DNA of 55,545 bases, taken from contig JAAYVF010000026.1 of NCBI GenBank assembly GCA_012517325.1, forward strand, positions 1 through 55,545, in the 5' to 3' direction. A model generated the notes under the pieces. That model saw only the letters and a program-made list of their open reading frames with translations. It made no database searches and was not told the DNA's origin. The position numbers and the translations under genes are program-made. Positions within the stretch are counted from its first letter, which is position 1. The number at the start of each line of letters is the position of its first letter. Of this stretch, positions 1-55,545 are shown piece after piece. The DNA is from Myxococcales bacterium (lineage in GTDB: Bacteria > Lernaellota > Lernaellaia > Lernaellales > Lernaellaceae).

Positions 1-599
1 CGCTGCCGTTGCCAGGTCAACGCGTTTCGCTCCCCCGCCGGCGGCAGGCCGCCGAAAAACGGTTCGTAGAGGTTGGCCAGAAACGCCGCGCCGTAATGCG
101 CCTGGAACGTGCCGAGAATTTCCGGACTGACTTCGCCGGCGGGAAGGTCCGCCTGCACCGCCGCGTTGATCGCCTCGAAACCTTCCACGTTTTTCAGATT
201 TCCCGCTGGATCGAAAGTCAGCACCAGCGGTCGATCGAGCATGGCCCGCAGCGGCCGGAAATAAGCCGACGATTCGCCGGTGTCCTCGCCGGAATCGAAC
301 CGGACGATCTTGCCGCCGGCGAGGTCGGTTTGCAGGCTGACGCGTTTGAAGGTCACCTGCAGCCGCGGATTGCCGCCCAGCGGTTCGAGCACCTTTTGCT
401 CGTAATCGAAGATCTGGTGCGATTCGTACTTGGTCTGGTATTGCCCGCGCGAGCGCATTTCGTCGAAGGTGTCGATGGTCAGCCGGTAGGAATTTTTTTC
501 GCCCGGCGTGAAAGTCGGCGCCAGGGGAGTCAACCGGCCGCACGCGCCGAGCACCAGAATCGCCAGAACAGCCAGAAAAAGGGTTTTCCCGATTCGCAC
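1..599 (-). CDS. Lipoprotein of unknown function (3' end beyond window)
   Basis: Reading leftwards from a GTG at 599-597, preceded by an AAGGAGG ribosome binding site, the frame stays open to the window edge (199 codons visible). The N-terminus begins MRIGKTLFLAVLAILVLGAC, a lipoprotein signal peptide with lipobox LGA-C, so the protein is expected to be exported and lipid-anchored. The mature part opens with a Pro/Thr-rich stretch followed by G-x-x-x-x-Y-R-L, and looks beta-rich and mostly polar with no membrane segment. The layout (short tether, 'TPGEKNSYRLTI' opening) resembles DUF6263-type lipoproteins, but I cannot confirm that family. Plus-strand frames here are shadows. Confidence 0.7.
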   Translation of the reverse strand, partial: MRIGKTLFLAVLAILVLGACGRLTPLAPTFTPGEKNSYRLTIDTFDEMRSRGQYQTKYESHQIFDYEQKVLEPLGGNPRLQVTFKRVSLQTDLAGGKIVRFDSGEDTGESSAYFRPLRAMLDRPLVLTFDPAGNLKNVEGFEAINAAVQADLPAGEVSPEILGTFQAHYGAAFLANLYEPFFGGLPPAGERNALTWQRQ

Positions 600-759
600 G
601 GATAACCTCCTTGACGATGCGTTGCTTACCATACAGGAAAATGAGGTTTCCCGCCAACCGGCCGCGCCTGCGTCCACCCGCGCGAGCGGATTTTTTACCG
701 ACTTGCTTTGACAGCCGCCGGACGCCGTTGTAACTTGAAGGAAATGCATTAATTTTTTC

Positions 760-788
760 TTGACAGCGCGGCGGGTTTTGGTTATTCC
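760..788 (+). promoter_or_regulatory. Putative promoter of the perR-rubrerythrin operon
   Basis: A perfect -35 TTGACA (760-765) lies 17 bp from a -10-like TATTCC (783-788), about 55 bp before the perR start codon. No other good candidate lies in the 600-841 gap. Confidence 0.5.
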
Positions 789-797
789 TATCAGGGC

Positions 798-826
798 TTA
801 TAAGTAACAGGAACTATTATCGATAA
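798..826. promoter_or_regulatory. AT-rich candidate Fur/PerR operator
   Basis: Between promoter and start codon lie TTATAA (798-803) and the perfect palindrome TTATCGATAA (817-826). PerR/Fur boxes are AT-rich dyads that usually overlap the promoter or transcription start, so this fits autoregulation by the downstream gene. The site is not a textbook PerR box; the assignment rests on position and symmetry. Confidence 0.35.
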
Positions 827-841
827 ACGATTTGGTGGAAC

Positions 842-1276
842 ATGAGCTTGGAAAACCCTGCACGGCTCCGGATGACGCGTCAACGCGAGATTATTTTGCA
901 CCTTCTGCGGGAGCTGGAAACGCATCCGACGGCCGATGAATTGTTTCAGTTGGTCCGCCAGCAATTGCCCAAAATCAGCCTGGGCACGGTTTACCGCAAT
1001 CTGGACGTGCTGTTCGAACAGGGCCTGGTGCGAAAGCTGGAGAACAGCGGGCCGCAACGGCGCTACGACGGGCGGATGCATCCGCATCATCACGCGCAAT
1101 GCCGGCAATGCCATCGGCTGTTCGACGTGCCGATCGAGGCCGTATCGACGCCGACGATCCGCCTGGCCGACGAGTTGGGTTTTCAACTGACCGAATACCG
1201 GTTGGAACTGTTCGGCGTTTGCGCCGATTGCCGCCGGACGGCGGCGCCGAAAGAAAGAAAAAGCGGGCGGTCCTGA
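842..1276 (+). CDS. perR: PerR-type Fur-family peroxide-responsive repressor
   Basis: A 144-residue Fur-family DNA-binding repressor. Residues 1-80 form the winged helix (SLGTVYRNLDVL is the recognition region, with HPTADEL before it); residues 80-135 form the dimerisation/metal domain. Four cysteines in two CxxC pairs (C87/C90 and C127/C130) fit the structural zinc site. H28, D76, the H80-H84 cluster and D95 sit where PerR proteins bind the regulatory Fe/Mn. Asp rather than Glu at 95, and the rubrerythrin gene directly downstream, favour PerR over Fur or Zur. The ATG is preceded by GGTGG. It leads an operon of peroxide and superoxide detoxification genes and probably represses itself and them until peroxide oxidises its metal site. 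Confidence 0.85.
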   Translation: MSLENPARLRMTRQREIILHLLRELETHPTADELFQLVRQQLPKISLGTVYRNLDVLFEQGLVRKLENSGPQRRYDGRMHPHHHAQCRQCHRLFDVPIEAVSTPTIRLADELGFQLTEYRLELFGVCADCRRTAAPKERKSGRS

Positions 1277-1319
1277 GCGCCGATCCATCTTGGAACCAAA
1301 ACGAACAAAGGAGATCTCC

Positions 1320-1895
1320 ATGCCAAGCGTAAAAGGAAGTCGCACTGAAAAGAATTTGTTGACCTCGTTCGCCGGTGAATCCCAGGCCCGCAATCGGTAC
1401 ACCTTCGCGGCCAGCCAGGCGAAAAAAGAAGGCCTGATCCAAATCTCGCTGGTTTTCGAGGAAACGGCCAACCAGGAAAAAGAGCACGCGAAGCGGTTCT
1501 TCTCGTTCCTGGAAGGCGGCGACCTGGCGATTGAAGCGGCTTTTCCCGCCGGCGTCGTCGGCGATACCGCGGTGCAACTGAAGCACGCGGCGGCTGGCGA
1601 ACACTTCGAATGGACCGAGATGTATCCGGGTTACGCGAAGATCGCCGCCGAGGAAGGCTTCAAGGACATCGCCACGCTTTTCCAAGCGGTCAGCAACGCC
1701 GAGGCGCAGCACGAACGGCGCTACCTCGCGTTTCTGAACAACGTCGAAAAAGGCCTGGTGTTCAAGCGCGGGGAAAAAGTGAAGTGGCGCTGCATCAACT
1801 GCGGCTACATCTACGAGGGTTACGAAGCCCCGATGAAGTGCCCGGCCTGCGCCCATCCGCAAGCCTATTACGAACTGCTCGGCGAAAACTGGTAG
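1320..1895 (+). CDS. rbr: Rubrerythrin (NADH-peroxidase-type)
   Basis: A 191-residue classical rubrerythrin that reduces H2O2 in the cytoplasm of anaerobes. The ferritin-like domain carries every diiron ligand of the Desulfovibrio prototype at the same numbering or within one residue: E20, E53, H56, E94, E97, E128, H131. The C-terminal rubredoxin domain supplies C158, C161, C174 and C177. An in-frame ATG lies upstream at 1290, but the ATG at 1320 is preferred because AAAGGAG precedes it and it gives the standard family N-terminus (MPSVKGS...). It lies 43 bp after perR, with the ferritin-like, rubredoxin and superoxide reductase genes behind it; rubredoxin is the usual electron donor. Confidence 0.95.
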   Translation: MPSVKGSRTEKNLLTSFAGESQARNRYTFAASQAKKEGLIQISLVFEETANQEKEHAKRFFSFLEGGDLAIEAAFPAGVVGDTAVQLKHAAAGEHFEWTEMYPGYAKIAAEEGFKDIATLFQAVSNAEAQHERRYLAFLNNVEKGLVFKRGEKVKWRCINCGYIYEGYEAPMKCPACAHPQAYYELLGENW

Positions 1896-1911
1896 CCGGA
1901 CGGGGTGTCAC

Positions 1912-2400
1912 ATGACCGCAGTCGCCGACCTGAATCTGGCGAGCGCGATCGAGTTGGCCATGGCGTCGGAAAAGGAAGCCGAGGCGTTTTATCGCCGGGC
2001 GGCCGACGCCTCGGCCGACCCGCGCGGAAAATCGATGTTTCGCCAACTGGCGGATTTCGAGAACAGTCATTACCTTAACCTCCAGCGCTTGCGGGATCAG
2101 TTGGGCGGCGCGCCGTTCGACGGTTATGCGGGAACGGCGTTCCTGCCCGAAAAACCCGCGGCCGCGCCGGTCGCCTTGAGCGACCTGCAAATCAAGTCCG
2201 ATACCGAGGCGATCGCCCTGGCGATTACGGCCGAGAAGAAAGCCCGCGAGGCTTATCTGAATCTCGAAAAACAGGCCGTCAGCCCGGTCGTCAAGAACAT
2301 GTTTGCCAAATTGGCGGCCGAGGAAGAGTTGCACCGGAAAGTGCTGGAAGATCAGTTTTACGCCTTGTCCAATCAAGGGCATTGGATCTGGGGCGAATGA
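1912..2400 (+). CDS. Rubrerythrin-like ferritin-family protein without rubredoxin domain
   Basis: A 162-residue four-helix ferritin-like protein. Helix pairs carry E20/E24, then E50-x-x-H53, E108 and E138-x-x-H141, a complete rubrerythrin-type diiron ligand set. The C-terminal rubredoxin domain of classical rubrerythrin is missing. An Ala/Pro-rich linker (about 78-90) separates the two helix pairs. It starts 16 bp after rubrerythrin and is followed by a free-standing rubredoxin gene, so the two may work together as a split rubrerythrin. Peroxidase or oxygen-reductase activity is inferred from family and context. Confidence 0.85.
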   Translation: MTAVADLNLASAIELAMASEKEAEAFYRRAADASADPRGKSMFRQLADFENSHYLNLQRLRDQLGGAPFDGYAGTAFLPEKPAAAPVALSDLQIKSDTEAIALAITAEKKAREAYLNLEKQAVSPVVKNMFAKLAAEEELHRKVLEDQFYALSNQGHWIWGE

Positions 2401-2444
2401 TTTTGTCGAATTAAAACGACGCATTTCGCAAAGGAGTACATAAG

Positions 2445-2603
2445 ATGAAATACGAATGCATGGTTTGCGGTTATATCTATGATCCGGCCAAGGGCGACGT
2501 CGACAACGGCGTGGAACCCGGCACCAAGTTCGAAGATCTGCCCGAGGATTGGGTTTGCCCGGTTTGTGGCGCGACTAAGGACCAATTCGAACCGGCATCT
2601 TAA
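2445..2603 (+). CDS. Rubredoxin
   Basis: A 52-residue small iron protein. Two CxxC knuckles, CMVCG (C5, C8) and CPVCG (C38, C41), bind a single Fe(Cys)4, and the typical YIYDPAKGD and [12 protein letters not shown] segments are present, so all the family landmarks are complete. AAGGAG precedes the ATG. Rubredoxins pass single electrons in the cytoplasm; here the likely partners are the rubrerythrin, the ferritin-like protein and the superoxide reductase of the same operon. It lies 44 bp after the ferritin-like gene and 55 bp before the superoxide reductase gene. Confidence 0.95.
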
Positions 2604-2658
2604 TGCCTGGCTCTTGCCAAAGGCAAAACCGAACTTACTTTCCCAAAGGAGCCAAGCA

Positions 2659-3030
2659 ATGAAAAAACTTCAAGTCTATCAGTGCGAAACGGGCGCGTTT
2701 ATCGAGGTTTTGCAGGGCGCCGAAGGGTGCGAACTGGCTTGCTGCGGCAAGCCGATGGCCGCGCTGCCGGAGAAAACAGCCGACAAGACGACGGAAAAGC
2801 ACGTTCCGGTGATCTCGGAAGTGCCGGAGGGCACCAAGGTCGTGGTCGGTTCGGTGCCGCATCCGATGCTGGACAACCACTACATCATGGTGATCGAGCT
2901 GATCGACGGCGATTTCGTCTACCGCAAATACCTCAAACCGGGCGAGGCTCCCGAAGCGATCTTCCCGGTCAAACCGAAAAACCCGGTGGCCCGCGAACTG
3001 TGCAACCTCCACGGATTATGGAAAGGATAA
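2659..3030 (+). CDS. dfx: Desulfoferrodoxin / superoxide reductase with altered centre I
   Basis: A 123-residue superoxide reductase that turns superoxide into peroxide, which rubrerythrin then removes. The catalytic centre II is complete: E46-K47-H48, H68, H74, C115 and H118 in the signatures [17 protein letters not shown] and CNLHGLWK. The N-terminal desulforedoxin-like domain is unusual. The family normally has C9-x2-C12 and a CC pair; here the region reads [12 protein letters not shown], with one residue fewer and the second cysteine missing, while C28-C29 are kept and an extra C24 appears. Centre I may therefore be lost, or ligated by C9, C24, C28 and C29. AAAGGAG precedes the ATG. The ferritin gene starts 6 bp downstream. 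Confidence 0.92.
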
Positions 3031-3036
3031 ACGACC

Positions 3037-3546
3037 ATGGCGACCATTAGTGAAAAAATCAACAAGGCCTTGAACGACCAGATGCAGTTCGAGATCGCCT
3101 CCGGCTACCTCTATTGGGGCATGGCGGCCTATTGCGAGTCGATCAACCTGCCGGGCTTCGCCCACTGGCTGGTCGCGCAGTACAACGAGGAAGTCAACGT
3201 CCACGCCCGGAAGTTCTATAGCTACATCACCGAGCGCGGCGGCCGCGCCGAGTTGGGCGCCATCGACAAGCCGCCCGTGGAGTGGAAATCCCCGCTGGCG
3301 ATTTTCGAAGCGGCCTACAAACACGAATGCATCGTCACCGAGCGCATCTACAAGCTCGCCGAACTGGCCCGCAAGGAAGGCGACCTGGCGACCGTCGAGT
3401 TTCTCAATTGGTTCATCAAAGAGCAGGTCGAGGAAGAGAAGAGCACGGACGAAATCGTGCAGATGCTCAAGATGGCCGGTGAGAAAAGCGTCCAGGCGCT
3501 GTTCATGATCAACGCCCGCTTGGCGGAACGCAAATTCGGCGGCTGA
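3037..3546 (+). CDS. ftn: Bacterial non-haem ferritin
   Basis: A 169-residue ferritin, the usual family length, that stores iron as a ferric core and keeps it out of Fenton chemistry. Residues align well with Thermotoga-type ferritins (SEKINKALNDQ, GFAHWL, YITERGGR, EFLNWFIKEQVEEE). The ferroxidase helix reads QYNEEVNVHARKF, with one residue more between Glu and His than the usual E-x-x-H; the effect on the diiron site is not known. It is the last gene of the PerR operon, 6 bp after superoxide reductase and just before a strong terminator. Confidence 0.92.
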   Translation: MATISEKINKALNDQMQFEIASGYLYWGMAAYCESINLPGFAHWLVAQYNEEVNVHARKFYSYITERGGRAELGAIDKPPVEWKSPLAIFEAAYKHECIVTERIYKLAELARKEGDLATVEFLNWFIKEQVEEEKSTDEIVQMLKMAGEKSVQALFMINARLAERKFGG

Positions 3547-3567
3547 TGTTGCCCTCCCTGTTGAATC

Positions 3568-3603
3568 AAAGCTCTTCCCGCTGACGGAGGAGCTTTTTTT
3601 AAT
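3568..3603 (+). terminator. Rho-independent terminator of the PerR operon
   Basis: Stem AAGCTCTTCC (3569-3578) pairs with GGAGGAGCTT (3586-3595, one G-U), loop of 7, followed by a run of T. It separates the oxidative-defence operon from cydAB. Confidence 0.85.
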
Positions 3604-3665
3604 TTTTTTCCTCCGGGAAATCGCCGGAAAACGCTTCCGGCAAGAGAAGGCAAAGGAGGCTCCAC

Positions 3666-5006
3666 TTGGACGCGACCCTGCTGGCACGGATACAATTCGG
3701 GGTGACGGTCGGCTTTCACTATATTTTCCCCCAGATCACCATCGGCATGGCCTGGATCCTGTTCTGGATGATGGCGCGGTGGGTGCGCACCGGGCAGCCG
3801 TTGTACCGCCGGATGGCCCGTTTCTGGACGCACATCTTCGCGCTGGTTTTCGCGGTCGGCGTGGCCACCGGCATCGTCATGGAATTTCAATTCGGCACCA
3901 ACTGGGCCGATTATTCGCGCTTCGTCGGCGACATTTTCGGCGCGCCGCTGGCCGCCGAGGGCGTGATCGCCTTTTTCCTCGAGTCCACCTTCCTGGGCAT
4001 GCTGCTGTTCGGCTGGAAGAAATTGTCGCCGAAAGTGCATCTGCTCTCGGCCGGCATGGTCGCCTTCGGCTCGACGCTGTCGGCGTTCTGGATCATCGTC
4101 GCCAATTCCTGGCAGCAGACGCCGGCCGGCTTCAAGGTCGTCGGCACGCGGGCGGAAATGACCAGCTTCGCCGAGGCGGTGTTCAACCCCTCGACGATTA
4201 TTCGTTACCTGCACACCGTCGACGGCGCGCTGATCGCCGGTTCCTTCTTCGTCCTGTCGCTTTCGGCTTGGTTCCTGCTGAAGAAAAAGCACATCGAATT
4301 CGCCGTCGAATCGATGCGCTTCGCGTTGATCGTCGGCTTGCTCGCGTCGGGTTTGCAGTTCATTTTCGGCCATCACCACGCGGTGCAGGTGTACAAGACG
4401 CAACCGCTGAAACTGGCCGCTTTCGAGGGCCATTTCGAATCGTCCGCCAACGCGCCGTTGCTGGCCTTCGGCATTCCGGACGTGGCGGCCGGCAAAACGC
4501 AGTTGGCGATCGCCCTCCCGGGAATGCTGAGTTTCGGGGTGACGGGCGATTTCAATACGGTCATCAAGGGACTGAACGAATGGCCGCGCGAGGAATGGCC
4601 GCCGATCCTGCTGACGTTTTTCCCCTTCCACCTCATGGTGGCCTTGTGGGTATTGCTGATGATCGTCACGGTTTGGGGGGTGGTGCTTCTTTACCGCAAG
4701 AAACTGCCGGAGACGCCGCTCTACCAATGGCTGGCGTTCTTGGCCGCGCCGGCGCCGATCCTCGCCAGCACCCTGGGTTGGATGACGGCGGAAATCGGTC
4801 GCCAGCCGTGGATCGTTTACGGTCTGCTCAAGACCAACGACGCCGTATCCAAGGTCGTCAGCGCCGGTGAAATTCTGTTTTCACTGCTTTTCCTCGGGTT
4901 GATTTACCTGCTGCTGTTCGGGGTCTGGGTGTTCCTGGTGCGCCACCGACTTTTACAGGGACCGGAAACCGATGAGGCGCCGGCCGGGAAGGGGGTGACG
5001 GCATGA
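3666..5006 (+). CDS. cydA: Cytochrome bd ubiquinol oxidase subunit I
   Basis: A 446-residue integral membrane protein with about nine hydrophobic segments, carrying haems b558, b595 and d; with CydB it reduces O2 to water using quinol at high affinity. Family signatures include the N-terminal LARIQFGVTVGFHYIFPQ (haem-ligand His), the Q-loop segment TQPLKLAAFEGHFE, and GWMTAEIGRQPW. The length suggests a short Q-loop type. The start is a TTG at 3666 with AAAGGAGG 7 bp upstream; no ATG gives a better N-terminus. It overlaps cydB by 4 bp. Its place beside the reactive-oxygen operon suggests a respiratory oxygen scavenger. Confidence 0.96.
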   Translation: MDATLLARIQFGVTVGFHYIFPQITIGMAWILFWMMARWVRTGQPLYRRMARFWTHIFALVFAVGVATGIVMEFQFGTNWADYSRFVGDIFGAPLAAEGVIAFFLESTFLGMLLFGWKKLSPKVHLLSAGMVAFGSTLSAFWIIVANSWQQTPAGFKVVGTRAEMTSFAEAVFNPSTIIRYLHTVDGALIAGSFFVLSLSAWFLLKKKHIEFAVESMRFALIVGLLASGLQFIFGHHHAVQVYKTQPLKLAAFEGHFESSANAPLLAFGIPDVAAGKTQLAIALPGMLSFGVTGDFNTVIKGLNEWPREEWPPILLTFFPFHLMVALWVLLMIVTVWGVVLLYRKKLPETPLYQWLAFLAAPAPILASTLGWMTAEIGRQPWIVYGLLKTNDAVSKVVSAGEILFSLLFLGLIYLLLFGVWVFLVRHRLLQGPETDEAPAGKGVTA

Positions 5007-6019
5007 ATACACTGCAAACCGTTTGGTATCTGCTCGTCGGCGTGCTGCTGACGGGATACGCGTTGCTGGACGGCTTCGATCTGGGCACCGGCTGGTGGTA
5101 CTGGCGGGCGCGCAAAACCGAGCACCGCACGTTGATGCTCTCGGCGATCGGCCCGGTGTGGGATGGCAACGAGGTCTGGTTGATCACCGGCGGCGGCGCG
5201 TTGTTCGCGGCTTTTCCGCCGGTTTATGCCTCGGTGTTTTCAGGTATGTACCTGGCCCTGGTACTCGTGCTTTTCGGTTTAATCATGCGCGCGACCTCGA
5301 TCGAATTCCGCGGCCAACTCCACGACGAGAAATGGCGGCGGTTCTGGGACGTCGCGTTCAGTCTGGGCAGCCTGCTGCCGGCGCTGCTGTTCGGGGTCGC
5401 CATGGGGAACGTGATCCGCGGCCTGGAACTCAACGCCAATGGTGATTACCAGGGCACGTTCCTCGGGCTGCTCAATCCGTATTCGCTGTTCGGCGGCGTG
5501 CTGGGGCTGGTCATGTTCATCGTGCATGGCGGGCTTTACCAATTGTTGAAACAGGACGGCGAACCGGCCGCGGCGATCAAGGCCGAATTGAGTCCGTGGT
5601 GGTGGGCCTACCTGATCCTGTTCCTGGCGGTCGGGCCGCTGACGGCGGTTTTCGCGGGTCACATGTATAAAAATTTCATGCAATTCCCGCTGCTGTTCAT
5701 CCTGCCGGCGTTCATCCTGGGCGGGATCATCATGATCCGGATTTATCTCAATTCCGCCCAATACGGTAAAGCGTTCATCGCTTCGAGCGTGACGATCGTC
5801 TCGCTGATGCTGACCGTCGGCGCGATGATGTTTCCGACCCTGGTTTGGGCGACCGATCCGGCCCTGCATCTGACGGCATTCAATTCCTCATCCTCGCAGT
5901 TGACCCTGACGGTCATGCTGGTCGTCGCGCTGATCGGCATGCCCATCGTGCTGGCCTACAACTACTGGGTTTATAAAACCTTCGCCGGTAAGGTGACCTT
6001 GGAGGACAGCCACTACTAG
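5003..6019 (+). CDS. cydB: Cytochrome bd ubiquinol oxidase subunit II
   Basis: A 338-residue membrane protein with about eight to nine transmembrane helices, the partner of CydA. The N-terminus WYLLVGVLLTGYALLDGFDL and the following GPVWDGNEVWLITGGGALFAAFP block are CydB signatures. Its ATG overlaps the cydA stop (ATGA), so translation is probably coupled. Neither cydC/cydD nor a small cydX-type gene was found next to it. A terminator follows about 20 bp downstream. Confidence 0.96.
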   Translation: MNTLQTVWYLLVGVLLTGYALLDGFDLGTGWWYWRARKTEHRTLMLSAIGPVWDGNEVWLITGGGALFAAFPPVYASVFSGMYLALVLVLFGLIMRATSIEFRGQLHDEKWRRFWDVAFSLGSLLPALLFGVAMGNVIRGLELNANGDYQGTFLGLLNPYSLFGGVLGLVMFIVHGGLYQLLKQDGEPAAAIKAELSPWWWAYLILFLAVGPLTAVFAGHMYKNFMQFPLLFILPAFILGGIIMIRIYLNSAQYGKAFIASSVTIVSLMLTVGAMMFPTLVWATDPALHLTAFNSSSSQLTLTVMLVVALIGMPIVLAYNYWVYKTFAGKVTLEDSHY

Positions 6020-6040
6020 ATCGGCAGGAAGAAAGCGAAT

Positions 6041-6078
6041 AAAAAAGCCGCCCGCCGAAAGGCGAGCGGCTTTTTTTT
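6041..6078 (+). terminator. Rho-independent terminator after cydB
   Basis: Stem GCCGC-CGCC / GGCG-GCGGC with a GAAA loop and a single mismatch, flanked by an A-run and a run of eight T. The A and T runs suit it to both strands: it may also end the minus-strand diheme lipoprotein gene, whose stop is at 6097. Confidence 0.85.
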
Positions 6079-6096
6079 ACTGGAACAGTCGATTCG

Positions 6097-6381
6097 CTAT
6101 TCGGCGAAGCTATGGCAGCCCAGGCAATCGTCGGCGGTGTACTGACCGTCATGCGCATCGGAATGGCAATCGGTGCAAGCCTGGCCGTAGTCTTCGTGGG
6201 GGATGTCCGGAGCCGAGGCGTCGTCGTCGGCGGCGTCGTCATCGGCAGTGTCGTCGTTGTCGTCGTCTTCGCTGGTGTCGTTGTCGTCGTTATCGTCGTC
6301 GTCATCGTCGCAGGCCATGAACATCTGCAGGCCGAAAGCAAAAGCTAACAGGAAAGCAAAAAGCAGAAACGTCTTTTTCAT
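6097..6381 (-). CDS. Diheme c-type cytochrome lipoprotein on an Asp-rich tether
   Basis: A 94-residue exported protein. MKKTFLLFAFLLAFAFGLQM followed by FMAC gives a lipoprotein signal with lipid Cys C24. Residues 25-58 are an almost pure Asp/Asn/Ala/Thr/Ser tether beginning CDDDDDD. The C-terminal 35 residues carry two haem-binding motifs, CTDCH (C69-H73) and CLGCH (C86-H90), plus other His/Asp residues. It should sit on the periplasmic or outer side of a membrane as a tiny electron carrier or electron-accepting module. A frame is open to 6507, but the ATG at 6381 has GGAGA before it and a clear signal peptide. It lies next to cydAB in convergent orientation; a functional link is only a guess. 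Confidence 0.8.
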   Translation of the reverse strand: MKKTFLLFAFLLAFAFGLQMFMACDDDDDDNDDNDTSEDDDNDDTADDDAADDDASAPDIPHEDYGQACTDCHSDAHDGQYTADDCLGCHSFAE

Positions 6382-6425
6382 CGATGTTCTCCTTTTGGTT
6401 ATTCGTTTTTGAATACTCCCAGTGG

Positions 6426-6455
6426 AATATTGGCAAGAGCGCCGAGGTTTGTCAA
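6426..6455 (-). promoter_or_regulatory. Putative promoter of the diheme lipoprotein gene
   Basis: On the minus strand a perfect TTGACA (6455-6450) lies 18 bp from AATATT (6431-6426), about 40 bp upstream of the start codon at 6381. Confidence 0.45.
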
Positions 6456-6506
6456 GAAAACACGCGAGCTCCGAAAAGTTTTCAGCATTTTCTTTCCTCC
6501 CCCACA

Positions 6507-6536
6507 TTGACCGACCCTTCCGATTAGTCTTTTAAT
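6507..6536 (+). promoter_or_regulatory. Putative promoter of the glycosidase-like lipoprotein operon
   Basis: TTGACC (6507-6512) lies 18 bp from TTTAAT (6531-6536). The start codon at 6563 and its AGGGAGG site follow about 25 bp downstream. It is divergent from the promoter at 6426-6455. Confidence 0.5.
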
Positions 6537-6562
6537 GCTCGGTACTTTCCAGGGAGGCTGGT

Positions 6563-9046
6563 ATGCGAACTCTTGGCTTTTTCAGCTTGGCGGCCTTGGT
6601 TCTGATTTGTTTGGCTGGTTGCAATTTTACGGACTACAACTCCTACCAGGACGCGACGTATGTTCCGCAACCCAATGCCGAAAATACGCCTTCCGAAACC
6701 GGAGACGACGATACCTGGATCGACGATGACGATGATCAGGAGCCGCACCTGCCCGCGTTGCCGAAATGGCTGCGCGAGCGGCCCTACTTGCAGGACCGCA
6801 GCTTATGGGGGCAGGAAATCGACATGGCCGATCCGCCGCCGGTGCGCGATCTCGGCGCCATGGGCGTCGGAAACGGCAAGGTTTTCGGCATCTTGGGAAA
6901 TCAGTATCCGCTGGCTTCCTGGCACAATCTGGGCGGCCCGACCTATCAAAAAGATTTGAAATGGTTTACCGACAAAGAGCCCTGGCTGATCGTCCGGGGG
7001 CATTATCTATCGCCGGCCACGCAGACGATCAGCCGCGTGCGCACCGCGCCGATCGTCATCGCCACCGCCGCCAACCAGGCGCTCGAATGGACCAGCGTCA
7101 ATTTCGCGCCGATTTATGGGGCCGACACGGCAGCCGAACAGGCGTTGATCAGCGTCTGGATCGTGCGCAATCTGAGTCGACAGGCGATTTCGGAAATTTA
7201 CCTGGAAATTGATTCGAACCTCGGCAAATTCCGCGAGTCGGCTTTTCTGGAAAACGATTACTCCGGTCGTTGGCTGAGCATCCGGCCGTTGGATGCCGCG
7301 GCCGAACCCGGTGACGCGTTCAACGATCTGTGGATCGACGTCGGCGAACTGCAGCCCGGCGAGGAACGGGCCATCGTGGTCCCGTACGTTTTTACGCAGA
7401 CCAATCAGAATTCCGGCGAGGTTTTCCAAGCGATCCAAACCGCCGGCGTCGACGCGTTGCTCGAATCGACCCTGGCCTGGTGGAACGAGTGGGCGGGCCA
7501 AATCGCCACGATCGAAACGCCCGACCCGAAGTTCAACGAACTGATGTTGACGCTGGCGCTCTCCATCAAGGTCAACCAGGCGGCGAACGGCGCCTTGTCC
7601 CAGATGAGCCAGTATTCCAATACCTGGCTGCGCGACACGCACGGGCCCTCGTTGCTCTATCCGCTGATCGGCCTGAACGACGACTTCAAGGCGATGCTCG
7701 ATTACCTCTGGGGCGCGGCGGTGATCACCGGCAATCTAGCCAACGCGGTGACCCTCGATCTGGACACCTCCGACCTGCCGGCGGAACCGGATTGGCGTAA
7801 CCTGGGCACGCTCGGCGGCCGGATTCGCGCCGAGAGTCCCAGCGCCCTGGTCCTCGAACACGAAAACTACCTGAAGGCCACCGGCGATCTCGACACCCTG
7901 GAGGAGCGTTACGATTATCTGTGGCACGCGGTGATGCATCAGGAATTGATCGACAACTGTCTGCAGCCGTTCTCCAGCGACGAGACGTTCGAAGACGTGA
8001 TGGAAGCCACCTTCGGCGAGAATATTTTCAACGAACCCGACGATTCGACGCTTTCGTTCTATTCGTCATTGCTGTTGATGCGCGCCGCCGGTTTCATGGA
8101 ACGGCTGGCCACCCTGCTGGGGAAGGACGAGGACGCCGCCGACTTCGCCGACCTGGTGGAACGCGTCCGGGTTTGCGCCGAGAACACCTTCTGGATGCCC
8201 GACCTGGGTTTTTACGCCGTCAAGGCCGATACCGCGACGCGCGAACCGTATCCGCGGCCGTACGAGGACATCAGCACCATGCCGATCTGGTTGAACGCCC
8301 TGCCGTTGACCAACCCGCGGGTGGTGAGCAACTTCGAAACGGTCATGGACGAGCTGGGGCACCGCGACGGCGCTTTGTATTCGCGCATCAGCCCGATTTA
8401 CAATCTCTTGTTCCCACAGGTGAAAGCCGGCATCCAGACCGGGATGAGCCACGGCTACTGGCTCAACAATCTCGACAAAATGTTTCACCCCACCGCCGAT
8501 CAAGCCTTTGAACTCTGGAAGGACGTGCCGACCGCGGCCGGCTTCACCGACGAGGCGGTGGTGGTTCCCGAATACGGCCATCTGTCCATCTTCCGCGAAC
8601 CGTTCGGCATCGTCTGCGACACCTCGGCGCGTTTCCGCAGTTGGGAAGCGGGCATTCTGGGGCAGGCGTTCCTGTACCACCTGACCGGTTACGATTACGA
8701 CTATTACGACGGCACCGCCGCGCTCGCGCCGCAACTGCCGCCCAAATGGGATACGATGGCGTTCCGCCAACTGGCGTACAACGAGGGCCGCTTCGACCTG
8801 ACGGTCACCCGTACCGAAAATGACGGTCGCCGGATCGTGCTGACAACCGACGCGGCGACCGATTTCACGCTCACCCTGACGGTGCCGCTGGACGCTGATT
8901 TCGCCGGGGTGAAAATCAACGGCGCGGCGGCGGCGGCAACGGCGGAGGTCAACAAATACGGCCGCACCGTGGTTCGGGTGGCGCCGTTCGAGGTGCCGGA
9001 AGACGGCGAAACGGTGATCGAAGTGCTCGCCGGAGCATCGCGGTAG
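6563..9046 (+). CDS. Large lipoprotein resembling six-hairpin (alpha/alpha)6 glycosidases
   Basis: An 827-residue exported protein. MRTLGFFSLAALVLICLAGC is a lipoprotein signal (lipobox LAG-C20); a tether rich in Asp, Glu, Thr and Pro follows (about 45-70). An N-terminal beta-rich region (about 75-300) is followed by an alpha-helical part whose signature QYSNTWLRDTHGPSLLYPL (around residues 350-370), repeated W-x-E/D motifs and TGYDYDYYDG segments resemble catalytic (alpha/alpha)6 domains of six-hairpin glycosidases (GH15/63/78-type folds). A small beta domain ends the protein. Family and substrate are not determined. AGGGAGG precedes the ATG. The first ArsA-type ATPase starts 3 bp after its stop, so these genes are probably cotranscribed. 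A surface polysaccharide role is inferred. Confidence 0.6.
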   Translation: MRTLGFFSLAALVLICLAGCNFTDYNSYQDATYVPQPNAENTPSETGDDDTWIDDDDDQEPHLPALPKWLRERPYLQDRSLWGQEIDMADPPPVRDLGAMGVGNGKVFGILGNQYPLASWHNLGGPTYQKDLKWFTDKEPWLIVRGHYLSPATQTISRVRTAPIVIATAANQALEWTSVNFAPIYGADTAAEQALISVWIVRNLSRQAISEIYLEIDSNLGKFRESAFLENDYSGRWLSIRPLDAAAEPGDAFNDLWIDVGELQPGEERAIVVPYVFTQTNQNSGEVFQAIQTAGVDALLESTLAWWNEWAGQIATIETPDPKFNELMLTLALSIKVNQAANGALSQMSQYSNTWLRDTHGPSLLYPLIGLNDDFKAMLDYLWGAAVITGNLANAVTLDLDTSDLPAEPDWRNLGTLGGRIRAESPSALVLEHENYLKATGDLDTLEERYDYLWHAVMHQELIDNCLQPFSSDETFEDVMEATFGENIFNEPDDSTLSFYSSLLLMRAAGFMERLATLLGKDEDAADFADLVERVRVCAENTFWMPDLGFYAVKADTATREPYPRPYEDISTMPIWLNALPLTNPRVVSNFETVMDELGHRDGALYSRISPIYNLLFPQVKAGIQTGMSHGYWLNNLDKMFHPTADQAFELWKDVPTAAGFTDEAVVVPEYGHLSIFREPFGIVCDTSARFRSWEAGILGQAFLYHLTGYDYDYYDGTAALAPQLPPKWDTMAFRQLAYNEGRFDLTVTRTENDGRRIVLTTDAATDFTLTLTVPLDADFAGVKINGAAAAATAEVNKYGRTVVRVAPFEVPEDGETVIEVLAGASR

Positions 9047-9049
9047 GCC

Positions 9050-10024
9050 GTGGCCAGGCAACTCTTCCAGCGGCGGTTGTTACTCGTCACCGGCAAGGGC
9101 GGGGTGGGCAAATCGACGATCGCCGCGGCGCTGGCGGTAGCGGCGCGCGAACGCGGGCGGAAAGTCCTGTTGGTGCAACTGGGCCAAATGGACAACCTCG
9201 GCCCGATCTTCGGCAAGACCGTTCCTCCTTATCAATTCGTCGAATTGGAAAACGGGCTGTTCGCCTTTTCGATCGAACCGTACCTGGCGCTGCACGAATA
9301 CCTGGCCGAAAGCCTGAAGATGCGGTTCGTCGTCGACTGGTTTCTGGAAAACCGGGTCATTCAATACCTGACGCAGGCCGCGCCCGGGTGGCGCGAGCTG
9401 ATCACCATCGGCAAAATCTGGCAATTGGCCCAGCAGACGACCGGCTACCACAAGCGGCCCCGGTTCGACCTGCTGGTGGTCGACGCGCCGGCGACCGGCC
9501 ACGGCATCAGCTTTTTGCGCGTGCCGGCGATCATCCTCAACACCATCCGTTTCGGCCCGATCCGCCGGCACACGCTGGAAGTGCAAAAATTGTTGCTGGA
9601 CCCCGACCGGACGCTGCTGATCGGCGTCACCTTGCCGGAGGAAATGCCGGTGAACGAGGTGGTGGAAATTCACCAGGCCGCCAAAACCATTCTCCAGATT
9701 CCTTACGGCGGGACGGTCGTCAACGCGTTTACCGCCGCGCGGGACGGCGGGGAAACGGGCCGATTGCTGAAAGAATTGCGCGCCGATGCCAAGGCCTGGG
9801 CGGCATTGACGCGAGCGGTTCCCGGCGGCACGGAGCCCTTGCAGGTCGCTTGGGAAACGCATCAGGCGCTGGCCAAGCTCTCGGCGCACTATTTACGGGA
9901 AGTGCGCGAAAAGATCGACAGCGACGTTTTCGTGGTGCCGCTGATTCCGGGCTCGGGCCTGGATCGCGAATCGATCGCCCGGGTGGCGCAGGCGCTGGCG
10001 GATCAGATCGGGGGTGAGTCCTGA
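9050..10024 (+). CDS. ArsA/Get3-family ATPase, first of a tandem pair
   Basis: A 324-residue cytoplasmic P-loop ATPase. The deviant Walker A GKGGVGKST (about residues 15-23) carries the signature lysine of the SIMIBI/ArsA class; the switch region includes DLLVVDAPATGHG, typical of the 'anion-transporting ATPase' family. The usual arsenite-binding cysteine pattern is not obvious, so arsenite export is unlikely. It starts with GTG 3 bp after the lipoprotein gene, and its stop overlaps the next gene's ATG by one base. Adjacent ArsA-like pairs occur in several bacterial groups, for example Rv3679-Rv3680 of mycobacteria, and are thought to act as a heteromer; that is inference here. Confidence 0.8.
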   Translation: MARQLFQRRLLLVTGKGGVGKSTIAAALAVAARERGRKVLLVQLGQMDNLGPIFGKTVPPYQFVELENGLFAFSIEPYLALHEYLAESLKMRFVVDWFLENRVIQYLTQAAPGWRELITIGKIWQLAQQTTGYHKRPRFDLLVVDAPATGHGISFLRVPAIILNTIRFGPIRRHTLEVQKLLLDPDRTLLIGVTLPEEMPVNEVVEIHQAAKTILQIPYGGTVVNAFTAARDGGETGRLLKELRADAKAWAALTRAVPGGTEPLQVAWETHQALAKLSAHYLREVREKIDSDVFVVPLIPGSGLDRESIARVAQALADQIGGES

Positions 10025-11166
10025 TGGACGGCGGGTTGTCGCAACGGCTGGCGACGAAACGCATCGTGCTGTGCGTCGGTTCCGGCGGCGTCGGCAAGAC
10101 TACCCTGGCCGCCGCGATCGCCCTGCAAGGCGCGATGGCGGGTCGCAAGACGCTGGTCTTGACCATCGATCCGGCCCGGCGGCTGGCCAACAGCCTGGGT
10201 CTCGAACGGCTGGACAACACCGAAACCCGGATCTCGCCGGCGGTGTTTCAACGCGCCGGCCTGGAACCGAAGGCGGAGCTTTGGGGCATGATGCTCGACG
10301 TCAAGCGCAGTTTCGACGACCTGATTCGCCGGATCGCGCCGACCGACGAGGCCGCCGAGCGCATTCTCGACAATCACTATTACCAGAACCTTTCGGACGC
10401 GCTGGCCGGCAGCCAGGAATACATGGCGATGGAGAAGCTGCACGAGTTGCAGGCCGAGCGCGACTACGACTTGCTGGTCGTCGATACGCCGCCGACCAAG
10501 CACGCGCTGGATTTCCTCGAGGCGCCCAACCGGATGGCCGATTTCCTCGACGGCAAAGTGATCCAGTGGTTCATCAAACCGTACCTGCTGGCCGGGAAGG
10601 TCGGCTTCGCGTTCGCTCAGCGTAGCGCCGGCATGATCTTTAAAATGCTGGAACGATTTACCGGTTACGAGGCCATGGCCGATCTGGCGGAGTTTTTCCT
10701 GGCGTTCGACGGCATGTACGACGGCTTCAAGGAACGGGCGGTGCATGTCAAGCGGCTGCTCGCTTCGCCGCAAACCGCTTTTGTCCTGGTGACCAGTCCG
10801 GTCAGCCCGGCCATCGATGAGGCGCGCTTTTTCTGGCGCCGGTTGACGCATGAAAAAATGGCGCCCGAAATCGTCGTTTTCAACCGCGTTCACACGTTGC
10901 CGGTGGACGATCCGCAAACCTGGGCCGCACAGGCCCGGCAAGCGGCCCGGAAGGTCATGGCGCGTTTTCCACATTACGCACCGGCCATCGACGTCTTGCT
11001 GGAAAATGCCGCCGGGCTCGCCGAGCAGGCCGCCGCCGACGATCAAGCCATGCGCCGTTTCCTCGCTGAAACCGAGCCGCGACAGATCCATTACCGCGTG
11101 CCGGCCTTGACGGCCGATGTTCACGATTTGCGGTCCTTGGCCGAATTGGGCGCTTATTTGGTTTGA
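10024..11166 (+). CDS. ArsA/Get3-family ATPase, second of a tandem pair
   Basis: A 380-residue partner of the preceding ATPase. Walker A reads GSGGVGKTT (about residues 20-28), followed by LTIDPARRLANSLGL, the canonical ArsA/Get3 switch I. DLLVVDTPPTKHALDFLEAP is the switch II/Walker B region. The region after residue 180 is longer than in the first subunit and predicted helical, as in Get3-type client-binding subdomains. Start and previous stop share one base (TGATG). The 3' end overlaps the convergent hydrolase gene by 13 bp. The two ATPases are clearly different in sequence, which suggests a heterodimer rather than a recent duplication. Confidence 0.82.
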   Translation: MDGGLSQRLATKRIVLCVGSGGVGKTTLAAAIALQGAMAGRKTLVLTIDPARRLANSLGLERLDNTETRISPAVFQRAGLEPKAELWGMMLDVKRSFDDLIRRIAPTDEAAERILDNHYYQNLSDALAGSQEYMAMEKLHELQAERDYDLLVVDTPPTKHALDFLEAPNRMADFLDGKVIQWFIKPYLLAGKVGFAFAQRSAGMIFKMLERFTGYEAMADLAEFFLAFDGMYDGFKERAVHVKRLLASPQTAFVLVTSPVSPAIDEARFFWRRLTHEKMAPEIVVFNRVHTLPVDDPQTWAAQARQAARKVMARFPHYAPAIDVLLENAAGLAEQAAADDQAMRRFLAETEPRQIHYRVPALTADVHDLRSLAELGAYLV

Positions 11167-12158
11167 TGGGAAATGTTGAAAAAGTAGATTTGTCCGTCGC
11201 GGTATTCCTGCGTGACTTTGCCTTGTTCTTCCAGCAGTTCCAGGTAGCCGATGACTTCGGAAATCCACAGGAACAATTCGAAATCCGGCAACTCCGGCGA
11301 GAGATCGAGCGCCAGTTCGTAGGGGGTGCGGGCGCGGCCGTTGAGCAGGGCGAACAGGTCGTCGCACCGGCGGTGGTGGTAGCGCAGCGTTTTCTCGGCC
11401 GCCTCGCGCGGGTTTTCGAACGGCTCGCCGTGGCCGGGCAGGGCCAGCGTGGCGGTGGTGTTCATCAGCCGTTTCAGGCTTTTCATGTGCATGTAGGCGA
11501 TGCGCGGCCGGCTGGTTTCGGGCGAGGAAGGACGGGCCAGGAGGATGCTGGGCGCGATGCGCGGCCGCAACGTATCGCCGACGAACAACAAGCGATGTTC
11601 CGGCGATTCGAAGCAGGCGTCGTGCATGGTGTGGCCGGGAGTATGCAGGACCCGCAACGTGAAATCGTCGAACTCGATGCGGTCGCCGTCGTTCAGCGGG
11701 CGATCCAACTCCACCTGGCAGCCGTAATTGACGTAATCGCGGCCGGCCGCCAGCAGAGTGCTGATTTTTTGTCCGGGAACGCCGCAGTAGCTTAGAAAAT
11801 GCTTGAAATACTGATCGTTCGCGTCCCACTCCTTGGTGATGTTGCGCAAAAACGGCTGCGCCCCGGCCATCGCCGCCACCTCGGCGCCGGACTCGATTTT
11901 GATCCGCGCGGCCAGCCCGAAGTGATCGATGTGCGGGTGGCTGATCAGAATTCGTTTGATATCGGCGAAATGATAACCCACGGTCATCAGCGATTGTTGC
12001 AGGGCATCGGCCACGCTTTCTTCGTTGGGACCGGTGTCGATGAGCGTCGGCCGGCTGTCGGCGATGAAATAGACGTTGACCAAACCTAGAGGAAAGGGCG
12101 TCTCCAAGCTGAAGCAGAAGATCCGGTTGTCGATTTTTTTAAATTTACGAGCCGCCAT
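11154..12158 (-). CDS. Metallo-beta-lactamase-fold hydrolase with C-terminal winged-helix-like tail
   Basis: A 334-residue cytoplasmic hydrolase. The dinuclear zinc motif SHPHIDHFG (H74, H76, D78, H79), the later HTPGHT, VGDTL and PGHGE give the full metallo-beta-lactamase ligand set. The C-terminal 90 residues (RYHHRRCDDLFALL onwards, ending GQIYFF) resemble the winged helix of LACTB2-type members. Substrate is unknown: hydroxyacylglutathione hydrolase, lactonase and ribonuclease activities all occur in this branch. It runs convergent to the ArsA pair. No strong ribosome binding site is visible before the ATG at 12158. Confidence 0.8.
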   Translation of the reverse strand: MAARKFKKIDNRIFCFSLETPFPLGLVNVYFIADSRPTLIDTGPNEESVADALQQSLMTVGYHFADIKRILISHPHIDHFGLAARIKIESGAEVAAMAGAQPFLRNITKEWDANDQYFKHFLSYCGVPGQKISTLLAAGRDYVNYGCQVELDRPLNDGDRIEFDDFTLRVLHTPGHTMHDACFESPEHRLLFVGDTLRPRIAPSILLARPSSPETSRPRIAYMHMKSLKRLMNTTATLALPGHGEPFENPREAAEKTLRYHHRRCDDLFALLNGRARTPYELALDLSPELPDFELFLWISEVIGYLELLEEQGKVTQEYRDGQIYFFNISHQTK

Positions 12159-12198
12159 TTATCTGACCCGGGCGGCGCAGCTAACCGCCTGACAGTGT

Positions 12199-12229
12199 GA
12201 AGTCCGCGTTTCCCCGCTACGCGGACTTC
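12199..12229. repeat. Perfect 10-bp inverted repeat (hairpin)
   Basis: GAAGTCCGCG (12199-12208) and its exact complement CGCGGACTTC (12220-12229) enclose an 11-nt loop. On the minus strand it falls in the 5' leader of the hydrolase gene; on the plus strand it is followed only by a mixed C/T run, so it is a weak terminator. Its role is unknown. Confidence 0.5.
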
Positions 12230-12290
12230 TCTCTCCTGCGACTCGATTATTGTTGCTCCGGCCGGTCCGCTTGGCAAGTATGAATTACGG

Positions 12291-12319
12291 TTGATCCGAT
12301 ATTATCCGCACGGCATACT
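12291..12319 (+). promoter_or_regulatory. Putative promoter of the GH31 lipoprotein gene
   Basis: TTGATC (12291-12296) lies 17 bp from CATACT (12314-12319), about 47 bp upstream of the start codon; GAGGGGAG at about 12350 is the ribosome binding site. The match is moderate. Confidence 0.35.
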
Positions 12320-12366
12320 GATCGCCTTGTTGATTCAGCATTCAAAATCGAGGGGAGAAGAAAACA

Positions 12367-14166
12367 ATGAGAAGGCTGATTGCTGGTTCCCTGCCTTTTT
12401 TTCTGATTCTGTTCGGTTTTCTCTGGCTGATGGCGGCTTGCGTCGACGACGATGACTCCGGATCAAGTCCGGGGCAGGCACAGGCGGATGACGATGACGA
12501 CAACGAAACCGCCGATGATGATGACGACGACGATGATGACGACAACGACTCGGTGGTGGTGCCGCCCGCGAATCACCCGGCTCCGGAATGGCCGGAATGG
12601 GTATTGCGGCCTTGGGTGTGGGAAGACGAAAGCACCCAGGAATCCGCGCTTAATTACGTGCAGGACTACCTGGCGAACGACATCCCCGTCGGGGCGATCA
12701 TCGTCGACAGCCCATGGGAGACCGGCTACAACACTTTCGATTTCGAACCGACCGCTTTCCCCGATCCGCAGGAAATGGTCGATACCTTCCACGATCTGGG
12801 TGTCCGCGTGATGTTGTGGATCACCCCGAACGTCAACGTCGATTCGCCGAATTACCAGGAAGGACTGGACAACGGTTACTACGTTCAGAACGGCGCGACT
12901 TACGAATGGTGGAAGGGCGAGGGCAGCCTGATCGACTACAACAATCCGGATGCCATGGATTGGTGGCACGGCATGATGAACAACGTCCTGGATTTGGGCA
13001 TCGACGGCTGGAAGTGCGATGGATCGGAATATCAGGTTTACCTGTGGCTCAGCGTCGACACCTTCACCGGCGCCATTTCTCCCAAGGAATACCAGAATCT
13101 GTACTACCGAGATTTCTTCTATTACACGCGGCAGTACCTGGGCAAGGATCGCGTCATCACGGCGCGGCCGGTGGATTCCTACATGGTGCCGTTCTGGGGG
13201 CCCAGTTTCGCGCCGCGCGACGCCAATCTGGCCGGCTGGGTCGGCGACCAGGATCCGACCTGGCTCGGAATGAACGCCGCGTTAATCAATCTGTATTTTT
13301 CCGGGGAGCGCGGTTACGTGAACTTCGGCGGCGACATCGGCGGTTACCGCAGCGACGAAATGCGCGATCCGGAACTCTTCGTCCGTTGGGCGCAATTGGG
13401 GGCGATGTGCCCGATCATGGAAAACGGCGGCGGCGGCGAACACCGCCCCTGGATGTACGGCGAGGAAGTGCTGGGGATCTACCGCGACTTCGCCAAGCTG
13501 CATTACGCCTTGATTCCGTATCTCTACAGCCAGGGCGCCGAGTATTTCGCCGCGGGGCTGTCGGTGTACCGGCCGTTGGCGAAATTCGAATGGAGTCACA
13601 TGCTGGGGGACGAAATCCTGGTGGCGCCGATCACCGCGGCGGGCGGCGAAAAGGAAGTGACCTTCCCCGCAGGGATCTGGATCGATTATTTCACGCGCGA
13701 GGAGTACGTCGGCCCGTCCGTCCAGACGCTGACTTTCCCACTGGCGCGGTATCCGATTTTCATTCGGCAGGGGGCGATCATTCCGCAGTATTTGCGGGAC
13801 GCCGGGGTCATCGACCCGACGGCCGGCGAGCCCGAGCCGATCACCGCGACGATTTATCCGGGCGCGCAGGGCGGTTTCAAGGTTTACGAGGAAAACGGCA
13901 CCGGCGCGGACATCGCTTATCAAGTGGACGAGGGACAGCTTGAAATCCGTCTTTCCGCGACGGCGCGGGATTATGCCTTTCGGCTGATCAACGCGACCGA
14001 ACCGGTTGAAATCACGGTTTTACCGCATGGCGAGTTGACTCGGGTTGCCGATCTGGCGGCCTTGAAAGCGGCGGCGTCCGGCTGGACATTTTTGGAAAAT
14101 GAGGGTGAAATATGGATCAAGCCTGGGAACGCCGATCAAGGTTTAATCATCAACGTGCAAGATTAG
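12367..14166 (+). CDS. Glycoside hydrolase family 31 lipoprotein
   Basis: A 599-residue exported alpha-glycosidase-like enzyme. The signal ends in LMAAC (lipid Cys C25) and is followed by an extreme Asp tether (residues 27-61, with a run of nine to ten Asp). The GH31 barrel begins near residue 75. The catalytic nucleophile is D218 in GWKCDGSE, and the acid/base is D294 in GWVGDQDPTW; the conserved GGDIGGY (D323) follows. A C-terminal beta domain (about 460-599) completes the family layout; the long N-terminal beta domain of many GH31 enzymes is absent. Substrate is not predictable: alpha-glucosidase, alpha-xylosidase and sulfoquinovosidase are all possible. A probable GAGGGGAG site precedes the ATG. 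Confidence 0.85.
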   Translation: MRRLIAGSLPFFLILFGFLWLMAACVDDDDSGSSPGQAQADDDDDNETADDDDDDDDDDNDSVVVPPANHPAPEWPEWVLRPWVWEDESTQESALNYVQDYLANDIPVGAIIVDSPWETGYNTFDFEPTAFPDPQEMVDTFHDLGVRVMLWITPNVNVDSPNYQEGLDNGYYVQNGATYEWWKGEGSLIDYNNPDAMDWWHGMMNNVLDLGIDGWKCDGSEYQVYLWLSVDTFTGAISPKEYQNLYYRDFFYYTRQYLGKDRVITARPVDSYMVPFWGPSFAPRDANLAGWVGDQDPTWLGMNAALINLYFSGERGYVNFGGDIGGYRSDEMRDPELFVRWAQLGAMCPIMENGGGGEHRPWMYGEEVLGIYRDFAKLHYALIPYLYSQGAEYFAAGLSVYRPLAKFEWSHMLGDEILVAPITAAGGEKEVTFPAGIWIDYFTREEYVGPSVQTLTFPLARYPIFIRQGAIIPQYLRDAGVIDPTAGEPEPITATIYPGAQGGFKVYEENGTGADIAYQVDEGQLEIRLSATARDYAFRLINATEPVEITVLPHGELTRVADLAALKAAASGWTFLENEGEIWIKPGNADQGLIINVQD

Positions 14167-14197
14167 GCTTACAAAAACATACAGAAAGTGACCAAGC

Positions 14198-17100
14198 GTG
14201 GGCGAATCGTCCGAGCTGAAGCTGTTCGAACACTATCGCGACGCCGTTTTAGTGACGGACGATCAATGGACTATTCTTTTTTTCAATGAACCGGCACACC
14301 GGCTTTTCGGGACGGAAAACGGCGATTTGGTCGGTCAGCCCTTGCCCCAACTGTCGGGTATGGAGGCGTATCCTTCGCTTTTCGAACAGATTTCGGTCGA
14401 GTTGAAAAAACGGGGCAAATGGCACGCGACGGAAATCTGGGCGGGTCCGGAACAAAAACGCACCGACCTGGTCATCGAAAAACTGTCGGCCTATCTGAAC
14501 AACTCGAAAGGGCTGATCTGGCGTTTTTCCGAAAAATCGCTGCCGCGCTATCCCGACAAGCCGTTTTCGGAAATCGCCGAGATGTACCAGAATCTGGTCG
14601 AGCTGGCGAGCGACGGCATCTGTATTTTACAGGATGAAACCATCCACTATGCCAATCCGCAACTGGCGGAGATGCTGGGCGTCTCGACGCGCGAACTGAC
14701 CGGCGCCCCATTCTTGAAATTCATCAATCCCGAGGTGGTGGCGAAATTACGGGAAAAGTACTACGACCACCTGACCGGCGCCCGCAATCTGGGAATCGTC
14801 GAATCCTCGCTGCTGCACCGCGACGGCCATCGCATCCCGGTCGAAATCGACGCCGGCATCATCCCGTTCAACGGACGCCAGGCCTCCCTGGTCACGCTGC
14901 ACGACATCACCGACCGCGTTCAATCGGAAGCGGCATTGCGAGCCAGCGAGGAACGCTATCGGATCCTGACCGAAAGTTCGATGGACATCATTTGGAGCTA
15001 CGACCTAAAAACCCAGCGCTTCACCTTCGCCAGCCAGGCGGCGGAAAAAATCCTCGGCTTCAAGCCCGAGGAAATCGTCGGCCAGCGGTTGAAATCCCTT
15101 TTCCCGATCGAGTCGGCGCGGCACGTCGCGGCCTCGTTCGAGCAGTTCATCCGCGACTGGCCGACCCGCTCCAGTCTGGTGTTTCCAGCCGAGCACCGGC
15201 GGAAGGACGGAGCGGTGGCCTGGCTCGAAATCAACGGGACGCTGGTGCTGGAAGAAGGCCGGCCCAAGGCGATCACCGGGGTTTCGCGTGATATCACCGA
15301 GCGGTTGAACGCGCAACGTGATTTGCGGGAAAGCGAGATCCGTTATCGCCGGCTGGTCGAGATGTCGCCGGATATCATTCTCGTGCACGACCTGCAACGG
15401 CTCTATTTCGCCAATCAGGCGGCGATCGATAAACTGGGCATCAACGCGGAGGATTTCGGCTTCCTGGATCCGCGCCCCTTCGTGCATGCCGATTATCAGG
15501 CGGCCGGCAAAGTGAGTGCCGAGGATGTGCTGAAGAAGGGGAAGAGCCTCCCCTTTACGGAGGCCAAGTTCATCGACAAATCCGGCCAGCCGTTCGATGT
15601 GGAAGTCGGGTCCATTCCATTCGGCTACCAGGGAATCAACGCTATTTTGACCATCGTTCGCGACATCACCGATCGGAAAATTGCGGCGGATGCGTTGTCG
15701 AAAAGCGAGCAACGCTACCGGCTGCTGGCCGAATACTCCTCGGACGTCATTTGGAAGATGAACCTGGATTTGCAGTTCACTTACGTCAGCCCGGCCGTCG
15801 CCCATCTTTTCGGGTATCCGCCATCCGCGGCGTTGAATCATTCCTTCGACGAAATCATGACCCCGGAATCCGTCGCGGCTTTTATGGCCGCGATTCAGAA
15901 AGCCATGGCGGCCGAATCGCCGGGAACCCATTCGGGACGGGTCGAAGCCGAAATGATCCGGGGCGACGGCTCGCGCTTCTGGGCCGAGGTTTCCTTTACG
16001 GTGCTTTGCGACGCGCAGGGTTTGCCGGTGGAAATCCAAGGGTCCACGCGCGACATCGACCAGCGTAAAAAAGCGGAAAGCGCGCTGTACGAAAGCACCC
16101 AGCAATACCGGATCATCTCGGAGAATATGCGGGATATGGTCTGGTTGATGGATCTGAATTTTCAACCCATATGGGTTTCGCCCTCCCTGATCCGCGTCGG
16201 CGGCTATACGCTCGACGATTTGCGGCAAGCGCCGATCGGCAAGACCCTGACGGCGGAGTCCAAACAAAAAGCGGTGTCCCTGATTCGCGAAAAATTGATT
16301 CCGGAAATGCTGGCCGATCCGACCCAGGAAATCACCGGCAGCGGCGAGTTCGAATATTTCCATCAAAACGGCACGACGAATTGGGCCGACGCGGTGATCA
16401 CGCTGACGCGCGACGCCAACGGCGCGCCGCTGGGCTTTTTGGGCGTGGCTCGCGATATTTCCGATCGTAAAAAGGCCGATTACGCGTTGGCCTATCGCAT
16501 GAAATTGCTGCAGCTCATCACCGAGATGGCCACCACCTTCATCAGTCTGCTGCCGGACCAGGTGGACGCCGGGATCGAACGTGCCCTGAAAGAGATCGCC
16601 GCCGTTCTCGATGTGCAGCACGGCTACGTTTTCCTTTGCTCCGATCGGGAAACGCACGGCACTTGCACTCACGAATGGGTCATGGACGGCATCGAGCCGC
16701 GCAAGCATTTGTATCATGGCCGGCCGATCCACCGGCAAGGTTGGATGTGGCCGATCCTGAAGCAATCCGGACACGTCAATGTCGCGGATGTCGCGGAATT
16801 GCCGCCCGAGGCGATAGAATTCGGCGAACATCTCCGGCAGTTCGGCGTACGGTCGTTCGCCGCGGTGCCGATGAGCTATTGCGGCGATTTGTACGGCCTG
16901 CTCGCGTTCGAGGATACGCGTCGCCCGCATGTCTGGGACGACGAGTCGATCGCGCTGCTGCGCACGGTCGGCGTGATTTTCGTCAACGCGCTGGAACGCA
17001 AACGCGCCGACCTGGATTTGCGGCAAAGCGAGGACACCTCGCGGGTGATGTTGGACGCCAACGAGGCGTTGGCGGTGCTGACCGATCGGGACGGCCGAGT

Positions 17101-18124
17101 GATCACGATGAACAAAACCGCCGCCGAGGTGCTGCGGCTCGACCTCGAAGCGATCAAGGGAACCGATGCGCTGCAACTGGTGCCGTCCGAATGGCGGGAT
17201 TACGGCTATCGGGTGATCGAGCAAGTGCGCGCCACCGGCCAGACCCGCATCGAGGAGCAACAATTCGGCGATTACTGGTTCCGTATTCTGCTCAGTCCGG
17301 TCCGCGACCCGAGCGGTGGCATTTCCCGCTTCGCCTTCATCGGCCGCGACATCACCGAGTTCAAGACCAAGGAAAAAAATCTGCGGGTCGCCCTGCGCAA
17401 GGCTCAGGAAGCCGAATTGATGAAGAGCAATTTCCTGGCCAACATGAGCCATGAGATTCGCACGCCGCTCAATCACATCATTGGCTTGACCTCGGTCATG
17501 TTGATGCAAAATAAAATTTCGGTGAACGAGCGGCTGGGATACCTGAAAATCATCAAGCGCAGCGGCGAGACGATGCTCGACATGCTGACCACGATCCTGA
17601 ATCTGGCGAAAATCGAATCCGGCAAACTCGCGCCGACGCTGCGGCGATTCGATTTCCACCAATGGATTCAGGACATGCGGCAGACCTTCCAATCGCAGGC
17701 CGATGTCCGTCGCCTGCAATTCCGTTTTCATCTGGCGCCGGGAATCGGCCCGGAACTGATCGGCGACGTGGTGTTTCTCGGGCAAATCCTCAACAATTTA
17801 ATCAGCAACGCGATCAAATTCACCCGGGACGGCTATGTCGATTTTCGGGTCGCCATCTTGGAGGATCACCCCGATCGCCAACGGCTGCAATTTGTCGTCG
17901 AGGATACCGGCATCGGCATCGATGCGGCCAAGATCGCCAACATTTTCGAGGCGTTTTATCAGACCGATGCTTCCTCGACGCGCGAATTCCAGGGGGCCGG
18001 TCTGGGCCTGACCATCACCCGTGAACTCGTGCACTTGCTGCAGGGGACCATCCAGGTGACCAGCACCGTCGGCGAGGGGACGACCTTCACCGTGGTGCTG
18101 CCCTTCGAAAAAGCGACCGATTGA
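14198..18124 (+). CDS. Soluble multi-PAS/GAF sensor histidine kinase
   Basis: A 1308-residue cytoplasmic histidine kinase with no signal peptide or membrane segment. Six or so PAS domains follow each other from residue 8 to about 760, each ending with the D-I-T/S-D/E-R linker motif; a GAF domain follows (about 770-930), then another PAS (about 940-1065). The HisKA domain has phospho-acceptor H1085 in NMSHEIRTPLNH. The ATPase domain shows N-box ILNNLISNAIKF (about 1197), DTGIGID (about 1236) and GAGLGL (about 1266). No receiver domain is attached, so it must signal to a separate protein; the convergent receiver gene at 18176-18580 is the nearest candidate. It starts with GTG and a weak ribosome binding site. 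Ligands are unknown. Confidence 0.88.
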   Translation: MGESSELKLFEHYRDAVLVTDDQWTILFFNEPAHRLFGTENGDLVGQPLPQLSGMEAYPSLFEQISVELKKRGKWHATEIWAGPEQKRTDLVIEKLSAYLNNSKGLIWRFSEKSLPRYPDKPFSEIAEMYQNLVELASDGICILQDETIHYANPQLAEMLGVSTRELTGAPFLKFINPEVVAKLREKYYDHLTGARNLGIVESSLLHRDGHRIPVEIDAGIIPFNGRQASLVTLHDITDRVQSEAALRASEERYRILTESSMDIIWSYDLKTQRFTFASQAAEKILGFKPEEIVGQRLKSLFPIESARHVAASFEQFIRDWPTRSSLVFPAEHRRKDGAVAWLEINGTLVLEEGRPKAITGVSRDITERLNAQRDLRESEIRYRRLVEMSPDIILVHDLQRLYFANQAAIDKLGINAEDFGFLDPRPFVHADYQAAGKVSAEDVLKKGKSLPFTEAKFIDKSGQPFDVEVGSIPFGYQGINAILTIVRDITDRKIAADALSKSEQRYRLLAEYSSDVIWKMNLDLQFTYVSPAVAHLFGYPPSAALNHSFDEIMTPESVAAFMAAIQKAMAAESPGTHSGRVEAEMIRGDGSRFWAEVSFTVLCDAQGLPVEIQGSTRDIDQRKKAESALYESTQQYRIISENMRDMVWLMDLNFQPIWVSPSLIRVGGYTLDDLRQAPIGKTLTAESKQKAVSLIREKLIPEMLADPTQEITGSGEFEYFHQNGTTNWADAVITLTRDANGAPLGFLGVARDISDRKKADYALAYRMKLLQLITEMATTFISLLPDQVDAGIERALKEIAAVLDVQHGYVFLCSDRETHGTCTHEWVMDGIEPRKHLYHGRPIHRQGWMWPILKQSGHVNVADVAELPPEAIEFGEHLRQFGVRSFAAVPMSYCGDLYGLLAFEDTRRPHVWDDESIALLRTVGVIFVNALERKRADLDLRQSEDTSRVMLDANEALAVLTDRDGRVITMNKTAAEVLRLDLEAIKGTDALQLVPSEWRDYGYRVIEQVRATGQTRIEEQQFGDYWFRILLSPVRDPSGGISRFAFIGRDITEFKTKEKNLRVALRKAQEAELMKSNFLANMSHEIRTPLNHIIGLTSVMLMQNKISVNERLGYLKIIKRSGETMLDMLTTILNLAKIESGKLAPTLRRFDFHQWIQDMRQTFQSQADVRRLQFRFHLAPGIGPELIGDVVFLGQILNNLISNAIKFTRDGYVDFRVAILEDHPDRQRLQFVVEDTGIGIDAAKIANIFEAFYQTDASSTREFQGAGLGLTITRELVHLLQGTIQVTSTVGEGTTFTVVLPFEKATD

Positions 18125-18175
18125 AGGCGGCCGGCGTCGTCGCCGTCCGTGGGCGCGGAACGAGCCCCGGAGCGG

Positions 18176-18580
18176 TCAGATTTTCTTCTGCGGTTTGAGG
18201 GACCGAACCACCTTGTCGAGCACCTGGTGGATTTGATCGACGCTGATCGGTTTGGCGAGGACGAAATTCGCCCCCAGATCCATGAAATCCTGCTTTTTCC
18301 GATCGTCCACGAAAGCGGAAATGATCGCGACATGCCGCATGCTGGCCGATTCCAGTTGTTTCAGGCCGCGCAGGAAGGACATACCGTCCAGTTTCGGCAT
18401 CATGTAATCGAGAAAAATCAGATCCGGGTTCAACTGTTCGACGCGGACCAGCGCCTCGTAACCATTCCAACACCATTCGATGTTGGCCGTCGGCATTTTG
18501 TGGTGAACGAATTTTTGGATAATTTCCGCCGCGACTTCGTCATCGTCGATGATCAACACGGTCAAGTTGTTGTTTGTCAT
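18176..18580 (-). CDS. Single-domain response regulator (CheY-like)
   Basis: A 134-residue receiver with no output domain. The acidic pocket (D12-D14), phospho-acceptor D58 in LIFLDYMMP, and K110 in VLAKP are all present, so it should be phosphorylatable. AGGTGGT precedes the ATG. It lies 40 bp downstream of the pseudo-receiver/DUF4388 gene on the same strand, so the two are probably cotranscribed, and it faces the multi-PAS kinase, a plausible phosphodonor. Single-domain receivers act by protein binding or as phosphorelay shuttles; the partner is unknown. Confidence 0.85.
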   Translation of the reverse strand: MTNNNLTVLIIDDDEVAAEIIQKFVHHKMPTANIEWCWNGYEALVRVEQLNPDLIFLDYMMPKLDGMSFLRGLKQLESASMRHVAIISAFVDDRKKQDFMDLGANFVLAKPISVDQIHQVLDKVVRSLKPQKKI

Positions 18581-18620
18581 CTAGCTACCACCTTCCGTCT
18601 GCCGTCTTCGCCAACGAGGC

Positions 18621-20303
18621 CTATTCGCGATATCCCAGGTCGCGATGACGCCGCCGCTTGATCTGAATCAGCTTCACCTCACGTCGCGCTTCTTCATTGG
18701 CAGGATTGATATCGTTGGATCGCTTAAAATACGTGCCGGCCAGCCCGTCTTTGCCCTCGGCCTTGAAAATGCGGCCGAGCAGCAAATAGGCTTCGTCGTT
18801 GGTGTCGTCCAAGGTGATCGCTTGCTTGAGCATCTCCTTGGCTTCGAAATTCGCCGTCACGTTTTGCTTGCCCGACAATTCGTACAGGCACCAGGCTTTC
18901 ATCGCCAGGGCTTCGCTGCTTTCCGGATTGATCGCCAACGCCTTGTCCAGGAAATGCAACGCGCCACGGAAATCGTTGCGATTGTAGAAAGTCCGGCCCT
19001 CGGTCAGGTTGGTCCGATAGGCTTCCATGTCCCAGGAGGGGAAACGATCGCGCATCGCGTCGGAGACGTCGATCGCGACGTCGGTCGTCGGTTCGCCCTC
19101 GAACCGATCGAACAGTTCTTCCCGTTTGGCCGTTTCGCCGAAATTCAACGCCTTGGAAATCACCAGGAGGAAAGCCAGGCGTAGATAATTCTCGAATTTA
19201 TCCGAGGAAGTCTCTTTCAGTTGTTGGATGCTTTTTCCCAGCAGGGTCGGCACGTAATTCTGCAAATCGGTATCCAGCCGCAACTCGTTGACGATCGTCT
19301 CGTATTGGTCGGATTTGTGGAGAATACAATCCATTTTCTTGTTGTGCTGGAAGGACTCCAACAAGTCGGCCGGATCGGCTTCGAACATCAATCCCTGCTT
19401 GAGGATTTCGGCTAGCGGCACCGGTTCCATTTTGTAGCGTTTTGGATTCAAGCGTTCGCCGGAGAAATGAAAAGCGCTGCCTTTCCAGAGCGGCGTGAAG
19501 ACGTCGAGAATTTTTTGCGCCTGTTGCTGCGTCAAATAGTAGTCGAGATCCTTGGCGTCGAGGATCCCCATTTGGACCAATGCTTGCCCCTGCTGGATGT
19601 TCCGGGCCTTGGCATATCTCAGGGAGTCGTCGTTTTCCTTTTGGGTCAGCTTGTTGATTTGCTCCAGGTAGCGGCCCAGCGTGTTTTCACGCAGGTAATT
19701 CGACTTGACCTCGACCACCGCGCCGGACTGCAACAATACGTTTAAAATTCGGCGTTCGCCCTTCAATCGCAAGACGCCGGATTCGCCGTGCCGGATCAGA
19801 TGCATGAATAGCCGGGTGATCGACGCCGAGGTGATCTTCCCACGATACCACGGTTTCGAGGTGCGCGACTGCGGAGCGTCGGTCAAGGGGCCTTCCAACC
19901 GCTCGGCCAGGCTGCGGCAGGTTTTTTGACCGCTCAACCATTCGCCGATAGCGCGCAGCAAGTCGCCCTGGTCGATCGGCAACTGGATGAATTCATCGGC
20001 CGCGATGCGAAAGCCGGCGCGCTCCAGGTCGCTCACCGGCGGCATCTTTCGGGAAAGCAAAAGGAAGGGAATGTTGTTCAGACTGCCGTGGCTTTTGAAC
20101 AGGCGCGCCAATTCCATACCGGAAATCACCGGCATTTCGGCGCTGCATAGAATTAAGTTCGGCTGAAAATTAAACGTGGTTTCAATGGCTAGTTTGGCGT
20201 CCGAGCAAACCTGAACATCGTAATGATATTCCGTTAAAATTTGCCGTATCTTTTCTTCCAAACGCCCTTGTTGGGACAGTAGAAGGATTTTTGATGGATT
20301 CAT
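18621..20303 (-). CDS. Pseudo-receiver / DUF4388 (PATAN) / TPR protein
   Basis: A 560-residue cytoplasmic signalling protein. Residues 1-120 have the receiver fold, but the phospho-acceptor is replaced (NLILCSAEMP: S54 where Asp is expected) and the N-terminal acidic pair is also lost (LLSQQG), so it cannot be phosphorylated in the usual way. Residues about 155-310 match the DUF4388/PATAN type (SGVLRLKGERRILNVLLQSG... ALVQMGILDAKDL), common in deltaproteobacterial regulators. Residues about 430-560 form tetratricopeptide repeats (FYNRNDFRGALHFLDKALAINPES, then AYLLLGRIFKAEGK). It probably works as a scaffold or adaptor in the same pathway as the receiver protein 40 bp downstream. Function is not established. 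Confidence 0.75.
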   Translation of the reverse strand: MNPSKILLLSQQGRLEEKIRQILTEYHYDVQVCSDAKLAIETTFNFQPNLILCSAEMPVISGMELARLFKSHGSLNNIPFLLLSRKMPPVSDLERAGFRIAADEFIQLPIDQGDLLRAIGEWLSGQKTCRSLAERLEGPLTDAPQSRTSKPWYRGKITSASITRLFMHLIRHGESGVLRLKGERRILNVLLQSGAVVEVKSNYLRENTLGRYLEQINKLTQKENDDSLRYAKARNIQQGQALVQMGILDAKDLDYYLTQQQAQKILDVFTPLWKGSAFHFSGERLNPKRYKMEPVPLAEILKQGLMFEADPADLLESFQHNKKMDCILHKSDQYETIVNELRLDTDLQNYVPTLLGKSIQQLKETSSDKFENYLRLAFLLVISKALNFGETAKREELFDRFEGEPTTDVAIDVSDAMRDRFPSWDMEAYRTNLTEGRTFYNRNDFRGALHFLDKALAINPESSEALAMKAWCLYELSGKQNVTANFEAKEMLKQAITLDDTNDEAYLLLGRIFKAEGKDGLAGTYFKRSNDINPANEEARREVKLIQIKRRRHRDLGYRE

Positions 20304-21014
20304 CGACCCTTCACCCTAGCTCTTTCGGTTTTCGCATGAATACATACTACTTTCACAAATCCCAAAACGGGAAGTGTAAAAGTTAGCTCAACACTTTCCG
20401 GACATTTTCGAATTCGATTTTTTACCGTTATCTATCGCCCCATGAATCCATTTATAGATTAACACCACGTTTCATGCAATTGTTAAATCACCTTTTTTCT
20501 TACGATCGTTCAAAATCGACATTAATATAATTAATTATCCAGCAACATGCAAGACATAGAAAATTAAAAATACTCAGAAGACTGGATTTCAATTAGCCCG
20601 ATGATTGTCACTTTTTAACCAGGTGGATAAATTATAAAAACATGCAAATGTCCCGATTGCGGGAAAAAGCGGCTTCCGGGAAAAATCCTTTTCATTAATC
20701 GTTTTCAGTTGGAACATGAACTTATCGGGCGATGATCTCAAAAATGTATTTCTTGGAGGCTGTTGGTTGGCCGGCAGATCGAAGTTTGGATTTTGGAACG
20801 GAAAATTAATGAATTCGCCCCCATTACTTTTCGCTCGCTTTCCGATTGGCGGATAAACCATGACGGCGGCCGAATCTATTTTTTTCGCGTCGATGATGGA
20901 GCGTTACAATCGGTCGTAGGGACGATGATTCGATGGTGGGGATAAAATTTGGTTGGTTATCTAAAAATCTACAGATGTCGATAATTCCTCAATTTAATGT
21001 GGGGAAGGCTTTGA
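20304..21014. other. AT-richer intergenic region, about 700 bp
   Basis: This gap between two minus-strand genes is visibly richer in A and T than anything around it. It has runs of A/T near 20330-20640 and only one open frame of note (90 codons, minus, 20589-20861), whose translation shows no family features. I found no tRNA, clear terminator or insertion-sequence ends. The right part holds the leader of no gene on the plus strand. It could carry the upstream regulatory region of the pseudo-receiver gene, a small RNA, or remnants of a lost gene. Confidence 0.4.
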
Positions 21015-21533
21015 TCAAACCGCGTGGATAATTGCCCGGCAAAAAGCCGGCAGATCATCGGGCCGGCGGCTGGTGATCAAGCGGCCGTCCACCACCACTT
21101 CGACGTCGAGATATTCCCCGCCGGCATTGACCAGATCCACTTGAATCGCCGGCGACCCGGTCACTTGCTTGCCGCGAACCACATCGGCTGAGCACAACAT
21201 CGAGGGCCCATGGCAGATGGCCGCGACGATTTTCCCGGCGGCAAATGCCTCCCGAACCAAACGGACCATCTCGGGATAGCGCCGCATTTTGTCCGGCGCA
21301 TAGCCGCCCGGAATGATCAAAATGTCGCAGCGGTCGCCGGAAAAATCCGCCGCCTTGCCGTCGACCTTGACCGGATAGGCGCCTGTTTTCCCCGTGTATT
21401 TGGTCGCCGAACCCGAACCGATGAGGGTCACCTTCGCGCCTTCCTCCAAAAGTCGATAATAAGGGTACCAGAGCTCCATTTCTTCATAGAGTTCCTCGGC
21501 GAGGAGATAAACGATTTTACCGTTCAATGACAT
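21015..21533 (-). CDS. DJ-1/PfpI-family protein
   Basis: A 172-residue alpha/beta protein of the DJ-1/PfpI superfamily, the usual length. The nucleophile elbow AAICHGPSML places the reactive cysteine at C107 with H108 behind it; the conserved N-terminal Glu region is AEELYEEMELWYP and the core strand is DILIIPGGYAPDKMR. Members act as deglycases, proteases or stress chaperones; which applies cannot be told. The ATG at 21533 has GGGGGA at suitable spacing; an ATG two codons earlier (21539) is possible. It precedes a run of AT-richer DNA and follows pncB on the same strand by about 100 bp. Confidence 0.85.
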   Translation of the reverse strand: MSLNGKIVYLLAEELYEEMELWYPYYRLLEEGAKVTLIGSGSATKYTGKTGAYPVKVDGKAADFSGDRCDILIIPGGYAPDKMRRYPEMVRLVREAFAAGKIVAAICHGPSMLCSADVVRGKQVTGSPAIQVDLVNAGGEYLDVEVVVDGRLITSRRPDDLPAFCRAIIHAV

Positions 21534-21636
21534 GAGCATATCCCCCATTTCCCTTCGGCAATCGGCTGGGAAAACGGTATCCCTGCCATGCAAACATAAT
21601 CACGTCGAAGGGAAGGCAAGGGAGGGAAGAGCCTTT

Positions 21637-23061
21637 TTAACGACCGCGGCGGATTTCGCGGCCGAGCTCCGGTCCGGCGAGCACCGGATACGCGGCGGGA
21701 TCGATCAGTTCGCAACAGGCTGCCGGCAAACGGTCGATTTCCCGCCGGGCATTTTCTTTGATGGCGGCCAACGACGGCGATTCACCGGCCGGTATCCCCT
21801 CGCGGATCAAGGGTCGCAAGATCGTTTCGGCGATCCAGGCCGGATTCGTCATCAAAACCTGCTCGCCGGTTTCCAGCGAAAACAATGGCGTCGAATGCAT
21901 CCAATCCGGTTTGGCGGTCTCCAGTTCCAGCACGTCGGCGACAAATCGCCCCTGCGGATCGCTGAGCCGCCAGAGATCTTTCATGCCGGGAACGGTGGTT
22001 TTTGCGGTGGAATCCGAACGCTTCATTTTGCATTCCCATCGCTCGTTCTCGCCCTCCAGGGCGGCCAGTTTGTAAACGCCGGTCAGTGAGGGATCGTCCT
22101 GGGCCGTTACCAGCCGCGTGCCGATTCCCCATTGATCGATCGGCGCTCCCTCGCGCAATAGCGCCGCGACCCGATATTCGTCCAGGTCGCCGGAAGCGAC
22201 GATTTTCACCCCCGGCAGATTCGCTTCGTCCAGCCGGCGGCGGGCTTCCTTGGCCAGCGCGGCGAGATCGCCGGAATCCAAGCGGATGCCGAACAGCCGG
22301 TGGCCTTTTTGCTCCAGTTCATGCGCGACCTGAATGGCATGGGGAACGCCGCTGCGCAGGGTGTCGTAGGTGTCGACCAGAAGAGTGCCGTTTTCCGGAT
22401 AGGCTTCGCAATAGGCGCGAAAAGCCGTCAGTTCGTCCGGAAAGGCCATGATCCACGAATGGGCCTGGGTGCCGCGCGCGGGAATGCCGTATTGCCGGCC
22501 GGCCTCCACGTTGGAGGTTGCCGCGCACCCGCCGATATACGCCGCGCGGGCGGCGGACAGCGCGCCATCAGCTCCCTGGGCTCGTCGCATGCCGAATTCG
22601 AGAACGTTGTCGCGCCCGGCCGCCCGGCAGATGCGCATGGCCTTGGTGGCGATCAGTGTTTGGAAATTGACCGCGTTCAACAGGGCCGACTCGATCACCT
22701 GTCCTTGATCGAGCGGTGCGCAAACCCGCACCACCGGTTCGTAAGGGAAAACGCAGCTTCCTTCCGGCACGGCATCAACGTTGCCGGTGAATCGCCAATC
22801 GCGCAGATAGGCCAGAAAATCCGCCGAAAACATTCCCAGCGAGCGCAGATGATCGAGATCGGTCGCGGTGAAATGCAAGCCGTTCAAAAAGATCGCGACG
22901 TCGGCGATCCCGGCGGCGACGGCATAACCGCCGCCGAACGGCAAACGGCGGAAAAACATTTCGAAACAGGCGCGGCGGCGGTGGATCCCTTCGCGCCAAT
23001 AGCCTTGCATCATCGTCAGCTCGTACAGATCGGTGAACAGCGGCGTGGCGGGGAGAGTCAT
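21637..23061 (-). CDS. pncB: Nicotinate phosphoribosyltransferase
   Basis: A 474-residue cytoplasmic enzyme that joins nicotinate to PRPP to give nicotinate mononucleotide (Preiss-Handler NAD salvage). Family signatures are the N-terminal LFTDLYELTMMQGYW, FRRLPFGGGYAVAAG, the EFGMRRAQG block, GTQAHSWIM, LVDTYDTLRSG and GIRLDSGDL. GAGGTGAG precedes the ATG. It follows pncA by 9 bp on the same strand, so the operon makes nicotinate from nicotinamide and then uses it. The NAD supply may matter for the NAD-linked hydrogenase encoded nearby, but that is inference. Confidence 0.95.
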   Translation of the reverse strand: MTLPATPLFTDLYELTMMQGYWREGIHRRRACFEMFFRRLPFGGGYAVAAGIADVAIFLNGLHFTATDLDHLRSLGMFSADFLAYLRDWRFTGNVDAVPEGSCVFPYEPVVRVCAPLDQGQVIESALLNAVNFQTLIATKAMRICRAAGRDNVLEFGMRRAQGADGALSAARAAYIGGCAATSNVEAGRQYGIPARGTQAHSWIMAFPDELTAFRAYCEAYPENGTLLVDTYDTLRSGVPHAIQVAHELEQKGHRLFGIRLDSGDLAALAKEARRRLDEANLPGVKIVASGDLDEYRVAALLREGAPIDQWGIGTRLVTAQDDPSLTGVYKLAALEGENERWECKMKRSDSTAKTTVPGMKDLWRLSDPQGRFVADVLELETAKPDWMHSTPLFSLETGEQVLMTNPAWIAETILRPLIREGIPAGESPSLAAIKENARREIDRLPAACCELIDPAAYPVLAGPELGREIRRGR

Positions 23062-23070
23062 GGTGGTCGC

Positions 23071-23712
23071 TCACCTCGATTCGATGATCTCGGCCGATTG
23101 AACGCGATTGACGCCGGCGCGATCCATTTCGTTTAGCGCGGCGGCGAGCGAGCCGTTCAGGTCGATACCGCGGCAGGCGTCTTCGACGACGAATACGCGA
23201 AAGCCCAGCCGGTGGGCGTCGAGGGCGGACCAGAGGACGCAGAAATCGGTGGCGAGCCCGGCCAGGTAAACGGTGTCGATGCCGCGGTCGCGCAGATAGC
23301 CGGCGAGGCCCGTGGCGGTGCGCTGGTCGTTTTCGAAGAAGGTCGAATAGGAGTCGATGGCGCGATGAAAACCCTTGCGAATGATCAGTGTGCCGGACTG
23401 TACGTCCGCTTCCGGATGGAATTCCGCGCCGCGGGTGCCTTGAACGCAGTGCGTCGGCCAGAGAATCTGCCGGCCGTAAGCGAGATCGACGGTTTCATAG
23501 GCCTTTTTCCCGGGGTGGGATGACGCGAAGGAAAGGTGATCGGCCGGATGCCAATCCTGTGTATAGACGATGTGCTGAAACGAGCGCGACAGACGATTGA
23601 CGACCAGAATGGCCCGGTCGCCTTCCGGCACGGCCAGCGCGCCGCCCGGACAAAAATCGTTTTGCAGATCCACTGCGATCAACGCCTGGTTCAATCCCCT
23701 GATCGTTCCCAA
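23071..23712 (-). CDS. pncA: Nicotinamidase
   Basis: A 213-residue isochorismatase-fold amidase converting nicotinamide to nicotinate. The catalytic triad is D15 (AVDLQNDF), K113 (RKGF) and C158 (LATDFCVL, with the cis-peptide motif). The metal-site residues are in D53-W-H55-P-A-D-H59 and H88 (WPTHCVQG). The start is a TTG at 23712 with GGAG about 8 bp upstream; a second TTG seven codons later would also keep the whole fold. It is the first gene of the pncA-pncB operon, divergent from the methyltransferase gene. Confidence 0.93.
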   Translation of the reverse strand: MGTIRGLNQALIAVDLQNDFCPGGALAVPEGDRAILVVNRLSRSFQHIVYTQDWHPADHLSFASSHPGKKAYETVDLAYGRQILWPTHCVQGTRGAEFHPEADVQSGTLIIRKGFHRAIDSYSTFFENDQRTATGLAGYLRDRGIDTVYLAGLATDFCVLWSALDAHRLGFRVFVVEDACRGIDLNGSLAAALNEMDRAGVNRVQSAEIIESR

Positions 23713-23852
23713 GTCTTCCGCTCCGTTGCTTCGGTTACCCTCGAATTTTGCGCTACAAGCAGGCCCGCAACAAGGCCGGGCACGACCGGCTCGGAACGAA
23801 AATAGGCAATTCGGAAATTCATGCTTAAAGTTAAATCAGAGGAGATGGAAGG

Positions 23853-24482
23853 ATGATGCCGATCGTTCAGCCGGACATCGAAAAATACCTGGCCACCGTG
23901 CGCTCGCCGTCGGTTCCGCCGTTGGCCGAAATGGAGGCCTGGGCGGCGGCGCACGATTTCCCGATCGTCGGCCCCGATGTCGGCCGATTGTTGTTCATCC
24001 TGGCGCGTTTCGCCGGGGCGCGGCGAGTGCTGGAATTGGGCTCCGGTTACGGTTACAGCGCGTTTTGGTTCGCCCTGGCGCTGCCGCCGGACGGCGAGGT
24101 TCATTGCACGGACCAATCGGCGGACAATCGCGATCGCGCCCGGGACTATTTCCGGCGGGCGGGAATGGAGGGCAAACTGCACTTTCACGTCGGCGAGGCG
24201 CTGTCGCTGGCCCGCGGAATTCAGGGGCCGTTCGACATCGTTTTTAGTGATATCGACAAGGAGGATTATCCGGCGGCGATCGCAACCGCGACGACTTTGC
24301 TGCGCGCGGGCGGTTTGTTCGTCACCGACAATGCCTTGTGGTACGGCAAGGTCGCCGCGCCGGAACCGGATGCGCCGACGCGCGGTGTCCTGCGGTTCAA
24401 TCAATCACTGGCGGCCGATTCTCGTTACGAAACGGTGATCCTGCCGCTGCGCGATGGTTTGTCGGTGGCCGTGAAAAAGTAG
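23853..24482 (+). CDS. O-methyltransferase family 3 (caffeoyl-CoA OMT-like)
   Basis: A 209-residue cytoplasmic SAM-dependent methyltransferase. The SAM-binding glycine motif VLELGSGYGYSAFWFALAL lies near residue 55-75; the metal-binding Asp motifs are DIVFSDIDKEDY and FVTDNALWYGKV, and the family's ending VILPLRDGLSVAVKK is complete. Bacterial members methylate catechols or similar small molecules; the substrate is unknown. GGAGATGGAAGG precedes the double ATG. It is divergent from pncA and lies 42 bp before the ferritin-GGDEF gene, with which it may be cotranscribed. Confidence 0.85.
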   Translation: MMPIVQPDIEKYLATVRSPSVPPLAEMEAWAAAHDFPIVGPDVGRLLFILARFAGARRVLELGSGYGYSAFWFALALPPDGEVHCTDQSADNRDRARDYFRRAGMEGKLHFHVGEALSLARGIQGPFDIVFSDIDKEDYPAAIATATTLLRAGGLFVTDNALWYGKVAAPEPDAPTRGVLRFNQSLAADSRYETVILPLRDGLSVAVKK

Positions 24483-24524
24483 CTTCGCCCAGGGCGGAGA
24501 GCTTGGCGGTGGAGGGAGTCTGCA

Positions 24525-25592
24525 TTGATCGCGGAGACTCGCGAGAAACGAAAGGGCGTGCTTTTCGAGATTCTCGAATCGTGCCTGCAGATCGACGAAC
24601 TGGCGGTCGAAATCTACCAGCGGTTCGCGACGGATTCGCCGGCCGGCGACTTACGGCGATTCTGGGAAGAATTGGCGGTCGAGGAAAAGGATCACGTCGG
24701 TCTCTGGGAAAAGATGCTCAAGCTGGCCGAATTGCACATCCTGCCGCAGGTATTCGATCAGCCGTTCATCATTCGGGATAAGTTGGCCGGGATTCTGGCG
24801 CGCAGCCGGGAACGATTCGGCGAATACTGCCGTAAACCGGAGTCACATCAGGCGTTTCTGGTGGCGACGGAATTGGAGTTCCAGATGCTGCACGAGGCCT
24901 TTCTAACATTGATTCATTTTTACAATCAACTGACGGACAGCGAAATCGCGCCGCTGGATTACCGCCGGCATATCACAATGTTCATCGAGGGAACCCGCGC
25001 GTTCAATCCCGAGAGCCCGGATTTGCAATTGCTGATGCAATCGATCGAATCGATGTTCAATAATGTCCAGGCTCTGGTGGAATACGGCCGCACCGACAGT
25101 TTGACGGGATTGGTCAATCGGCGCGGTTTTCTGGCCACGTTGTCGACCCACGCCTACCTGGCGCAACGCAATTCCTACGCCATGGCCGTGCTGTTGATCG
25201 ACGTGGACGAGTTGAAGCGAATCAACGAAGAGCGCGGTTTCGCCGTCGGTGATCGCCTCCTGCAGGTCATCGCCGAGAAATTGAGCGAGGATGTGCGGCA
25301 CTCCGATTTGCTCGGCCGCTACGAAGGGGATTGCTTTGCCATGGCCTTGAGCCGCGTCACCGCCAAGTCGGTGCCCAAGGTGGTCGAAACGATCCGTCGC
25401 CGCGTGGAACTGGAAACCGCCGCGCTGGGCGCTCCGGCCACGGTGAGTGTCGGTGCGGTCTACGGAAAATTTCGTCGCACGGTCGACACCAATCTGCCCC
25501 GGCTCATCGAATCCGCGGAACAGAATTTACGCAAAGCCAAGAGCGACGGAACGAATCGAATCGTGGTCACTGGAATACCCGCCGGCCGATAA
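24525..25592 (+). CDS. Ferritin-like domain fused to a degenerate GGDEF domain
   Basis: A 355-residue cytoplasmic protein. Residues 12-135 look like a rubrerythrin-type four-helix bundle: E25/E29 in IDELAVEIY, E54-x-x-H57 in VEEKDHVGLWEKML, and E116/E118 with H123 in ATELEFQMLHEAF; a second clean E-x-x-H is not seen. Residues about 185-350 are a GGDEF domain (TDSLTGLVNRRGF, LLIDVDELKRINEERG), but the active-site loop reads E267-G-D-C-F271 in place of GG(D/E)EF, so cyclase activity is probably lost. The protein may bind nucleotide and report iron, O2 or peroxide. It starts at TTG with GGAGGG 8 bp upstream. The hydrogenase operon follows on the same strand. Confidence 0.78.
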   Translation: MIAETREKRKGVLFEILESCLQIDELAVEIYQRFATDSPAGDLRRFWEELAVEEKDHVGLWEKMLKLAELHILPQVFDQPFIIRDKLAGILARSRERFGEYCRKPESHQAFLVATELEFQMLHEAFLTLIHFYNQLTDSEIAPLDYRRHITMFIEGTRAFNPESPDLQLLMQSIESMFNNVQALVEYGRTDSLTGLVNRRGFLATLSTHAYLAQRNSYAMAVLLIDVDELKRINEERGFAVGDRLLQVIAEKLSEDVRHSDLLGRYEGDCFAMALSRVTAKSVPKVVETIRRRVELETAALGAPATVSVGAVYGKFRRTVDTNLPRLIESAEQNLRKAKSDGTNRIVVTGIPAGR

Positions 25593-25980
25593 AGCAGTGG
25601 TGTATCTCGTTGTTTTTCGATCGGCCAATGCGGCTGGAAAGCTAAAATATATGGAAAGTGGCGTAATTAAGCGATTCAAAAGACGAAAAAATCACAGAAT
25701 CCCGTTAATGCTTTAACAGGGAGGGTATCGTGAGGAAATTCACAGCGCAAAAATTTTCCACCACGCAAATATTTTGATAGCTTTTACAGGACGTTTTTGG
25801 CCTGTAAGTCCAATTGTCGCAATCGAAAATGCCGAATCGCGCGAATCGATTTCAACACGGGAGAATGGTTGCACTTTCCTCTTGACCTTCGGGGGCCGGT
25901 TAAGTATTCTGAGCAACCTGAATGAGCACTCACTCAAAGAAGCCAATCATGTCAGAGGGCAAAAAGCACTGGGGTTTATT
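25593..25980 (+). other. Leader and promoter region of the hydrogenase operon
   Basis: No gene is supported here. The reading frame of hoxF is open back to 25774, but that stretch has no family similarity and lies upstream of the best promoter. The right third holds the promoter and a transcript leader of about 65 nt. A 20-codon frame (25922-25984, starting MSTHSKK) overlaps the hoxF start by its stop codon; it has no clear ribosome binding site. Confidence 0.5.
25882..25910 (+). promoter_or_regulatory. Putative promoter of the hox-hyp operon
   Basis: TTGACC (25882-25887), a 17-bp spacer, and TATTCT (25905-25910) form a good housekeeping-type promoter about 70 bp before the hoxF start codon. 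It is the only strong candidate in the gap and would drive the whole hydrogenase cluster. Confidence 0.6.
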
Positions 25981-27798
25981 ATGAGCGAAAGTCTGGCAAG
26001 CACCATCAACAAGATCTGTGGCGGAGTGGGGAAGGATCAATCGCGGTTAATGGACATCGTCGAGGCCGTCCAAGCCAAAAACGGGTACATCAGCAGCGAA
26101 GCGATCGACCTCATCGCGAAGGAACTGGGCATCCCGCGAGTGGAAGTGGCGAGCTTGGTTTCGTTTTACGCTTTCTTCTCCGACACGCCCAAGGGCAAGA
26201 TCGTCATCCGGCTGTGCAACGACATCATCGACAAATATCAGGGTGTCGATCAGGTCGCCGAGGCCTTCAAACAGGAACTGGGCATCGATTTCGGCGAAAC
26301 CACGAAAGACGGCAAGATCAGCCTCGAATGGGCGCCCTGCATCGGGATGAGCGATCAGGCGCCGGCGGCGCTGGTCAACGACGTCGTGGTGACCTACCTG
26401 TCCAGCGACAAGGCGCGGGAAATCGTCCGCACCCTGAAGGAAACCGGCGACCCGAAACGGCTGGTCAAGCGCCTGGGTGACGGCTTCAACGCCCACGAAC
26501 TGGTTCGTTCCATGGTCCACAACAACCTGCGCCGCAAAGGCCAGGTGTTGTTCGCCGATTTCCCGTCCGGCGAGGGGCTGCGCAAAGCCCTGGCGATGAG
26601 TTCGGTGGAAGTCATCCGCGAAATCAAAACGGCCCGCCTGCGCGGCCGCGGCGGCGCGGGCTTCCCGACCGGCCTCAAGTGGGAGTTCACCCGCAATTCC
26701 GACGGCAAGCAGAAATACGTGCTGTGCAACGCCGACGAAGGCGAGCCCGGCACGTTCAAAGACCGCGTGCTGCTCACCGAACGCGCCGACATGCTGTTCG
26801 AAGGCATGACGATCGCCGGTTACGCGATCGGCGCCGAAATGGGCATCCTGTATCTGCGCGGCGAATACGCTTACCTCGAAGCCTACCTGAACAAGGTGCT
26901 CGACGACCGCCGCCGCCAGGGCTGGCTCGGCGCGAACATCATGGGCAAGCAGGGCTTCAATTTCGACATCCGCATTCAGATGGGCGCCGGCGCTTACGTC
27001 TGCGGCGAGGAAACCGCGCTGATCAGCTCCTGCGAGGGCCTGCGCGGCGATCCGAAAAACCGGCCGCCGTTCCCCGCCCAAAAGGGCTATCTAGGCAACC
27101 CGTCGACGGTCAACAACGTCGAGACGTTCTGCTGCGTGCCGCGCATCATCGAACAGGGCGCGGCGTGGTTCTCGGAAATCGGCTCGCACGGCAGCCCCGG
27201 CACCAAGTTGTTGTCGGTCAGCGGTGACTGCTCCAGCCCGGGCGTCTACGAGATTCCGTTCGGCATGACGCTGGCCGATCTGCTCAAGGAAGTCGGCGGC
27301 ACGGACGCGATCGCGGTGCAGATGGGCGGCCCCTCGGGCAACCTGGTCGGTCCCGCCGATTTCGGCCGGACGATCTGCTTCGACGACCTGGCGACCGGCG
27401 GCTCGGTGATGATCTTCGGGCCGGAACGCGACGTGCTCGAGGTGGCCGAGTCCTTCATGGAATTCTTCATCCATGAAAGCTGCGGCTACTGCACGCCCTG
27501 CCGGGTCGGCAACCGCCTGCTCCGCGAGCGCCTGCATCAGATCCGCGCGCTCCAGGGCACGCCGCAAGACATCGAGTACCTGCAGAAGCTGGGCGAGATC
27601 GTCAAAGCCGCAAGCCGCTGCGGGTTGGGCCAGACCTCGCCGAACCCCGTTTTGACGACGCTGAAAAACTTCCGCCCGGCGTACAACGCTCTGGTCCACC
27701 CGATGAAGGACGGCCAGCAGCCGACCTTCGACCTGGCGCAGGCGTTGAAGTTGGCCGAAAAAGTGCAGGGCCGCAAAGCGGTCCATCACCACGAATAG
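25981..27798 (+). CDS. hoxF: NAD-coupled [NiFe] hydrogenase diaphorase subunit HoxF (fused NuoE-NuoF type)
   Basis: A 605-residue flavoprotein that exchanges electrons between NAD(H) and the hydrogenase iron-sulfur chain. Residues 1-150 form a NuoE/HoxE thioredoxin-like domain; only two of the four usual [2Fe-2S] cysteines remain (C79 and C120; D84 and S124 stand at the other positions). Residues about 190-600 are NuoF/HoxF: FMN/NADH motifs RGRGGAGFPTGLKW (221-234) and CNADEGEPGTFKDR, and the [4Fe-4S] ligands C501, C504, C507 and C547. The ATG at 25981 is chosen because similarity begins there and the promoter lies just upstream; no strong ribosome binding site is seen. It is the first gene of the operon. 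Confidence 0.93.
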   Translation: MSESLASTINKICGGVGKDQSRLMDIVEAVQAKNGYISSEAIDLIAKELGIPRVEVASLVSFYAFFSDTPKGKIVIRLCNDIIDKYQGVDQVAEAFKQELGIDFGETTKDGKISLEWAPCIGMSDQAPAALVNDVVVTYLSSDKAREIVRTLKETGDPKRLVKRLGDGFNAHELVRSMVHNNLRRKGQVLFADFPSGEGLRKALAMSSVEVIREIKTARLRGRGGAGFPTGLKWEFTRNSDGKQKYVLCNADEGEPGTFKDRVLLTERADMLFEGMTIAGYAIGAEMGILYLRGEYAYLEAYLNKVLDDRRRQGWLGANIMGKQGFNFDIRIQMGAGAYVCGEETALISSCEGLRGDPKNRPPFPAQKGYLGNPSTVNNVETFCCVPRIIEQGAAWFSEIGSHGSPGTKLLSVSGDCSSPGVYEIPFGMTLADLLKEVGGTDAIAVQMGGPSGNLVGPADFGRTICFDDLATGGSVMIFGPERDVLEVAESFMEFFIHESCGYCTPCRVGNRLLRERLHQIRALQGTPQDIEYLQKLGEIVKAASRCGLGQTSPNPVLTTLKNFRPAYNALVHPMKDGQQPTFDLAQALKLAEKVQGRKAVHHHE

Positions 27799-27809
27799 AG
27801 GGTGGTACC

Positions 27810-28535
27810 ATGAGTGACGCAATCACCTTTATCATTGACGGTGTCGAGATCAAGGCCCAACCGGGGCAGACCATCCTGCAGGCGGCCGAGGCGGCGGGCA
27901 TCTACATCCCGCGGCTGTGCTTCCATCCCGAGCTGAAGGTGCACGGCAGTTGCCGCGTTTGCACGGTGCTGGTCAACGGCCGGCCGCAGGCGGCCTGCAC
28001 GCAGCCGGTGGCGCCGGGCATGATCGTCGACAACGGCTCCGAGAAAATCGCGGCGATCCGCCGCGCCATCATCGACATGTTGTTCGTCGAGGGCAACCAC
28101 TTCTGCATGTTCTGCGAAAAGAGCGGCAACTGCGAACTGCAGGCGATGGCCTATCGCTTCGGCATCGCCGCCCCGCAGTATCCCTATCTCTTCCCGCAAC
28201 GGGAAGTGGACGCCTCGCACCCTGATATCTTCATCGACCGCAACCGCTGCATCCTCTGCGGTCGTTGCGTGCGCGCCTCGCGCGATGTCGACGGCAAGAC
28301 GGTGTTTGAGTTCGTCGGCCGCGGCCACCACAAGAAGCTGGCGGTCAACGCCGACGCCGACCTGGCCGCGACCAACGCGGCGGCCACCGACAAGGCGGTG
28401 CAGATTTGCCCGGTGGGCGCACTGTTGCGCAAGCGGGTGGGCTACAAGATTCCGGTGGGCCAGCGGTTGTACGACCACGAGCCGATCGGCTCCGCTATCG
28501 AGAAAAAACAAGCTTCGGCCAGCGCCGATAAGTGA
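27810..28535 (+). CDS. hoxU: NAD-coupled [NiFe] hydrogenase diaphorase subunit HoxU
   Basis: A 241-residue iron-sulfur protein linking HoxF to HoxYH, related to the NuoG N-terminus. An N-terminal plant-type [2Fe-2S] ferredoxin domain has the cysteines of RLCFHP, GSCRVCTVLV and ACTQPV. The His/Cys-ligated [4Fe-4S] segment is EGNHFCMFCEKSGNCELQ, and a further [4Fe-4S] site is formed by RCILCGRCV with QICPVGAL near the C-terminus. It starts 11 bp after hoxF and ends 9 bp before hoxY. The C-terminal tail is short and polar. Confidence 0.94.
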   Translation: MSDAITFIIDGVEIKAQPGQTILQAAEAAGIYIPRLCFHPELKVHGSCRVCTVLVNGRPQAACTQPVAPGMIVDNGSEKIAAIRRAIIDMLFVEGNHFCMFCEKSGNCELQAMAYRFGIAAPQYPYLFPQREVDASHPDIFIDRNRCILCGRCVRASRDVDGKTVFEFVGRGHHKKLAVNADADLAATNAAATDKAVQICPVGALLRKRVGYKIPVGQRLYDHEPIGSAIEKKQASASADK

Positions 28536-28544
28536 GGTTGACAG

Positions 28545-29090
28545 ATGGAAAAACCGAAAATCGCCACGGCATCTCTGGCTGGTTGCTTCGGCTGTCACAT
28601 GTCGATCCTGGACATTGACGACCGGATTCTGAAACTGGTCGAGTTGATCGATTTCGACAAGTCGCCGGTGGACGACATCAAGGAATTCACCGGCCGGTGT
28701 CTGGTCGGCCTGATCGAAGGCGGCTGCGCCAACGAGGAAAACGTCCGCGTGCTGCGCGACTTTCGCAAACACTGCGACATCCTCATCTCGGTCGGCGACT
28801 GCGCGATCATGGGCGGCCTGCCCGCGATGCGCAACACGGTGCCGCTCAAGGAATGCCTCGAAGAGGCGTACCTCAACGGCCCGACCGTTTACAACCCGAG
28901 CGGCAAACTGCCCAACGATCCGGAAATCCCGCTGCTTCTCGACAAGGTCTATCCCTGTCACGAAGTGGTGAAAATCGACTATCACCTCCCCGGCTGTCCG
29001 CCTCCAGCCGACACGTTGTGGGAAGCGTTGGTCGCGTTGCTTACCGGCAAACCGCTGGCCCTGCCGTACGAACTCATTAAGTACGACTGA
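28545..29090 (+). CDS. hoxY: [NiFe] hydrogenase small subunit HoxY
   Basis: A 181-residue small subunit carrying the proximal [4Fe-4S] cluster. The ligands lie in AGCFGCHMS (C14, C17), IEGGCAN, VGDCAIMGG and YHLPGCPPP. It lacks a twin-arginine signal and the medial and distal cluster region of membrane hydrogenases, as expected for cytoplasmic group 3d enzymes. It pairs with HoxH and receives electrons from HoxU/HoxF. It lies 9 bp after hoxU and 23 bp before hoxH. Confidence 0.95.
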   Translation: MEKPKIATASLAGCFGCHMSILDIDDRILKLVELIDFDKSPVDDIKEFTGRCLVGLIEGGCANEENVRVLRDFRKHCDILISVGDCAIMGGLPAMRNTVPLKECLEEAYLNGPTVYNPSGKLPNDPEIPLLLDKVYPCHEVVKIDYHLPGCPPPADTLWEALVALLTGKPLALPYELIKYD

Positions 29091-29113
29091 GCGAGAGAGG
29101 ATAGGGAGTCGCC

Positions 29114-30556
29114 ATGAAAGAGACGAAAGAATTAAAACGCGTGGTTATCGAACCCGTGACGCGTGTCGAGGGTCACGGCAAGGTGACCTTGCTGCTCGAC
29201 GAGAAAAACAAGGTCGCGCAGGCGCGCCTGCACATCGTCGAGTTCCGCGGTTTCGAGCGCTTTATCCAAGGCCGGCCGTACTGGGAAGTGCCCGTGCTGG
29301 TGCAGCGGCTGTGCGGTATCTGCCCGGTCAGCCACCACCTGGCGGCCGCCAAGGCGATGGACGTCATCGTCGGCGCCGACCGGTTGACCCCGACCGCCGA
29401 GAAGATGCGCCGCCTGATGCACTACGGCCAGATGTTCCAGTCGCATGCGTTGCACTTCTTCCACTTGGCGTCGCCGGACCTGCTGTTCGGCTTCGACGCC
29501 GATCCGGCGATCCGCAACGTCATCGGCATCATCTACAAGCACCCCGACCTGGCCGTCCAGGCGGTGATGATGCGTAAGTACGGGCAGGAAATCATCAAGC
29601 GGACCGCGGGCAAGAAAATCCACGGCACCGGCGCGATCCCCGGCGGCATCAACAAAAACCTCACCATCGAGGAACGCGATTACCTGCTGAAAGACCTCGA
29701 CCAGATGATCACCTGGTCGCGCGGCGCGATGGCCATCGTCAAGGACATCACGCGCAAGGGACTCGAAGCGCTGGCGCCGTTCGGCTCCTTCGATTCGAAC
29801 CACGTGAGCCTGATCCGCGCCGACGGCGCGATGGATCTGTACCACGGCAACCTGCGCGCGATCGACGCCGGCGGCAAGAAGATCTTCGATCAGGTCGACT
29901 ACCAGAAATACTACGACTACATCGCCGAGGAAGTGCGGCCGTGGTCGTACATGAAGTTCCCGTTCATCAAATCGATTGGCCCGGAAAACGGCTGGTACCG
30001 CGTCGGCCCGCTGGCCCGCGTGAACGCCGCCGATTTCATCGATACGCCCGAGGCGGAAGCCGAACGGAATGAATTCATGGCGTTGGGCGGCGGCAAGCCG
30101 ATCAACATCACGATGGCGTATCACTGGGCGCGCATCATCGAATTGTTGCACTCGATCGAAAAGATCAAGGAACTGCTGAACGACAAGGATTTGCAGGGCA
30201 ACGATCTGGTGGTCAACGGCCAGCGCCGCGAGGAAGGCGTCGGCCTCATCGAGGCGCCGCGCGGTACGCTGTTCCACCACTATCGCGTCGACAAGAACGA
30301 CCAGGTGGTCATGGGCAACTTGATCGTCTCCACCACCAGCAACAACGAGCCGATGAACCGGGCGGTGCAGAAGGTCGCGGCCGACACGTTCGACGGCCGG
30401 GCGATCACCGAGGGCATGCTCAACGGCATCGAAGTGGCCATCCGGGCCTACGATCCGTGCCTGTCCTGCGCGACGCACGCCCTGGGCCAGATGCCGCTCG
30501 AAGTGACGCTGGTCGACGCCGAGGGTAACCTGGTCGACAGGAAGACGAGAGGTTGA
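29114..30556 (+). CDS. hoxH: [NiFe] hydrogenase large subunit HoxH
   Basis: A 480-residue catalytic subunit with the Ni-Fe(CN)2CO centre. The N-terminal pair is C67-G-I-C70 in RLCGICPVSHH; the C-terminal pair is C449-x-x-C452 in DPCLSCATH. The 25 residues after H455 form the extension removed by the maturation protease, encoded next. Together with HoxFUY the set matches group 3d bidirectional NAD-linked hydrogenases. A GGGAG site precedes the ATG. The hoxW start lies inside its last codons. Confidence 0.96.
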   Translation: MKETKELKRVVIEPVTRVEGHGKVTLLLDEKNKVAQARLHIVEFRGFERFIQGRPYWEVPVLVQRLCGICPVSHHLAAAKAMDVIVGADRLTPTAEKMRRLMHYGQMFQSHALHFFHLASPDLLFGFDADPAIRNVIGIIYKHPDLAVQAVMMRKYGQEIIKRTAGKKIHGTGAIPGGINKNLTIEERDYLLKDLDQMITWSRGAMAIVKDITRKGLEALAPFGSFDSNHVSLIRADGAMDLYHGNLRAIDAGGKKIFDQVDYQKYYDYIAEEVRPWSYMKFPFIKSIGPENGWYRVGPLARVNAADFIDTPEAEAERNEFMALGGGKPINITMAYHWARIIELLHSIEKIKELLNDKDLQGNDLVVNGQRREEGVGLIEAPRGTLFHHYRVDKNDQVVMGNLIVSTTSNNEPMNRAVQKVAADTFDGRAITEGMLNGIEVAIRAYDPCLSCATHALGQMPLEVTLVDAEGNLVDRKTRG

Positions 30557-31050
30557 TCCCGGACGCGGACCAGGTGTTGCTCTATGGTTACGGGAACCCG
30601 GGCCGCGAGGACGACGGCCTGGGAACGTCCCTGGCCGAGGCGGTGGAAAAGCTGGCGATCGCCGGTGTGGCGGTTGACGCCAACTACCAACTCTCGGTCG
30701 AGGACGCCGCGACGGTCGCCCGATACCCGGCGGTGATTTTCGCCGATGCGGCCGTGGCGGGGCCCGAGCCCTTTTCCTTCGCGCCGCTGGCGCCGAAACG
30801 GCAACTGTCGTTTTCCACGCACAGCGTCGACGCGGCCACGGTCCTGGGGCTGGCGGAGGAGATGTTCGGGGCGAAAACCAAGGGCTATCTCCTGGGGATT
30901 CGCGGTTACTCGTTCGGGATGTTCACTGAAAAGTTGACGGCACAAGCCGAGGCCAATCTCGCGGCGGCGATCGAATTTCTGGTGCCGTTGCTCCGGCAGG
31001 GCCCCGTGGCGCTGGCGGCGGCAGGCGACCGGTCGCGACCGGCGAGTTGA
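30553..31050 (+). CDS. hoxW: Hydrogenase maturation endopeptidase HoxW
   Basis: A 165-residue HycI/HupD-type protease expected to cut HoxH after H455 once nickel is inserted. The metal-sensing motif GYGNPGREDDGLG and the conserved STHSVD are present. The start is TTG at 30553, overlapping the hoxH stop (TTGA), which indicates translational coupling to its substrate. The final 15 residues, rich in Ala and Arg, look non-conserved. Confidence 0.9.
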   Translation: MIPDADQVLLYGYGNPGREDDGLGTSLAEAVEKLAIAGVAVDANYQLSVEDAATVARYPAVIFADAAVAGPEPFSFAPLAPKRQLSFSTHSVDAATVLGLAEEMFGAKTKGYLLGIRGYSFGMFTEKLTAQAEANLAAAIEFLVPLLRQGPVALAAAGDRSRPAS

Positions 31051-31075
31051 ACCCAACCAGGCGCGAGGGAAGAAG

Positions 31076-31453
31076 ATGAAAGACGGAAAATTCGTGATTC
31101 TGTGCATCGATGACGATCCGGATGTCTTGATGGTATTGCGGACCATTTTGGAAAATGCCGGCTACCACATGGAAGAGGCCCCCAGCGCCGAGGCCGGCCT
31201 GAAGAAATACAAGGAAGCGCATCCCGATCTGGTCATCGTCGACATGATGATGGAAGAGATCGACGCCGGGCGGAACTTCGTCCGGGAACTGAAACTGCTC
31301 AAGGCGGAGCAGCCGGTGTACATGCTCAGTTCGGTCGGCGACTCGCTGTCGCAGAACATCAGCTACACGGAACTGGGGCTGGCCGGCGTCTTCCAGAAGC
31401 CGATCGATCCCAATACCTTGCTGGTGACCCTGAAGACCAAGTTGAAGAAATAA
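31076..31453 (+). CDS. CheY-like receiver protein inside the hydrogenase operon
   Basis: A 125-residue single receiver domain. The acidic pocket is in CIDDDPD, the phospho-acceptor is D56 in LVIVDMMMEE, and K108 lies in FQKPID, so phosphorylation is likely. No output domain follows. GAGGGAAG precedes the ATG, 25 bp after hoxW, and a terminator lies directly behind it. Receivers are not part of the known [NiFe] maturation or catalytic machinery; its placement among hox genes suggests a protein-level control of the hydrogenase, but that is inference. Confidence 0.87.
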   Translation: MKDGKFVILCIDDDPDVLMVLRTILENAGYHMEEAPSAEAGLKKYKEAHPDLVIVDMMMEEIDAGRNFVRELKLLKAEQPVYMLSSVGDSLSQNISYTELGLAGVFQKPIDPNTLLVTLKTKLKK

Positions 31454-31468
31454 CGGGGCGAACAATCG

Positions 31469-31514
31469 GGAAGGTACGCCGGACCGGCGACGGTGCGGCG
31501 CGCCTTCCTTTTTT
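31469..31514 (+). terminator. Terminator or attenuator between the receiver gene and the hypF-like gene
   Basis: GGAAGG-CGCCG (31469-31481, with a two-base bulge) pairs with CGGCG-CCTTCC (31496-31508) and is followed by six T. The hypF-like ATG stands only 6 bp after the T-run. A competing hairpin, CGCCG/CGGCG with loop GAC (31477-31489), could form inside it. It should reduce readthrough into hyp genes unless relieved. Confidence 0.7.
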
Positions 31515-31520
31515 AAGACC

Positions 31521-32630
31521 ATGAAAATCGCACTACCCAAAAGCATCGCGGCGCCGGCCGTCGCCCTCGGGGGCGACTTGAAATGCCGGCCGGTCTGGGC
31601 GCAAAACGACCAGGCCGAGGTGTTGGACGAAATCGGCGATCTGGCCGGGCCCGACACCCAGGACAAACTCGAAGCCCTGCTGGATCGGCTCGCGCCGGAA
31701 CTCATCATCTGCGACCGTCATCCGGGCTACTTTTCCACCGGCCTGGGCGAACGCGTCGCCGCCGAACGCGGCTGCCGGATCGCCCACGTGCAACACCACC
31801 GCGCCCACGTGGCGGCGGTGTGCCTGGAACGCGGCCTGTATGCCGAACCGGTCGTCGGACTGGCGTTCGACGGCACGGGCTACGGCGACGACGGCATCGC
31901 CTGGGGCGGCGAAATCTTCGCCGGTTCCCTGCGCGACGGCCTGCGGCGCGCGGCACATTTCGCTCCGCTGCCGCTGCCGGGGGGCGATGCAGCCGTGCGC
32001 GGCCCCTGGCGGATCGCGCTGGCGATGCTTGCCGAACGCGGCGTTCCCGAAAGCCGTTTGGCCGAATGGATCGCCCTGCGACAGGCACCGGTAAACGACC
32101 TGGCGCTGTTTCAGGCGGGCTTGCGGGCCCGGCTGGCGGTCGGCCGCAGCACGGCGCTCGGCCGCTGGTTCGACGCCGTCTCCGCGCTGCTCGGCATCCG
32201 CGTCACCGCCGCTTTCGAGGCGGAACCGGCGATCGAACTTCAAAAGCGGGCGGAAGCGGCCGGCGGACCGTCGCCGACGATCGAATGGCCGTTCGCGATT
32301 TCCGCCGGCGAGCCGGCGGTGATCGATTTCCCGGCGATTCCGGAACTGGCGTTCGCGGCCGCGGCCGACGCTCCCGCGTTGGCGTATTCGTTCCACGTCG
32401 CCGCCGCGCGGGCCGTCGCCGAAGTCGCGGCGCGCCTGGCGCGGGAGACGGGCGCCAAGACCGTGATCGCGTCCGGCGGCGTCTTTCTCAATCGGTTGCT
32501 CGATCGGTTGTTGAACGAGGAACTGGCGGCGCGCGGCCTGACCGCCGTGAAATCGCAGCAATTGCCGCCCGGCGACCAGGCCATCGCCCTGGGTCAAATC
32601 GGCCTTGTCCTGACCGCTCCCGCCGATTAG
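31521..32630 (+). CDS. hypF: HypF-like carbamoyltransferase lacking the N-terminal half
   Basis: A 369-residue protein matching only the C-terminal Kae1/TobZ-like part of HypF. Landmarks are ALGGDLK at residue 15, CDRHPGYFSTGLG, the metal-binding HVQHHRAHVAA (H92, H93, H96), FDGTGYGDDGIAWGGE and ASGGVFLNRLL. Full HypF has about 750 residues with acylphosphatase, zinc-finger and YrdC domains in front; none of these is encoded upstream (the preceding bases hold a terminator and the receiver gene). Carbamoyl-adenylate must then come from elsewhere, or the missing half is encoded at another locus. No ribosome binding site is visible before the ATG. It is followed 24 bp later by hypC. Confidence 0.85.
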   Translation: MKIALPKSIAAPAVALGGDLKCRPVWAQNDQAEVLDEIGDLAGPDTQDKLEALLDRLAPELIICDRHPGYFSTGLGERVAAERGCRIAHVQHHRAHVAAVCLERGLYAEPVVGLAFDGTGYGDDGIAWGGEIFAGSLRDGLRRAAHFAPLPLPGGDAAVRGPWRIALAMLAERGVPESRLAEWIALRQAPVNDLALFQAGLRARLAVGRSTALGRWFDAVSALLGIRVTAAFEAEPAIELQKRAEAAGGPSPTIEWPFAISAGEPAVIDFPAIPELAFAAAADAPALAYSFHVAAARAVAEVAARLARETGAKTVIASGGVFLNRLLDRLLNEELAARGLTAVKSQQLPPGDQAIALGQIGLVLTAPAD

Positions 32631-32654
32631 TCTATTCACCGCACGGAGGGCAGG

Positions 32655-32918
32655 ATGTGTCTGGCAAAACCGATGAAATTGACGACGATCCAACCGGACG
32701 GTCTGTCCGGCGCGGTGGACGCGGGCGGGACCGAGTTGCCCGTCAATCTGATCCTGGTGCCGGAAGCCAAGCTGGGCGATTACGTCTTGGTGCACGCCGG
32801 TTCGGCCATCGAGGTCCTGGAGGAACAGGACGCGCGGGCGATTCTGGAGGCCTACGACGAGTTCGTCGAAACCGGCGAGGCGCTGGCGCCGGAGGCTCGC
32901 CGGCCGGATGAAAACTGA
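32655..32918 (+). CDS. hypC: Hydrogenase assembly chaperone HypC
   Basis: An 87-residue chaperone of [NiFe] cofactor assembly. The N-terminal MCLAKPMKL contains the essential Cys2, exposed after Met removal, and an OB-fold-like core follows (VNLILVPEAKLGDYVLVHAGSAI). HypC binds HypD to carry the Fe(CN)2CO unit to the HoxH precursor. GGAGGGCAGG precedes the ATG. It overlaps hypD by 11 bp. Confidence 0.94.
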   Translation: MCLAKPMKLTTIQPDGLSGAVDAGGTELPVNLILVPEAKLGDYVLVHAGSAIEVLEEQDARAILEAYDEFVETGEALAPEARRPDEN

Positions 32919-34005
32919 TCCCCGTCAATTGAAGGAAACGGTGCGCGCGCTGACCGCCGCCCTGCGCGAAGAGGCGGCGCTGCTGGCGGCGGTGACCGTG
33001 ATGCACGTCTGCGGCACGCACGAGCACGAGATCGGCCGGCACGCGTTGCGGCAACTGCTGCCCGCCAACGTGCGGCTGGTCGCCGGACCGGGCTGTCCGG
33101 TCTGCATCACGCCGGCGGCGGCGATCGCGACGGCGATCAAGCTGGCCCTGCATCCGGCGCGGCCGATCGTCTGCGCCTATGGCGACATCGTCAAAACCCC
33201 GATTCAAAGCGGTTCGCTGTTCGACGCGCGGGGCGACGGCGCCGACGTTCGCGTGGTCTACGATCTGCACGAGCCGGCCGAGCTGGCCCGGCGGCACCCG
33301 GACCGCACGGTCGTTTTTTTCAGCATCGGTTTCGAAACCACCGCCGCGCCCGTCGCGGCGATGCTGCTGGGCGACTTGCCGCCCAACTTTACGATTTATA
33401 CCTGCCACCGTTATGTACCGGCGGCGGTGGAGGCGCTGGCGGCCGGCGGCGAGGACGCCATCAGCGGTTACCTGCTGCCCGGCCACGCGGCGGTGATCAC
33501 CGGCCAGGTCGCGTATCAATTCCTGGCCGACAAATATCGCCTGCCGTCGGCCGTGGCGGGTTTCGCCGCCGCCGATATCCTAGCCGGGCTGTTGTCCATC
33601 GTCCGCCAACTTCGCCGGGGCGAGCCGACGGTGGCGAATTGCTACCGCCAGGTGGTGCGCCCGGAAGGCAATCGCCGCGCCCAGGAAGTGATGGACCGGG
33701 TGTTTACGCGCGCCGACGCCGCGTGGCGGGGAATCGGCATGTTGCCGGGCACCGGGCTGGTGTTGCGCGAACCGTTCCGGCGCTACGACGCGCTGTCGCG
33801 GCTGGGCGTCGCCGAGGAAACGGGCGTGGAGGACGTCATGCCCGGTTGCCAGTGCCACCTGATCATGGTCGGCCGCCGTGAGCCCGAGCAATGCGGGTTG
33901 TTCGGCGGGTTGTGCACGCCCGACCATCCGCGCGGCCCGTGCATGGTCGGCGGCGAGGGCGCCTGCCGCGCCCATTATCTCTATCCGGAGGATCCTCATG
34001 AGTGA
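32908..34005 (+). CDS. hypD: Hydrogenase formation protein HypD
   Basis: A 365-residue iron-sulfur scaffold on which the Fe(CN)2CO group is built. Conserved motifs are VMHVCGTHEHEI, GPGCPVCITP, the thiol-relay region FFSIGFETTAAP, and the C-terminal cysteine-rich cluster site (PGCQCHLIM, EQCGLFGGLCTPDHP, GPCMVGGEGAC). It starts inside hypC and ends 8 bp inside hypE, consistent with a tightly translated block. Confidence 0.95.
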   Translation: MKTDPRQLKETVRALTAALREEAALLAAVTVMHVCGTHEHEIGRHALRQLLPANVRLVAGPGCPVCITPAAAIATAIKLALHPARPIVCAYGDIVKTPIQSGSLFDARGDGADVRVVYDLHEPAELARRHPDRTVVFFSIGFETTAAPVAAMLLGDLPPNFTIYTCHRYVPAAVEALAAGGEDAISGYLLPGHAAVITGQVAYQFLADKYRLPSAVAGFAAADILAGLLSIVRQLRRGEPTVANCYRQVVRPEGNRRAQEVMDRVFTRADAAWRGIGMLPGTGLVLREPFRRYDALSRLGVAEETGVEDVMPGCQCHLIMVGRREPEQCGLFGGLCTPDHPRGPCMVGGEGACRAHYLYPEDPHE

Positions 34006-35011
34006 TCGCATCCGCCTGGCCCACGGCTTCGGCGGCAAATTGACCCAGGATCTGCTCGACGAAGTGATCATTCCCGCGTTGTCCGGCCACAACGGTCACG
34101 CGGTGACCCTCGACGCGGCGGTGTTGCCCGATTTGCGGCCGCCGGTGGTCGTCTCCACCGACAGCTTCACCATCACGCCGCGCTTTTTCCCGGGCGGCGA
34201 CATCGGCAAGCTGGCCGTGGTCGGCACGATCAACGACGTCGCCATGATGGGCGCGGCGCCGCGTTACCTGTCGCTCGGGCTGATCATCGAGGAAGGCTTC
34301 GCGCTCGAGGAACTGACGCGCATCATGCGGTCGATCGGCGAGGTCTGCCGCGCCACCGGAGTCGAGGTCGTCACCGGCGACACCAAGGTCGTGGAAAAGG
34401 GCACGGTGGACGGGCTGTTCATCAACACCACGGGTCTGGGCACCCGCGTGTTCGGACCGGTGGGGCCGTCCCTCATCCGCGCCGGCGATCTGCTGCTGGT
34501 GACCGGCACCGTCGGCGATCACGGCGCGGCGATCCTCAACGCCCGCGAAAAGCTCGGCTTCGCGCGCGAACTGGCCAGCGACTGCGCGCCGCTGCACGAA
34601 CTGGTCGCGCAAGCCGCCGCCGTCGCCGGGCCGCATCTGCACGCCCTGCGCGATCCCACGCGCGGCGGGCTGGCCGCCACGCTGAACGAATTTGCCCAGG
34701 ACACCGGCCTGCAGATCGTGCTCGAGGAAACGCAAATTCCGATCGCGCCCGGCGTCGCCGCGTTCATCGAGGTGCTCGGCCTCGATCCGCTGCCCCTGGC
34801 GAACGAGGGCAAAGCGTTGCTGTTCGTCGCGCCCGAAGCGGCCGACGCGGTGTTGGAAACGATCCGCCGGCATCCGCACGGCGCCAATGCGGTCCGCATC
34901 GGCCGGGTCGAACCGGGCGGCAAGCGCGGCCGCGTGGTCATGGAAACCGCCATCGGTACGCGCCGGGTCGTCGAAATGCCGATTGAAGCCGGCCTGCCGC
35001 GGATCTGCTGA
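33998..35011 (+). CDS. hypE: Carbamoyl dehydratase HypE
   Basis: A 337-residue PurM-like ATP-dependent enzyme that makes thiocyanate on its C-terminal cysteine from the carbamoyl group delivered by HypF. The sequence starts MSDRIRLAHGFGGKL and ends in PRIC, with the essential Cys as last residue (C337). Other landmarks are VVSTDSFTITPRFFPGGDIGKLAV and GTVGDHGAAI. The frame is open further upstream, but CGGAGG lies just before the ATG at 33998, which also gives the family N-terminus. Start and stop overlap hypD and hypA respectively. Confidence 0.95.
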   Translation: MSDRIRLAHGFGGKLTQDLLDEVIIPALSGHNGHAVTLDAAVLPDLRPPVVVSTDSFTITPRFFPGGDIGKLAVVGTINDVAMMGAAPRYLSLGLIIEEGFALEELTRIMRSIGEVCRATGVEVVTGDTKVVEKGTVDGLFINTTGLGTRVFGPVGPSLIRAGDLLLVTGTVGDHGAAILNAREKLGFARELASDCAPLHELVAQAAAVAGPHLHALRDPTRGGLAATLNEFAQDTGLQIVLEETQIPIAPGVAAFIEVLGLDPLPLANEGKALLFVAPEAADAVLETIRRHPHGANAVRIGRVEPGGKRGRVVMETAIGTRRVVEMPIEAGLPRIC

Positions 35012-35355
35012 TGCACGAGGGCGCGATCACCCGCTCGATCCTGGATGCCGCAATCGCGGCCCTGGCCGAGAACGAGGTCCGCGGAACGGCCCGCGAGGTG
35101 CGCGTCACCGTGGGCGTCTGCCAGGGCCTGGTGCCGGACGCGATGCAAATGTTTTTCGACGCCTTCAAGGCGGAAACGCCGCTGGCCGAGGCGGAACTGG
35201 TCGTCGAATTGCAACGGATGGTCGCGCATTGTCCGAGCTGTCGGCAGGACTTCGAACGCGACGAACCGATTCTGATCTGCGAGGTTTGCGGCTCGCCGAT
35301 GAATCTGATCAAGGGCAAGGAATTGTTAATTACCGCAATCGAGGTGGAAGAATGA
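35011..35355 (+). CDS. hypA: Hydrogenase nickel insertion protein HypA
   Basis: A 114-residue nickel metallochaperone. The N-terminal MHE supplies the nickel ligand H2; the zinc site is C74-x-x-C77 and C90-x-x-C93 (HCPSC, ICEVC). HypA hands nickel to the HoxH precursor together with HypB. Its ATG shares a base with the hypE stop, and it overlaps hypB by 4 bp. Confidence 0.94.
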   Translation: MHEGAITRSILDAAIAALAENEVRGTAREVRVTVGVCQGLVPDAMQMFFDAFKAETPLAEAELVVELQRMVAHCPSCRQDFERDEPILICEVCGSPMNLIKGKELLITAIEVEE

Positions 35356-36017
35356 CTACGCTTGTTGTCGATAAGGATCCGCGCCGCGACGATCAGAAGC
35401 TGGCGGCGGATATTCGCGCCGATCTCCAGCGCCGGGGCATCCTGGCGATCAACCTCATCAGTTCGCCCGGCTCGGGAAAAACGACGCTGCTCGAAAAAGC
35501 GTTGCCGTTGCTCGCCGCCGATCTGCGTTTGGGGGTTATCGAGGCCGACGCGGCGACGCGCAACGACGCCGATCGCCTGGAAAAGCTGAACATTCTCGTC
35601 GAGCCGATCTGTACCGGCATCACCAGTTGCCACATCGCGACGCCGTCGGCGAAGAACGCGCTGGCCAACCTGCCGCTCGACCGGCTCGACCTGGTGGTGA
35701 TCGAAAACGTCGGCAACCTGGTCTGTCCGGCTGAGGAGGATCTCGGCGAGGATTACAAGATCGCCGTGCTTTCGATCGCCGAGGGCGAGGACAAGCCGCT
35801 CAAGTACCCGTTGCTGTTTCAGGAGGCGACGCTGGCCCTGATCAACAAAATCGACGCCGCGGCGGCGTTGGGCGCCGACGTCGATCTGATGGAGAAAAAC
35901 ATCCGCGCGGTCAATCCGCGCCTGGAAGTGTTGCGCGTTTCGGCCCGCACCGGCGAGGGCGTCGGGCGGTTCGTCGCTTGGGTCAAGGCGCGACTGGCCG
36001 CCAAACGCCGCGGATAA
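35352..36017 (+). CDS. hypB: Hydrogenase nickel incorporation GTPase HypB
   Basis: A 221-residue SIMIBI GTPase that drives nickel delivery. Walker A is SSPGSGKTT (37-45); the metal-binding pair is C93-H94 in the TSCH segment; VVIENVGNLVCP and INKIDAAAALG are further family motifs. There is no His-rich nickel-storage stretch and no N-terminal CxxCGC motif. The frame is open far upstream, but the ATG at 35352 overlaps the hypA stop (ATGA) and fits the family start. It is the last gene of the hox-hyp operon. Confidence 0.93.
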   Translation: MTTLVVDKDPRRDDQKLAADIRADLQRRGILAINLISSPGSGKTTLLEKALPLLAADLRLGVIEADAATRNDADRLEKLNILVEPICTGITSCHIATPSAKNALANLPLDRLDLVVIENVGNLVCPAEEDLGEDYKIAVLSIAEGEDKPLKYPLLFQEATLALINKIDAAAALGADVDLMEKNIRAVNPRLEVLRVSARTGEGVGRFVAWVKARLAAKRRG

Positions 36018-36044
36018 AATCCGGACATTCCTGGCGATTCGACG

Positions 36045-36073
36045 ATGACAGCGGGCGGACAACCCATTATAGT
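36045..36073 (+). promoter_or_regulatory. Putative promoter after the hyp genes
   Basis: ATGACA (36045-36050), a 17-bp spacer and TATAGT (36068-36073) lie about 27 bp before the start codon at 36100. It suggests that the genes after hypB form a separate transcript. Confidence 0.45.
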
Positions 36074-36099
36074 AGGCGAAATTGCGAGGGCTTCGAACG

Positions 36100-36366
36100 A
36101 TGCCGCGTTGCGTCCGCTGTCAGCGTGAAGTCAACGAAACGATCCATCAGGGCGACCATTACCGCCTCGACGGCTTCCGCCTTCATACCGGCAAGGTCAA
36201 GCGCATTCAGTCCCAGAGCGGCGACGGCGAACACCAGAACTACTTGCAGCTTTCCGATCCGTGCGAAATCTTCCTGTGCGTCGATTGCTTTCACCAACCG
36301 GGCATGAGCGATGTTTGGCTGCGCCATTTCCCCAGTTGCGAAGAACTCAAAGTGTTCCATCGCTGA
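36100..36366 (+). CDS. Small protein with two CxxC pairs, unknown function
   Basis: An 88-residue cytoplasmic protein. CVRC at residues 4-7 and CVDC near residue 65 could bind one zinc ion across the chain; His residues lie between and after them. The middle part (RIQSQSGDGEHQNYLQLSDP) is polar and resembles a short beta-rich domain. No family is recognised. The ATG at 36100 has GAGG upstream; a TTG at 36082 would add six residues. Its end overlaps the preferred start of the endonuclease-like gene. Confidence 0.6.
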   Translation: MPRCVRCQREVNETIHQGDHYRLDGFRLHTGKVKRIQSQSGDGEHQNYLQLSDPCEIFLCVDCFHQPGMSDVWLRHFPSCEELKVFHR

Positions 36367-37027
36367 GGCGCGCCGGGCGCTGCGCGGCTTGTACCGCCGA
36401 GCGTTCGCGCATTTCGGCCCGCTGCACTGGTGGCCCGGCGAGACGCCCTTCGAGATTTGCGTCGGCGCCATCCTGACCCAGAACACCGCCTGGACCAACG
36501 TCGAAAAAGCCATCGCCGTGCTGCGGCGCAAGAACCTGCTGACGGTCGAGGCGATGCGGCGGGCGCGGCTGGATCATCTGGCGCGGGCGATCCGCTCGTC
36601 GGGCTATTACAACCAGAAGGCGCGAAAGCTCAAAACCTTCTGCGACCACGTCGCCAAGGCGCACGACGGCCGCCTGGAAAAGCTGCTGGCTCTGCCGCCG
36701 GCGCGGTTGCGCGCGGAATTGCTCGCCCTCAACGGCATCGGCCCCGAAACCGCCGATTCGATCGTGCTTTACGCCGCCGGCCAGCCGATCTTCGTCATCG
36801 ACGCCTACACGCGGCGGATTCTGGCGCGGATGGGACTGACGCCGGAGGAGATCGACTACGCCGAGCTGCAAGACCTCTTTCACCGCTGCTTTCCGCCCGA
36901 CGCGCCGTTTTACAATGAATTCCACGCCCAGATCGTCTACCTCGGCAAGGAGTTCTGCCGCCGGCGCGAGCCGCGCTGCGGCGATTGCCCGGCCGCCCTC
37001 CGTCGCGCCGCCGGCGCGATTGATTGA
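36311..37027 (+). CDS. Endonuclease III-like HhH-GPD DNA repair protein
   Basis: Up to 238 residues. The core GETPFEICVGAILTQNTAWTNVEKAI and the helix-hairpin-helix LNGIGPETADSI followed by FVIDAYTRRIL (the GPD Asp) mark the endonuclease III/MutY superfamily. The lysine that makes endonuclease III a lyase is replaced (GPETAD in place of G-x-K-T-A-N), which suggests a monofunctional glycosylase. The C-terminal cluster loop has only three cysteines (C-x6-C-x2-C, in FCRRREPRCGDC); the usual fourth is absent. The ATG at 36311 overlaps the previous gene by 56 bp; a TTG at 36389 would avoid this and fits the family start, so the N-terminus is uncertain. Confidence 0.8.
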   Translation: MFGCAISPVAKNSKCSIAEARRALRGLYRRAFAHFGPLHWWPGETPFEICVGAILTQNTAWTNVEKAIAVLRRKNLLTVEAMRRARLDHLARAIRSSGYYNQKARKLKTFCDHVAKAHDGRLEKLLALPPARLRAELLALNGIGPETADSIVLYAAGQPIFVIDAYTRRILARMGLTPEEIDYAELQDLFHRCFPPDAPFYNEFHAQIVYLGKEFCRRREPRCGDCPAALRRAAGAID

Positions 37028-37084
37028 CGAAACCCTCGCGGGCCGCTAAGGTTTTCATCCGCCGTCTTGCTTGAGGTTCAACCG

Positions 37085-38539
37085 ATGAAACTGGTGCTGG
37101 TGCATCCACCCGAGCCGATGAAGTCGATCGCGACCGAGGTCGTCCAGCACCCGATCAACCTCGCGCAGTTGGCGGCCTTCGTGCGCGAGCGCCTGGGCGT
37201 GGAAACGGCCATCTGGGATTACGGGGTCGAGCCGTATTCGCCGGTGGGCTTGCGCGACCGGTTGCGGCGGTTCGCGCCCGACGCGGTGGGGTTTTCGGTG
37301 ATGACGCCGCTGGCCAAGACGGCGGCGCGCCAGGCGGCGATCGTCAAGGAGACGAACCCGGACATCCTGACGATCGTCGGCGGCCCGCACGTTGCGGCGA
37401 TCCCCGAACGGACGCTCGCCGAGTTCCCGTCCTTCGACCTGGGGGTGATCGGCGAGGGCGAGCAGACGCTGGCCGAGATTTGCGCACGGCGACAACGCGG
37501 CGAACGCTTTCCCGAGCGCGTTCCCGGCACGGTCTATCGCGACGGCGGCGCTTTGCGGATCGCGGCGGAACGGCCGCTGATCGCCAATCTGGACGATCTG
37601 CCGTACCCGGCGCGCGACCTGCTCGATTTTTCCCGCTACCAGGGCAGTTCCAGCCCGGGTCTGTCCAGCCGCCTGCGCAACATCACCGAGTTGTTCACCA
37701 GCCGCGGTTGTCCGGTGCATTGCTTCTTTTGCGGCAGCCACGTCACGCACCGCACCAAGGTGCGGTTCCGCAGCGCCCGCCACGTGCTCGGCGAGGTGCG
37801 CGAATGCGTTGAAAAATACGGCATCGACCATTTCACGGTGGACGACGACACGTTCACCTTCGGCCGCGAACGGCTGATCGAAATCTGCCGCGGCCTGCGC
37901 GAACTGGGCGTTTCGTGGGATTGCGACAGCCGGGTCAGCAACGTCGACGAGGAATTGCTGCGCCTGATGGCGCAAAGCGGTTGCGTCAAAATCGCTTTCG
38001 GGGTAGAGAGCGGCAGCCCCCGCATGCTCGAGGCGATCCGCAAGAAGATCACCATCCAGCAGGTGGAGCAGGCGTTCGCGGCCGCCCGGCGCGCCGGAAT
38101 CCTGACCAGCGCGTTCATCATGATCGGAACGCACCCGACCGAAACGCCGGCCGAGGTCGAGGCGACGTTCCGCCTGATGCTGCGTATCCGGCCGGACTTC
38201 GTCATGGTGTACATCGCGGTGCCTTACCCCGGCACTTCCCTTTACGAGATGATGCAGCGCGAGGGGCTGATCGCGCGCGAGGACTGGGACGAGTTCGACA
38301 TCGTGCGCGGCGAGCCGGTCTGGCGGACGCATCATTTTTCGCCGGCCGACCTCGTGCGCCTGCAGCGGTCCATGTACCGCCGGATTTATCTCCGCCCCGG
38401 ATTCATCTGGCGCAAGCTGGCGCTGTTGCGCGGCCCGGACGATCTGCGCTATTTCATCGACGCCTTCGGCAAGTTCATCAAGTACATTTTCGGCAAGCGG
38501 CGTGAACTGCCGGCGCCCCGGGACGGCGATTCGACCTGA
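37085..38539 (+). CDS. B12-binding-domain-type radical SAM protein
   Basis: A 484-residue protein of the BchE/MiaB-like radical SAM class. Residues 1-135 have a cobalamin-binding Rossmann fold (KLVLVHPPEP, ILTIVGGPHVAAIPE, DLGVIGEGEQTL), without the His of the classical base-off D-x-H-x-x-G motif. The radical SAM cluster ligands are C209-x3-C213-x2-C216 in SRGCPVHCFFCGS. The C-terminal region (VMVYIAVPYPGTSLYEMM) completes the family layout. Such proteins perform methylation or ring and chain modification of lipids, hopanoids and natural products; the substrate is unknown. The start is the ATG at 37085 with TTGAGG upstream rather than the TTG at 37067. Confidence 0.85.
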   Translation: MKLVLVHPPEPMKSIATEVVQHPINLAQLAAFVRERLGVETAIWDYGVEPYSPVGLRDRLRRFAPDAVGFSVMTPLAKTAARQAAIVKETNPDILTIVGGPHVAAIPERTLAEFPSFDLGVIGEGEQTLAEICARRQRGERFPERVPGTVYRDGGALRIAAERPLIANLDDLPYPARDLLDFSRYQGSSSPGLSSRLRNITELFTSRGCPVHCFFCGSHVTHRTKVRFRSARHVLGEVRECVEKYGIDHFTVDDDTFTFGRERLIEICRGLRELGVSWDCDSRVSNVDEELLRLMAQSGCVKIAFGVESGSPRMLEAIRKKITIQQVEQAFAAARRAGILTSAFIMIGTHPTETPAEVEATFRLMLRIRPDFVMVYIAVPYPGTSLYEMMQREGLIAREDWDEFDIVRGEPVWRTHHFSPADLVRLQRSMYRRIYLRPGFIWRKLALLRGPDDLRYFIDAFGKFIKYIFGKRRELPAPRDGDST

Positions 38540-38546
38540 GCGGGAG

Positions 38547-38813
38547 TCAGCAGCCGCAGCCGGAGTCGCCGATCACCGAGGAGCGGCCGGCGTCGATGGT
38601 GGCGTCGTCGTCGGGCGAGCCGTCGTCGTCGGCGTCGTCGCCGGGCGAGGTGTCGTCGTCGGGGGAAGTGTCGTCATCGGGGGAATCGTCGTCGGGCGAG
38701 GCGTCGTCGTCGACGCTGTCGTTGTCCTGGGCGCGTAAGGGCGAATGCCAGACGCCGGCGAGCAGCAGAAGCAGCCCGATCGCCAATCCCAGCCACGGCC
38801 GACCCTTTTTCAT
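38547..38813 (-). CDS. Small exported Asp-rich protein ending in GCGC
   Basis: An 88-residue protein. MKKGRPWLGLAIGLLLLLAG and WHSPLRA form a signal peptide with a type I cleavage site after LRA. The mature part is nearly all Asp, Ser, Pro, Thr and Ala (repeats of S/T-P-D-D-D), then ATIDAGRSSVIGDSGCGC at the very C-terminus. The same end (S/G-C-G-C-stop) closes two larger exported proteins at 45905 and 46714. It has no folded domain, so it may be a linker-like display peptide or a reduced paralogue. GGGAGGA precedes the ATG. It runs convergent to the radical SAM gene. Confidence 0.7.
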   Translation of the reverse strand: MKKGRPWLGLAIGLLLLLAGVWHSPLRAQDNDSVDDDASPDDDSPDDDTSPDDDTSPGDDADDDGSPDDDATIDAGRSSVIGDSGCGC

Positions 38814-38947
38814 CGAATCCTCCCGGACGATTCGACTTCGATCTTACCGGAAGTTGGCGCGCTGTCAAATTTTCCCGCCTGGAACTTGTGGTGCTCCCGG
38901 GAAGAGTGATAAAAAGTAGGGCAAATACGAGGACGGATGGCCCGACG

Positions 38948-40597
38948 ATGACGAAAGAACCGGAATCCCTGGCGGCGGTGAAAAAGCGGAACAAGGAACT
39001 AGCCGATCAACTCGTGCGACTGGATCGCCGGTTGTTCGATCTGATGAGCCTGCTGCAAGCCAACAAGGCGTTCGACAACATTCTCGAGGCGCGCGAGCTT
39101 TACAACGTTTTTGCCAGCATCATCCATGAAAAGCTCGGCATCGAATCCTACGCGCTGTTCATCATGGATGAGACGGAATCGAATTTTCATCTCGTGCGCG
39201 GGTTCGGCCTGCCCGAGGAAATGCCGGTCGAATTTTCGTTTCCCCGCCAGGAAGGCCTGTTGTGGCAAGCCATCTTGCAGGGGAAACCGTTTTCCGTGGT
39301 GGATCGCGACGAGCTGCCACGGTTCCAGGTGCCGTTCGAAAAATTCAATCTGACCGTACTCAACAGCCGCCTGTTTTTGCCGCTGGTGCACAAAGCGCGG
39401 GTCGTCGGCGTCCTATCCATCGGCCCCAAAATGGACGGCTCGACCTTTTCCGAGGAAGACCTGGAATTCCTGTCGATCCTCGCCGCGCACGCCGCCGTCA
39501 GTTTCACCACCACGGCGCTTTACGAAAAAAACCAGAACGACAAGGCCAATCTCGACAAAACCGTCAAGAACCTCTCGATGCTCTACAACATCGGCCGGGC
39601 GATGATTCACATCAGCGATCTGAAAAATCTGCTGAAGTTCATTCTCGGCGAGGCCGTGAAAACCACCGAGGCGCAGAAGGGCTCGCTGATGCTGTACGAC
39701 GCCAACATCCAGCGCCTCGTGCTGCGCGTCGTCAAAGGCCTGCCCGATCCGCGCACCGAGGAAGCGATCAACAGCGGCGAAATCGAATGCGCCACCTTCG
39801 GCGTGGGCGAGGGCATCGCCGGCAAGGTTTTTCAGACGCTCAAGCCGATCATCGCCAATTCCACCACTGACGACGACCGCTACATGGCGCGCGAGGCGTC
39901 GAACGTCGATTCGATCCTCTGCATCCCGCTGATCGCCTCCGACGAACCGATCGGCGTCATCAACATCACCAACAAAAAGAACGGCAAGAAATTCACCCAC
40001 GAGGACGTCGATCTGCTCACGGCCCTGGGCAACCAGGCCGCCGTCGCCATCAACAACGCCACCCTCTACGAGATGGCCATCACCGACGAACTGACCAAGC
40101 TGTATATCCGCCGCTATTTCAACGTGCGCCTCGATACCGAGATGAAACGGGCCCGCCGCTACGGGCACAAGCTTGCCCTGGCGATCTGCGACCTCGACCA
40201 TTTCAAAAGCGTCAACGATACGTTCGGTCACCAGGTCGGCGACATCGTGCTGACGAAAGTGGCCGACATGGTCAAGATGCGCGTCCGCGAAATCGACACC
40301 CCGGCCCGCTTCGGCGGCGAGGAGTTCGCCATCATCCTGCCGGAAACCGATTACCGCGGCGCCGTGGCGATGGCCGAACGGCTCCGCGAATCCGTGGCGC
40401 AAATCGAGTTCCCCGAAATGGGCCGCAACGTCACCATCAGCATCGGCCTGTCTTCCTACCCGGATCACGCCGACGACAAGCAGGGATTGATCCGCACCGC
40501 CGACACGGCGCTCTACGAGGCCAAACGCCAGGGGCGCAACCGCGTCTGTGTCTACGCGGTGCCCAAGGCCGGCGAAAAAACCGAAACGAAGCAATAA
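38948..40597 (+). CDS. GAF-GAF diguanylate cyclase
   Basis: A 549-residue cytoplasmic protein that makes cyclic di-GMP. A short coiled-coil (residues 10-45) leads into two GAF domains (about 50-205 and 225-390). The GGDEF domain (about 390-545) is intact: TDELTKLYIRRYF, the active-site G456-G-E-E-F460, and the inhibitory I-site R447-x-x-D450 exactly five residues before it. It should therefore be active and product-inhibited, in contrast to the degenerate GGDEF protein at 24525. The ATG at 38948 is preferred over a GTG at 38888, which has no better ribosome binding site. GAF ligands are unknown. Confidence 0.9.
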   Translation: MTKEPESLAAVKKRNKELADQLVRLDRRLFDLMSLLQANKAFDNILEARELYNVFASIIHEKLGIESYALFIMDETESNFHLVRGFGLPEEMPVEFSFPRQEGLLWQAILQGKPFSVVDRDELPRFQVPFEKFNLTVLNSRLFLPLVHKARVVGVLSIGPKMDGSTFSEEDLEFLSILAAHAAVSFTTTALYEKNQNDKANLDKTVKNLSMLYNIGRAMIHISDLKNLLKFILGEAVKTTEAQKGSLMLYDANIQRLVLRVVKGLPDPRTEEAINSGEIECATFGVGEGIAGKVFQTLKPIIANSTTDDDRYMAREASNVDSILCIPLIASDEPIGVINITNKKNGKKFTHEDVDLLTALGNQAAVAINNATLYEMAITDELTKLYIRRYFNVRLDTEMKRARRYGHKLALAICDLDHFKSVNDTFGHQVGDIVLTKVADMVKMRVREIDTPARFGGEEFAIILPETDYRGAVAMAERLRESVAQIEFPEMGRNVTISIGLSSYPDHADDKQGLIRTADTALYEAKRQGRNRVCVYAVPKAGEKTETKQ

Positions 40598-40601
40598 AAC
40601 C

Positions 40602-41227
40602 CTAGCGGCGCGGATAGACCGGCAAGGGGCGGGGCCCGTCGGGCAGGATCGTCTCGGCGGTGATGGTCAGATCGTCCGGCGTTTTCCAGCGGCGATCCGG
40701 GCCGCTGCTGCCGAGTGTAAAGCCGTGTTCCCCCGTTTTCACATAGCGATATTTGCACCCCCACGGATCCTTGCGCGGGATGTGCGTGAAGGTTTCGGCG
40801 CGCGCGCTGTACCGGTAGGGGATCGACAGGGTGCGCCAGGCGCCGGCGTCCTCCACCGCGGGCATGAATACTTCCCATTCCACCGCGGGCAGTTCCTTGC
40901 CGCCGGCCTCGTAGACATGCAGGCTGCGCGCGACCGCTTCCATGACGTTGTGCGCGATGGCGAGACGGATCTGTTGTTGGTAGCCGGCCGCCGCGTCGGC
41001 CAGCAGGCCGACTGCCACCATCGCGACCGCGAGCGACGACGCCAGAGCGGATTTGATCAGTCGGCGGCGGGTGTCCCAACTCAGCGCCAGGGCGGTCAGA
41101 AACCACAGGCCGCCCAGCAGCAGAATCGGTTCCTCTTGGTAATCGGTGACGACCGCGACCCGCAGAATCCAGGCGGCCAGCAGGCCGAGTGACGCGACCA
41201 GAGCCCCGAGGCGGACGGCGCGCGGCA

Positions 41228-41228
<1 letters not shown>
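40602..41228 (-). CDS. Membrane protein with GspG-like C-terminal domain
   Basis: A 208-residue protein. Residues 1-90 contain three or so hydrophobic helices (LGALVASLGLLAAWILRVAV, PILLLGGLWFLTALALSW, SSLAVAMVAVGLLADAAAG). The C-terminal part, facing out, has DPWGCKYRYV followed by FTLGSSGPDRRW and TPDDLTI, which matches the calcium-binding end of the major pseudopilin GspG (D-P-W-G... Y ... G-S-x-G-x-D). No prepilin cleavage site (G-F-T-x-x-E) is seen, so it is not itself a pilin. Its start overlaps the SEC-C gene's stop by one base. Confidence 0.65.
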
Positions 41229-41473
<245 letters not shown>

Positions 41474-41536
41474 AAACAGGACTCCTTCCGGTTCGGTGAC
41501 GACGCCGGCGTGGCGCGCGGCGAATCCAACCGGGCA

Positions 41537-42835
41537 CTAATATTTAGCGAATTTTCCTTTTTTGTCGAGATGCCCGCGCAGATAGTCGATCAGCACGCCG
41601 AGGTAATCGGCCAGCGGCGGGCACTGGATGCCGGAATCCTTCAACAATTCGCGGGTGTGGCGGCAGTCGAAGATCGCGTGGTGTTCGAGATAGGTCAGCA
41701 CTTCCTCGGGCACAGCCAGCAGCGGGCCCAGTTTCGGCATCTTCAGCGCGACCTTGATCATCCCCATGGGCAAATGGCCGAGGGTTTTGCCGAGGCCGAA
41801 ATGTTGATAGGTCAGGTCGATGAATTCGCGTACCAGCAGCGGGTCCGGGTCGCAGATCTGAAAGGTCCGGCCGATCGCTTCGGGCCGGCCGGCGATGTGC
41901 ACCACGGCTTGGACGAGGTAATCGACCGGCACCAGATGAAAATACGCGTCGCCTTTGCCCAGGCTCGGCAGGCGCATTTTCTTGAAGGGCGCGAGCAGGT
42001 TTTGCGCCTCGGCATCCGCCAGGGTGGACAACAGGAAATACGGGCCGTCGTATTTGTCCGCCTCGCCGGTGCGGCTGTCGCCGATGACGATGGACGGCCG
42101 GATGATCACCGTCGGGATTTGTTCCCGCCGTTGCCGGACCAGCGATTCGGCCTCGAATTTGGTCGATTCGTAATGGTTTTTAAAACCCTGGCCGTAATCG
42201 AGTTCGTCCTCGAGCACCAGGCCGGTCCGCAGGCCCGACACGTAGCAGGTGGAAAAATAGACCAGCTTTTGCAGCCGCTTCATTTCCTGGCACAAATCCA
42301 ACACGCGGCGCGTGCCTTCCACGTTGACGTTCCAGGCGATTTTTTCGGCGATCGCCAGATCGTAGGCCGCGCCCAGATGCCAGACCTCGTCGACTTCCGC
42401 CAGCAATCGCCGATAAACCGCGTCTTCCAGACCGAACTGATCGACGGTCAGGTCGCCGACCAGGAACTCGAACAAATCCGCAGCCGGCAATTGCAACTCG
42501 GCTTGAATGGCCGCCGCCGTCGTCCGGGCGTTTTCGAGAAATTGCTCTTGCACCAACAGGCGAAATCGGATGTTCTGCTCGGTGGTAAGGATTTGCTTTA
42601 CCTGATTGCGGCCCAGGAAACCGGGGAACCCGGTGAAAAACAGCGTTTTAATCGGCGGCTTGGCAGTGGGCTTCGACTGCGCGGACTTCTTGGCGCCGGT
42701 CGCCGGTTTTTTCGGTGCCGTGCCGGTTTTTTCTTTTCCGCGCGCGGCAACGGCTTTGGTCTGCCCCGCGGTTTTTTTCGCCGGTTTGAGCGGAGTTTTC
42801 GCGGCCTGTTTTTTCTTGCTGGTTTTTTCGGCCAT
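41537..42835 (-). CDS. Extended SDR, fatty acyl-CoA/thioester reductase-like, with Lys/Ala-rich tail
   Basis: A 432-residue protein. Residues 1-62 are a low-complexity Lys/Ala/Pro/Thr tail with no signal or membrane segment. From residue 63 a Rossmann fold begins (LFFTGFPGFLGRNQV, G-x-x-G-x-x-G type). WHLGAAYDLAI, VYFSTCYVSG and the catalytic Y-x-x-x-K in HYESTKFEAE are extended-SDR signatures; the length and the C-terminal helices resemble 'male-sterility' thioester or acyl reductases. The substrate is unknown. The basic tail resembles histone H1-like tails of some bacteria and could bind nucleic acid, membranes or an acidic partner. The gene is divergent from the AIM24 cluster. Confidence 0.75.
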   Translation of the reverse strand: MAEKTSKKKQAAKTPLKPAKKTAGQTKAVAARGKEKTGTAPKKPATGAKKSAQSKPTAKPPIKTLFFTGFPGFLGRNQVKQILTTEQNIRFRLLVQEQFLENARTTAAAIQAELQLPAADLFEFLVGDLTVDQFGLEDAVYRRLLAEVDEVWHLGAAYDLAIAEKIAWNVNVEGTRRVLDLCQEMKRLQKLVYFSTCYVSGLRTGLVLEDELDYGQGFKNHYESTKFEAESLVRQRREQIPTVIIRPSIVIGDSRTGEADKYDGPYFLLSTLADAEAQNLLAPFKKMRLPSLGKGDAYFHLVPVDYLVQAVVHIAGRPEAIGRTFQICDPDPLLVREFIDLTYQHFGLGKTLGHLPMGMIKVALKMPKLGPLLAVPEEVLTYLEHHAIFDCRHTRELLKDSGIQCPPLADYLGVLIDYLRGHLDKKGKFAKY

Positions 42836-43161
42836 GATCGATTCCCTACACGTTCTAAGGCTAGGTTAAATCAGGCAAAAACATCCTTCAGCCAAGCGCC
42901 TGTAACCTAACGCGTCCAACCGTCGGATGTCAACGGCCGCCGGCCTTGGGGGCCGGTGGGCGAGTTCAAGAAAAAATCTCAGGAATTCATTGATTTTTTT
43001 TCTTTTCAGTGGTTAGGTTGGACGTAATAACAGAGGTGATGGGTTTTCCGACAATTCAAACCGAAATTCGTCCGGTATTTTCACAACGGGGAGCGATTTC
43101 TTTCTAACCCGAGCGATTCGTTACAGGCGGATCGTTCCGCGAGAAGGAGGAGGTGAAGGCC
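42836..43161. other. Divergent intergenic region before the AIM24 genes
   Basis: No gene is supported. It contains a GC-rich hairpin (CCGCCGGCC / GGCCGGTGG, 42937-42959, loop of 5, no T-run) and an inverted repeat, CGTCCAACC near 42913 and GGTTGGACG near 43015. The region must carry promoters for the reductase gene (minus) and the AIM24 operon (plus), but I could not pick one with confidence. Confidence 0.4.
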
Positions 43162-43827
43162 TTGAAGTACGAGATCAAACACGGACCGTCCTTTTCCAGT
43201 TTGTTTCTGGAAATGGACCCGAGCGACAAGGTTCGCACCGAGGCGGGAGCCATGGTCGGCATGTCGGGCAATCTGGCGATCGAAACCAAGGTTTACGGAG
43301 GATTTCTCAAGGCGTTGTTCCGCAAATTGTTCGGCGGCGAAAGTGTTTTTCAAAACACCTATTCGCCCCAGGGCGGGCCGGGAAAATTGATTTTATCGCC
43401 GACGCTGCCGGGGCAAATCGTTCATTATCCGTTGCAAAACAGCGCCCTGATTTTACAGGGCTCTTCTTTCCTGGCTTGTTCGCCCGAGATCGACATGAAA
43501 ACCAAGTACGGCGGCCTGAAATCCATGGTCAGCGGCGAGGGCTTGTTCCTGCTCGAACTCAAGGGCACGGGCAATCTGTGGTTCAACGCCTACGGCAACA
43601 TCGTGCCGATCGACGTGGACGGGGAGTACATTGTCGACACCGGGCACATCGTGGCCTTCGAACCGACGTTGAACTTCAAGGTCAGCCGCATCGGCGGTCT
43701 CAAGTCGACCCTGTTGTCGGGCGAGGGTTTCGTGGCCCGCTTCAACGGCAAGGGCAAGCTGTACATCCAGAGCCGGACGGTTTCATCGCTGCTGGGCTGG
43801 CTGACGCCGCTTTTGCCGCGACACTAA
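43162..43827 (+). CDS. AIM24-family protein, first of three paralogues
   Basis: A 221-residue all-beta protein of the AIM24/TIGR00266 family. Landmarks are EAGAMVGMSGN, a Gly-rich Ser/Thr stretch GGFLKALFRKLFGGESVFQN, GLKSMVSGEGLF, and repeated YIVDTGHIVAFE and STLLSGEGFVARF. The family is found in bacteria and mitochondria; its biochemical role is unknown. The start is taken as the TTG at 43162, because the AGGAGG is 8 bp upstream and the N-terminus then reads MKYEIK like the third paralogue's MKYELT; a GTG at 43153 would be only 2 bp from the site. The second copy starts 16 bp downstream. Confidence 0.85.
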   Translation: MKYEIKHGPSFSSLFLEMDPSDKVRTEAGAMVGMSGNLAIETKVYGGFLKALFRKLFGGESVFQNTYSPQGGPGKLILSPTLPGQIVHYPLQNSALILQGSSFLACSPEIDMKTKYGGLKSMVSGEGLFLLELKGTGNLWFNAYGNIVPIDVDGEYIVDTGHIVAFEPTLNFKVSRIGGLKSTLLSGEGFVARFNGKGKLYIQSRTVSSLLGWLTPLLPRH

Positions 43828-43842
43828 GGAAAGGAGCGACAG

Positions 43843-44529
43843 ATGAATATCGAAATCCTGCATCGGCCTTCCTACGCGATCGCCGATGTTCATTTGAATC
43901 AGGGCGAAAGCGTCATCGCCGAGGGCGGCGCGATGGTCAGCATGACCGACAACATCACCGTCACGACCAGCACCTTTTCGCGCGGCGGTGGCGCGGGCGC
44001 GCTGCTGAAAGGTTTGAAGCGCCTGCTGACGGGCGAAAGCTTCTTCCTCAACAAGTTCACCGCGGCGCAGGCGGGCCACGTCAGCCTGGCGCCGGTGCTG
44101 GTGGGCGATGTCGAACACATCTCGATGGACGGCACGAAAAACCTGATCGTGCAAAGCTCGAGCTATCTCGCCGTCAGCGAAGGCCTGGAAATGGACACGC
44201 AGTTCGGCGGCATGAAGGGCCTGTTTTCTGGCGAGGCGATGTTCTGGATCAAGTTCTCCGGCCGCGGCGAGCTGATCGTCAATTCGTTCGGCGGCATCTT
44301 CTGCATCGACGTGGACGGCAGCTTCATCTGCGACACCGGCCACATCGTCGCCTACGAGGATACGCTGCAATACAAAGTGAAAAAGGTCGGCGGCTGGAAG
44401 GCGACGCTGCTTTCCGGCGAAGGGTTGGTTTGCGAATTTTCCGGCAAGGGCAAACTGTACATGCAGACCCACAACGCCACCGGCTTCGGCCAATTCCTCG
44501 GCGGCAAGCTGCCGCCGCGGGAACAGTAG
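43843..44529 (+). CDS. AIM24-family protein, second of three paralogues
   Basis: A 228-residue paralogue with the same landmarks: AEGGAMVSMTDN, a Gly-rich stretch SRGGGAGALLKGLKRLLTGE, GMKGLFSGEAMFW, FICDTGHIVAYED and ATLLSGEGLVCEF. It differs from its neighbours in many surface positions, so it arose from an old duplication. GGAAAGGAG precedes the ATG. It is flanked by the other copies at 15 and 9 bp, which points to one transcript and possibly a hetero-oligomer. Function is unknown. Confidence 0.85.
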   Translation: MNIEILHRPSYAIADVHLNQGESVIAEGGAMVSMTDNITVTTSTFSRGGGAGALLKGLKRLLTGESFFLNKFTAAQAGHVSLAPVLVGDVEHISMDGTKNLIVQSSSYLAVSEGLEMDTQFGGMKGLFSGEAMFWIKFSGRGELIVNSFGGIFCIDVDGSFICDTGHIVAYEDTLQYKVKKVGGWKATLLSGEGLVCEFSGKGKLYMQTHNATGFGQFLGGKLPPREQ

Positions 44530-44538
44530 GAGGTCGCC

Positions 44539-45216
44539 ATGAAATACGAACTGACAGGCAAACCCGATTTTGCGTTGGCGGAAGTGAGTCTGGACGACGG
44601 CGAAAAGCTCGTGGCCGAAACCGGGGCGATGGTGGCGATGAGCACGAACATGCAAATCGAGACCAAGGCCAAGGGCGGCCTGCTCGGCGGCCTCAAACGC
44701 ATGGTCACCGGCGAAAGCTTCTTCACCAACACCTTCTTCCCGAAGGGCGGTCCCGGCACGATCAAATTGGCGCCGTCCGCGCCGGGCGACATCGAAGCGG
44801 TCGAACTCAACGGCGGCACCTATTTCATGCAGGCCGGCGCGTACATCGCGCACGTCGGGGACATCGAAATCGACGCGAAGTTCGGCGGCGTGCGGACGTT
44901 CTTCAGCGGCGAGGGGCTCTTCCTGCTGAAACTTACGGGCCGCGGCACCGTGTTCTTCGGCTCGTACGGCGGTTTGAAAAAGGTGACCGTCAACGGCGCC
45001 TACATCGTGGACACGACGCACATCGTGGCCTTCCCGGAGACGATCACCTTCAACGTGCAGCCGGTCGGCGGCATGAAAGCCACCTTCCTCTCCGGCGAAG
45101 GATTGGTTTGCCGCTACACGGGGCAGGGCGATATTTACATTCAGACCCGCAGCGCCCCGGCCTTCGGGCACTGGGTCAATCCGTTCCGGCCGGTCAAACA
45201 GAAGAGCAATAATTAG
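44539..45216 (+). CDS. AIM24-family protein, third of three paralogues
   Basis: A 225-residue paralogue: AETGAMVAMSTN, KGGLLGGLKRMVTGESFFTN, GVRTFFSGEGLFLL, YIVDTTHIVAFPE and ATFLSGEGLVCRY. The basic C-terminal end (RPVKQKSNN) differs from the other two copies. AGGAGG precedes the ATG. A strong terminator follows the stop codon, ending the three-gene operon. Confidence 0.85.
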   Translation: MKYELTGKPDFALAEVSLDDGEKLVAETGAMVAMSTNMQIETKAKGGLLGGLKRMVTGESFFTNTFFPKGGPGTIKLAPSAPGDIEAVELNGGTYFMQAGAYIAHVGDIEIDAKFGGVRTFFSGEGLFLLKLTGRGTVFFGSYGGLKKVTVNGAYIVDTTHIVAFPETITFNVQPVGGMKATFLSGEGLVCRYTGQGDIYIQTRSAPAFGHWVNPFRPVKQKSNN

Positions 45217-45229
45217 TCACGAGTTAAAG

Positions 45230-45270
45230 GCCGGCGGGCGTCCGTGGGGACGCCCGCCGGCGCTTATTTT
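45230..45270 (+). terminator. Rho-independent terminator of the AIM24 operon
   Basis: A perfect 14-bp stem, GCCGGCGGGCGTCC (45230-45243) with its complement (45248-45261), and a GTGG loop, followed by GCTTATTTTTCT. It also separates this operon from the convergent secreted-protein operon. Confidence 0.85.
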
Positions 45271-45284
45271 TCTATGCGGTCTGC

Positions 45285-45884
45285 TTAATCGGGCAGATCG
45301 CGGACCGCCAAAGCGCGGTGCTTTTCGTACGTGTCGCGTTGATCGATCACCACGGTCCCCTGGCTGAAACCGACCACCCAGGCGATTTCCGGAATCGCCT
45401 CGGAAACCTCGCTGGTCCAGACCCAGACGCAACTCAGGTTGAACGGCGCGTGGATGTGCGCGGTCAGGTAGCAATCCGTCTCGTCGTCGGTGTCTTCATC
45501 GTACAATGGGATCAATTCCGCCCGGGTCGGCAGGCGCCAATCGGTTTTGCCGTCCAGCTCGAGGGTTTCGGCATAGGTGATCGCGTCGTACTGCGAAATG
45601 TCGGCGCCGTTGTCGCATTGCGCCCATTCGAGGTGTCCGACCACGATGGTTTCGCAGATGTCGGGGGTGTCGTTGTCGTCGTCGTCATCGTCGTCGGCGC
45701 TGTCGTCATCGGCGCTGTCGTTGTCGTCGTTGTCGTTGTCATCGTCATCGACGCTGTCGTCGTCTTCGGTTCCGCCGTCGTCATTGTCGTTATCGTCGTC
45801 GTCGCCGCAGGCGGCGGCGTAGACGCCCAAACCCAACAGGGCGGCCAGGATCAACGCCAGCCAGAGCCATTTCATTTGCCGCAT
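45285..45884 (-). CDS. DUF1566-like lipoprotein with Asp-rich tether
   Basis: A 199-residue exported protein. The signal peptide (MRQMKWLWLALILAALLGLG) ends in AAAC, the lipid cysteine, followed by CGDDDDNDNDD and about 50 Asp/Asn/Ser residues. The folded part begins at PDICETIV. WRLPTRAELIPLYDEDTDDE, WVWTSEV and ALAVRDLPD match the DUF1566/Lcl family (formylglycine-generating-like lectin fold), found in surface proteins. GAGGGAG precedes the ATG at 45884; an upstream frame extends to 45911 without a signal. It is the last of four closely spaced minus-strand genes led by a TetR regulator. Confidence 0.78.
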   Translation of the reverse strand: MRQMKWLWLALILAALLGLGVYAAACGDDDDNDNDDGGTEDDDSVDDDDNDNDDNDSADDDSADDDDDDDNDTPDICETIVVGHLEWAQCDNGADISQYDAITYAETLELDGKTDWRLPTRAELIPLYDEDTDDETDCYLTAHIHAPFNLSCVWVWTSEVSEAIPEIAWVVGFSQGTVVIDQRDTYEKHRALAVRDLPD

Positions 45885-45904
45885 GCTTTTTCTCCCTCGT
45901 CTCG

Positions 45905-46696
45905 TCAGCAACCGCAGCTGCCGTTGTCGTCGTCGTTGTCGTCGTCATCCGTGGCGGCGTCATCATCATCGTCGCCGTCGTCGTCCGGCGTTTCATCGTC
46001 GTCGACCGGCGTTTCGTCGTCGTCGCCCGTATCGTCGTCGGCGGTGTCGTCATCCGGCGGTTCGATACCGCAGAATTCGACCGGTTGCCGCACGGCGGTC
46101 CAGATCCCTTGCGAAACCGACGACCAGTTTTCGTAGGTGTCGTAATCCGCGTCGCCGAAGCAATTTTCGCACTGGAGCAGGATGTACGTTCCTTCCATGG
46201 TTTCGGCGACGTTGTCTTCATCGACCGTCACGGTGATGCCTTCGATGAAATTGGCCTGGTAGGTGAAATATTCTCGCGTTTCGGCCATGTACCAGACGTC
46301 GCGGCCGTTCCAGTGCGCGGCGCCGTTCAACAAAACGCTGTCGAATTCCGGCGGCATCAGCACCCGCGCCTGGTAGTCGCCGTCATCCTGGGGCAGGAAA
46401 GCCGTCGGGACGCTGTCGTAGGACGCGCCGTTGGTCGGCGTGAACGCCCCTTGGTAGCAAAGGTCGATCTGGTAATCGTGCTGCGGCGTCTCGGCATCGC
46501 ACGGATCGCCCTTGCCGTCGCCGTCTTCGTCTTGTTGCAGCGGGTTATAGGTGATGTAACAGTTGTCGTCGCCGTTTTCGACGTTATCGCGGTCGCGGTC
46601 CTCGCAGGCCATCGCGGCGAAATGGAAAGTCATGACGATCGCGATGAACAAGACCGGTAAAAACAGGCGCCCGAGCACATTCTGCATGGGTCTCAT
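45905..46696 (-). CDS. Exported protein: TSP3-like repeat, unknown domain, Asp tail ending NGSCGC
   Basis: A 263-residue protein. The N-terminus is a hydrophobic signal ending FAAMAC, an imperfect lipobox. A thrombospondin type 3-like calcium repeat follows at once (DRDRDNVENGDDNC ... DEDGDGKGDPCD). The middle domain (about 70-200) has WNGRDVWYMAETREYF and CENC, shared with the next gene upstream. Residues about 208-255 are Asp/Thr/Glu/Pro repeats and the chain ends D-D-N-G-S-C-G-C. No membrane helix follows the cysteines. AAGGAGT precedes the ATG. It starts 17 bp after its paralogue and ends 20 bp before the DUF1566 lipoprotein gene. Confidence 0.72.
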   Translation of the reverse strand: MRPMQNVLGRLFLPVLFIAIVMTFHFAAMACEDRDRDNVENGDDNCYITYNPLQQDEDGDGKGDPCDAETPQHDYQIDLCYQGAFTPTNGASYDSVPTAFLPQDDGDYQARVLMPPEFDSVLLNGAAHWNGRDVWYMAETREYFTYQANFIEGITVTVDEDNVAETMEGTYILLQCENCFGDADYDTYENWSSVSQGIWTAVRQPVEFCGIEPPDDDTADDDTGDDDETPVDDDETPDDDGDDDDDAATDDDDNDDDNGSCGC

Positions 46697-46713
46697 CAGC
46701 GACTCCTTTCCGC

Positions 46714-47526
46714 TCAGCAGCCGCAGGAACCGTTGTCGTCATCGTCGTCATCATCATCGTCGCCGTTGACGCCGCCGTCATCATCGTCGGCCTCGTCGTC
46801 GCCGCTGTCGTCGTCCGTCGCGTCGTCGTCGGCCACGTCGTCGTCCGCCGCGTCATCGTCCGCCGCGTCGTCGTCGGCCGAATCGTCATCGGTTGTGTCG
46901 TCGTCGGGTTCGGCGCCGCAATAGGCCGCGGGCATGATGTCGCCGGTCATGGTGCCGGACCAGAAAGTGTCCCAGGCCACGGTGTAATCGCAATTTTCGC
47001 AGGTGCGCATCACGCCGACGCCCGCGAATTGATCCACCACGCCGTCCTTATCGGTATCCAGGGCGGTGGCTTCGGCGAAGGTCGAGGTCCAGGTGAGGAA
47101 GTGGGTGTTTTGGCCCATGAACCAGATGTCGCGGCCGTTCTGATGGCCGGGGCCCATTTCGATCGTATCGGCGGAAATGTCGGGCCAACGCATTTTGACG
47201 GTGAAGGTCGTCGGGCCTGTTTTAATCAGGGTTGTTTCGATATCTTCCCAACCCGCGCCGGTGAGCTTTTCCCAGTTGGTGCGGTAACAGACGCCGAATT
47301 TCATGCCGTGTTGCGGCGTCGAGTCGTCGCACGGATCGCCGCGGCCGTCGGCGTCTTCATCTTGTTGCGCGGGATTGTAGATGCCGGCGCAATTGTCGAC
47401 GTCGTCCTTGACGTCATCCCAGTCTTCATCGTCGCAAACGACTTTACCGCCGTATGCCCCAACGGCCAGCAGACCCACCAGCAACACCCAGGTAAAACGG
47501 CGCGCCAGCCAACTTGTCGTGTTCAT
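46714..47526 (-). CDS. Exported protein: TSP3-like repeat, unknown domain, Asp tail ending NGSCGC (paralogue)
   Basis: A 270-residue paralogue of the following gene. The signal peptide (MNTTSWLARRFTWVLLVGLL) has a type I-like end near AYG; KVVC is not a lipobox. The TSP3-like unit is DEDWDDVKDDVDNC ... DEDADGRGDPCDD. The middle domain shows HQNGRDIWFMGQNTHFLTW and RTCENC. The tail is a long Asp repeat with T/S/A every fourth residue, ending D-D-N-G-S-C-G-C. GGGAGGG precedes the ATG at 47526, 22 bp after the TetR gene's stop; an upstream extension to 47586 would lie inside that gene. The two paralogues share layout but differ in most residues. Confidence 0.72.
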   Translation of the reverse strand: MNTTSWLARRFTWVLLVGLLAVGAYGGKVVCDDEDWDDVKDDVDNCAGIYNPAQQDEDADGRGDPCDDSTPQHGMKFGVCYRTNWEKLTGAGWEDIETTLIKTGPTTFTVKMRWPDISADTIEMGPGHQNGRDIWFMGQNTHFLTWTSTFAEATALDTDKDGVVDQFAGVGVMRTCENCDYTVAWDTFWSGTMTGDIMPAAYCGAEPDDDTTDDDSADDDAADDDAADDDVADDDATDDDSGDDEADDDDGGVNGDDDDDDDDDNGSCGC

Positions 47527-47548
47527 TTTTCCCTCCCGCTGTTCATTT

Positions 47549-48262
47549 TTATTGCGTGGTTTTTTCGAGCACACCGGCCAACCCACAAGCGATCAGCCGA
47601 TGCAAATTTTGTCGAATTTCCTCCGGATCTCCCTTGAAAATGCCCAGGCCCATGCCCAGAAAATCGGAATAAAACGCTTCCTGCAGACTGCTGGAAAGCG
47701 TTTCCACCTGAAACACGATGATTGGCGGATCGAGATCGGCGCGCAGTTCGCCGCGTCTCCGGGCGGCGTCGATTTCGCGCTGAAAATACGGCTGGATCAT
47801 CGACACCCGGTCGAAGAAGAAATCGAGATGCGGCAGATTGTCGATGTGAATGTGCTTCATGTAGAAGCGAAAATAGGCCGGATGGCTTTCCTGGATGAAG
47901 TGTCGCATGAACATCAAGTACTCGACCAGAAAGCCTGGGAGGCTGGCAAACTCCTGCGATTCTCGCCAGGCCAGAAATTCCTCGATCCAGATGCCGGTCG
48001 TATAGGCTACTTGGGCGGCGAATAAGGATTCCTTGCTGTCGAAGTAGTGATAGGCCAGTCCCTGCGCGACCCCGGCCCGCCGGGCGATATCGCGAATGGA
48101 GACGTCGAAATAGCCCCGTTCGGCGAATTCCTGGGTTGCCGCTTCCAAAATAACTTGTCGCGTGTGATCGCGGAGATGCGCGGTATTGCGGCGCCGTTTT
48201 CCCGAGCTTTCGGTTAAGGCCGCTTTTTGAACCGGAGTATCGATTGGCGCCCGCACGGTCAT
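47549..48262 (-). CDS. TetR-family transcriptional regulator
   Basis: A 237-residue repressor-type regulator. A basic N-terminal arm (about 1-33) precedes the TetR helix-turn-helix (residues about 35-80: VILEAATQEFAERGYFDVSIRDIARRAGVAQGLAYHYF). The C-terminal part is helical and should bind a ligand. A perfect 24-bp palindrome lies 12 bp upstream of the start, over the predicted transcription start, so it probably represses itself. AGGA precedes the ATG. The three exported Asp-rich proteins follow downstream with gaps of 17-22 bp; they are probably in the same transcript and under its control. Confidence 0.88.
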   Translation of the reverse strand: MTVRAPIDTPVQKAALTESSGKRRRNTAHLRDHTRQVILEAATQEFAERGYFDVSIRDIARRAGVAQGLAYHYFDSKESLFAAQVAYTTGIWIEEFLAWRESQEFASLPGFLVEYLMFMRHFIQESHPAYFRFYMKHIHIDNLPHLDFFFDRVSMIQPYFQREIDAARRRGELRADLDPPIIVFQVETLSSSLQEAFYSDFLGMGLGIFKGDPEEIRQNLHRLIACGLAGVLEKTTQ

Positions 48263-48273
48263 TCTTTTTTCCT

Positions 48274-48297
48274 TATATTGAACGATCGTTCAATATA
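48274..48297. promoter_or_regulatory. 24-bp perfect palindrome, likely TetR operator
   Basis: The half-site TATATTGAACGA (48274-48285) is followed directly by its exact reverse complement (48286-48297). It lies between the -10 element and the TetR start codon, the usual place for an autoregulatory TetR operator. Confidence 0.8.
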
Positions 48298-48302
48298 GGG
48301 AA

Positions 48303-48331
48303 TCTATAGCACGATCATTTCCCTGGCGCAA
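48303..48331 (-). promoter_or_regulatory. Promoter of the TetR operon
   Basis: On the minus strand TTGCGC (48331-48326) lies 17 bp from TATAGA (48308-48303). Transcription would start near 48296, at the edge of the palindrome, so operator occupancy would block it. Confidence 0.6.
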
Positions 48332-48350
48332 TTGTTTTGTACGGGCTGTT

Positions 48351-49337
48351 TTAAGGCTTTTGCGGATTGACCCAAGAGTCGAAAGCCTTGCCGATCGTCT
48401 CGTTGAGCAGCAGCGGCCGCAGCTTCCAAAGCGGCGAATGGCCGTCCATTGCGGTGCCTTTTTCGATGAATTCCGTCAATAAATCCGCGCTGGTTTCCAC
48501 CAAGGCGTTATAGAGCCGGCGGCCGGCCTCGGCGGAAGCCTTGCCGGGATAACCGTGATAGGTGTTGTCTTGAAAATGCCGCATGGCCCGGTAGATGGAC
48601 TGGGCGACGCCAAGGGTGCGGCGCGATTTTTCGAGTAAGCCGGCTTTTTCTTCGTAACCGTAGAGATACGTGTCGTTCAGTTTGCTGTCTTCCTCGACCG
48701 GCCGGGATACCGACGGCGGCAGATTTTGCCAGCCGTCGTCGACGCATTCGGGCCAGAGATGCATCGCCAGGGATGTCTCGACGAACCCGGCGTGATGATC
48801 TTCCTTCAAATTGGCCAGCGTGATCTCGATTCGCGGATCGTCGCGCACCGCGTCGTGAAAGACCTTCCCCTCGGCCAGGCGCGCGATAGCCGCCGAAAAC
48901 AGGCTGATGGCCGCGATGTCTTCCTTCGGGTTCGAGAGCTGGGCGGCGGCGTCTTCCAAAGCCATGAAATGTCGCGGGCCGCCGTGAAAACTGGAATAGC
49001 CCAGCCGTTTGAATCCCAGTCGCGTGAAGGGCAGCAGGGAATGGTAAGCCACGTCGCGCACCAGAGCCGGCGGGAAGGGCACCGATCCGAGCTTGGGCAC
49101 CGTGTCGGTGGCGACCGCGTAGGGCGGCAGCAGCAGGAAATTCCAGTCGGGGTGGCTTTTCAGGTAACGCTCCGCCGCGCCGCGTCCCAGCGCTTCGGCG
49201 GTGAAAATGTCCTCGCCGAGCGGCAGGTGCGGTCCGTGCACTTCGAGCGGGCTGAAAACGGCCATGACCACCGTCTTGGTGCGGTCCAGCGCGGAGATTT
49301 GCGTATAGCTGATTTTCGACAATTCCAGTAACGGCAT
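48351..49337 (-). CDS. Creatininase-family amidohydrolase
   Basis: A 328-residue cytoplasmic metal-dependent hydrolase, longer than the usual 240-270 residues of the family. The metal-binding motif LEVHGPHLPLGEDIFTAE has E32, H34, H37 and D43; DHHAGFVETSLAMHLWPE is the second family motif. The extra C-terminal part (about residues 230-328) is helical. Relatives include creatininase, MftE and amidases of pterin metabolism; the substrate is unknown. GGAGG precedes the ATG at 49337. It follows pstB on the same strand by about 100 bp. Confidence 0.85.
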   Translation of the reverse strand: MPLLELSKISYTQISALDRTKTVVMAVFSPLEVHGPHLPLGEDIFTAEALGRGAAERYLKSHPDWNFLLLPPYAVATDTVPKLGSVPFPPALVRDVAYHSLLPFTRLGFKRLGYSSFHGGPRHFMALEDAAAQLSNPKEDIAAISLFSAAIARLAEGKVFHDAVRDDPRIEITLANLKEDHHAGFVETSLAMHLWPECVDDGWQNLPPSVSRPVEEDSKLNDTYLYGYEEKAGLLEKSRRTLGVAQSIYRAMRHFQDNTYHGYPGKASAEAGRRLYNALVETSADLLTEFIEKGTAMDGHSPLWKLRPLLLNETIGKAFDSWVNPQKP

Positions 49338-49436
49338 CGGCGCCTCCTTGGTAGGCGGACATCTTCGCACAACGAAGGTTTTCCGGGAAAGAGCCGGCGG
49401 GAAAAATTCTCGTTGCCTTGCGGTGAGGAAGGGAGA

Positions 49437-50285
49437 TCAGACGATTTCGCCCGAAATGTAGCCCTTGGTCTTGGGATTTTTCGGATTGGCGAAGAATTCC
49501 TGCGCGGGCCCTTCCTCGATGAGTTCGCCCAGATAGAAGAACAGGACGTGGTCGGCGATGCGGCGCGCCTGCCGCAGAATGTGCGTCACGACGATGATCG
49601 AATAGTTGCGTTTCAGCAGTTGGAACTGTTGTTCGATCAAGGTGGCGGAAATGGGGTCGAGCGCCGAGGTCGGTTCGTCGGCCAGGATGACTTCCGGTTC
49701 GACCGCCAGGGTGCGCGCCAGCGCGAGACGTTGCTGCTGGCCGATCGACAGCCGCGAGGCGGCGGTGCCCAGGCGATCTTTCACCTCGACCCAGAGGCCG
49801 GCGAGACGCAGGTAGAACTCGACCAGCAGATCGAATTCGCCTTTTTTCTTGGCTTTCGCCTGGCGCAGGGCGGCTTCGGGGTCGAAATCCTGCATCGGGT
49901 GATGCTTCATCAGTTCGGCAAGGCGATCGAGGATCGCGTCGCGTTTCATGTCGTGGATGCGCGGGCCGAAGGTGATGTTGTCGTAAATCGACATCGGCAG
50001 CGGAAACGGCCGCTGGCTCAGGTAGCCGACCTTCTTCCGTAACTCCAGCACGTCGGCTTTGGGATCGAAGATGTTTTCGCCGTCGATCAGCACTTCGCCG
50101 TCGACCTTGATGCCGTCATACAGATCGATCAGGCGGTTGAGGCTTTTCAGGAAGGTGGTTTTGCCGCAGCCCGAGGGGCCGATAATGGCGGTAATCTGGC
50201 CGTCCGGAATATCGATGGAAACATTTTTCAGGCCCGCCTGGGGACCGTAGGAGATATTCAAATTGCGGACGCTGATGTGAGGCAT
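49437..50285 (-). CDS. pstB: Phosphate ABC transporter ATP-binding protein PstB
   Basis: A 282-residue ATPase, about 25 longer than usual. Walker A is GPSGCGKTT (36-44), the Q-loop Q91 lies in YLSQRPFPLPMSI, Walker B is VILADEP, and the switch His is VVTHILRQARR. Two oddities: the signature motif is LSIGQ (179-183) in place of LSGGQ, and a charged insertion with AKAKKKGEFDLL (about 130-160) precedes it. It powers import of phosphate with PstA, PstC and PstS, encoded just upstream in the order S-C-A-B. No phoU follows. Confidence 0.93.
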   Translation of the reverse strand: MPHISVRNLNISYGPQAGLKNVSIDIPDGQITAIIGPSGCGKTTFLKSLNRLIDLYDGIKVDGEVLIDGENIFDPKADVLELRKKVGYLSQRPFPLPMSIYDNITFGPRIHDMKRDAILDRLAELMKHHPMQDFDPEAALRQAKAKKKGEFDLLVEFYLRLAGLWVEVKDRLGTAASRLSIGQQQRLALARTLAVEPEVILADEPTSALDPISATLIEQQFQLLKRNYSIIVVTHILRQARRIADHVLFFYLGELIEEGPAQEFFANPKNPKTKGYISGEIV

Positions 50286-50294
50286 TGTGCGTAC

Positions 50295-51143
50295 CTACCG
50301 AATGATGTTTCGCGAAAACCGCCGGTTCAACAAGCGAGCCGCCAAATTGACCACCAAAACGATGATCAGCAAAAGTAACGCCGAAGCATACGCCCGACCT
50401 TGCACCTCGGGCAAGGGAGTGCCGATCTGGAAGAAAACGGCCAAGGGCAACGAGGCCACGGGGTCGAGGATCGAACGGGGGATGAAATCGGTATAGCCCG
50501 CCGTAAAGAGAATCGAGGCCGCGTCGCCGATGCCGCGCCCGAAGGCCAGCATGACGCCGGTGATGATGCCCGGCAGGGCCTGCCGGAAAACCACCGACAA
50601 CGTGGTTTCGATTTTCGTCGCGCCGAGCGAATAGGAAATCTCCTTCAGCTCGATCGGGATCATCCGGATGATCTCTTCCATGGCGCGCGTCATGATCGGC
50701 AACATGAGCAGCGACAAGGCGATGATGCCGCCGAGCAGCGAGGCGGTCAGGCCGAAGAAAACCATGATCACGAAGCCGAAGGCGCCGTAAACGATCGAGG
50801 GCGTCCCCCAGAGGATGTCCAGCGCCAGGCGGGTGATGTGCCCGAGCGTCGTCCCGGCATATTCCCGCTGCAGGGCGAAGGCGATGGGCAGGCTTAGCGC
50901 GATCGAGATGATCGACGCGCCGAGCGTCAGGTAGATCGAGCCGACGATCGCATTGGCGATGCCGCCGCCGCCGCCGAGATAGTAACCGCCCTTCGGGGTC
51001 TGGAAAATCATGCTCAGGCTGAGCGCGCCGGCGCCGCGGATGACGATGACCAGGATGATGCCGCCGAGCGCCGCCACGATCGCGGCCAGCGAGGCGAGCA
51101 TCAGGGCCTTGAAAATTTTTTCCTCGAGCTTGCGACGGCGCAT
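50295..51143 (-). CDS. pstA: Phosphate ABC transporter permease PstA
   Basis: A 282-residue inner-membrane permease with six predicted helices. The coupling region EEIIRMIPIELKEISYSLGATKIETTLSVVFRQALPGIITG carries the permease signature (E-A-A-like loop), and LDILWGTPSIVYGAFGF is a further PstA landmark. It forms the transmembrane channel with PstC. It starts 3 bp after pstC ends and is followed by pstB after 9 bp. Confidence 0.95.
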   Translation of the reverse strand: MRRRKLEEKIFKALMLASLAAIVAALGGIILVIVIRGAGALSLSMIFQTPKGGYYLGGGGGIANAIVGSIYLTLGASIISIALSLPIAFALQREYAGTTLGHITRLALDILWGTPSIVYGAFGFVIMVFFGLTASLLGGIIALSLLMLPIMTRAMEEIIRMIPIELKEISYSLGATKIETTLSVVFRQALPGIITGVMLAFGRGIGDAASILFTAGYTDFIPRSILDPVASLPLAVFFQIGTPLPEVQGRAYASALLLLIIVLVVNLAARLLNRRFSRNIIR

Positions 51144-51146
51144 GGG

Positions 51147-52031
51147 TCAGGGCCTCCGTTCAAGCCGGGCCAGCGTCAGGTGCGCCGCCAGGTGGAAACC
51201 GCCGACCACGACCAACAAAATGAGCGCCGCCAGCAGCAACGCCGAATCGTAGAGCGGGATGGACATCATCTCGCCGTAGTTGTTGGCGATCAGCGCCGGC
51301 AGGGTGTAGGCCGGATCGAAAATCGAACCCGGCACCCGCGGCACGTTGCCGACCACCATCATCACGGCGATGGTTTCGCCGAAGGCCCGGGCGAAGCCCA
51401 GGACGATCGCCGAAAAAATCCCGTGCAGCGCGCTCTTCAGCACCACGTGCTTGACCGCTTCCCAGCGGGTGATGCCCAACGCCAGCGAGGTTTCGCGCGC
51501 CTCCATCGGGACGGTGCGCATCACCTCGGTTGCGACCGAGGTGATGATCGGAATGACCATGATGGCCAGGATGATGCCGCCGGAGAAGAGGGTGTAGCCG
51601 GTGGTCGACCGCCCCAGGAAGCGGCCGATATCGCGAACGGCCGGCACGATCACGATGACGCCGAACAGGCCGTAGATGACCGAGGGAATGCCGGCCATCA
51701 GATCGATGACGATGCGGATGCTTTCGCGGTAGCGGGCCGTCGTGTATTCGGACAGGTAGATCGCGGCCAACAGGCAGATCGGGACGGCGATCGCCATCGC
51801 GATCAGCGTGATTTCGATGGTGCCGATGATGAAGGGGTAAAAGCCGAATTCGCCTTCCAGCGGGTGCCAAGTGCTGGAAAACAACAAATGGCTCAAGGAT
51901 TTGCTGGCGAGGATCGGCCGCGATTTGAGGTACAAACCGGCGACCATCAGCAAGACGAGGCTGTTGGCGAAATACACCACCAGCCGCATCGAGCGCGTCG
52001 CCAGCAATTCCTTGAGCCTGCGTAATTGCAT
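51147..52031 (-). CDS. pstC: Phosphate ABC transporter permease PstC
   Basis: A 294-residue inner-membrane permease with six predicted helices. LMAGIPSVIYGLFGVIVIVPAV and MRTVPMEARETSLALGITRWEAVKHVVLKSA are PstC signatures. A hydrophilic segment after helix 1 carries STWHPLEGEFGFYPFIIGT. The order pstS-C-A-B is the common one. It starts 20 bp after the pstS stop. Confidence 0.95.
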   Translation of the reverse strand: MQLRRLKELLATRSMRLVVYFANSLVLLMVAGLYLKSRPILASKSLSHLLFSSTWHPLEGEFGFYPFIIGTIEITLIAMAIAVPICLLAAIYLSEYTTARYRESIRIVIDLMAGIPSVIYGLFGVIVIVPAVRDIGRFLGRSTTGYTLFSGGIILAIMVIPIITSVATEVMRTVPMEARETSLALGITRWEAVKHVVLKSALHGIFSAIVLGFARAFGETIAVMMVVGNVPRVPGSIFDPAYTLPALIANNYGEMMSIPLYDSALLLAALILLVVVGGFHLAAHLTLARLERRP

Positions 52032-52050
52032 CTTCGGTGATCGCTTTCCG

Positions 52051-53043
52051 TTATTGGCCGATCTTCGTCAGGTTGTCGGCCAGCGATTGGTCGGTCAATT
52101 TGATGTAACCTACTTCATCGACGAATTTCTGCCCGTCTGTCAAGATCCAACGGACGAAATCCTTCGCGGCGCCTTCGAACTTGTCCTTGGTCATCAGGTT
52201 CAAGTCGCGTGCCGGGGGAGAAGGATAGACGCCGGAGACGACGGCTTTGATGGCGTTGGCTTTCGGGGACAGCATTTCCTCGGGGTCCACCTTGCCGTTT
52301 TCGTTGATGTCGATCGGCGGAACCATGATGCCGGGGAGCGGCTCGCCGGTTTTCGGATCGAAGGCGAAGTTCAAATTGTTGAAGCCCAGGCCCATCGGAT
52401 CGCGGCGCACCGCTTCGGCCACGCCCGGATCGCCGTACACGCCGATGCCCTGCAATGCTTCCTGCGCCTTGGCGCCCAGATACAACGCCCACGTCTCGGC
52501 CGCGCCGCAAGAGTCGGAACGGGTATAGACCTGGACTTTGTCCTTCACCGGCACGCCGATGACGTCGCCCCAGGTCAATTCCTTTTTGTTGATGTACAGG
52601 TCGACGAAAACCTGGCGCTTGATGCCTTTTTCGGCGAGGCCCTTCGCGACGAGCGGATTGGCCGAGTTGATCGTCGGGAACACCGCGTCCTTCACCACCG
52701 GAACGAAGAAGGCGCCCTGAGCGGTCTCTTCCGCTTTGATCGCCCGCGAAACCATGCCGATATCCACCAACTTGGCCAGCGCGTCCGCCGCGCCTTTACC
52801 CGCGCCGCCGGCGGAAACGTCGATCCGGATGTTCGGATGAACCTTGTTGTATTCCTCGGCCCAACGGACCATCATCGGATAAAGCGCCCAAGCTCCGGAA
52901 ACCCGCACCGTACCGGCTGGCTCGGCCGGTTTGGCGGCCGTCTGATCGGCGGGTTGATTGGCCGCCGGCTGGCAAGCTACGAACAAGCACAAACCAACAG
53001 CCAATACTGCCAGGATCCCCAATGCAATAAATCGTTTGGACAT
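52051..53043 (-). CDS. pstS: Phosphate-binding lipoprotein PstS
   Basis: A 330-residue periplasmic phosphate receptor anchored as a lipoprotein: the signal MSKRFIALGILAVLAVGLCL is followed by FVAC (C24). The mature part begins with an Ala/Pro/Gln tether (about 25-45), then RVSGAWALYPMMVRWAEEY, VSAGGAGKGAADAL, MVSRAIKAEE and YTRSDSCGAAETWA, which form the phosphate-binding cleft of the family. An Asp-rich loop (DINENGKVDPEE) resembles a calcium site. AGGAGAA precedes the ATG at 53043; the frame extends upstream without a signal. It is the first gene of the pst operon. Confidence 0.94.
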   Translation of the reverse strand: MSKRFIALGILAVLAVGLCLFVACQPAANQPADQTAAKPAEPAGTVRVSGAWALYPMMVRWAEEYNKVHPNIRIDVSAGGAGKGAADALAKLVDIGMVSRAIKAEETAQGAFFVPVVKDAVFPTINSANPLVAKGLAEKGIKRQVFVDLYINKKELTWGDVIGVPVKDKVQVYTRSDSCGAAETWALYLGAKAQEALQGIGVYGDPGVAEAVRRDPMGLGFNNLNFAFDPKTGEPLPGIMVPPIDINENGKVDPEEMLSPKANAIKAVVSGVYPSPPARDLNLMTKDKFEGAAKDFVRWILTDGQKFVDEVGYIKLTDQSLADNLTKIGQ

Positions 53044-53102
53044 CTCTCTTCTCCTTTCGGATAAATGCGAACGGCCCCACCCAAGAGTGAAATACATGGA
53101 TG

Positions 53103-53168
53103 ATACACTCTGATTAGGCTACAATAACACTCCAGATGGAGTGTATTAGTAGCCTTAAAAGTTGTCAA
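53103..53168 (-). promoter_or_regulatory. pst promoter with nested inverted repeat
   Basis: On the minus strand TTGACA (53168-53163) lies 17 bp from TACACT (53145-53140). The -10 lies inside an imperfect palindrome, GGCTAC-n4-ACACTCC-AGAT-GGAGTGT-n4-GTAGCC (53117-53154); a further copy of the ATACACTC half-site is at 53103-53110. It does not match the classical Pho box. Overlap of -10 and dyad suggests repression or a tightly tuned activator. Confidence 0.5.
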
Positions 53169-53216
53169 GCGAAATCTAACACTGTAAAACCCCTGAAATT
53201 CTATTATCATACCTGC

Positions 53217-54314
53217 ATGTCTGAAATGGATGTCATCATTGTCGGCGGTGGGGTAGTCGGCTTGTCCTGCGCTTATGAGCTGGCTGTCGCCGGATATCGG
53301 ACCGTGGTTCTGGAGCGGCGAGGCCGCTTCGGCGAGGAAACGTCCACCCACAATAGCGGTGTCATTCATGCGGGCATTTATTATGATCGCGATTCGTGGA
53401 AAGCCCGGTTGTGCGTCTCTGGCCGTCGTTTGTTGATCGAACGATTGACGGCTTGGGGAATCGCTCATCGCCTTGGCGGCAAGCTGATCGTCGCCGTCGA
53501 GGATATCGAAGTCGGCCAACTGGAGAATCTGCTGCAGCGCGGCCGGGCGAACGGAGTGGAACAACTGGATTGGATCGAACCGGCCGCGGCATTGCGGCGC
53601 GAGCCGCAGATTCGCCTGCGCGCGGCGCTGCTGTCGGCGGGATCGGGTGTTTTCGATGCCGGCGAGTACCTGCACGGGCTGGCGGGCCGTTGCCAGGAGC
53701 GGGGCGCGTTGCTGGTCGCCGGCGCCGAGGTGATCGGCGTTGACGACGGAAAGGACGCGGTACGGGTGACGACCGCCTTGAAGGGCGCGGTGACGGGGCG
53801 GGTGCTGATCAACGCGGCCGGCCTGCACGCCGACGAAATCGCCTCGCTGTGCGGCGAGACCGGCCACCGGATTTATCCGTGCCGCGGCGAATACGCGTCC
53901 GTGATTCCGCGGCGCACGGCATTGATCCGCGATTTGGTATACCCGGTGCCCGATCCGGTCAGTCTCGGCGTCCACCTGACGCGCACGGTCCAAGGAGAAT
54001 TGTGGATCGGCCCCGACGCCCGGTTCGTCGAACGGCGGGACGATTACGAAAGCGATCGCCGGCCGGCCGCCGATTTCTTGGCGCCGGCGCAACGGTTGTG
54101 CCCGGAACTGAGCACGGCGGATTTGCGTCTCGGGCCGTCCGGTATTCGCCCGCGCCGGACGCCGCCGGGCGAGCCCTTGCGGGATTTCCATTTGGCTCGG
54201 CAAAGCGATCGGCCGAACGTCATTCATCTGATCGGCATCGAGTCGCCGGGTCTGACCGCGTCGCCGGCGATCGGTCGACGGCTCCGTGAAATGGTCGAGG
54301 AAACCATGCGGTAA
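53217..54314 (+). CDS. FAD-dependent oxidoreductase, L-2-hydroxyglutarate oxidase-like
   Basis: A 365-residue flavoprotein of the DAO family. The N-terminal dinucleotide motif is VIIVGGGVVGLSCAYELAVAG, followed by LERRGRFGEETSTHNSGVIHAGIYY, which is typical of LhgO/L-2-hydroxyglutarate dehydrogenases (flavin contact). YPCRGEYASV and the C-terminal HLIGIESPGLTASPAIG are also family features. It probably oxidises L-2-hydroxyglutarate or a related 2-hydroxy acid. The ATG at 53217 is chosen; one codon triplet later (53226) is a second ATG. There is no ribosome binding site and TATTAT ends 10 bp before the ATG, so the transcript may be leaderless. It diverges from pstS. Confidence 0.83.
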   Translation: MSEMDVIIVGGGVVGLSCAYELAVAGYRTVVLERRGRFGEETSTHNSGVIHAGIYYDRDSWKARLCVSGRRLLIERLTAWGIAHRLGGKLIVAVEDIEVGQLENLLQRGRANGVEQLDWIEPAAALRREPQIRLRAALLSAGSGVFDAGEYLHGLAGRCQERGALLVAGAEVIGVDDGKDAVRVTTALKGAVTGRVLINAAGLHADEIASLCGETGHRIYPCRGEYASVIPRRTALIRDLVYPVPDPVSLGVHLTRTVQGELWIGPDARFVERRDDYESDRRPAADFLAPAQRLCPELSTADLRLGPSGIRPRRTPPGEPLRDFHLARQSDRPNVIHLIGIESPGLTASPAIGRRLREMVEETMR

Positions 54315-54324
54315 CAGCAGGCGC

Positions 54325-55545
54325 CTATTGCAGGTAGCCGAGCGTTTTCAACCGCTCGACGTTCTCGACGTTCTCCGCCGGATTGAATGTGGGAATGGAA
54401 CCGCTGGCCCAGAGAAAGACCTTGGGCAGGTCGTTCGGCGGCGCGGGCGGCATTTGCGGGGAATAAAAGACTTGCCAGGTCTTTTCTTGCATGATGTTCG
54501 ATAGGTTGTCGAGGAACTGCATGGCCGCGGGATTCGTGGCCACGTTGCTTTCCGGGATCGGTTTGCCGTCCAACAGGATTTCGATCGACAACAATTGAAA
54601 CGTTTCGTCGAAGGGCAGGTGGAGCAGCACCGGGAAAATCGCATCTGTTTTGAATTGGATCTCGCCGGTCAGGTAGCGATCGGGCTGTTTCCATTGCACC
54701 GCGTTGATGTTGCCGGCCATCACGATCGGCATCAGCGCGTGGTCGGCCTTGAAGACCAGTTTCCATTCGTGGGGTTCCGTTGAAACGAACCGCAGATTGA
54801 TGAATTTTTTCGCCGTCCGGTCGATGAAGGTATTCTGAAATTCGTTGTAAAGAAGATGGGCGCGCAGCCGCCATTGCGGATCCTCGCCCAGGTTGCGCAG
54901 TTCCCGCGGATCGGTCGCCAGATCGTAGACTTCCTCCCGGTAGGCGCTGAAGTTGTAGATGTATTTCAGGTCACGGGTGCGCAGCGACGACCGCTGGTCG
55001 CCGTAAAGCAGATTTTCCGAAAGCACCGGCCGTTGCATCGCGCGGGCCGGATTGGGAATGATGCTGGAGCCGGCGAACTCGTTGGGCGCGGCGATTCCCA
55101 AAAAATACAGGACGGTGGGCGCCAGATGGATCGAGCCCAACAGCTCATCGCGGCGCGTGCTTTCCTGTCGGCCGGGAGGCGCGATGATCAGCGGCACGTG
55201 CAAGACCTCGTCTTTCAGGCTGTGACCGTGTTCCCATTCGCCATGCTCGCCGAATTCCTCGCCGTGATCGGCGGTCAGGATGACCAATGTCTGGTCGGTC
55301 AGCTGCTGCTTGTCGATCTCCTGCAGCAACACGGCGACGCGACGATCCGTGTCGCGGATCATGCCGTCGTAAAGGCGCAGCAAATCGTCGCGCTGCTCGG
55401 CGGATATCGGTTGCTCATAGAGACTGTCCCGCGTGGGAAAGCGCGCCGCCAGGGCGTTTCCTTTTTGCGGAGACAGAAACTCGTCGCTGACCCCAGGCAC
55501 GAAATGATAGGGCATGTGCGGACCGATGAAGTGGCAGTAGGCGAA
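54325..55545 (-). CDS. Sulfatase-family alkaline-phosphatase-fold enzyme (5' end beyond window)
   Basis: At least 406 C-terminal residues; the frame is still open at the right edge, where it reads FAYCHFIGPHMPYHF, a sulfatase core motif, so the true start and the formylglycine site are outside. TADHGEEFGEHGEWEHGHSL is the metal-binding motif with Asp, His and Glu, and LHVPLII follows. The C-terminal part (about 230 residues) is beta-rich and ends with LKTLGYLQ, the tail typical of many sulfatase-like proteins. Its substrate and whether it is exported cannot be told from this part. It is convergent with the oxidoreductase gene. Confidence 0.85.
   Translation of the reverse strand, partial: FAYCHFIGPHMPYHFVPGVSDEFLSPQKGNALAARFPTRDSLYEQPISAEQRDDLLRLYDGMIRDTDRRVAVLLQEIDKQQLTDQTLVILTADHGEEFGEHGEWEHGHSLKDEVLHVPLIIAPPGRQESTRRDELLGSIHLAPTVLYFLGIAAPNEFAGSSIIPNPARAMQRPVLSENLLYGDQRSSLRTRDLKYIYNFSAYREEVYDLATDPRELRNLGEDPQWRLRAHLLYNEFQNTFIDRTAKKFINLRFVSTEPHEWKLVFKADHALMPIVMAGNINAVQWKQPDRYLTGEIQFKTDAIFPVLLHLPFDETFQLLSIEILLDGKPIPESNVATNPAAMQFLDNLSNIMQEKTWQVFYSPQMPPAPPNDLPKVFLWASGSIPTFNPAENVENVERLKTLGYLQ

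Follow-up and report, generated by a model that had tools for sequence, protein, structure and literature searches.

A ferritin-like GGDEF fusion protein with a degenerate A-site encoded next to a [NiFe] hydrogenase operon

The fusion gene and its locus

Within the window (the whole stretch of DNA analysed, 55,545 nucleotides) there is a gene encoding a ferritin-like domain followed by a GGDEF domain with the A-site sequence EGDCF (Table 1). The open reading frame and the Pfam matches agree with the preliminary description of this gene, which gave the same two domains in this order. Translation starts from TTG, and a ribosome-binding site GGAGGGAG lies ~6 nt upstream. The protein has a relative of solved structure, PDB 3EZU from Geobacter sulfurreducens, that matches residues 12-348 with an E value of 7e-55 (phmmer). 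The two share a homologous N-terminal domain and a GGDEF domain in the same order, and they align from end to end.

Downstream on the same strand lie the genes of a NAD-coupled [NiFe] hydrogenase, comprising a fused NuoE/NuoF-like gene, a HoxU-like gene, a VhuG-like small subunit and a VhuA-like large subunit, together with hyp genes. The fusion gene had been placed directly before this operon. Order and strand are as stated, but 388 bp separate its stop codon at 25592 from the hydrogenase ATG at 25981, the start as read in this analysis. The O-methyltransferase gene on the upstream side is perhaps co-transcribed with the fusion gene. The gap before the hydrogenase contains no Rfam match, and RNA folding of the gap gave nothing unusual (z 0.66). 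A search for signals at the fusion locus found no terminator, and no promoter beyond chance.

A near-palindrome, TGAATGAGCACTCACTCA, occupies positions 25919-25936, about 45 bp before the hydrogenase ATG. It has a counterpart in G001, a genome of the same family, upstream of the orthologous operon (G001:C22:31924-31941, L065), with 17 of 18 bases identical and in inverted orientation. A few additional copies occur across the three genomes of the family, and none of the control pattern. The element looks like a TetR-type operator. Elsewhere in the window there is a gene judged by eye to be TetR-like (47549-48262, minus strand), and consecutive genes for rubrerythrin, desulfoferrodoxin and the cytochrome bd oxidase CydAB (1290-6019) form an oxygen-defence cluster of the kind found in anaerobes and microaerophiles.

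Table 1. Features of the fusion gene and its neighbours, in window coordinates.
Feature	Position	Strand	Basis or conservation
O-methyltransferase gene (PF01596)	23853..24482	+	E 2.6e-39; 42 bp upstream of the fusion gene; 64% identical in the G001 syntenic block
Ferritin-like/GGDEF fusion gene, 355 aa	24525..25592	+	Open reading frame with ribosome-binding site; end-to-end match to PDB 3EZU
N-terminal ferritin-like (rubrerythrin-type) helical domain, residues 1-186	24525..25082	+	Profile comparison; helical prediction
D24, predicted helix-A metal ligand	24594..24596	+	Asp in 7 and Glu in 1 of 8 ligand-intact members
E54-K-D-H57, predicted helix-B ExxH ligands	24684..24695	+	Kept in 8/8 ligand-intact members; aligns with rubrerythrin ExxH
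E118, predicted helix-C ligand	24876..24878	+	8/8 ligand-intact members; Gln or Thr in others
Y146-R-R-H149, helix-D YxxH replacing ExxH	24960..24971	+	Y146 in 12/12; H149 in 8/8 ligand-intact members, Tyr elsewhere
GGDEF domain (PF00990), residues 190-345, degenerate A-site	25092..25559	+	Pfam E 7e-33
R258-H-S-D261, I-site RxxD five residues before the A-site motif	25296..25307	+	Sequence; conservation
E267-G-D-C270-F271, degenerate GGDEF signature	25323..25337	+	Sequence
NAD-coupled [NiFe] hydrogenase genes	25981..30556	+	NCBIfam and Pfam matches

Relatives of the fusion protein

A search for the same fusion elsewhere, suggested when the gene was first described, yielded 3EZU and nine further GGDEF fusions. 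Together with the window protein and one protein with another tail these make up our comparison set of 12. Whole-genome searches placed full-length fusions in G001, in L023 and L032, both genomes from a further small phylum, and in six of the 277 genomes of one class (L046-L050 and L052), which from its pilin neighbourhood and Geobacter-like copies we infer to be Desulfuromonadia. Searches of several hundred other genomes sampled across the bacteria turned up no fusion beyond a broken copy in G245. A scan of a genome collection for close relatives returned matches to the GGDEF domain only, with the N-terminal domain absent, and a search of viral contigs found none. The distribution is rare and patchy. 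Diiron bundles as inputs to c-di-GMP domains had been called rare; the rarity stands, but there are precedents in the hemerythrin-GGDEF protein Bhr-DGC (PMC9388753) and in the solved structure 3EZU.

In the protein with another tail (L051:1288-2061, minus strand) the same ferritin-like N-terminal domain is followed by a Cys-rich sequence (CxxC...CxxC) in place of the GGDEF domain. The ferritin-like domain is thus a module with more than one output. The G245 copy (L028, about 1300-2080, minus strand) opens with a ferritin-like sequence that has ExxH, is next interrupted by stops and frame breaks, and continues with a GGDEF domain whose motif is intact; it is probably a pseudogene or the product of poor assembly.

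The window and G001 copies group together with support of 77/89, which is not decisive for their being orthologues. The G001 copy is very divergent, with an end branch of 3.3 changes per site. It lacks both the ligand set described below and the Arg of the I-site, and its A-site is degenerate, as is that of the window copy.

Assignment of the N-terminal domain

The Pfam Rubrerythrin model matches the window protein weakly, over residues 15-67 with an E value of 0.005 that is under the cut-off. Six of the 12 family members match this model at E values up to 0.1, and the N-terminal domain of L051 exceeds the cut-off (26.7 bits vs 22.8). When a profile of all 12 N-terminal domains was compared with seven stand-alone ferritin-like proteins the match had a probability of 98.4% and an E value of 5.7e-15, with D24, E54, H57 and E118 aligned to the conserved ligands of helices A, B and C. 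A five-member profile searched against the PDB found 3EZU first, and then an encapsulated ferritin, a designed diiron protein, EncB and TM1526, all weak. We therefore consider the domain to be ferritin-like despite its sub-cut-off Pfam score, and the profile comparison and the L051 score support the rubrerythrin-like bundle proposed originally. No Pfam match to a hemerythrin domain was found in the window protein at E values up to 5.

Single-sequence structure models (mean pLDDT of 38 and 59) have an N-terminal domain that is helical throughout, at a confidence too low for ligand geometry to be read. A fold search with a low-confidence model of this kind again ranked 3EZU first, as a weak match (E 0.06).

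A non-canonical predicted metal site

The E-x-x-H motif noted at the outset is present as E54-K-D-H57, and belongs to a set of predicted metal positions, D/E24, E54xxH57, E118 and H149, that is retained in eight of the 12 proteins, including that of the window. Within these eight, no acidic or His column of the N-terminal domain other than E54, H57, E118 and H149 is fully conserved; the remaining columns conserved in all eight are hydrophobic, aromatic (Y146 among them) or Pro. The losses of E54, E118 and H149 go together, with Thr, Gln and Tyr taking their places in the Geobacter clade, and His, Thr and Tyr in the G001 copy. Three of the four ligand-losing members form one clade, so the losses represent at least two events, not four.

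The full six-ligand arrangement of a diiron site (E, ExxH, E, ExxH) is not found in any member, as all 12 have Tyr146 in place of the helix-D Glu. The predicted site is non-canonical for this reason, and may hold one metal or none. Since Y146 is retained even by members that lack the other ligands, its conservation is at least partly structural. The expectation of conserved diiron ligands in homologues is therefore only partly borne out; the five predicted positions hold in eight of the 12 members, but at least three are gone from the G001 copy and from the Geobacter clade, and the helix-D Glu is absent throughout. A metal site in the window protein is likely from these conservation patterns, though not a standard six-ligand diiron site.

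A degenerate GGDEF domain with a retained I-site

The window protein departs from the GG(D/E)EF signature of active diguanylate cyclases. Six columns that are invariant in the nine relatives with a complete GGDEF domain are altered: L209, F230, H239, E270, D332 and V346. At the A-site the changes are E270C, H239F and F230L, a Glu as first residue of the motif, and Thr343 where the relatives have Arg or Lys. By comparison, the motif was located in 12 further GGDEF proteins encoded by this genome, and all 12 have GG(D/E)EF. The domain had been described as inactive-looking, and both the EGDCF sequence and the breaks at F230, H239 and E270 are consistent with that. Retained are D226, D228, K231, G242, D243, G268, R258 and D261, all invariant in the nine relatives, as well as N234, and D269 at the third position of the motif.

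The same description held that the catalytic Glu was lost. A Glu has indeed gone, from the fourth position, but the catalytic acid of the third position, D269, is kept. In tDGC deprotonation of the 3'-OH is assigned to the third-position Asp (PMC4215984), so the Glu that was called catalytic is that of the fourth position. In VCA0965 replacing this Glu with Ala (AGDEF to AGDAF) abolished the effects on motility and biofilm, whereas AGDEF and SGDEF proteins are active (PMC3974145). The window protein is thus probably a dead cyclase. With the third-position Asp, D226, K231, N234 and D243 all kept, it might still bind GTP or have some residual activity. A redox role for C270, also proposed earlier, was rejected because the position is not conserved, with Glu in nine relatives and Ala in L016, and comparison lends it no support.

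The RxxD I-site of the window protein has the usual spacing from the A-site motif, and RxxD is kept in every relative with a complete GGDEF domain bar L016. A broken A-site with R258-D261 retained is the pattern of degenerate-GGDEF c-di-GMP receptors. CdgA (GVNEF, RxxD) is of this kind, being without cyclase activity and binding c-di-GMP with a Kd of about 2 uM (PMC3271064). By this sequence criterion the window protein may bind c-di-GMP at its I-site, and the genome's roughly dozen intact GG(D/E)EF proteins are possible suppliers. One possible source lies in the window itself, a GAF-GAF-GGDEF protein with an intact GGEEF motif (38888-40597, plus strand).

Adjacency to two different hydrogenases

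G001 has a gene-for-gene counterpart of the region from 18621 to about 37000, at 54-80% identity, but the fusion gene is missing from it. The region includes the [NiFe] operon, whose orthologue on G001:C22 is 72-80% identical. The G001 fusion copy sits instead in an [FeFe] hydrogenase cluster, between hydF and Rex-HydCBA, in the order hydF, an aspartase-like gene, the fusion, a response regulator, Rex, HydC, HydB, HydA and a hydrogenase-like sensor kinase. This HydA is an NADH-dependent, group A6 [FeFe] enzyme. A version of this [FeFe] locus exists in the window genome too, again without the fusion gene. Thus in each of the two genera of the family that carry it the gene adjoins a different NAD-coupled hydrogenase, and the orthologous locus of the other genome lacks it in each case. 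The hydrogenase neighbourhood first remarked in the window is thereby strengthened, recurring in a second genus with another hydrogenase type. There are few hydrogenase clusters in about 5.2 Mb, so the double adjacency is unlikely to arise by chance, though these are still two cases. None of the relatives outside the family of the window genome was found near a hydrogenase, and their neighbours are unrelated. Neither the ligand set nor the I-site Arg survives in the G001 copy, so the mechanism need not be the same for both copies.

The sensor kinase beside the G001 [FeFe] hydrogenase (L054:162-2252, minus strand) has a hydrogenase-like H-cluster and FeS domain fused to a histidine kinase. Similar matches adjoin HydA in G000 and G002, and the protein is a putative H2- or redox-sensing kinase.

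Discussion

The architecture is not new. 3EZU is a structural-genomics entry (NP_951600.1, structure deposited 2008) that in the literature searched appears only twice, among examples of proteins crystallised with a ligand of unassigned identity (PMC2954221) and as one sequence of a GGDEF alignment (PMC4215984). It is absent from those metal lists that were examined, and its clade has lost three of the five predicted ligand positions. It shares the N-terminal helical domain, the GGDEF domain and the RxxD I-site with the window protein, but has DGDEF, with the fourth-position Glu kept, where the window protein has EGDCF. Judged by sequence, the window protein is a variant whose A-site looks dead and whose predicted metal site is intact though non-canonical, and its gene has a hydrogenase neighbourhood. 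Our literature searches found no paper studying the 3EZU protein or naming the fusion as a signalling family, and none treating ferritin-like domains as inputs to c-di-GMP signalling.

The nearest functional analogue, by virtue of a non-haem metal-binding helical bundle N-terminal to a GGDEF domain and a redox-sensing logic, is Bhr-DGC of Vibrio cholerae, whose reduced form is the active cyclase (PMC9388753). That enzyme is active, however, and hemerythrin and ferritin-like domains are separate families. Receptors of the CdgA/PopA type resemble the window protein in having a broken A-site with RxxD kept five residues upstream; they differ from it in that it has a ferritin-like input and its c-di-GMP binding is only predicted. 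Rubrerythrin-type proteins (PF02915) share the helix-A acid, helix-B ExxH, helix-C Glu and helix-D His, but the window protein has YxxH for the helix-D ExxH and a fused output domain, and is without a rubredoxin domain.

We tentatively favour, at a little under even confidence, a regulator responsive to metal or redox state and to c-di-GMP, tied to the neighbouring hydrogenase, with a dead cyclase and the I-site as receptor. The family would be a small one of soluble one-component signalling proteins with a ferritin-like sensor and a GGDEF output. In the Desulfuromonadia-like and other relatives a metal-loaded bundle would probably sense O2, peroxide or redox state and control a working diguanylate cyclase. 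In the window protein the sensor site would be kept and the cyclase probably dead, leaving the RxxD I-site. The protein would then act as a receptor, in which the conformation of a dimer depends on the metal or redox state of the bundle and on c-di-GMP at the I-site. A partner reading that conformation might affect the expression or activity of the NAD-coupled hydrogenase.

It is unlikely, though deserving of some weight, that the protein is instead a GTP-sensing or protein-protein scaffold, in which a partner is gated by a degenerate A-site that binds GTP or GDP but does not turn it over, while the bundle is structural or binds a small molecule and not a metal. The unidentified ligand in 3EZU, the four members that lost the metal ligands yet kept the domain, and the persistence of Y146 where the ligands are lost would all fit such a role, but the window protein keeps all five ligand positions, the sole conserved acidic or His columns of its N-terminal domain. 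Retention of those ligands and of the I-site, in an intact frame of 355 codons with a ribosome-binding site, also speaks against a decaying gene, mobile or recently inserted and heading for loss, that lies next to the hydrogenase by accident. We think this improbable given that both copies adjoin NAD-coupled hydrogenases at different loci, although the gene is missing from the G001 syntenic locus and from most relatives, the G001 copy is extremely divergent, both A-sites are degenerate and the G245 relative appears broken.

We are yet more doubtful of a real diguanylate cyclase of low activity, tolerant of A-site variation and regulated by its ferritin-like domain in the manner of Bhr-DGC. Retention of D226, D228, K231, N234, D243, G268 and D269, the role of the third-position Asp in tDGC (PMC4215984) and the activity of AGDEF and SGDEF proteins (PMC3974145) are in accord with it. 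Against this, nine relatives all have Glu at the fourth position, where a change to Ala inactivated VCA0965, the residues invariant in relatives as H239 and F230 are changed as well, and the tolerated variants that have been described differ at the first position only.

The family offers natural variants that keep or lack the metal site, and keep or lack an intact cyclase, in which to test how a GGDEF dimer is driven by a non-haem metal bundle. The adjacency to two different NAD-coupled hydrogenases, one in each of two genera, suggests that hydrogen metabolism is linked to c-di-GMP or redox state, which can be tested.
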